Positions 1 through 23,854 of a DNA stretch of 23,854 nucleotides are shown in pieces. The notes below the pieces were generated by a model. It searched no databases. It saw only the letters and a program-made list of their open reading frames with translations, and was not told where the DNA came from. This DNA is from a virus, in the IMG/VR virus record IMGVR_UViG_3300013130_002448, positions 1 to 23,854 of that record. The stretch is one strand, 5' to 3'. How positions within the stretch are numbered: position 1 is the first letter of the stretch; each line of letters starts with the position of its first letter. A program made the position numbers and the translations under genes.

Positions 1-1
1 A

Positions 2-472
2 AAATCTGATTTTTTTGATGAACGAGTTAGATTTGGTTATCCCAAGCCAAGCGAATATAACGCTCTTATTTTTGGAGCTCGACACGACAAAAATTGTACC
101 GGCGCAAGAATGTCTCTTGTTTCCAGCTTTCAAAATGCTAGAAAAAAAACAATAGTTTTTCAAGACTCTGCTAATCTTGACTATGCACCTTTAACAGGTT
201 GTACTGCTTACGGATTTCCATCTTTAAACCAACTGAATCTTGTAAAAACCGCTCATATTAGTATGAATAAAAATGATATTTCAAAATCTTTTGAAATTCC
301 GCTTCTTTCAAACTTGTCTTGGAAAAAACAAGTGTCTTGTAAACAATTGAGCGTAAATGAATTCTACGATTTTTATAACATACCAAAAGATTTAAAAGTA
401 GTCGGTTTTTTCCAGATGGAGAGCATGGCCACCCAAGCGTTTTATCTTCGCACTGGTTGCACAAAGAATTAA
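2..472 (+). CDS. N-terminal part of a frameshifted GT-B / CDP-glycerol-transferase-like protein (5' partial)
   Basis: The frame is open from the first bases of the window, so the true start lies upstream; the first internal ATG is at 110. It stops at 472, but the last 20 or so residues look wrong. At the T6 run (406-411) a -1 shift leads into the next frame and gives a smooth join, KVVG then FFPDGEHGHPS, continuing into the 457-1026 frame. The joined protein has a GT-B feel: an alpha/beta N-half containing GARHDKN and VFQDS, then a linker ending in a strand (DLKVVGFFPDGE) as in CDP-glycerol glycerophosphotransferase or capsule transferases. I infer a role in transferring a sugar or glycerol-phosphate unit to a surface polymer. 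The family call is moderate to weak; the split of one gene over two frames is well supported. Confidence 0.55.
   Translation, partial: KSDFFDERVRFGYPKPSEYNALIFGARHDKNCTGARMSLVSSFQNARKKTIVFQDSANLDYAPLTGCTAYGFPSLNQLNLVKTAHISMNKNDISKSFEIPLLSNLSWKKQVSCKQLSVNEFYDFYNIPKDLKVVGFFQMESMATQAFYLRTGCTKN
406..412 (+). other. Frameshift site: slippery-type heptamer T TTT TTC
   Basis: In the incoming frame the codons are GGT TTT TTC, giving the X XXY YYZ pattern T TTT TTC used in -1 programmed frameshifting. A -1 slip here gives GFF followed by PDGEHGHPS in the next frame, which is the plausible protein. An added T in the homopolymer would give the same result, so a one-base deletion (real or a sequencing error) explains it equally well. 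I see no strong stem-loop or pseudoknot in the 60 bases downstream, only a weak CCAG/CTGG pairing, which favours an indel over programmed recoding. Confidence 0.6.
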
Positions 473-1026
473 ATAACATAGCGAATCTATTAAAAGAAGA
501 AGGATACTTTTTAATGAGTAAACTTCATCCTTATGAGTACTATGGAAGAAAAAAAAATTATTATAGTGGAAAATTTTCTAATGAGCATTATAGCTGGGTT
601 ACTCCTGTTATAAAGGAAGAACATGCTTGTGAACTTGTTAATTACGCTGATTTTGCTATAAGCTCGATTTCATGCGTCTCGTTTGAACACTACCTTTATA
701 ATTTAGTACATTTAAATGTAGGAATGCATCCAGACGATTCAAAAACTTTGAATAATTCTGGTTACGAACTGTTCTTAAGTAACGGATATGTCAAAAGTTA
801 CATCGAAAAAACTAATTTTGATATATCAACATTGACATTTGGAAAAAAGTACGCATTTGAAGAATTCAAGTCAAATCCAGCTTTTTATATTCGAGAATTT
901 TTACGAACAAAGCACGAAGTAAAAGATGAATATGTCCACTACCAAAACCATCCAATTCTAGGTCAAAGCTATACATCAACTGTAAAAAACGTTGCAGAAA
1001 CATTGATTAAGATTATCAATGATTGA
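457..1026 (+). CDS. C-terminal part of the frameshifted GT-B / CDP-glycerol-transferase-like protein
   Basis: The coding frame really begins just after the T6 run at 406-411, because the codons upstream of the ATG at 457 (PDGEHGHPSVLSSHWL) read as sensible protein and join the preceding frame. ATG 457 is therefore probably an internal methionine-like codon and not a natural start. Visible features are LHPYEYY, with the conserved-looking HP of CDP-glycerol-transferase-like GT-B enzymes, and ADFAISSISCVSFEHYLYN, which resembles the D-x-x-I-(S/T)-x-x-S-S nucleotide-binding segment of that superfamily. The ending ETLIKIIND followed by a stop looks natural. If the frameshift is a sequencing error, this is one intact transferase; if real, the two halves are a broken gene or need recoding. 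It stands at the head of the sugar island and may use the activated sugar made downstream. Confidence 0.55.
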   Translation: MHKELNNIANLLKEEGYFLMSKLHPYEYYGRKKNYYSGKFSNEHYSWVTPVIKEEHACELVNYADFAISSISCVSFEHYLYNLVHLNVGMHPDDSKTLNNSGYELFLSNGYVKSYIEKTNFDISTLTFGKKYAFEEFKSNPAFYIREFLRTKHEVKDEYVHYQNHPILGQSYTSTVKNVAETLIKIIND

Positions 1027-1044
1027 TTGTGCTGTTTTATACAA

Positions 1045-1103
1045 GTAAGATTGAAATTTAATCACTTACCATAAAAATTTTTACAACATCTTACCAGTAA
1101 GAT
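1045..1103 (+). repeat. Inverted-repeat cluster (GTAAGAT / ATCTTAC) in intergenic spacer
   Basis: The 153-base gap before the wecE-like gene holds GTAAGAT at 1045-1051 and 1097-1103, and CTTACCA at 1065-1071 and 1090-1096. The segment 1088-1103 is a near-perfect palindrome (ATCTTAC-CA-GTAAGAT). The segment 1045-1069 can form an imperfect stem (GTAAGATT with AATCACTTAC, 2-base bulge). The first GTAAGAT can also pair with ATCTTAC at 1088-1094, so two exclusive folds are possible. It may be an operator or an attenuator-like RNA; function is inferred only from the symmetry. Confidence 0.4.
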
Positions 1104-1110
1104 AGTTTTT
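1088..1110 (+). terminator. Weak terminator-like hairpin followed by T5
   Basis: A 6-bp stem ATCTTA/TAAGAT with a CCAG loop (1088-1103) is followed by AG and five T (1106-1110). It sits after the end of the first gene and before the wecE-like gene, a natural place to reduce read-through. The stem is AU-rich and short, so it would be a poor intrinsic terminator; a protein-binding palindrome is an equally good reading. Confidence 0.22.
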
Positions 1111-1177
1111 AGAAATCCGTCAAGCTGAAATTACTTTATCAGAAAAAGCAGAAGATTTTTTCGATCTTCAAAAATAA
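1106..1177 (+). pseudogene. Possible 3' remnant of a deleted gene
   Basis: Between a TAG at 1103-1105 and a TAA at 1175-1177 lie 23 sense codons whose peptide looks like a real protein C-terminus (it contains EIRQAEITLSEKAEDFFDLQ). The TAA lies two bases before the ATG of the wecE-like gene, matching the tight stop-to-start spacing of genuine neighbours in this window. There is no start codon or ribosome site for it. I infer the tail of a gene whose 5' part was deleted; chance cannot be excluded over so short a stretch. Confidence 0.25.
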
Positions 1178-1179
1178 AC

Positions 1180-2316
1180 ATGAAAATACCTTTTAATGTT
1201 CCTGTCGTTACTGGATTTGAGCTAGATTATATTTCAAAAAATATAAAAAACAAAATTCTCTCTGGTGGAGATGGGACTTATTCTACGCTTTGTAAAGATA
1301 AGATTTCGAGTCTATTTGAAAAAACTGTAAAAGTCTTTATGACACCTTCTTGTACAGATGCGTTGGAGGCTTCTTCAATAATACTGGGGCTTAAAGCGGG
1401 TGACGAAGTTATCATGCCTAGTTTTACATTTGTGACGACGGCTACATCCTTTGCGCTTAGAGGAATCAATATAAGGTTTGTCGATATAGATAGAAAAACT
1501 TTAAATATCGATCCAAATAAAATAGAAGAAGCAATCACTAAAAAAACGAAAGCAATCGTATGCGTGCACTATGCCGGCATAGCATGTGACATGGAAAAAA
1601 TATTAAAAATAGCACAAGAACACAAGCTATTAGTAATAGAAGATGCAGCGCAATCGATGTTTTCTTACTATAAAGGAAAACACTTAGGTGGATTCGGGGA
1701 TGTAGCTACTTTTAGTTATCATGATACTAAAAATTTGCATTGTGGAGAAGGTGGTAGCCTCGTTATAAACAACGAGTCTTTTTTTGACAAGTCTCATATA
1801 ACGATTGACAAAGGAACGAATAGAAGACAATTCTTAGATGGAAATTGCGAAAAGTATATGTGGTTCGAACTAGGCTCAAGTTTCGTTATGAGTGACCTTA
1901 GCGCTGCTTTTCTTTTTAGTCAATTAGAACACGGGTTAGATATTACCAACAACAGGAAGCGCCTGTGGAAAAGATATTACCAAAACCTTTTAGGAAATGA
2001 AGATAACTTCGAGCTACCTTATGTACCCGCTGATTGTGATCATAATGCTCATATATTCAGAATTAGATTGAACGATGAAACAAGAAGAACAGATTTAATG
2101 AAATTTCTTCAATCGAAAGGAATAAGTTCAACGTTCCATTTCGTTCCTTTGCATTCATCCCCAGGGGGTAAAAAATTTGGTAAATTTGTAGGTAACGACA
2201 TCAACACCACATCAGAGAGTAATAGAATCGTTAGATTACCGTTGTTCGATACTCTCTTAGACGATCAAGTAGATTACGTTTGCGAAAATATTACGAGGTT
2301 TTATAATGAGCGTTAA
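1180..2316 (+). CDS. wecE: dTDP-4-amino-4,6-dideoxygalactose transaminase-like (WecE/RffA, DegT/DnrJ/EryC1/StrS family)
   Basis: This is a PLP-dependent sugar aminotransferase of 378 residues, the full length for the family. WecE/RffA converts dTDP-4-keto-6-deoxy-D-glucose to dTDP-4-amino-4,6-dideoxy-D-galactose in the cytoplasm, with glutamate as donor. Many segments match the enterobacterial enzyme closely: the N-terminal IPFNVPVVTGFELDY, GDEVIMPSFTFVTTA (residues 74-88), VHYAGIACDM, IEDAAQ (D155, pairing with the PLP ring nitrogen), FSYHDTKNLHCGEGG with Schiff-base lysine K184, KGTNRRQF, and a C-terminal FHFVPLHSSP. The ATG at 1180 fits because the family starts within one or two residues of it, although no clear Shine-Dalgarno is visible. 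It overlaps the next gene by 11 bases. No RmlA or RmlB is present here, so the nucleotide-sugar substrate would come from the host or from phage genes outside the window. Confidence 0.88.
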   Translation: MKIPFNVPVVTGFELDYISKNIKNKILSGGDGTYSTLCKDKISSLFEKTVKVFMTPSCTDALEASSIILGLKAGDEVIMPSFTFVTTATSFALRGINIRFVDIDRKTLNIDPNKIEEAITKKTKAIVCVHYAGIACDMEKILKIAQEHKLLVIEDAAQSMFSYYKGKHLGGFGDVATFSYHDTKNLHCGEGGSLVINNESFFDKSHITIDKGTNRRQFLDGNCEKYMWFELGSSFVMSDLSAAFLFSQLEHGLDITNNRKRLWKRYYQNLLGNEDNFELPYVPADCDHNAHIFRIRLNDETRRTDLMKFLQSKGISSTFHFVPLHSSPGGKKFGKFVGNDINTTSESNRIVRLPLFDTLLDDQVDYVCENITRFYNER

Positions 2317-3118
2317 GATATGTTTGCCAGTTTCGCATCACTTTGAGTCTAAGGAAAAAGTACAGAAACTTAGAGATTTAGATCTTTATGATTTTTTAGA
2401 AGTAAGACCAAACAAAATAGACTATCAAGAGGATATAGAAAAACAAACAGCATTTCACGCAGATAACATTCAACCGATACACAATTTAAAAGATGAAGAT
2501 TTTAAATTTGTCGAAAAGATTGCAAAAAATAAAAAAAATTTAGAAATAATAAGTTTTCATTGCGCTTGGGCATGTGATCAAATACGCGAAACAGGAATAA
2601 TCGCATACCCTGCTGGTAAAATTTATACACGCGATGAAATGTATCTTAACACTGAAAAAAATATATCGATTATAAAAAATATACTTGGAAAAGATGTTTT
2701 GATCGCGATAGAGAACAATAACTTCTATCCTACGCCAGCGTATGAAAACGTTTGCGATCCTTCTTTTTTAAGAGACTTAGTTTTTGATAACAACATTAAT
2801 TTTTTGTTTGATAATGCTCACGCTAAAGTTTCATCGCACAACCTAGGCGTTGATTACGACGATTACAAGAACCAATTGCCACTTGAGAAAATGGTTCAGA
2901 TTCAATTTTGTCAACCATCCATACCTGAAAAAAAGGAAGAGACAGCTCTCGACGTGCACGAAATACCCGATGCAAAAAATGTCGACGAAGTTTTGAATAT
3001 GTCGACGAGTTTTAATATTCAGTATATAACTCCTGAATATTATAAAGACTTTGATAAACTCGTTGAATTTCTAAAATCTTTAAGATCAAGTCAAAATTTA
3101 ATTAATGTAAAAAAATAA
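2306..3118 (+). CDS. DUF692 / MNIO-like TIM-barrel protein (possible multinuclear iron oxidative enzyme)
   Basis: A 270-residue protein whose landmarks follow the DUF692 (MNIO) family in order: FLEVRPNKID (residues 30-39; family wlEv.penym), SFHCAW (H85; family SeHlaW), IAIENN with E136, FLFDNAHAKVSSHNLG (D169, H172, H178; family lLDvNNvyvsa.N.G), LPLEKMVQIQF, and LDVHEIPDAKNVDEVL (D216, H218; family DTHd.pv.devw). These are the positions that hold metal ligands in characterised members such as MbnB and TglH, which oxidise cysteine-containing peptides. The usual H of the EIHLAGH segment is replaced by QF here. No obvious cysteine-rich precursor peptide or recognition partner lies nearby. Genes on both sides make sugars, so a sugar-phosphate isomerase-like TIM barrel is the main alternative. 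The start overlaps wecE by 11 bases with GAGG about 10 bases upstream. Confidence 0.55.
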   Translation: MSVKICLPVSHHFESKEKVQKLRDLDLYDFLEVRPNKIDYQEDIEKQTAFHADNIQPIHNLKDEDFKFVEKIAKNKKNLEIISFHCAWACDQIRETGIIAYPAGKIYTRDEMYLNTEKNISIIKNILGKDVLIAIENNNFYPTPAYENVCDPSFLRDLVFDNNINFLFDNAHAKVSSHNLGVDYDDYKNQLPLEKMVQIQFCQPSIPEKKEETALDVHEIPDAKNVDEVLNMSTSFNIQYITPEYYKDFDKLVEFLKSLRSSQNLINVKK

Positions 3119-3165
3119 CGTTTTTTAATATACTCTTTTTATAAAGAACGCCTCGGAGACGTGCT

Positions 3166-3891
3166 ATGTCAATTAACACTTCTTTAGAAAACAAGACTAT
3201 ATTAGTTACAGGAGCCAAAGGACAGATAGGCTCAGCTTTGTGTAATTTTCTAGAAGAAAATAACGCAAAAGTAATAAGGGCAGATGTTCAAGATTTCGAC
3301 GTAACATCTATTGACGATACTTATAATTTTTTTCAAGATTGCTCTTCTAAGTTTGGATCAATAGACGTCTTAATAAACAATGCAGGAATTCCTACTTTTG
3401 ACTTCTTTACAGAAAGAAAAAAAGAAGATTTTTTAAAAGTTTTAGAAGTTAACGTGTGGGGCACGTTTAATTGTATCAGAAACTACGTAAAGATTTTTGA
3501 TGAAAAAAAACAAGGAGTGGGATCTATAATAAATGTAGGTTCGATATATGGCTCGGTTAGTTGTGATCCAAGAATATATCCCGATATTGGAAACATGAGT
3601 TCTGAGGTTTATGGTGCTTCTAAGGCAGGTATCATACAAATGACGAAACATTTTGCGGTACTTCTTGCAGAAAAAGGAATTAGAGTAAATTGCGTTTCGC
3701 CAGGTGGGGTTTTTAATGTTAAAAATCCTCAGCCAGATTTTTTCATTAAAAAATATAATGAAAAATGTCCGATGAAAAGAATGGCAAGCACTTCGGATCT
3801 TTTAGGGGCATTTTTATTTTTTTCTAGCGATACGTCTAGTTACGTGACAGGACAAAATTTAATAGTTGATGGAGGATTCTCCGCGTGGTGA
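3166..3891 (+). CDS. SDR-family NAD(P)-dependent oxidoreductase
   Basis: A classical short-chain dehydrogenase/reductase of 241 residues, normal length. The Rossmann nucleotide-binding motif is TGAKGQIG (residues 15-22), the structural NNAG is at 71-74, the catalytic Ser is S126, and the catalytic pair is Y149/K153 in YGASK. The C-terminus has the usual SYVTGQNLIVDGGFSAW. It reduces or oxidises a carbonyl; the substrate is not visible, but its place directly before a NeuB-type synthase suggests a sugar intermediate of that pathway. D40 at the end of the second strand (IRAD) suggests NAD(H) preference, an inference. The ATG has a GGAG at 3155-3158, seven bases upstream. Its stop overlaps the GTG start of the next gene. 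Confidence 0.88.
   Translation: MSINTSLENKTILVTGAKGQIGSALCNFLEENNAKVIRADVQDFDVTSIDDTYNFFQDCSSKFGSIDVLINNAGIPTFDFFTERKKEDFLKVLEVNVWGTFNCIRNYVKIFDEKKQGVGSIINVGSIYGSVSCDPRIYPDIGNMSSEVYGASKAGIIQMTKHFAVLLAEKGIRVNCVSPGGVFNVKNPQPDFFIKKYNEKCPMKRMASTSDLLGAFLFFSSDTSSYVTGQNLIVDGGFSAW
3871..3875 (+). promoter_or_regulatory. Shine-Dalgarno GGAGG supporting a GTG start
   Basis: GGAGG lies nine bases before GTG 3885, an ideal spacing, while the later ATG at 3900 is 24 bases away with no better site. The same bases encode the conserved DGG of the upstream SDR, so the match may be partly coincidental. Confidence 0.4.
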
Positions 3892-4742
3892 TAAATAAAA
3901 TGTTTAGAGATCTTAATAGTCACGGTTACAATACTAAAAATAGATTTTACACAATAGCTGAAATTGGAATAAATCACGGAGGTAGTCTAGATAAGGCTTT
4001 TAAGTTAATAGACTCGGCTGCTAGAACAGGAGTTAACAGCGTAAAGTTTCAAACTTATATAACAGAAAAAAGAGTTTCAAAAGATTCTCCAATTTTTGAT
4101 ATTTTAAAAAGTTGCGAAATCAAAATGAGAGATTTTGAATTACTAAAGAATCATGCCCACGCCCTCGGCCTAGATTTTTTTTCGACGCCATTTGACGATG
4201 AAAGTGTCGATTGTCTTTTAGCTTTAGATATTCCGTTCTACAAGATAGCTTCTTTTGATGTCGTTAATCATAGCCTTTTAAGAAAACTATCCCAACAAAA
4301 GAAACCTATAATAATGTCGACAGGTATGTCTAACTTAAGCGAGGTGAAGACAGCTGTCGATATTTTAGGAACTAATGCATCGATAACATTGTTGCACTGC
4401 ATTTCAGCATATCCGACTCTAGAAATTGATTCAAATTTATCTGTTATAGATTTTCTAAGAGATAATTTCGAGTGTGTTATTGGTCAATCTGATCACACTC
4501 CGGATACTAAAACTGCCTTGTACGCTTTTTTAAGAGGCGCTCAAGTTTTAGAAAAACACTTTAAAGTAGACGATGACTTTGAATGCGTAGACAGCGTTGT
4601 TTCAATAACAGAATTGCAAATGAAAGATTTAGTAGAAAAGCTTCACGAAGCCGATCAAATTTTAGGAGACAACTCTTTATGCGTTACATCCGCTGAAAAA
4701 GAAACTTTAAAATATAGAAGATTTTCTTCAATCGAACAATAA
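3885..4742 (+). CDS. neuB: NeuB/SpsE-type N-acetylneuraminate synthase-like protein lacking the SAF domain
   Basis: This is a PEP-dependent aldol-type synthase that would condense phosphoenolpyruvate with a six-carbon sugar to a nine-carbon nonulosonic acid. The NeuB TIM barrel is complete: AEIGINHGG (residues 25-33), KFQTY (54-58), FFSTPFD (98-104), YKIAS (119-123), STGMS (145-149), LLHCISAYP (169-177), GQSDHT (200-205; usually GYSDHT) and EKHF (223-226). The protein ends at residue 285, shortly after KYRRFSS. Typical NeuB/PseI/LegI enzymes have about 340-350 residues with a C-terminal SAF (antifreeze-like) domain that covers the partner active site in the dimer; this domain is absent and no remnant follows before the next gene. 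The start is GTG 3885 (supported by GGAGG) or ATG 3900; the first conserved residues are at FYTIAEIG, so both are possible. Confidence 0.85.
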   Translation: MVINKMFRDLNSHGYNTKNRFYTIAEIGINHGGSLDKAFKLIDSAARTGVNSVKFQTYITEKRVSKDSPIFDILKSCEIKMRDFELLKNHAHALGLDFFSTPFDDESVDCLLALDIPFYKIASFDVVNHSLLRKLSQQKKPIIMSTGMSNLSEVKTAVDILGTNASITLLHCISAYPTLEIDSNLSVIDFLRDNFECVIGQSDHTPDTKTALYAFLRGAQVLEKHFKVDDDFECVDSVVSITELQMKDLVEKLHEADQILGDNSLCVTSAEKETLKYRRFSSIEQ

Positions 4743-4760
4743 GCCTAAGGATCTTTTAAA

Positions 4761-5150
4761 ATGGAAAAATATAAACTGGTAAAAAATGCTGAAGAGTATT
4801 GGGAATTTATAAGAAGATTAAGAAATTTAGATTCTATTAAAATAGGTTTTATAAAACAAGAAAATATCTCGAGCGAGCAGCAGATCGAATACATGAAAGA
4901 AAATGGTCACAATTTCTGGATATGTCTAGATGGTCTTGAGCCAGTTGGTTACGTAGGAATTATAAATGACGATATTCGTGTAGCTACTCATCCTGATCAC
5001 CAGAAAAAAGGTATAGGAGCTTTTATGATAAACGAAATCATGCAAAAATACCCTAATGCCTATGCAAAAATAAAACTAGAAAATGAAGCAAGCATCAAGC
5101 TTTTCGAACATTGCGGATTCGTAAAAAAATATTTTATCTTAGAAAGATAG
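4761..5150 (+). CDS. GNAT-family N-acetyltransferase
   Basis: A 129-residue single-domain acetyltransferase. The acetyl-CoA pyrophosphate loop is seen as VATHPDHQKKGIGAFMIN (R/Q-x-x-G-x-G/A type, about residues 74-91), and the C-terminal NEASIKLFEHCGFVKKY is the typical GNAT motif B ending. It probably acetylates an amino group on the sugar made by the neighbouring aminotransferases, as PseH does in pseudaminic acid synthesis and the GNAT part of SpsF-type proteins may do. AAGGA at 4747-4751 is nine bases before the ATG. Acceptor specificity cannot be read from the sequence. Confidence 0.82.
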   Translation: MEKYKLVKNAEEYWEFIRRLRNLDSIKIGFIKQENISSEQQIEYMKENGHNFWICLDGLEPVGYVGIINDDIRVATHPDHQKKGIGAFMINEIMQKYPNAYAKIKLENEASIKLFEHCGFVKKYFILER

Positions 5151-5158
5151 GCTTCGAC

Positions 5159-6466
5159 ATGAATAAAGGAATTAGTCTTTGGGAAAAAGCAAAAACAGTA
5201 ATCCCGGGAGGGAATTGCTTACTTTCTAAACGTCCAGAACGATATGCTCCTGACATATGGCCCACGTATTATTCGAGAGCCAAAGGAATAGAGATCTGGG
5301 ATCTTGAAGGAAACAAATTTATAGACATGGCTCAAATGGGAATAGGCACCGCAATATTGGGGTACTCGCACCCCGCGGTCGACGATGCGGTAAAATCAAT
5401 CATTGATCGCGGAATTAATACTACCTTAAATTGTCCTGAAGAAGTTTATCTTGCTGAAAAACTTCTTTCGATCGATACTTTTGCGGGTGGAGTAAAATTT
5501 GCAAGAACAGGTGGAGAAGCGATGTCTATAGCGGTTAGAATAGCTCGCGCTTACACAGGTAAAGATGATATAGCATTTAGTGGATATCACGGATGGAGCG
5601 ATTGGTATTTAGCGAGTAATCTTTCGTCGTCAGACTCTTTGAAAGACCATCTTTTACCGGGCTTGGATCCTGTCGGCGTGCCTAAAAACTTAAAAGGAAC
5701 TGCAATACCTTTTAAATATAATAATTGTGAAGACTTAAAAAATCAAATAAAAGATAAAGAGATAGCAGCGATCGTAATAGAAGGCGCAAGATACGACTTG
5801 GCAAATCAGGATTTTTTAAAAGAAATTAAAAAATCTTGCGAGGAAAAAAACTGCTTATTGATCATAGACGAGATATCTTCAGGCTGGCGAGCTTGTTTAG
5901 GCGGAATTTATCACACGTACGAAGAAGTAGTTCCGGATATTGTAGTTTATGGAAAGGCTATGGGCAATGGTTATCCTATATCAGCCATCGTAGGGAAAAA
6001 GAGCGTAATGGAGTCAGCACAAGACACTTTTGTAAGTAGCACTTTCTGGACCGAAAGAATGGGGTTTGTAGCAGCACTTGCAACTATAAATGAACTTGAA
6101 CAGAAAAATGTGCCTGATCACATCAACTATATCGGAAAATATATCGGCGATATGTGGAAAAAAGTTTTTTCAGAATTTGAAATAGATGCGAAGGTAACCG
6201 AGTATGCACCTTTAATAACCTTTAAATTAAACTATGTAAAAAATGCAGAAATATTAACGTTCATAACGCAAGAAATGCTTAAGAAAGGTTATCTTTCAGC
6301 GCCTAGTATTTACGTTTCCGCTTCTCACACTAAAGACGCTGTCGACGAATATATTAAAAATTTTAGAGATGTGATAAAGTCGCTTTCTGAACTTTTACGA
6401 GATGATACTTTATCCAAAAAACTTGAAACGAGAGTAAAAGAAGAAGGTTTCGCTAGACTTACTTAG
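5159..6466 (+). CDS. Class III PLP aminotransferase, glutamate-1-semialdehyde aminomutase-like
   Basis: The 435-residue protein has the glutamate-1-semialdehyde 2,1-aminomutase (HemL) fold: LWEKAKTVIPGG at the N-terminus, IWDLEGNKFIDM, FARTGGEA (residues 115-121), SGYHGWSDWY (141-150), IIDEISSGWR with D237 where HemL has DEVMTGFR, and Schiff-base K266 in YGKAMGNGYP. ATG 5159 is chosen over the in-frame ATG at 5111, which lies inside the GNAT gene and would add 16 residues absent from the family. A heme role is unlikely among these neighbours. HemL-like proteins recur in bacterial surface-sugar and nonulosonate-type clusters, so amination of a keto-sugar or of a sugar-linked acyl group is inferred. 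The end is followed by a good GAGGTGAG for the next gene. Confidence 0.85.
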   Translation: MNKGISLWEKAKTVIPGGNCLLSKRPERYAPDIWPTYYSRAKGIEIWDLEGNKFIDMAQMGIGTAILGYSHPAVDDAVKSIIDRGINTTLNCPEEVYLAEKLLSIDTFAGGVKFARTGGEAMSIAVRIARAYTGKDDIAFSGYHGWSDWYLASNLSSSDSLKDHLLPGLDPVGVPKNLKGTAIPFKYNNCEDLKNQIKDKEIAAIVIEGARYDLANQDFLKEIKKSCEEKNCLLIIDEISSGWRACLGGIYHTYEEVVPDIVVYGKAMGNGYPISAIVGKKSVMESAQDTFVSSTFWTERMGFVAALATINELEQKNVPDHINYIGKYIGDMWKKVFSEFEIDAKVTEYAPLITFKLNYVKNAEILTFITQEMLKKGYLSAPSIYVSASHTKDAVDEYIKNFRDVIKSLSELLRDDTLSKKLETRVKEEGFARLT

Positions 6467-6482
6467 AGGTGAGAATTTAAAA

Positions 6483-7205
6483 ATGATTGGCGCAATTATT
6501 CAAGCAAGGATGGGTTCTACTCGTCTTCCTGGTAAAGTTTTAAAGAATGTAGGAGAAAAACCCCTCTTACTTTACATGATAGAACGCGTTCGAAAGTCTA
6601 AAAAATTAGATAAGGTTATAGTAGCTACGTCTATTCTTGAAAAAGATAACGTAATAGAAGATTTTTGCAAAGAGAATAATATAGACTATTTTAGAGGTTC
6701 TGAATCCGACGTTTTACAGAGATATTATGAATGTGCAAAAAGTTATAGTTTAGATATCATTGTAAGATTGACAGCAGACTGTCCTTTAATAGATTTTTTT
6801 ATGATAGATAAATGTCTCGAAAATTTTAATGCGAATCCAGAATTATCTTATTACGCGAATACTTGTCCTGCAAACTTAAGCACGTATCCGAATGGATCGG
6901 ATATAGAGATTTTTTCATTTAATGCTCTAGAAAAAGCTAATGTTCTTGAAAATTCCATGGAAGGAAGAGAACACGTTACTCACTACATGTGTCGAGAAAA
7001 AGAAATTTTTAAAACAGGCATGTTAAAAAATTCGCAAGACTGGTCAGGATATAGATACACTGTCGATAATCACGAAGATTTTGAAGTAGTTTCTTTTTTG
7101 TTCGATGAGATAAACAAGAAAAAAATAGATGGCACTACGCAAGAAATAGTAAAAATACTAGATGAACATCCTGATATAAGAGCATTAAATAAAATTTATA
7201 CGTGA
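6483..7205 (+). CDS. SpsF-type cytidylyltransferase (CMP-sugar activating)
   Basis: A nucleotidyltransferase of 240 residues in the KdsB/NeuA/SpsF group. The CTP-binding signature IQARMGSTRLPGKVL is at residues 6-20, followed by PLLLYMIERV, VIVATS, FRGSESDVLQRYYE, VRLTADCPLID (the metal-binding region) and EGREHVTHYM. It would transfer CMP onto the 2-keto sugar acid made by the NeuB-like synthase, giving the donor for a glycosyltransferase. The start has AGAGGTGAG about nine bases upstream. It is the last gene of the low-GC sugar block; the next gene follows after eight bases but has different composition. SpsF of Bacillus has the same core and also pairs with a NeuB homologue (SpsE). Confidence 0.87.
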   Translation: MIGAIIQARMGSTRLPGKVLKNVGEKPLLLYMIERVRKSKKLDKVIVATSILEKDNVIEDFCKENNIDYFRGSESDVLQRYYECAKSYSLDIIVRLTADCPLIDFFMIDKCLENFNANPELSYYANTCPANLSTYPNGSDIEIFSFNALEKANVLENSMEGREHVTHYMCREKEIFKTGMLKNSQDWSGYRYTVDNHEDFEVVSFLFDEINKKKIDGTTQEIVKILDEHPDIRALNKIYT

Positions 7206-7213
7206 AATAAAAA

Positions 7214-8149
7214 ATGAAAAGTATAGCTGTAATAGGCCAAGGATTCGTTGGTGGATCGCTTACAACTGTTTTCGCAGAGCGCGGGTTCGATGTTTACGCT
7301 TACGACAAAGCCGGTAAGTACGTAAAAGGCGCGCTGCCGTCCCACGGCGATCCTGTCGCTGGTTACCCTGGATCTATTGCAGAATTAATCGGAGATAATG
7401 AGGAAGGTGGAACACCAGGTTTTTCTAAAGTTTATTTTGTGTGCCTTCCTACGCCCATGCTTGAAGATGGCTCAGCAGATCTCAGTATCGTGGAAGGCGC
7501 TTTAAAAGAGTTAGCCGCGGTACCAGGCGAAAGAATCGCTGTAATTAAGTCTACAGTTCCACCAGGTTCTACCGAGATGTGGAACGAAATGTTTAAAGAA
7601 GCAGGTTTACATGTCGTTTTTAATCCTGAATTTTTGACAGAAAGAACGGCCTTAGACGACATGCGCAATCAAGATAGAATTATCTTGGGTGGTCCGCGAC
7701 CGTGGATCAATACGGTAAAGCAAATTTTTAGAACAGCATTTCCGAATACTAAGATGATCAAAACATCATCAACAACTGCAGAGATGGTAAAATATTTGAC
7801 GAATAACTTCTTGACCGTCAAGGTAGCTTTTGCTAACGAGATGCTTCAAGTTTGCGAAGCACTCGACAAGGTAGGTCTTAACGTTGACTATGACAAAGTG
7901 GTTGAGTACGCTTCTCACGACGCGAGAGTAGGACCCAGTCATTGGAACGTGCCTGGACCTGATGGACGTTATGGTTACGGAGGAAGCTGTTTTCCTAAGG
8001 ATGTTAATGCGATGATTTATGTCGCAAAATCCTTAGGCGTTAATCCCACATTACTTCAAGCGGCGTGGGAAAAGAATCTCGAAGTAAGACCCGAAAGAGA
8101 TTGGGAAAAATTAGTCGGTAGAGCTATTTCGAAAAAGCCTAACACTTGA
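7214..8149 (+). CDS. ugd: UDP-glucose/GDP-mannose dehydrogenase, C-terminally short
   Basis: The NAD-dependent oxidation of UDP-glucose (or a related nucleotide sugar) to the uronic acid is the family reaction. Visible are the Rossmann motif IGQGFVGGSL (residues 7-16), VCLPTPM (77-82), KSTVPPGST (112-120), FNPEFLTE (137-143), the K194/N198 region in EMVKYLTNNFL, and the active site GYGGSCFPKD with C259. At 311 residues it lacks the usual C-terminal nucleotide-sugar-binding domain (family 390-450), so substrate binding must be incomplete or altered; the catalytic Cys is kept. Residues 33-70 appear compressed compared with cellular Ugd. The beginning is GC-rich compared with the island before it (about 60 percent over 7321-7380 by hand count), hinting at a different history. 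ATG 7214 precedes the glycine motif by seven residues as expected. Confidence 0.85.
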   Translation: MKSIAVIGQGFVGGSLTTVFAERGFDVYAYDKAGKYVKGALPSHGDPVAGYPGSIAELIGDNEEGGTPGFSKVYFVCLPTPMLEDGSADLSIVEGALKELAAVPGERIAVIKSTVPPGSTEMWNEMFKEAGLHVVFNPEFLTERTALDDMRNQDRIILGGPRPWINTVKQIFRTAFPNTKMIKTSSTTAEMVKYLTNNFLTVKVAFANEMLQVCEALDKVGLNVDYDKVVEYASHDARVGPSHWNVPGPDGRYGYGGSCFPKDVNAMIYVAKSLGVNPTLLQAAWEKNLEVRPERDWEKLVGRAISKKPNT

Positions 8150-8181
8150 ACTAACGACTTACGGGGTGTTACTATGTTTCA

Positions 8182-9000
8182 ATGCAAGAAGTAACATCCT
8201 CGTTTGAGGTACTACCGACGGGAAAACAACACGTTTCATTTTCAGAAGTTAAGCTCTGGAAAGAGTGTTCGTATCGTCACAATTTAGTTCATATCAAAAA
8301 AATTGATCTTTCGAAACCATCTCCTGTATTAGACTTTGGTACTGCTGTCCACGCGTCATGTGAACACTACCTACTGACTCGCGAGCTGAAACCCGAGATT
8401 GCTTTCGAGCACATGGAGAAAGCTTGGACGAAGTACGAAGGAAATCCAGACTTTTCTCCAGCATCTCTTGCAAAAGCTAAGTCAGAAGCTGCTCTAATTC
8501 TCTCGGAAGTTCCAAAGTTTTTAGATGATACTTTCCCCGAATGGGACGTCATCGCCGCCGAGCATCAACTTTATGAAGCGGTTGAAAATCATCCTCATGC
8601 TTTTAAGGGTTTCATCGACGGTGTCATCAAGGCAAAAGGTAAACGAGGAGAGACGATCTATTGGATCCTCGACTGGAAAACGACCGCGCGCGGGTGGTTT
8701 AGAGAGAAGCGCAGCGATGACATGGTAAAAGCTCAGTTGGCTCTTTATAAGAACTATTGGTGTCAAAAAAACCCGACAGTTCCTATGAAAGACGTCCGCT
8801 GCGGTTTTGTGCTTCTCAAGAAGGCAGCGAAACCTGGTGATCACTGCGAGTTATTTTCAGTTTCTCTTGGGGAAGTTCCTATCAAACGATCTCTAAAAGT
8901 TGTCAGTAATATGATTACCTCAGTAAAAAGAGGTGTTGCATTAAAAAATCGAGATGCTTGCACTTGGTGTGAATATAAAGGTACTGAACATTGCGTCTAA
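8182..9000 (+). CDS. PD-(D/E)XK nuclease, Cas4/AddB/RecB-like with four-cysteine Fe-S set
   Basis: A 272-residue nuclease. Motifs in order: FSEVKLWKECSYRH (C29), GTAVHASCEHY (H57), GFIDGVI (D146), WILDWKTT (D164, K166), QLALYKNYW (Q185), and a C-terminal ACTWCEYKGTEHC (C260, C263, C271). This matches the PDDEXK_1 architecture of RecB, AddB and Cas4 nucleases, in which one N-terminal and three C-terminal cysteines hold a 4Fe-4S cluster. No helicase domain or Cas1/Cas2 is present, so it is a stand-alone DNA-processing exonuclease, plausibly for recombination, DNA maturation or host DNA breakdown. The start ATG 8182 lies in a 32-base gap; an ATG at 8174 in another frame ends after six codons and is not a gene. 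Confidence 0.85.
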   Translation: MQEVTSSFEVLPTGKQHVSFSEVKLWKECSYRHNLVHIKKIDLSKPSPVLDFGTAVHASCEHYLLTRELKPEIAFEHMEKAWTKYEGNPDFSPASLAKAKSEAALILSEVPKFLDDTFPEWDVIAAEHQLYEAVENHPHAFKGFIDGVIKAKGKRGETIYWILDWKTTARGWFREKRSDDMVKAQLALYKNYWCQKNPTVPMKDVRCGFVLLKKAAKPGDHCELFSVSLGEVPIKRSLKVVSNMITSVKRGVALKNRDACTWCEYKGTEHCV

Positions 9001-9043
9001 AAAAAGGTTACAAATCTAAAAAAAATATTACGATAAGAACACG

Positions 9044-10291
9044 ATGAATAAAAAAACTATATTAATGTTGTGCGATCATCCTCTGTCAACTTCAGGTGTC
9101 GCGACACAAGCAAGATGGTTGATTCATGGTCTAATAAACACAGGTAAATACAGCTTTCGTTGTTTTGGTGGAGCTGTTCGCCACGACAACTATGACACCG
9201 TAGCGATTAATCCTGACTTCATAGTAAAACCAACCGATGGATTCGGTGATAGAAATCTTTTAAGACAAACGTTGGTGCAATTACGTCCCGACGCTGTGAT
9301 GTTATTTACAGATCCTCGTTTTTTTATTTGGGTTTGGGAAATGGCCGACGAGATACGTCAGATTTGTCCTATAACATATTGGCATTTGTGGGATAATGAT
9401 CCATGGCCGGATTTTAATAGAGTTTTATATGAGTCAACGGATCTCATCAATTGCATCAATTGGCCGACTTATCAGATGGTCAAGGAACGCTTTCCTGAAA
9501 AAACGAACTACATTCCACACGCGGTGCCAAAAGATCTATATAAACCCTTACCAGACAACGTTGTAAGGGAATTTAGAAAAAAGCTTGTCGGAGAAAATAA
9601 GATAGATCATTTTTTAGTTGGCTATGTTTCTCGCAATGCTCGTCGTAAAATGCCGAGTGATATTATCGTATCGTGGAAGATGTTTTTGGATGAATTACAA
9701 GCAAAACATGGTCATAGAAATGCGACGCTAGTAATGCACACCGAACCATTAGATCCTGAAGGTCCAAATCTTTATCACGTCGCAGACACCTTGAAAGTAC
9801 AAGAAAATATTGTTTTTTCTAAGAGTCGAATTGCCTTTGAAGAAATGAATTTGTTATACAATTCTTTTGATACGATAGTCAATCGTAGTTGCAATGAGGG
9901 ATTCGGTTTACCGACGCTTGAATCAATGATGGCGGGTAAACCAATCATTACAATAAAAACAGGAGGCTTAACTCGGCAAGTCGAAGATCACGAAACTGGA
10001 GAACAATACGGTATCGGTTTAAATCCTGAAGTTCGTGCTTTAGTTGGTAATCAAATGGTTCCATACATTTATGAAGATTTAATATCTCACAAGACATTAG
10101 CCGACGCATTTTTTAAAATGCATGAATTAGGACCTCAGGCAAGAAAAGAGTTAGGACTAAAGGCTATGCATCATGCTCACAAAGATTATGACATCGACGA
10201 TATGATAAAAAACTGGGATTCAACTTTAACTGGTTGTATCGAAAGCTGGAAAGACAAAAAACATTCTCTTTGGAGCCACACGGAGATTTGA
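9044..10291 (+). CDS. Glycosyltransferase, GT-B fold (GT4-like)
   Basis: A 415-residue GT-B enzyme. The N-terminal acceptor half starts ILMLCDHPLSTSGVATQARWLIHGL, a typical glycine-containing first loop. The C-terminal donor half has VGYVSRNARRKMPSDII, a strand-loop at the beginning of the Glycos_transf_1 domain, and the signature NEGFGLPTLESMMAGKPIIT (about residues 284-303), the E-x7-E motif of retaining GT4 enzymes. It transfers a sugar from an activated nucleotide donor; acceptor unknown. It lies one base ahead of a second glycosyltransferase, suggesting sequential steps. Such pairs in T4-type phages could modify DNA, virion proteins or the host surface; nothing here decides which. The 43-base upstream gap is A-rich with no clear ribosome site. 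Confidence 0.85.
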   Translation: MNKKTILMLCDHPLSTSGVATQARWLIHGLINTGKYSFRCFGGAVRHDNYDTVAINPDFIVKPTDGFGDRNLLRQTLVQLRPDAVMLFTDPRFFIWVWEMADEIRQICPITYWHLWDNDPWPDFNRVLYESTDLINCINWPTYQMVKERFPEKTNYIPHAVPKDLYKPLPDNVVREFRKKLVGENKIDHFLVGYVSRNARRKMPSDIIVSWKMFLDELQAKHGHRNATLVMHTEPLDPEGPNLYHVADTLKVQENIVFSKSRIAFEEMNLLYNSFDTIVNRSCNEGFGLPTLESMMAGKPIITIKTGGLTRQVEDHETGEQYGIGLNPEVRALVGNQMVPYIYEDLISHKTLADAFFKMHELGPQARKELGLKAMHHAHKDYDIDDMIKNWDSTLTGCIESWKDKKHSLWSHTEI

Positions 10292-10292
10292 A

Positions 10293-11465
10293 ATGAAAAG
10301 AGTAGTTGTAAGAGGTCCTGCGTTAACTCAATCCGGATACGGCGTCCACTGTCGACAGATCGTTCGTTGGTTGCTATCAAAGCCTGGTGTGGATGTTAAA
10401 TTTCAAGTTCTTCCGTGGGGTGATACCCCATGGTTATTAGACACCAAGTTATACGATGGTTTGATAGAAAAAATTGTAAAAAATACCATCGATATTGTGG
10501 TTAAGCCTCACGATAAATACGATGTTTCTTTTCAACTACAATTACCGAATGAATGGGATCCTTCGATAGCAAAATTTAACGTTGGAATGACAGCGTCAGT
10601 CGAAACGGATATATGCAATCCTTCTTGGATAGACGATTGTAATAAAATGGATTTGATAATAGTTCCATCGATTCACGCTGCTACTACGCTGACGAAACAC
10701 AAAAACTTACAAAAGCCCGTAGTCGTCGTACCCGAATCTTTTAGCGACGAAATTTTATTAGAAGATGAGCAATTACCAAAATTGCCAAAATTTTCTACCG
10801 ATTTTAATTTTTTGTTATTTGGTCAGGTGACTGGTGACAATCCTCACAACGATCGTAAAAATTTGTTTTTTACCATAAAGTGGTTGTGCGAAATTTTTAA
10901 AGACGATAAAGACGTGGGTTTAGTCATAAAAACAAACACAGGTCGCAACACGAAGATAGATAAAAATAAAACATTACAGCTAGTAAAAACGCTAGTAAGA
11001 GAATGTAGGAAAGGAGACTTTCCAAGAATACATTTGTTGCATGGCGATATGTCTAACGAAGAAGTCGCAGCGCTTTATAAACATGATCAGATTAAAGCGT
11101 TAGTAGCTCTAACTCGTGGAGAAGGTTACGGTCTACCAATTTTAGAAGCTGCAGCGAGTGGACTACCCGTTATAACGACAGGCTGGTCTGGTCATTTAGA
11201 TTTTATGAATAAAGGTAAGTTTATAAATATTTCTTATAATCTAAAACCAGTACATCCTTCTCGAGTTGATAATAAAATCTTTTTGTCGCACATGAAATGG
11301 GCTGAAGTTTCAGAAGATGACGCAAAAAAGAAAATAACTAAATTTAAATCATCGCCATCTATCCCGAAAGATTGGGCAAAAGAATTAGCCGAAACGATAA
11401 AAATAAATTATGATTTTACCTCGATATCAAAAAAATATGATGAGGTGATAAAAGAATTTTTATGA
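10293..11465 (+). CDS. Glycosyltransferase, GT-B fold (GT4-like), second of a pair
   Basis: A 390-residue GT-B protein. The start VVVRGPALTQSGYGVHCRQIVRWLL gives the N-terminal nucleotide-fold loop. The donor domain shows NFLLFGQVTGDNPHNDRKN, LVIKTNTGRN, and RGEGYGLPILEAAASGLPVITT (about residues 276-297) with the E-x7-E motif, then GWSGHLDFM. It is related to but clearly different from the preceding glycosyltransferase, so the pair is not a recent duplication. GGAG lies inside the end of the previous gene about nine bases before the ATG. Its stop overlaps the next start (ATGA), which indicates translational coupling. Acceptor unknown. Confidence 0.85.
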   Translation: MKRVVVRGPALTQSGYGVHCRQIVRWLLSKPGVDVKFQVLPWGDTPWLLDTKLYDGLIEKIVKNTIDIVVKPHDKYDVSFQLQLPNEWDPSIAKFNVGMTASVETDICNPSWIDDCNKMDLIIVPSIHAATTLTKHKNLQKPVVVVPESFSDEILLEDEQLPKLPKFSTDFNFLLFGQVTGDNPHNDRKNLFFTIKWLCEIFKDDKDVGLVIKTNTGRNTKIDKNKTLQLVKTLVRECRKGDFPRIHLLHGDMSNEEVAALYKHDQIKALVALTRGEGYGLPILEAAASGLPVITTGWSGHLDFMNKGKFINISYNLKPVHPSRVDNKIFLSHMKWAEVSEDDAKKKITKFKSSPSIPKDWAKELAETIKINYDFTSISKKYDEVIKEFL

Positions 11466-11788
11466 TATTCGCTATTTTCTTTTTAGCGTTATTATTAACA
11501 GTTACTACTGCGATTTCGTATATTAGCGTCAAGAAAAATCTAGAGTTTTTAGATCAACAAGAAGAAATGTTAGAGTTATTAGAGTCTTCGTTGCAGGATC
11601 TTGAAGTTTGTCATAAAAAATTAGATAAAAAAGTAAAATTAGAATTATTTTCTGACGATCATATCGTCAAAGAACTTATTGATGACATGAAGCTAGCTCG
11701 TCAGACCGTGTCTTCAATAATTGAAAAACTAACTAACGAAAAAGACACAATAAGAGATGTCGATAAAGTAGAAAGTAATAACGCGTAG
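11462..11788 (+). CDS. Small membrane-anchored coiled-coil protein, unknown function
   Basis: A 108-residue protein with an N-terminal hydrophobic segment (about residues 1-22, FAIFFLALLLTVTTAISYI), then a long charged helical region rich in E, L and K (about 25-95) likely to form a coiled coil. With only two charged residues before the helix being absent, the N-terminus would sit across the inner membrane with the coil on one side; a signal-anchor is likely and no cleavage site is obvious. Its start overlaps the glycosyltransferase stop as ATGA, and gp55 follows after 12 bases. I do not recognise the family. Its place between DNA/sugar genes and late sigma factor does not reveal its job. Confidence 0.7.
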   Translation: MIFAIFFLALLLTVTTAISYISVKKNLEFLDQQEEMLELLESSLQDLEVCHKKLDKKVKLELFSDDHIVKELIDDMKLARQTVSSIIEKLTNEKDTIRDVDKVESNNA

Positions 11789-11800
11789 GAAGATCACGAG

Positions 11801-12532
11801 ATGGAAGAGAGCGAAAAAAAGCCAGAAAAAGCGACAAAGAAAATAGATCCGTTAAAAATGTATTTTAACTCTGATACGCAACGAGCGATCGTCGCTTTTC
11901 AAGAGGCCAATGACAAAAAAGAACGGGATAAACTTTATGTTGAAGAAATACTTCCTGCGTTTGAAAAGCTAGTAGAAAATTTGATAAACATACACAAGTT
12001 CGCGGGTCTGTACGATTCTTATGATGATCTAAAAAATGATTGTGTCAATTTTCTTTTTGAAACTATAGGTAAGTTTGATGCAGCCAGAGGAACAAATGCA
12101 TTTTCTTATTTTAATGTTGTCGCAAAAAACTGGCTAATAATAAAGACTAAACAAAAATCGCAAAAAACGAAGAGAAACATATCGCTCGACGATCCTAGTT
12201 TGATGTCTACTTACGAAAGAAACATAGTCGACGAGCATAACACCCTACCTTCTCAAGATTTGCTGTTCGAAGATATTAGATCGATAGAGGGTATAACAAC
12301 TATCTTATACGACATAAGAAATATTGCAAAAACTGAAAACGAATTGATGTGCATAAATTCTATTATCACGATATTTGAAAATATAGACGACATAGACCTG
12401 TTGAATAAAAATGCAATATTACTTTATATGCGAGAACTTTCTGGACTTAGTCCGAAGCAGTTAACGACTATGATGCAAGTCATTAAAAAATATTATAGAA
12501 AAGTAAAAATAGAACATCAAAAAGACAGCTGA
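11801..12532 (+). CDS. gp55: gp55-like RNA polymerase sigma factor for late transcription
   Basis: T4 gp55 is the divergent sigma factor that directs host RNA polymerase to late promoters (TATAAATA) when the sliding clamp is loaded. This 243-residue protein shows the sigma region-2-like core: DDLKNDCVNFLFETIGKFDAARGTN, then AFSYFNVVAKNWLIIKTKQ (about residues 108-127), the segment that keeps gp55 proteins recognisable in marine T4-like phages. It is longer than T4 gp55 (185 residues), with a lysine-rich N-terminal extension and a C-terminal helical part that may be a region-4-like or partner-binding segment. AGGAAG at 11787-11792 is eight bases before the ATG. The adjacent virion genes are the expected targets. 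Confidence 0.82.
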   Translation: MEESEKKPEKATKKIDPLKMYFNSDTQRAIVAFQEANDKKERDKLYVEEILPAFEKLVENLINIHKFAGLYDSYDDLKNDCVNFLFETIGKFDAARGTNAFSYFNVVAKNWLIIKTKQKSQKTKRNISLDDPSLMSTYERNIVDEHNTLPSQDLLFEDIRSIEGITTILYDIRNIAKTENELMCINSIITIFENIDDIDLLNKNAILLYMRELSGLSPKQLTTMMQVIKKYYRKVKIEHQKDS

Positions 12533-12533
12533 T

Positions 12534-12890
12534 ATGCAAACTATATCTGAAGACGGCGAATTAAAATTAGAAGAAAAAGTAAGAGATTTTTCTAGTTTGT
12601 TAGATCAAATTGAGAATTTATCTGATAAAAAGAAAAAACTTTGGAAAGAAATATACGAAAACGCAATTTACGATAGGCAAAATGCTTATTTGTTATTCGT
12701 AAAATTAGTAAAAATAGTCGATGATAAGAGTACAGAGCACGCTGTACATGGAAAGTCGTTAGCTTCTTATATCGAAAAAATGAGTAAAGCTAACGATCAA
12801 CTAATTAGACTCGCAGAGCTTGTTTCTAAAGCGGAAAAAACCAACGACGAGATAGATCCAGAAGAAATGTTTAAGAGAATAAACGGATGA
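12534..12890 (+). CDS. Small helical protein of unknown function between gp55 and the baseplate hub
   Basis: An acidic/lysine-rich 118-residue protein predicted to be all helical, with a heptad-like stretch FSSLLDQIENLSDKKKKLW and a second conserved-looking block HGKSLASYIEKMSKANDQL. It begins one base after the gp55 stop and ends six bases before the hub start. Candidates are a late-transcription co-factor (the gp33 role) or a small terminase-like/coiled-coil structural helper, but the sequence does not match T4 gp33 by eye. The very tight coupling to gp55 is the only functional hint. Confidence 0.7.
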   Translation: MQTISEDGELKLEEKVRDFSSLLDQIENLSDKKKKLWKEIYENAIYDRQNAYLLFVKLVKIVDDKSTEHAVHGKSLASYIEKMSKANDQLIRLAELVSKAEKTNDEIDPEEMFKRING

Positions 12891-12896
12891 AACATT

Positions 12897-14516
12897 ATGG
12901 ATAGAAAACTACAGGGCATACTGTCTCAAGGCGAGTCCGGCGCGTATCGCAGTACTGCAGAAGCACGTCAGGTAGATAATAATTTTTTTCCACACTTCCA
13001 ACAAATGATCGTATTGGAAGTAATTTCTGATCCAAAAAAAATAACTAAAGAAAAGGTCTTATACTGGAAGAATGTTCTAAAACTAGGAATGAGCTGGTCT
13101 GCTAGATATCTAACTGCGCCAAACATCGACGACGCTAAAGATTTTCCAAGAATTTTTCCTAGAAACGCTATAATCGCTCAACAAAAATCCAGTTCAGAAA
13201 CCGCGCTTACGCCTCCTTCACTTTTACTTCCTTTTTTTCCATCGCACTTATCCATGCCATGTAAACCTGGCGAACTGGTCTGGGTTGTATATGAAAATCC
13301 GAAAATAGGTGGAGAGAAAATAGGCTATTGGATGTGTAGCGTAGTTCAACCATACTTTGTTGATGACGTAAATCATACACATGCTCCGATGGCGCTTCGT
13401 CAACCAAAAAAACCTGCGAATGCTCCACCAGATCTTGAGATCCCTTATCAACTTAGAAATGGATCTATTAGCTTAGGTTTAAAGGATGGAAAATACGTCG
13501 ATGACCGCAATGATCCCATCATAGTCTCTGACACTACCACACGTTTTATCAGCAGCATTGGAGGCCGTGCGCCAGGCATACAAATATTCGAAGATTTGAT
13601 AACTTTAACAGATGCGTCTAAGTTGTCGTCCTACGAGGCGATCCCGAGATTTCATAAACGTCCAGGCGATGTGGTTTTAGAAGGTAGTAATAACTCATTA
13701 ATAGTTTTAGGAACAGATAGAAGTGGACCGCCAGGCATTTATTCACCTTCTCAAGAACAAACGAAATCTACCGTAGTTGATAAAGGTTTATCGCCAAGTT
13801 GGCCGATCGAAGATTTTTTCTCTTACGCAGGATCGATAGATTTAGTAGTCGGTCGCGGTTATACGACAGAAACAGGCGGCGAAAAAAATATCGCAGTAAA
13901 AGAAATAGCCAATCCCCAGAATACTCTAAAAGAAGAAATAGACAAATTAAATCCGCCAATTGACGAAGGCGATCCTCGCTTCGATTCAGATCGTAGCAGA
14001 ATCTTAATTTCGCAGAGAACATTTCCAGACACCAAGTTTCAACTAAGAGAATATTTTCAGCTTGATCAAACTACTCCGAACGTTTTTGACGATCTCGGAT
14101 CTGGAGATGCCAGTGTTGTAATAAAGTCCGACAAAATACGATTAATAGCTCGCTCTGATATTTCTTTGGTAGTTACAAACTTCGATGAATCCCCAGAAAT
14201 AACGAGAGAGTCTAGGATATCGCATAATTACAAAATCGATTCAAAAGACACTTCTAAGTTCGCTTCAATTACTATTACTCGAGAAGGCGACATAATATTT
14301 AGACCGTCAGACTTAGGAATAATTAAGTTGGGTGGAGCCGACGCCGACAAAGCGATATTGTGCACTGACAACCTAGAACCAGGTGACAAAGGAAAACCAA
14401 AAGTCGATCAAGGAAAGGTTACATTTAAACCAGGTATCGTTAGCACAGGAGCAGATTTGATCGGAACAGGTAAGCCCAAGCAAGGAACATTTGCAACAAA
14501 GATATTAGTGAAGTAA
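12897..14516 (+). CDS. gp5: Baseplate hub / spike protein, gp5-like OB-fold, no lysozyme domain
   Basis: This 539-residue protein fits the tail-spike hub position. An OB-fold region at about residues 86-155 carries RIFPRN, FFPSHLSMPCKPGELVWVVY and IGYWMCSVV, like the N-terminal OB domain of gp5/VgrG-type hubs. A central block has RPGDVVLEGSNNSLIVLGTDR (255-275), and the C-terminal part is repetitive and strand-rich (SDKIRLIARSDISLVV, followed by GDIIFRPSDLGIIKLGG), as in needle or beta-helix spike domains. No T4-type lysozyme domain is present between these parts, so cell-wall cleavage, if any, lies in another protein. Start ATG 12897 is six bases after the previous stop, with no good ribosome site. 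Confidence 0.7.
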   Translation: MDRKLQGILSQGESGAYRSTAEARQVDNNFFPHFQQMIVLEVISDPKKITKEKVLYWKNVLKLGMSWSARYLTAPNIDDAKDFPRIFPRNAIIAQQKSSSETALTPPSLLLPFFPSHLSMPCKPGELVWVVYENPKIGGEKIGYWMCSVVQPYFVDDVNHTHAPMALRQPKKPANAPPDLEIPYQLRNGSISLGLKDGKYVDDRNDPIIVSDTTTRFISSIGGRAPGIQIFEDLITLTDASKLSSYEAIPRFHKRPGDVVLEGSNNSLIVLGTDRSGPPGIYSPSQEQTKSTVVDKGLSPSWPIEDFFSYAGSIDLVVGRGYTTETGGEKNIAVKEIANPQNTLKEEIDKLNPPIDEGDPRFDSDRSRILISQRTFPDTKFQLREYFQLDQTTPNVFDDLGSGDASVVIKSDKIRLIARSDISLVVTNFDESPEITRESRISHNYKIDSKDTSKFASITITREGDIIFRPSDLGIIKLGGADADKAILCTDNLEPGDKGKPKVDQGKVTFKPGIVSTGADLIGTGKPKQGTFATKILVK

Positions 14517-14517
14517 T

Positions 14518-16791
14518 ATGACGATACTGGTCGATGCGCAATATTTATCTAAACAAGAAATAGTCCGCGGCGGAGCGGCCGAAATATTTTTTAAACATAG
14601 AGATGAAGTTATCTTTGAAAAGATAAAAGAGAATCCTGATTACGATTTTATACCGCGCGAATCTTTTGCTAGAAGTCGCTTAGAATTTCCATCTTTTCAT
14701 AGAAATTGGATCGATGGAATTTTAACTGCTTGTTTAAGAGCATTAAATCACGTTGCGGCTGTTAGCGCTGACTATATAAATCCCGTAGTAGAATCACCGC
14801 AGCCCAAACCAGGACCAATTCACGATCCGTTTTTTGTTTTTAAAATTATTTCTGAAAGTGAATCGGCAGCACTTGCCACCCCCGCCGAGCCGGCACTTGA
14901 TTTAGCTGGTATCGTTCCATATTTCGCTTTACCTGGTGAAGAAGGTCTCGTAAAGGCAGGTACCGATTGTGGCGCAGTAAATGTTAATTCTCCTCCTAAT
15001 GTCGACAATGGCCGAGGTGAAGCTTTTAAAGCAGGAGCAAAAAACCTAACTGCAACGAAATATAAACGTAGAATAGCGAAAGATTATTTACCAAACATAG
15101 CCAGCGACGAATTTCCAGACCTAGAATATCCAGAAGGCGACACGAAGGGATTATCGCTAAGAAACAAACAAGAGTTATTGATAGACGCAATCATAGAAGC
15201 TTATGATGAATTAGTGAATACGGTTCTTGAAAAACCTTCAAATTATTTATTTCCAATTGCGTTGGGCACAGTAGCTGGCGTTGAACCAAAACCCAATGTT
15301 GGTCAACAACAACCAGGGCTTGCTTTAAACCCGATTTTTGAAGCAGCAAAAGAGATATTAGATGAGGCAATGCCAGATCCATCTGCTAATGCTGATGATG
15401 CGATTTCTAACATCGTTAATTATGAAGCCCTGAAGAGAACTTTAGTAAAGCCCCTTTACTTGGCAACGATTGGAGTATTATTTGGTTCACATCAAAAAGG
15501 TTTTACAGGTCTGATGAGTAAAATAACTCCTGACCCAGTTGGATCATTGAACCTAAATTTCGCAGATCCGAAGCCCGAAAATCTGGATTTAGACATGAGA
15601 GGATCGATAACGGAAGGTGCAGATTTATCGGTCCTTAGTGTTTTGCCCCCGCCCGATCCACAAGACGCGAATAGAAATGGCGTTCCTATCAAAAGAAATA
15701 TATTGTACGTACCGAAGAGATATCACAATGTCGGTACAGGCTATAAGAACTCAGTGTATCTAAGATTGCGAGATATGGGCTCTAAGTTTATTTCTAGCAA
15801 CGAAGTCAATTCGTTCGCAGATGACAATCACAAAGGTTTGATGTTCCTTTTTGCCCTGTCGCACGAAACAGGTTTTGATCTTGGCGTCGGAGTCGCAGGA
15901 TTTAATGCGCAGACGAAAAAATGGGACACCGCAGGGCCCGGAGCTAAGTTATCAGATTCTTTCGTCTGGGGTATGTCGATAGGCGCTGTTGGTACGACAG
16001 TTAGTTCGGTCACTGCGAATGAGTTTCAGAGCGCTCCTGTCTATAACCCTAATGGAATCCCCACCGAAAGAGGAATACCAATAGATAAACAATTAGATTT
16101 CTATGAAGAATGGTTATGTAGAAATTTATTAATGATTGGTGCTCGACTCCCTGTACCTCCTAAAAACATGAACGAACCCCAAAATAGTCCACTTCAATAC
16201 GCACCGGGTGGTGGGAGAGAGCATCCATCAGGTAAATATTACGGAGGTCCTGAACCGTTTGTTGCAAATAATCTAGCCACCGTTTTAAAACCCAAGTGGA
16301 CTAAAGCAGTTAGCACGTCTGGCACGTTTAGCACAGGATTTGTCCCTAAATCTGTGGGGGGTGTAGGTAGTCAACGAGACCCTGGCTACGAAGATTATAA
16401 AGCACCATATTATTATATGAATACCCCTTATGATATATATGGTTTCCATCAAGGCATATTTGGATCTGGAGATAGGATCGCGCAAGGCGGCACGAATCCA
16501 AATACGTATGCCGAAAAGCACGTTGTGTTTTATACTATGCCTTCTAGAGGGATGACTATGGTGAGTCAGGGTGAGCATGTGCCAAGATACATGGCCGCCT
16601 GTGGAATGAAAGAAATAAATTTCGATATGCTAGCTATAGCGGGCTTAAGAAGATATATGACGCCTCAGGGTGGATCAAAACTTGCCAGCGCTGGCGCGTT
16701 TCCGCAAGGGCCACAATGGCTCAGCGAGAATGGTGCAGATATAAATATACATCAAAAATTACATAGCGCTAGAGACGCAAAAAACAAATAA
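14518..16791 (+). CDS. Large virion/baseplate-associated protein, unrecognised
   Basis: I do not recognise this 757-residue protein. It sits between the hub and gp25 and begins one base after the hub stop, so a tail or baseplate role is inferred from context. The N-terminal 100 residues are rich in charged helix (QEIVRGGAAEIFFKHRDEVIFEKIKENP). Residues about 110-190 are Pro/Ala-rich, low in helix (ATPAEPALDLAG). The second half is Gly/Pro-rich with FALSHETGFDLGVGVAGFN, LDFYEEWLCRNLLMIGARLPV, HVVFYTMPSRGMTM and a C-terminal INFDMLAIAGLRRYM. No signal peptide or membrane span. A peptidoglycan-degrading role would suit the lysozyme-free hub beside it, but I see no known catalytic motif. Confidence 0.7.
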   Translation: MTILVDAQYLSKQEIVRGGAAEIFFKHRDEVIFEKIKENPDYDFIPRESFARSRLEFPSFHRNWIDGILTACLRALNHVAAVSADYINPVVESPQPKPGPIHDPFFVFKIISESESAALATPAEPALDLAGIVPYFALPGEEGLVKAGTDCGAVNVNSPPNVDNGRGEAFKAGAKNLTATKYKRRIAKDYLPNIASDEFPDLEYPEGDTKGLSLRNKQELLIDAIIEAYDELVNTVLEKPSNYLFPIALGTVAGVEPKPNVGQQQPGLALNPIFEAAKEILDEAMPDPSANADDAISNIVNYEALKRTLVKPLYLATIGVLFGSHQKGFTGLMSKITPDPVGSLNLNFADPKPENLDLDMRGSITEGADLSVLSVLPPPDPQDANRNGVPIKRNILYVPKRYHNVGTGYKNSVYLRLRDMGSKFISSNEVNSFADDNHKGLMFLFALSHETGFDLGVGVAGFNAQTKKWDTAGPGAKLSDSFVWGMSIGAVGTTVSSVTANEFQSAPVYNPNGIPTERGIPIDKQLDFYEEWLCRNLLMIGARLPVPPKNMNEPQNSPLQYAPGGGREHPSGKYYGGPEPFVANNLATVLKPKWTKAVSTSGTFSTGFVPKSVGGVGSQRDPGYEDYKAPYYYMNTPYDIYGFHQGIFGSGDRIAQGGTNPNTYAEKHVVFYTMPSRGMTMVSQGEHVPRYMAACGMKEINFDMLAIAGLRRYMTPQGGSKLASAGAFPQGPQWLSENGADINIHQKLHSARDAKNK
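16740..16747 (+). promoter_or_regulatory. Candidate T4-type late promoter -10 (TATAAATA) upstream of gp25
   Basis: A perfect TATAAATA lies inside the end of the preceding gene, 92 bases before the gp25 ATG, in a genome region that encodes a gp55-like sigma factor. I found the same octamer on the + strand at 11222-11229 and 23494-23501, both inside genes. Two to three hits are expected by chance at this base composition, so the evidence is positional only. Confidence 0.2.
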
Positions 16792-16831
16792 AACGAGAAT
16801 TACATAATTCTATTAGGCTATATTTATAAAA

Positions 16832-17299
16832 ATGGCTACATTAAGTTTTAAAAGTGTCGGTAGAACCGCAACGTCTTTGAATGACGAGATAGTAGAGACT
16901 AAGGTTCTACCGGTGGGTATAAAAACCCCTATTCAACTGAGTAATACTGATGGTCCATTCTTGATGCATTATTCTTTAGAGGATCAACTAGCAGATAATT
17001 TAAGAAACTTATTGCAAACTAACTTTGGAGATAGGGTAGGTATTTACGACTATGGTGCTAATCTGTATCCTCTTACGGCTGATTTTACGTCGCAAGATAA
17101 TTTTGATGCCGAGGCCTTGACACGTATTAGCGCAGCTATATCGCGTTGGATGCCATTTATCGAGCCTTTAGACTATGTTTCTGAAGTTGATCGATCACAA
17201 AAATTGAGCACGGGTCTAATAAGGATTACAATAAGTTATAATATACCCAGCTTGAATTTAGAACAGAGAAAAGTTCAGATAGTTCTATATGTAATTTAA
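16832..17299 (+). CDS. gp25: gp25-like baseplate wedge protein (GPW/gp25 family)
   Basis: A 155-residue protein with the gp25/GpW lysozyme-like domain of contractile tail baseplates. Characteristic is the stretch SLEDQLADNLRNLLQTNFGD (about 49-68), then IYDYGANLYPLTADF, corresponding to the family pattern of an early helix, the ER(P/V)-x-x-p-x-(F/Y)G turn and the following loop. The C-terminus KVQIVLYVI forms the last strand. In T4, gp25 binds gp6 and gp53 in the wedge and primes sheath polymerisation. gp6 follows four bases downstream, as in other T4-like genomes. A 40-base gap precedes it, one of the few in this module. Confidence 0.85.
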   Translation: MATLSFKSVGRTATSLNDEIVETKVLPVGIKTPIQLSNTDGPFLMHYSLEDQLADNLRNLLQTNFGDRVGIYDYGANLYPLTADFTSQDNFDAEALTRISAAISRWMPFIEPLDYVSEVDRSQKLSTGLIRITISYNIPSLNLEQRKVQIVLYVI

Positions 17300-17303
17300 A
17301 CAA

Positions 17304-19157
17304 ATGGCAACCGATAGAAAAGCTCAATTACAACAAGTTAGACAGCGCAGATATGTGTCTAGAGATTTTGATTCTCTAAGAGCCACGCTCTTGGACTATG
17401 CTAGACAATATTATCCAAATCAAATTCAAGATTTTTCGGAATCTTCTGTGGGTGGTTTGTTTTTAGACATGGCCGCGTACGTTGGTGATAACATGTCTTT
17501 TTACATGGATCATCTATATAACGAATTAAATTTTGATACCGCTGTAGAACCTGACTCTATCGAAAGAGCTCTTATAAATTCGGGTATTCCAATAAATGGG
17601 GCGTCGCCAGCCACAGTACAAGTAACGGTTTATATAGAAGTACCAGTAGCGCAAGCAGATGACGATACCCCCGACGCTACGCTGTTACCGATAATAAAGG
17701 CAGGTAGTAATTTTCTATCTGCAAATTCTATTGTTTTTAATTTACTACAAGACGTCGAATTTGCAGTTGACAATGGAGACGGCACGTATGTTTTAAATCC
17801 AGAGGCTCTAAAAAGAATCGGCAATACGAACGCCAACGGTCAAATTACTTCGTACATATTGTCTTTGTCTGGTTTGTGCGTTTCTGGTCAAGTTACGTCT
17901 GACACATTCGTAATCGGCGATTTCATACCATTTAGGACTTTGACTTTGGGACAACCAAACGTCACAGAGATAATAAACGTATTTGACTCAGAAGGAAATA
18001 CGTATTATGAAGTTGGAGCGTTAACACACGACGTTGTCTATAAGAACGTTCTTAACACCAACGGCGATAATGATTTCGTAAAAGATGCTTTGAAGGTCAT
18101 TCCAGCGCCGTATAGATTTACTAAGACAACTTCTCTTGTTGAAAGATTATCTACACTCACTTTCGGTGGCGGTACTGCAGATACGCTAGAAGATGATATA
18201 ATTCCAGACCCATCAGAGTTTGCGATAGCGATTCCTTATAGTCGTACGACCTCACGAGTTGCAGTTAATCCTCAAAAGTTATTGACAACAAACACTCTAG
18301 GTGTAGCTGCTTCGAATACTACGCTTACTGTAAGTTATCGATATGGTGGCGGGTTAGATCACAATGTAGGAGCTAATTCTATCACCAATATTTTATCTTT
18401 GACGATCGAGTTTCCGTCGAATCCATCGATCAATCTTTCTACGGCGATTAGAAACACTTTAGAGATTGCTAATTTAGAACCTGCTTCAGGCGGCGAAGAC
18501 GCATTGTCAACCTCTGAATTAGTTGCGCTAATCCCCACCGCGCGCAATTCTCAAGAGAGAATCGTGACAAAAGAAGATCTTTTAGCGAGAATATACACCA
18601 TGCCGTCCAATCTCGGTAGGGTATTTCGAGCCGCCATTATACCGAATAGTAATAATCCCTTATCTACACAACTATTCATAATATCGCGCGACAGTCAAAA
18701 CAAACTTATACAATCGCCAGATACTTTAAAGATCAATCTTAAAAAATATTTAAATTCTTACAGAATGGTATCTGACGCTTTTGATATTTTAGATGCAAAA
18801 GTCATTGACTTACAGCTGAAATTTTCTGTAGTGTTAGACCCGACGTTGAATAAAAATGGGGTGTTAGCTGTAATTTTGACTTCGTTACAAAATAAGTTTG
18901 ACATAACTAGGTTTCATATTAATCAACCGATAATAATTTCTGAGGTTGTTAATGCGATCTATGCCGTTCAAGGAGTCATTGCTGTCGAAAATGTAACGTT
19001 CGTAAATATTTCAGGAAACGTCAACAATAGACAGTATAGCTTAGACACTCATGACGTAAAAAACTATACAAGAAAACAAATGGTATTCCCTCCTTCTGGA
19101 GGAATATTCGAAATCAGATATCCTGAAGTAGATATTATAGCCAAGGTATCAATGTAA
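17304..19157 (+). CDS. gp6: gp6-like baseplate wedge protein (baseplate J family)
   Basis: A 617-residue protein in the place and style of T4 gp6, which forms the continuous inner ring of the baseplate. The N-terminus RDFDSLRATLLDYARQYYP followed by DFSESSVGGLFLDMAAYVGDNMSFYMDHLYNELNFDTA (residues about 17-79) is the hallmark of phage baseplate wedge gp6/J proteins. Helical connector segments and beta domains follow; ALSTSELVALIPTARNSQERIVTKEDLLARIYTMPS is the conserved J-type domain before the C-terminal strands. Its TAA overlaps the next ATG by one base. No anomaly seen. Confidence 0.88.
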   Translation: MATDRKAQLQQVRQRRYVSRDFDSLRATLLDYARQYYPNQIQDFSESSVGGLFLDMAAYVGDNMSFYMDHLYNELNFDTAVEPDSIERALINSGIPINGASPATVQVTVYIEVPVAQADDDTPDATLLPIIKAGSNFLSANSIVFNLLQDVEFAVDNGDGTYVLNPEALKRIGNTNANGQITSYILSLSGLCVSGQVTSDTFVIGDFIPFRTLTLGQPNVTEIINVFDSEGNTYYEVGALTHDVVYKNVLNTNGDNDFVKDALKVIPAPYRFTKTTSLVERLSTLTFGGGTADTLEDDIIPDPSEFAIAIPYSRTTSRVAVNPQKLLTTNTLGVAASNTTLTVSYRYGGGLDHNVGANSITNILSLTIEFPSNPSINLSTAIRNTLEIANLEPASGGEDALSTSELVALIPTARNSQERIVTKEDLLARIYTMPSNLGRVFRAAIIPNSNNPLSTQLFIISRDSQNKLIQSPDTLKINLKKYLNSYRMVSDAFDILDAKVIDLQLKFSVVLDPTLNKNGVLAVILTSLQNKFDITRFHINQPIIISEVVNAIYAVQGVIAVENVTFVNISGNVNNRQYSLDTHDVKNYTRKQMVFPPSGGIFEIRYPEVDIIAKVSM

Positions 19158-20677
19158 TGTTTAGAGTCTTAAAAGCAGATAAAGACACGTATATAACCAA
19201 CAAGTATATTGACGGCAAACCAGCCGTCAGTGGAAATGTGGGAATAGCTGGATCGCTAGATTTTTTTAAACTTTACGGTGTTACAATCGTAACATCAGGT
19301 AGCAATAAAATTCCAAAGACCGAATTGAGTAGAACGTTAATACACTTTGATTTAGACCCGTTACAAGAGTTGTTCGAAGAAGGAAAATTAGATTTAAGTC
19401 ATAATAGTTTTAAGTGTTTTATTAGTTTGAAAGATGTATACGGTGGGCAACCTACGCCCAGTAATTTTACGATCGACGTGTTTCCGATGTCAGCATCATG
19501 GTCAGAAGGTATCGGAAAAGACGTCGCCTACTATTCAGACGAAGATAAATGTAATTTTCTATCAGCGTCCAGTGATGCTCTATGGGCATCTGAAGGCTGC
19601 GCCTCGGAATGTTTTTCAACGGGTTCTGGCGACTATATCACTAGCTCGATTACGATAGCTAATACGAAAGTATCACAAACATTTGTTAAAGGAACCGAGG
19701 ACTTGTTGGTTGATGTTACTAATATAATCTCTGCGACGATAAAAGGAGATTTGCCTGATCAAGGTTTTAGATTGTCGTTTTCTTCTGCTATAGAAGCTGA
19801 TACAAAAACATATTTCGTAAAACGATTTGCAAGCCGTCATGCTTACGATGAAAGTAAACGCCCTAAGATTATCGTCAAGTTCGACGATTCTATTTTAGAT
19901 GATACGTCGAATCTTTATCTCGATTCACCAGTTTCTTCAAGTCTATTTTTATACAACTATGTACATGGACAATTAGCTAATTTATTGTCGGGTTCAACAA
20001 GCGTAACTGGTTCTAACAGCATATTGTTGGAGTTACAGTCTGAAGTTACAGGCGCTGGCCAATATTCTTTATATTTTACAGGTTCACAGCACAAGTTTGG
20101 AACGAATTTTAGCACGGGCATTTATTCGGCGTCTTTGACGTTACCTCTTAGTAACGAAAATATCAAGACGAGCTTCGACTTGTCGGGTTCTGTGATTTTT
20201 AAACCGATATGGACTTCTTTAGATCAAACCGTGGTTTACATTACTGGTTCTAACATTGTCGCCCGAGCTCCTGAAAGAATATCTTATAGATTAAACCCGA
20301 GAAGATACAGGGTTAATGCGACAGGAATTAGTTCAGAATATTCTGAAGAAGAAGAAGTAACGATGCGTGTATATATTTTCGACGAAAATGACCCGCAAAT
20401 AATAGCAAAACGATTGCCAGTAGAACTACCTGGTTTGTCTCTAAGAAAAGTACATTACGCTATTCGGAACGTCGCGACGAACGAATATGAGATACCGTTC
20501 GATACGAGTTACAATTCTACGAAGATAAGCAGCGATTCAAAGGGAATGTATTTTAACTTCAACACGTCGGCATTAACTACATTAAATTTATATGTAATCG
20601 ATTTGATGATTATAGTAGATAATCTGGAACAGAAATACTTGAATGCGTCAGCCCCTTTCAGAATAATAAAAATTTAA
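19157..20677 (+). CDS. Beta-rich tail/baseplate protein with DNRLRE-like N-terminal domain
   Basis: A 506-residue protein starting VLKADKDTYITNKYIDG, then TELSRTLIHFDLDPLQEL, TIDVFPMSASWSEG and PKIIVKFDD (about residue 245). This order (a variable xDTYI strand, FDLSxL, and ExWxEG) resembles the DNRLRE domain, a jelly-roll-like module of surface proteins. The second half is strand- and Ser/Thr-rich with repeated GS-type turns (TGSN, FTGSQ, LSGSV). A cysteine cluster is at about 131-156 (KCNF, GCASECF). It occupies the slot after gp6 where T4 has gp7, but shares no visible sequence with gp7. A baseplate-peripheral or fibre-attachment role is inferred from position. Confidence 0.72.
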   Translation: MFRVLKADKDTYITNKYIDGKPAVSGNVGIAGSLDFFKLYGVTIVTSGSNKIPKTELSRTLIHFDLDPLQELFEEGKLDLSHNSFKCFISLKDVYGGQPTPSNFTIDVFPMSASWSEGIGKDVAYYSDEDKCNFLSASSDALWASEGCASECFSTGSGDYITSSITIANTKVSQTFVKGTEDLLVDVTNIISATIKGDLPDQGFRLSFSSAIEADTKTYFVKRFASRHAYDESKRPKIIVKFDDSILDDTSNLYLDSPVSSSLFLYNYVHGQLANLLSGSTSVTGSNSILLELQSEVTGAGQYSLYFTGSQHKFGTNFSTGIYSASLTLPLSNENIKTSFDLSGSVIFKPIWTSLDQTVVYITGSNIVARAPERISYRLNPRRYRVNATGISSEYSEEEEVTMRVYIFDENDPQIIAKRLPVELPGLSLRKVHYAIRNVATNEYEIPFDTSYNSTKISSDSKGMYFNFNTSALTTLNLYVIDLMIIVDNLEQKYLNASAPFRIIKI

Positions 20678-20683
20678 TGTGTC

Positions 20684-23600
20684 ATGGCAATAACAAATAC
20701 CTTACCCTATATTCCTTCTTTTTTGAAGGCAGCGTTAACGGATACTCGCCCAGCACAATTAACTTTTTTAGACCTCGCAGGGTCAAATTCTAATATACTA
20801 AGCACGGCGTCGTTTAAATATGATCCGTTGACTTATGGACTTAAGTCAACGCAACAGTTAAATGTCGACTGGTCAGCGTTTGAGAACCATACTTTTTTTC
20901 AATCTGCAGAAGTTAAGACTAACGTAGCTTTCGATCAAATTATTAACGGTTACCCATTTGATGGAACTAAAAAAGACATAGAGACCTTCTTCGATAAGAT
21001 AAGCGGATTCGAAAATTGGGTATTCGAACAATTTCCGACTTTTGGTGGTCAATTACATTTTTCTGGTACACAAACTTCAGAAGTTTCACCGACACAAGGC
21101 GTTTATGTTACGGTAAAGGACATAGCCGGTTGGTTATTTCCAGATCTAGCAAAAAACAATTCTGGAGAATCTGTAATTAACCCTCCTCCCAATAAGTCAT
21201 TTACTATCGAATTACTAGCCTACATTCCCAATATCTCGAATAGCAGACAGGTCGTTATACAAAAACAATCAGACGATAGAATGGAAGGTTTTACTTTTCA
21301 CTTAGAACCTTCTTCGTCCGATAAAGTCATGGGGGTGTTTAGCATCGTATCTGGTACGATTTACAATCATGTTGAAGCTGAATTGACAAAAGGCGAGTTT
21401 AATCACGTCTGCATGACGTTGAACAGAGAATCAGGACCCGATTATTTGCAATTTTTTACCAACGAAAAGTTGCCGGCTACGAGCAATACGAAAAACAAAA
21501 TTGGCTCATTAGAACAAAAATCTGAATTATATATCGGATCTGGTTCTTCTTTTTACGTTACGGGAACCTTGATAACGCCACAACAAACCTTCAGTGGTAG
21601 TTTAGATGAGCTAAGATTATTTCATTCGACGCGTAGTATAAAGCAACAACAACTATATGCTTCAAAAGGAATATACGCGTCAGATGAAATGAAGTTGTAC
21701 TATAGATTCAACGAACCAGATTCTCTATATTCGAATATAGCTTCTGACACAGTTAATTCTATCGTTTTAGATAGCTCGGGGAATTCATTACATGGTACGA
21801 TAAACAACTATATTACATATGGTTCTTCGTCTTTAAGACAATCGACCAGCGACGACAGTAATAGTTTAATGATTAATGAAAAAGATCTATTTAAAAAGAT
21901 ACTTTTTCCCCTTAATTCAGACGTCGTCAGTCTAAACGAAAGATTGCTTAGTTCCGCGAGCTTATACGATCAAGACAATCCAAACTTAATTACTAAATTA
22001 ATACCACGTCATTATCTAAGAGAGGGCGCAGCAGCGCAAGGATACGAAAACACAGCTGTTGAAGGTTCGATCAGAGAAGCGTATAGTGGCGACGGAATAC
22101 CGGGCCAAGGTCGCCTTGGTTCTGTACAGATCATGTTGACTTTTTTATATATTTGGGCAAAATTTTTCGATGAAATGAAGATGTTCGCCGACGCCTTTAA
22201 GACATTGAGAACCGTCAAATATTCGATGCCAGATACTTCACCAGATAATTTTTTAAGCGACTTTATAAAAGATTACGGCTTTTATCTACCTCCACTTTTC
22301 AACAGTTCAAATGTGACACAATACGTCGAAGGAGAAGATATTTCAGAAATTGGTGTTAGTGATTATTCTTTAAAACAAGTACAAGCCACACTGTTGAGAC
22401 GCGTTTTAATAAACATACCCGATATACTTCGTTCAAAAGGAACTCAACACAGCATACGATCTTTTTTGCGAGCCATCGGTATAGATCCAGAAAACAGCAT
22501 ACGCATAAGAGAATTTGGTGGCCCATCATTACGCCAATTTGAATCAACACGCGAGTTTAAGGTCGAACCTAATTCACTCGCTCGAGTATCAGCGTCAATA
22601 TTGCTAAAGTCAGGGTATCTGTCTGGTTCTCGAGAAGAACCAGGCTATCCCAGCGTTACCGGTACATTTGTAAATGGTATTTCGAATGCTCCGTCTGATG
22701 GTTTGTTCACTTCAGGTTCTTGGACGTACGAAGGGATATATAGGTTTCCTGTTCGCAATATAGTTCAGTATGATGTTCAATCATTAGCCAGAATTCATAC
22801 GACCGGTTCTGCGACCACTGCAAAATCTGCATTAATGTTTAATTTAGTGGTGTCGGGAGGCTTGTATCTGTATGGTAGACCAGGATCGAATACGAACGCC
22901 CCTATTTTGCAATTGAATATACCAGAAGTTGATGTTTTTAATGGCGAAAAATGGAATATATCGTTCGGTTGTCAAAGAGCAGATCAAATAGATAGCACGG
23001 TCTCCTCGTCGTATTTTTTACGCGCAGCTACTCAAAATGCAGGAGATATAGACGGGTATTATGTTACTTCGTCGTTTTTTGTAGAAGATTTACCGGCGAC
23101 TAATATCAACTACATGAAGACGATCTCGAGCGTTTATAACGCGTCCGGCGCTTATATAGCGATTGGTAATGATCCAAATATTCCAGAGGGTGTTATGGGA
23201 TATTTGTTTTTGAACGATACATTTAACGTGTCCGATACCGCGCGAACTGTTGAATTCGATGGCAGGGTAGGTTATACGAGATTTTGGTCAAAGGCTTTAA
23301 CAGAAACTGAATGGCGAGATCACGTAAGAAACTATAAGTCTCAAGGCGTCGCGACGCCTTTAACAAATTTTAATTATGTAAAAAACAAATCTGGTTCTTT
23401 TGAACGCTTGAGAATGAGTACTATCGAAAAGCAATCTCAAAAAACTGCAAATTCTTCGGGCGAAATTTTGTTCTTAGATTATAGTCAAAACAATATAAAT
23501 ATGTCAGGTTCTGGCTATGGACCGTTGGCGACAGCATCGTTTGGAGAACTATTCGATAGAAGTTATTTGTCTCCTTATTTCGATGAATATTCGTCTAGCG

Positions 23601-23854
23601 AAAAAATAAGAATACGCGGATTTAAAGACGAACAATATTTGTCAGATGCGCCATGGGCGACATTGGGATCGGTGACTGAGTATCCTGCAGATGAGATACC
23701 GATGGATGATCCTCGCTTGTCAATAGAGTTTTCGCTAATAGATTCTTTAAATAAAGATATCGTTAATATGTTTGCGACGTATGAAGAATTAGGGAATGCG
23801 ATAGGCGATCCTACAATGGCTTATTCTCCTGATTATCCCGATCTTGAAAAATTA
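20684..23854 (+). CDS. LamG-containing baseplate/tail protein with P2-gpI-like motif (3' partial)
   Basis: An open frame from ATG 20684 to the last base (1057 codons, no stop), so the gene continues beyond the window. The first LamG/concanavalin-like jelly roll spans about residues 170-330 (FTIELLAYI at its start, SGSLDELRLFHSTRS near its end, YYRFNE after it). Residues about 425-600 hold REGAAAQGYE, FLYIWAKFFDEMKMFA and RRVLINIPDILRSKGTQHSI followed by RSFLRAIGI; this KGT-x-x-SI pattern recurs in P2 gpI-like and fibre-connecting tail proteins. A second LamG-like region covers about 690-880 (FDGRVGYTRFWSKALTETEW). LamG domains bind carbohydrate, so host-surface contact is inferred. The gene begins six bases after its neighbour, in the gp7/gp8 position downstream of gp6. 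Confidence 0.75.
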   Translation, partial: MAITNTLPYIPSFLKAALTDTRPAQLTFLDLAGSNSNILSTASFKYDPLTYGLKSTQQLNVDWSAFENHTFFQSAEVKTNVAFDQIINGYPFDGTKKDIETFFDKISGFENWVFEQFPTFGGQLHFSGTQTSEVSPTQGVYVTVKDIAGWLFPDLAKNNSGESVINPPPNKSFTIELLAYIPNISNSRQVVIQKQSDDRMEGFTFHLEPSSSDKVMGVFSIVSGTIYNHVEAELTKGEFNHVCMTLNRESGPDYLQFFTNEKLPATSNTKNKIGSLEQKSELYIGSGSSFYVTGTLITPQQTFSGSLDELRLFHSTRSIKQQQLYASKGIYASDEMKLYYRFNEPDSLYSNIASDTVNSIVLDSSGNSLHGTINNYITYGSSSLRQSTSDDSNSLMINEKDLFKKILFPLNSDVVSLNERLLSSASLYDQDNPNLITKLIPRHYLREGAAAQGYENTAVEGSIREAYSGDGIPGQGRLGSVQIMLTFLYIWAKFFDEMKMFADAFKTLRTVKYSMPDTSPDNFLSDFIKDYGFYLPPLFNSSNVTQYVEGEDISEIGVSDYSLKQVQATLLRRVLINIPDILRSKGTQHSIRSFLRAIGIDPENSIRIREFGGPSLRQFESTREFKVEPNSLARVSASILLKSGYLSGSREEPGYPSVTGTFVNGISNAPSDGLFTSGSWTYEGIYRFPVRNIVQYDVQSLARIHTTGSATTAKSALMFNLVVSGGLYLYGRPGSNTNAPILQLNIPEVDVFNGEKWNISFGCQRADQIDSTVSSSYFLRAATQNAGDIDGYYVTSSFFVEDLPATNINYMKTISSVYNASGAYIAIGNDPNIPEGVMGYLFLNDTFNVSDTARTVEFDGRVGYTRFWSKALTETEWRDHVRNYKSQGVATPLTNFNYVKNKSGSFERLRMSTIEKQSQKTANSSGEILFLDYSQNNINMSGSGYGPLATASFGELFDRSYLSPYFDEYSSSEKIRIRGFKDEQYLSDAPWATLGSVTEYPADEIPMDDPRLSIEFSLIDSLNKDIVNMFATYEELGNAIGDPTMAYSPDYPDLEKL

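Follow-up and report, generated by a model that had tools for sequence, protein, structure and literature searches.

The characterised MNIO (DUF692) enzymes act on peptides (PMC12452194, PMC10880893, PMC8888699). In the MNIO survey, DUF2063 partners go with most of the clusters, and some of the precursor genes are unlinked from the MNIO gene (PMC12452194). In TglH, Fe1 and Fe2 are held by H71, H107, E151, D184, H216 and E258, and Fe3 by D184, N187, D229 and H231 (PMC10880893); the ligands of MbnB agree with this set (PMC8888699). A mixed-valent di-iron site is common to the MNIOs and the sugar-alcohol oxygenase MIOX (PMC13419390), and Endonuclease IV (EndoIV) carries the pattern D-x-x-H at its third metal (PMC13113976). 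No sugar-linked DUF692 or MNIO protein was found in the literature.

The gene considered here lies in a 23.9-kb virus record, called the window below. Its reading frame is intact and overlaps the end of the wecE gene by 11 bases. The order and coordinates described in an earlier note, made from the sequence alone, were borne out: the gene overlaps the aminotransferase and is followed by the SDR and the NeuB-type synthase (Table 1). The carbohydrate block runs from the WecE gene through the nucleotide-sugar dehydrogenase gene (1180–8149), and on its 3′ side there are matches to a PD-(D/E)XK exonuclease, two glycosyltransferases, a late-sigma-like factor and baseplate wedge proteins (gp25 type and phrog_219). 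These matches suggest that the window comes from a T4-like tailed phage, and the proposed setting, a phage carbohydrate operon, agrees with the Pfam and NCBIfam matches of the neighbours and with the phage genes downstream.

Table 1 Genes of the carbohydrate block, in window positions
Feature	Position	Strand	Basis
WecE-type (DegT) sugar aminotransferase	1180..2316	+	TIGR02379 471 bits, above cut-off
Divergent MNIO/DUF692-superfamily TIM-barrel protein	2306..3118	+	270 aa, ATG start; PF05114 37.1 bits; fold matches of AlphaFold2 model
SDR oxidoreductase, PtmA/PRK09186-like	3166..3891	+	PF13561; NF006619 165 bits, below that model's cut-off
Short NeuB-type synthase, 285 aa, no SAF domain match	3885..4742	+	PF03102 221 bits
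GNAT acetyltransferase	4761..5150	+	PF00583
Class-III (GSAM-like) aminotransferase	5159..6466	+	PF00202
CMP-sugar-type cytidylyltransferase	6483..7205	+	PF02348 114 bits
Nucleotide-sugar dehydrogenase, 311 aa, without the usual C-terminal third	7214..8149	+	TIGR03026 positions 2–295 of 413

By sequence and predicted fold, the 270-aa protein is a divergent member of the MNIO/DUF692 group, and the membership proposed in the earlier note is upheld by a Pfam match above cut-off, by a profile–profile match and by structure comparison. Its viral relatives are 99% (L002), 85% (L003) and 43% (L020) identical to it. The family model PF05114 (MbnB_TglH_ChrH) matched the window protein with an E value of 2.7e-9 (37.1 bits), the L003 protein with 43 bits and the L020 relative with 50 bits, all above the gathering threshold of 25, and a Pfam search up to E 10 returned no family besides it, PF01261/AP_endonuc_2 being among the non-matches. 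The profile of three viral proteins matched 51 MNIOs with a profile–profile probability of 99% (E 2.4e-17); the same profile gave a probability of 0.2% against E. coli EndoIV (Nfo), with no detectable sequence relation. The equivalog models of characterised MNIOs in NCBIfam responded weakly and far under their cut-offs (BufB 36 bits against 310, ApyH 30 against 400, HvfB 28 against 360 and MbnB 21 against 325). In the tree the viral clade is monophyletic, on a branch so long that its position among the MNIOs is not readable.

AlphaFold2 models were built from the three viral sequences; that of the window protein has a pLDDT of 76.6 and a pTM of 0.81, and that of the L020 relative has 81.2 and 0.84. 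Foldseek placed MbnB and TglH on top for two models (best E 2.7e-11 and 1.0e-9), and the nearest solved folds were TglH (8hi7), MbnB (7tcr, 7dz9 and 7fc0) and 3bww. In structural comparison, the MNIOs (MbnB, TglH and 3BWW) reached Z scores of 18–20 with an rmsd of 2.9–3.7 Å over 217–243 residues, followed by IolI (17.4–18.3), tagatose 3-epimerase-like proteins and EndoIV (about 16). The lead of the MNIOs over the sugar epimerases was seen in both models, yet it is modest (about 1–2 Z), which is what the members of one superfamily should give. A better fit to xylose-isomerase-like structures, named in the earlier note as the finding that would speak against its assignment, did not appear.

The ligands of TglH and MbnB were mapped onto the window protein residue by residue through the profile alignment. 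The equivalents of the Fe1/Fe2 ligands are H51, H85, E136, D169, Q200 and E244, and those of the Fe3 ligands are D169, H172, D216 and H218; in seven of the nine columns (H51, H85, E136, D169, D216, H218 and E244), each of the three viral proteins has the TglH residue. Metal ligands of this barrel type need to sit at the C-terminal ends of the strands, and in the model H51, H85, E136, D169, Q200 and E244 are found at or just past these ends on successive barrel strands. H59 was considered as a ligand and ruled out: in the model, H51 is the last residue of strand 3, and it is H51 that aligns with the MNIO histidine in the profile comparison. The motifs quoted in the earlier note are all in place (SFHCAW 83–88, E136, FDNAH 168–172, SSHNLG 176–181 and LDVHE 215–219). 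By position, its ligand list stands for H85, E136, D169, H172, D216 and H218; H178, which adjoins the conserved N179, is no ligand and lies in a variable column (His in 7 of 52 MNIOs), and the list lacked H51, E244 and the change of His to Gln at position 200.

The two remaining columns set the viral proteins apart. The column of TglH N187 holds His (H172) in all three of them and Asn in every one of the 49 ungapped MNIOs; the MNIOs compared had been selected for their likeness to the viral profile, which biases the set. The column of TglH H216 holds Q200 in the window and L003 proteins and His in the L020 relative (QIHLCK), so the Gln appears specific to the window/L003 lineage. Among the other columns that are at least 88% conserved in MNIOs (n = 32), about 10 are kept in the window protein; HLAGH, replaced by (Q/H)xC(Q/K), and the Asp after the last Glu are lost, and S[DE]H has Phe in place of its acidic residue. 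The change of Asn to His at site 3 bars filing the protein as an ordinary iron MNIO and, taken with the change of His to Gln, means that the iron/O2 chemistry of the peptide MNIOs cannot be assumed.

The order MNIO–SDR–NeuB is present in L002, L003 and L020, and the MNIO-like gene is intact in each of them as well as in the window. NeuB is followed by GNAT, aminotransferase and cytidylyltransferase genes in the window, L002 and L003, and by aminotransferase, cytidylyltransferase and GNAT genes in L020. The unit that recurs in the distant viral contig L020 comprises the MNIO, the SDR, the short NeuB, the GNAT, the class-III aminotransferase and the cytidylyltransferase; identities between the window and L020 are 43% for the MNIO, 48% for the SDR, 54% for NeuB, 53% for the GNAT and 59% for the aminotransferase, and the cytidylyltransferases are weakly similar (31% over about half). 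The nucleotide-sugar dehydrogenase, found in the window, L002 and L003, is outside the unit shared with L020. The order wecE–DUF692–SDR–neuB, for which the earlier note proposed a survey, was found again in L003 (85% amino acid identity) and L020 (43%). The upstream DegT enzyme of L020 differs from that of the window (29% over part). The window and L020 contigs have in common a PDDEXK exonuclease and a pair of phrog_2170 glycosyltransferases, so both may come from distantly related phages within a single group, and the recurrence would then not be fully independent. Between the window and L003, dN of the MNIO gene is 0.096 and dS about 1.2 (near saturation), with its neighbours behaving alike, and this computation on the aligned genes points to purifying selection on the MNIO gene.

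Searches for further relatives returned none. The annotated phage collection contained no match to the window protein or to the L020 relative, and a scan of the genome collection with the window protein alone as query gave no relative. A DNA-pattern scan of 85k genomes for the motif D-[x]-A-H-A...H-N, which divergent motifs would escape, gave 37 matches and no relative among them. A profile search of about 1,350 genomes returned ordinary MNIOs only (up to 48 bits); these genomes, which are samples and not exhaustive, comprised 8 mixed ones, 395 from the phylum of a Chryseobacterium, 369 from the class of a Massilia, 289 from the phylum of a Verrucomicrobiales genome and 289 from the class of a Rhizobium. 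One candidate, L009, was dropped, its match being antisense to a terminase-like ORF. The branch is so far viral-only, within a limited sampling of three distinct sequences at two levels of divergence.

The class-III aminotransferase, in turn, has bacterial relatives (39–52% identical) in pseudaminic-type clusters, where genes for DegT enzymes, cytidylyltransferases and NeuB proteins of full length are close by; one relative (46%) belongs to an annotated pse cluster on a Pseudosulfitobacter plasmid. In 15 bacterial regions around such relatives, no MNIO-like ORF was found at E up to 1, so that within this limited sampling the MNIO gene looks like a phage addition to a bacterial-type sugar module.

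Several other features of these loci were observed. The bacterial aminotransferase relatives are often about 680 aa long with an apparent extra N-terminal domain (L134, L137–L140 and L144–L147), likely a cytidylyltransferase, to judge from the separate neighbouring gene in L133, L135, L136 and L142; no function was found in the literature for fused class-III aminotransferases of about 680 aa. The NeuB proteins of the phage cassettes (L020 7190–8008, and that of the window) have 272–285 aa and no SAF match, against about 340–350 aa in most of the compared bacterial clusters. The UDP-sugar dehydrogenase-like protein stops before the usual C-terminal domain at 311 aa in the window, 313 aa in L002 and 311 aa in L003, and the truncation appears stable because the lengths are nearly equal. 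Between the dehydrogenase and PDDEXK genes, L002 (8992–9726) and L003 (13930–14595) have an ORF of 221–244 aa resembling a homing-endonuclease-type protein, and the window has 32 bases only (8150–8181), an apparent empty site. Upstream of the cassette, at window positions 2–1026, a 406-aa gene with a weak glycosyltransferase-type match is split by a frameshift near 410–470 (ORFs 2–472 and 457–1026), either a sequencing error or real decay; the same gene is unbroken in L002 (604–1824). On the 5′ side of the L003 cassette (1–2289), ORFs resembling heptose/NDP-sugar genes (an epimerase, an HldE-like nucleotidyltransferase and kinase, and a HAD phosphatase) look like a larger phage glycan block.

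On balance, we favour, as somewhat probable, the explanation that the protein belongs to a divergent, so far viral-only MNIO branch with a putative function inside a phage aminosugar/nonulosonate pathway. The enzyme would bind two or three transition-metal ions, and its substrate would be a small carbohydrate intermediate, either an aminosugar or the aldose/keto sugar of the SDR/NeuB steps, as its co-inheritance with these genes suggests; the CMP-activated acidic sugar that the phage would thereby produce would be destined for a glycan. Its chemistry could be oxidative, using O2 at a di- or tri-iron site in the manner of MNIOs or MIOX, or it could be a non-redox reaction at a Zn/Mn site, such as isomerisation, epimerisation or hydrolysis. 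Against this explanation, a position next to sugar genes is no proof that the substrate is a sugar, and a metal site may be weakened by the change of His to Gln that the window clade shows.

With respect to chemistry, one narrower account is possible though not probable: the protein would be a non-redox sugar isomerase, epimerase, dehydratase or hydrolase, in which the MNIO barrel has drifted back to the divalent-metal chemistry (Zn, Mn or Mg) of EndoIV and xylose-isomerase-like enzymes. The site-3 His, invariant in the viral clade, reproduces the EndoIV ligand pattern D-x-x-H (PMC13113976), which is also visible in the E. coli Nfo sequence IDTCHA; by position, all nine EndoIV-type ligands are present in the L020 relative and eight of nine in the window protein, Q200 being the exception. 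The sugar context and the rank of IolI and tagatose 3-epimerase as next structural neighbours, about 1–2 Z below the MNIOs, fit this account as well, but the sequence kinship is with MNIOs and not with EndoIV, MNIO structures still rank first, and neither the metal nor the chemistry can be settled by a single residue. The complementary account, that a phage-recruited multinuclear-iron oxidase of the MNIO superfamily oxidises a carbohydrate intermediate in nonulosonate-type sugar biosynthesis, is put forward tentatively and is rather doubtful.

It is unlikely that the protein is a peptide-modifying (RiPP-type) MNIO with its precursor and partner encoded elsewhere in the phage or the host. Characterised MNIOs do act on peptides (PMC12452194, PMC10880893, PMC8888699), unlinked precursor genes exist (PMC12452194), and a peptide substrate or partner could be encoded outside these contig fragments. 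However, the non-coding gaps of the cassette have no forward ORF of at least 20 aa, in line with the remark that no precursor peptide is visible there, and no DUF2063 partner was detected in the three viral records, all of which are fragments; moreover, S[DE]H, HLAGH and E-[RW]-D of ordinary MNIOs are lost, and the gene is co-inherited with sugar genes across a large divergence. The earlier note had offered either a sugar-directed chemistry in the MNIO fold or a phage peptide modification linked to the sugar, and the former appears the better option, since five sugar genes have been inherited together with this one in both of the distant contigs, and neither a RiPP precursor nor a DUF2063 partner is visible. 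An inactive remnant, or a structural or regulatory subunit of a neighbouring enzyme, is very improbable: the window and L003 proteins do have Gln for His at one ligand position, but dN is low relative to dS, the ligands are otherwise kept, and the gene is intact in the window, L002, L003 and L020.

MNIOs have been described as peptide or protein maturases. A branch that retains nearly the entire metal site, has lost most of the other conserved positions and is inherited along with sugar genes would show the fold serving small-molecule chemistry, and it would link the peptide oxidases with the sugar-isomerase/EndoIV superfamily, whose fold they share. It would also point to an unrecognised phage-made sugar, possibly altering a host or virion glycan. 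If the carbohydrate-oxidising account were true, this would be the first non-peptide substrate class for the MNIO family and a new step in acidic-sugar biosynthesis.

Compared with the known systems, the viral protein shares with the MNIO/DUF692 family (PF05114: MbnB, TglH, ChrH, HvfB and BufB) the TIM barrel and, by alignment and apart from Q200, the ligand order H-H-E-D-x-x-(N)-H-D-x-H-E, but it is 12–18% identical to the solved MNIOs and differs from them in the site-3 His and in (Q/H)xC(Q/K) for HLAGH; unlike the characterised members, it is viral and located in a sugar cassette, with no precursor seen in the cassette gaps and no DUF2063 in the three records. Its predicted ligands correspond by position to those of Endonuclease IV, a three-metal TIM barrel, in eight of nine cases, among them the D-x-x-H of the third metal, whereas profile-level sequence similarity and a DNA-repair context are absent and the structural rank is lower. 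IolI, tagatose 3-epimerase and YcjR of the xylose-isomerase-like superfamily resemble it in fold and sugar context, but they score below the MNIOs structurally. The 3-epimerases hold one metal by E, D, H and E, and the viral proteins, in contrast, keep additional H, H, H, D and H ligand positions. The cassette as a whole resembles the bacterial pseudaminic/legionaminic acid clusters in its PseC, PseI/NeuB, cytidylyltransferase, GNAT and PtmA-like SDR classes and in an aminotransferase 39–52% identical to theirs, which in bacteria is often fused to a further domain; the phage cassette differs from these clusters in having the MNIO gene, which was absent from the 15 bacterial regions compared, and a short NeuB, without PseB/PseG-type genes.
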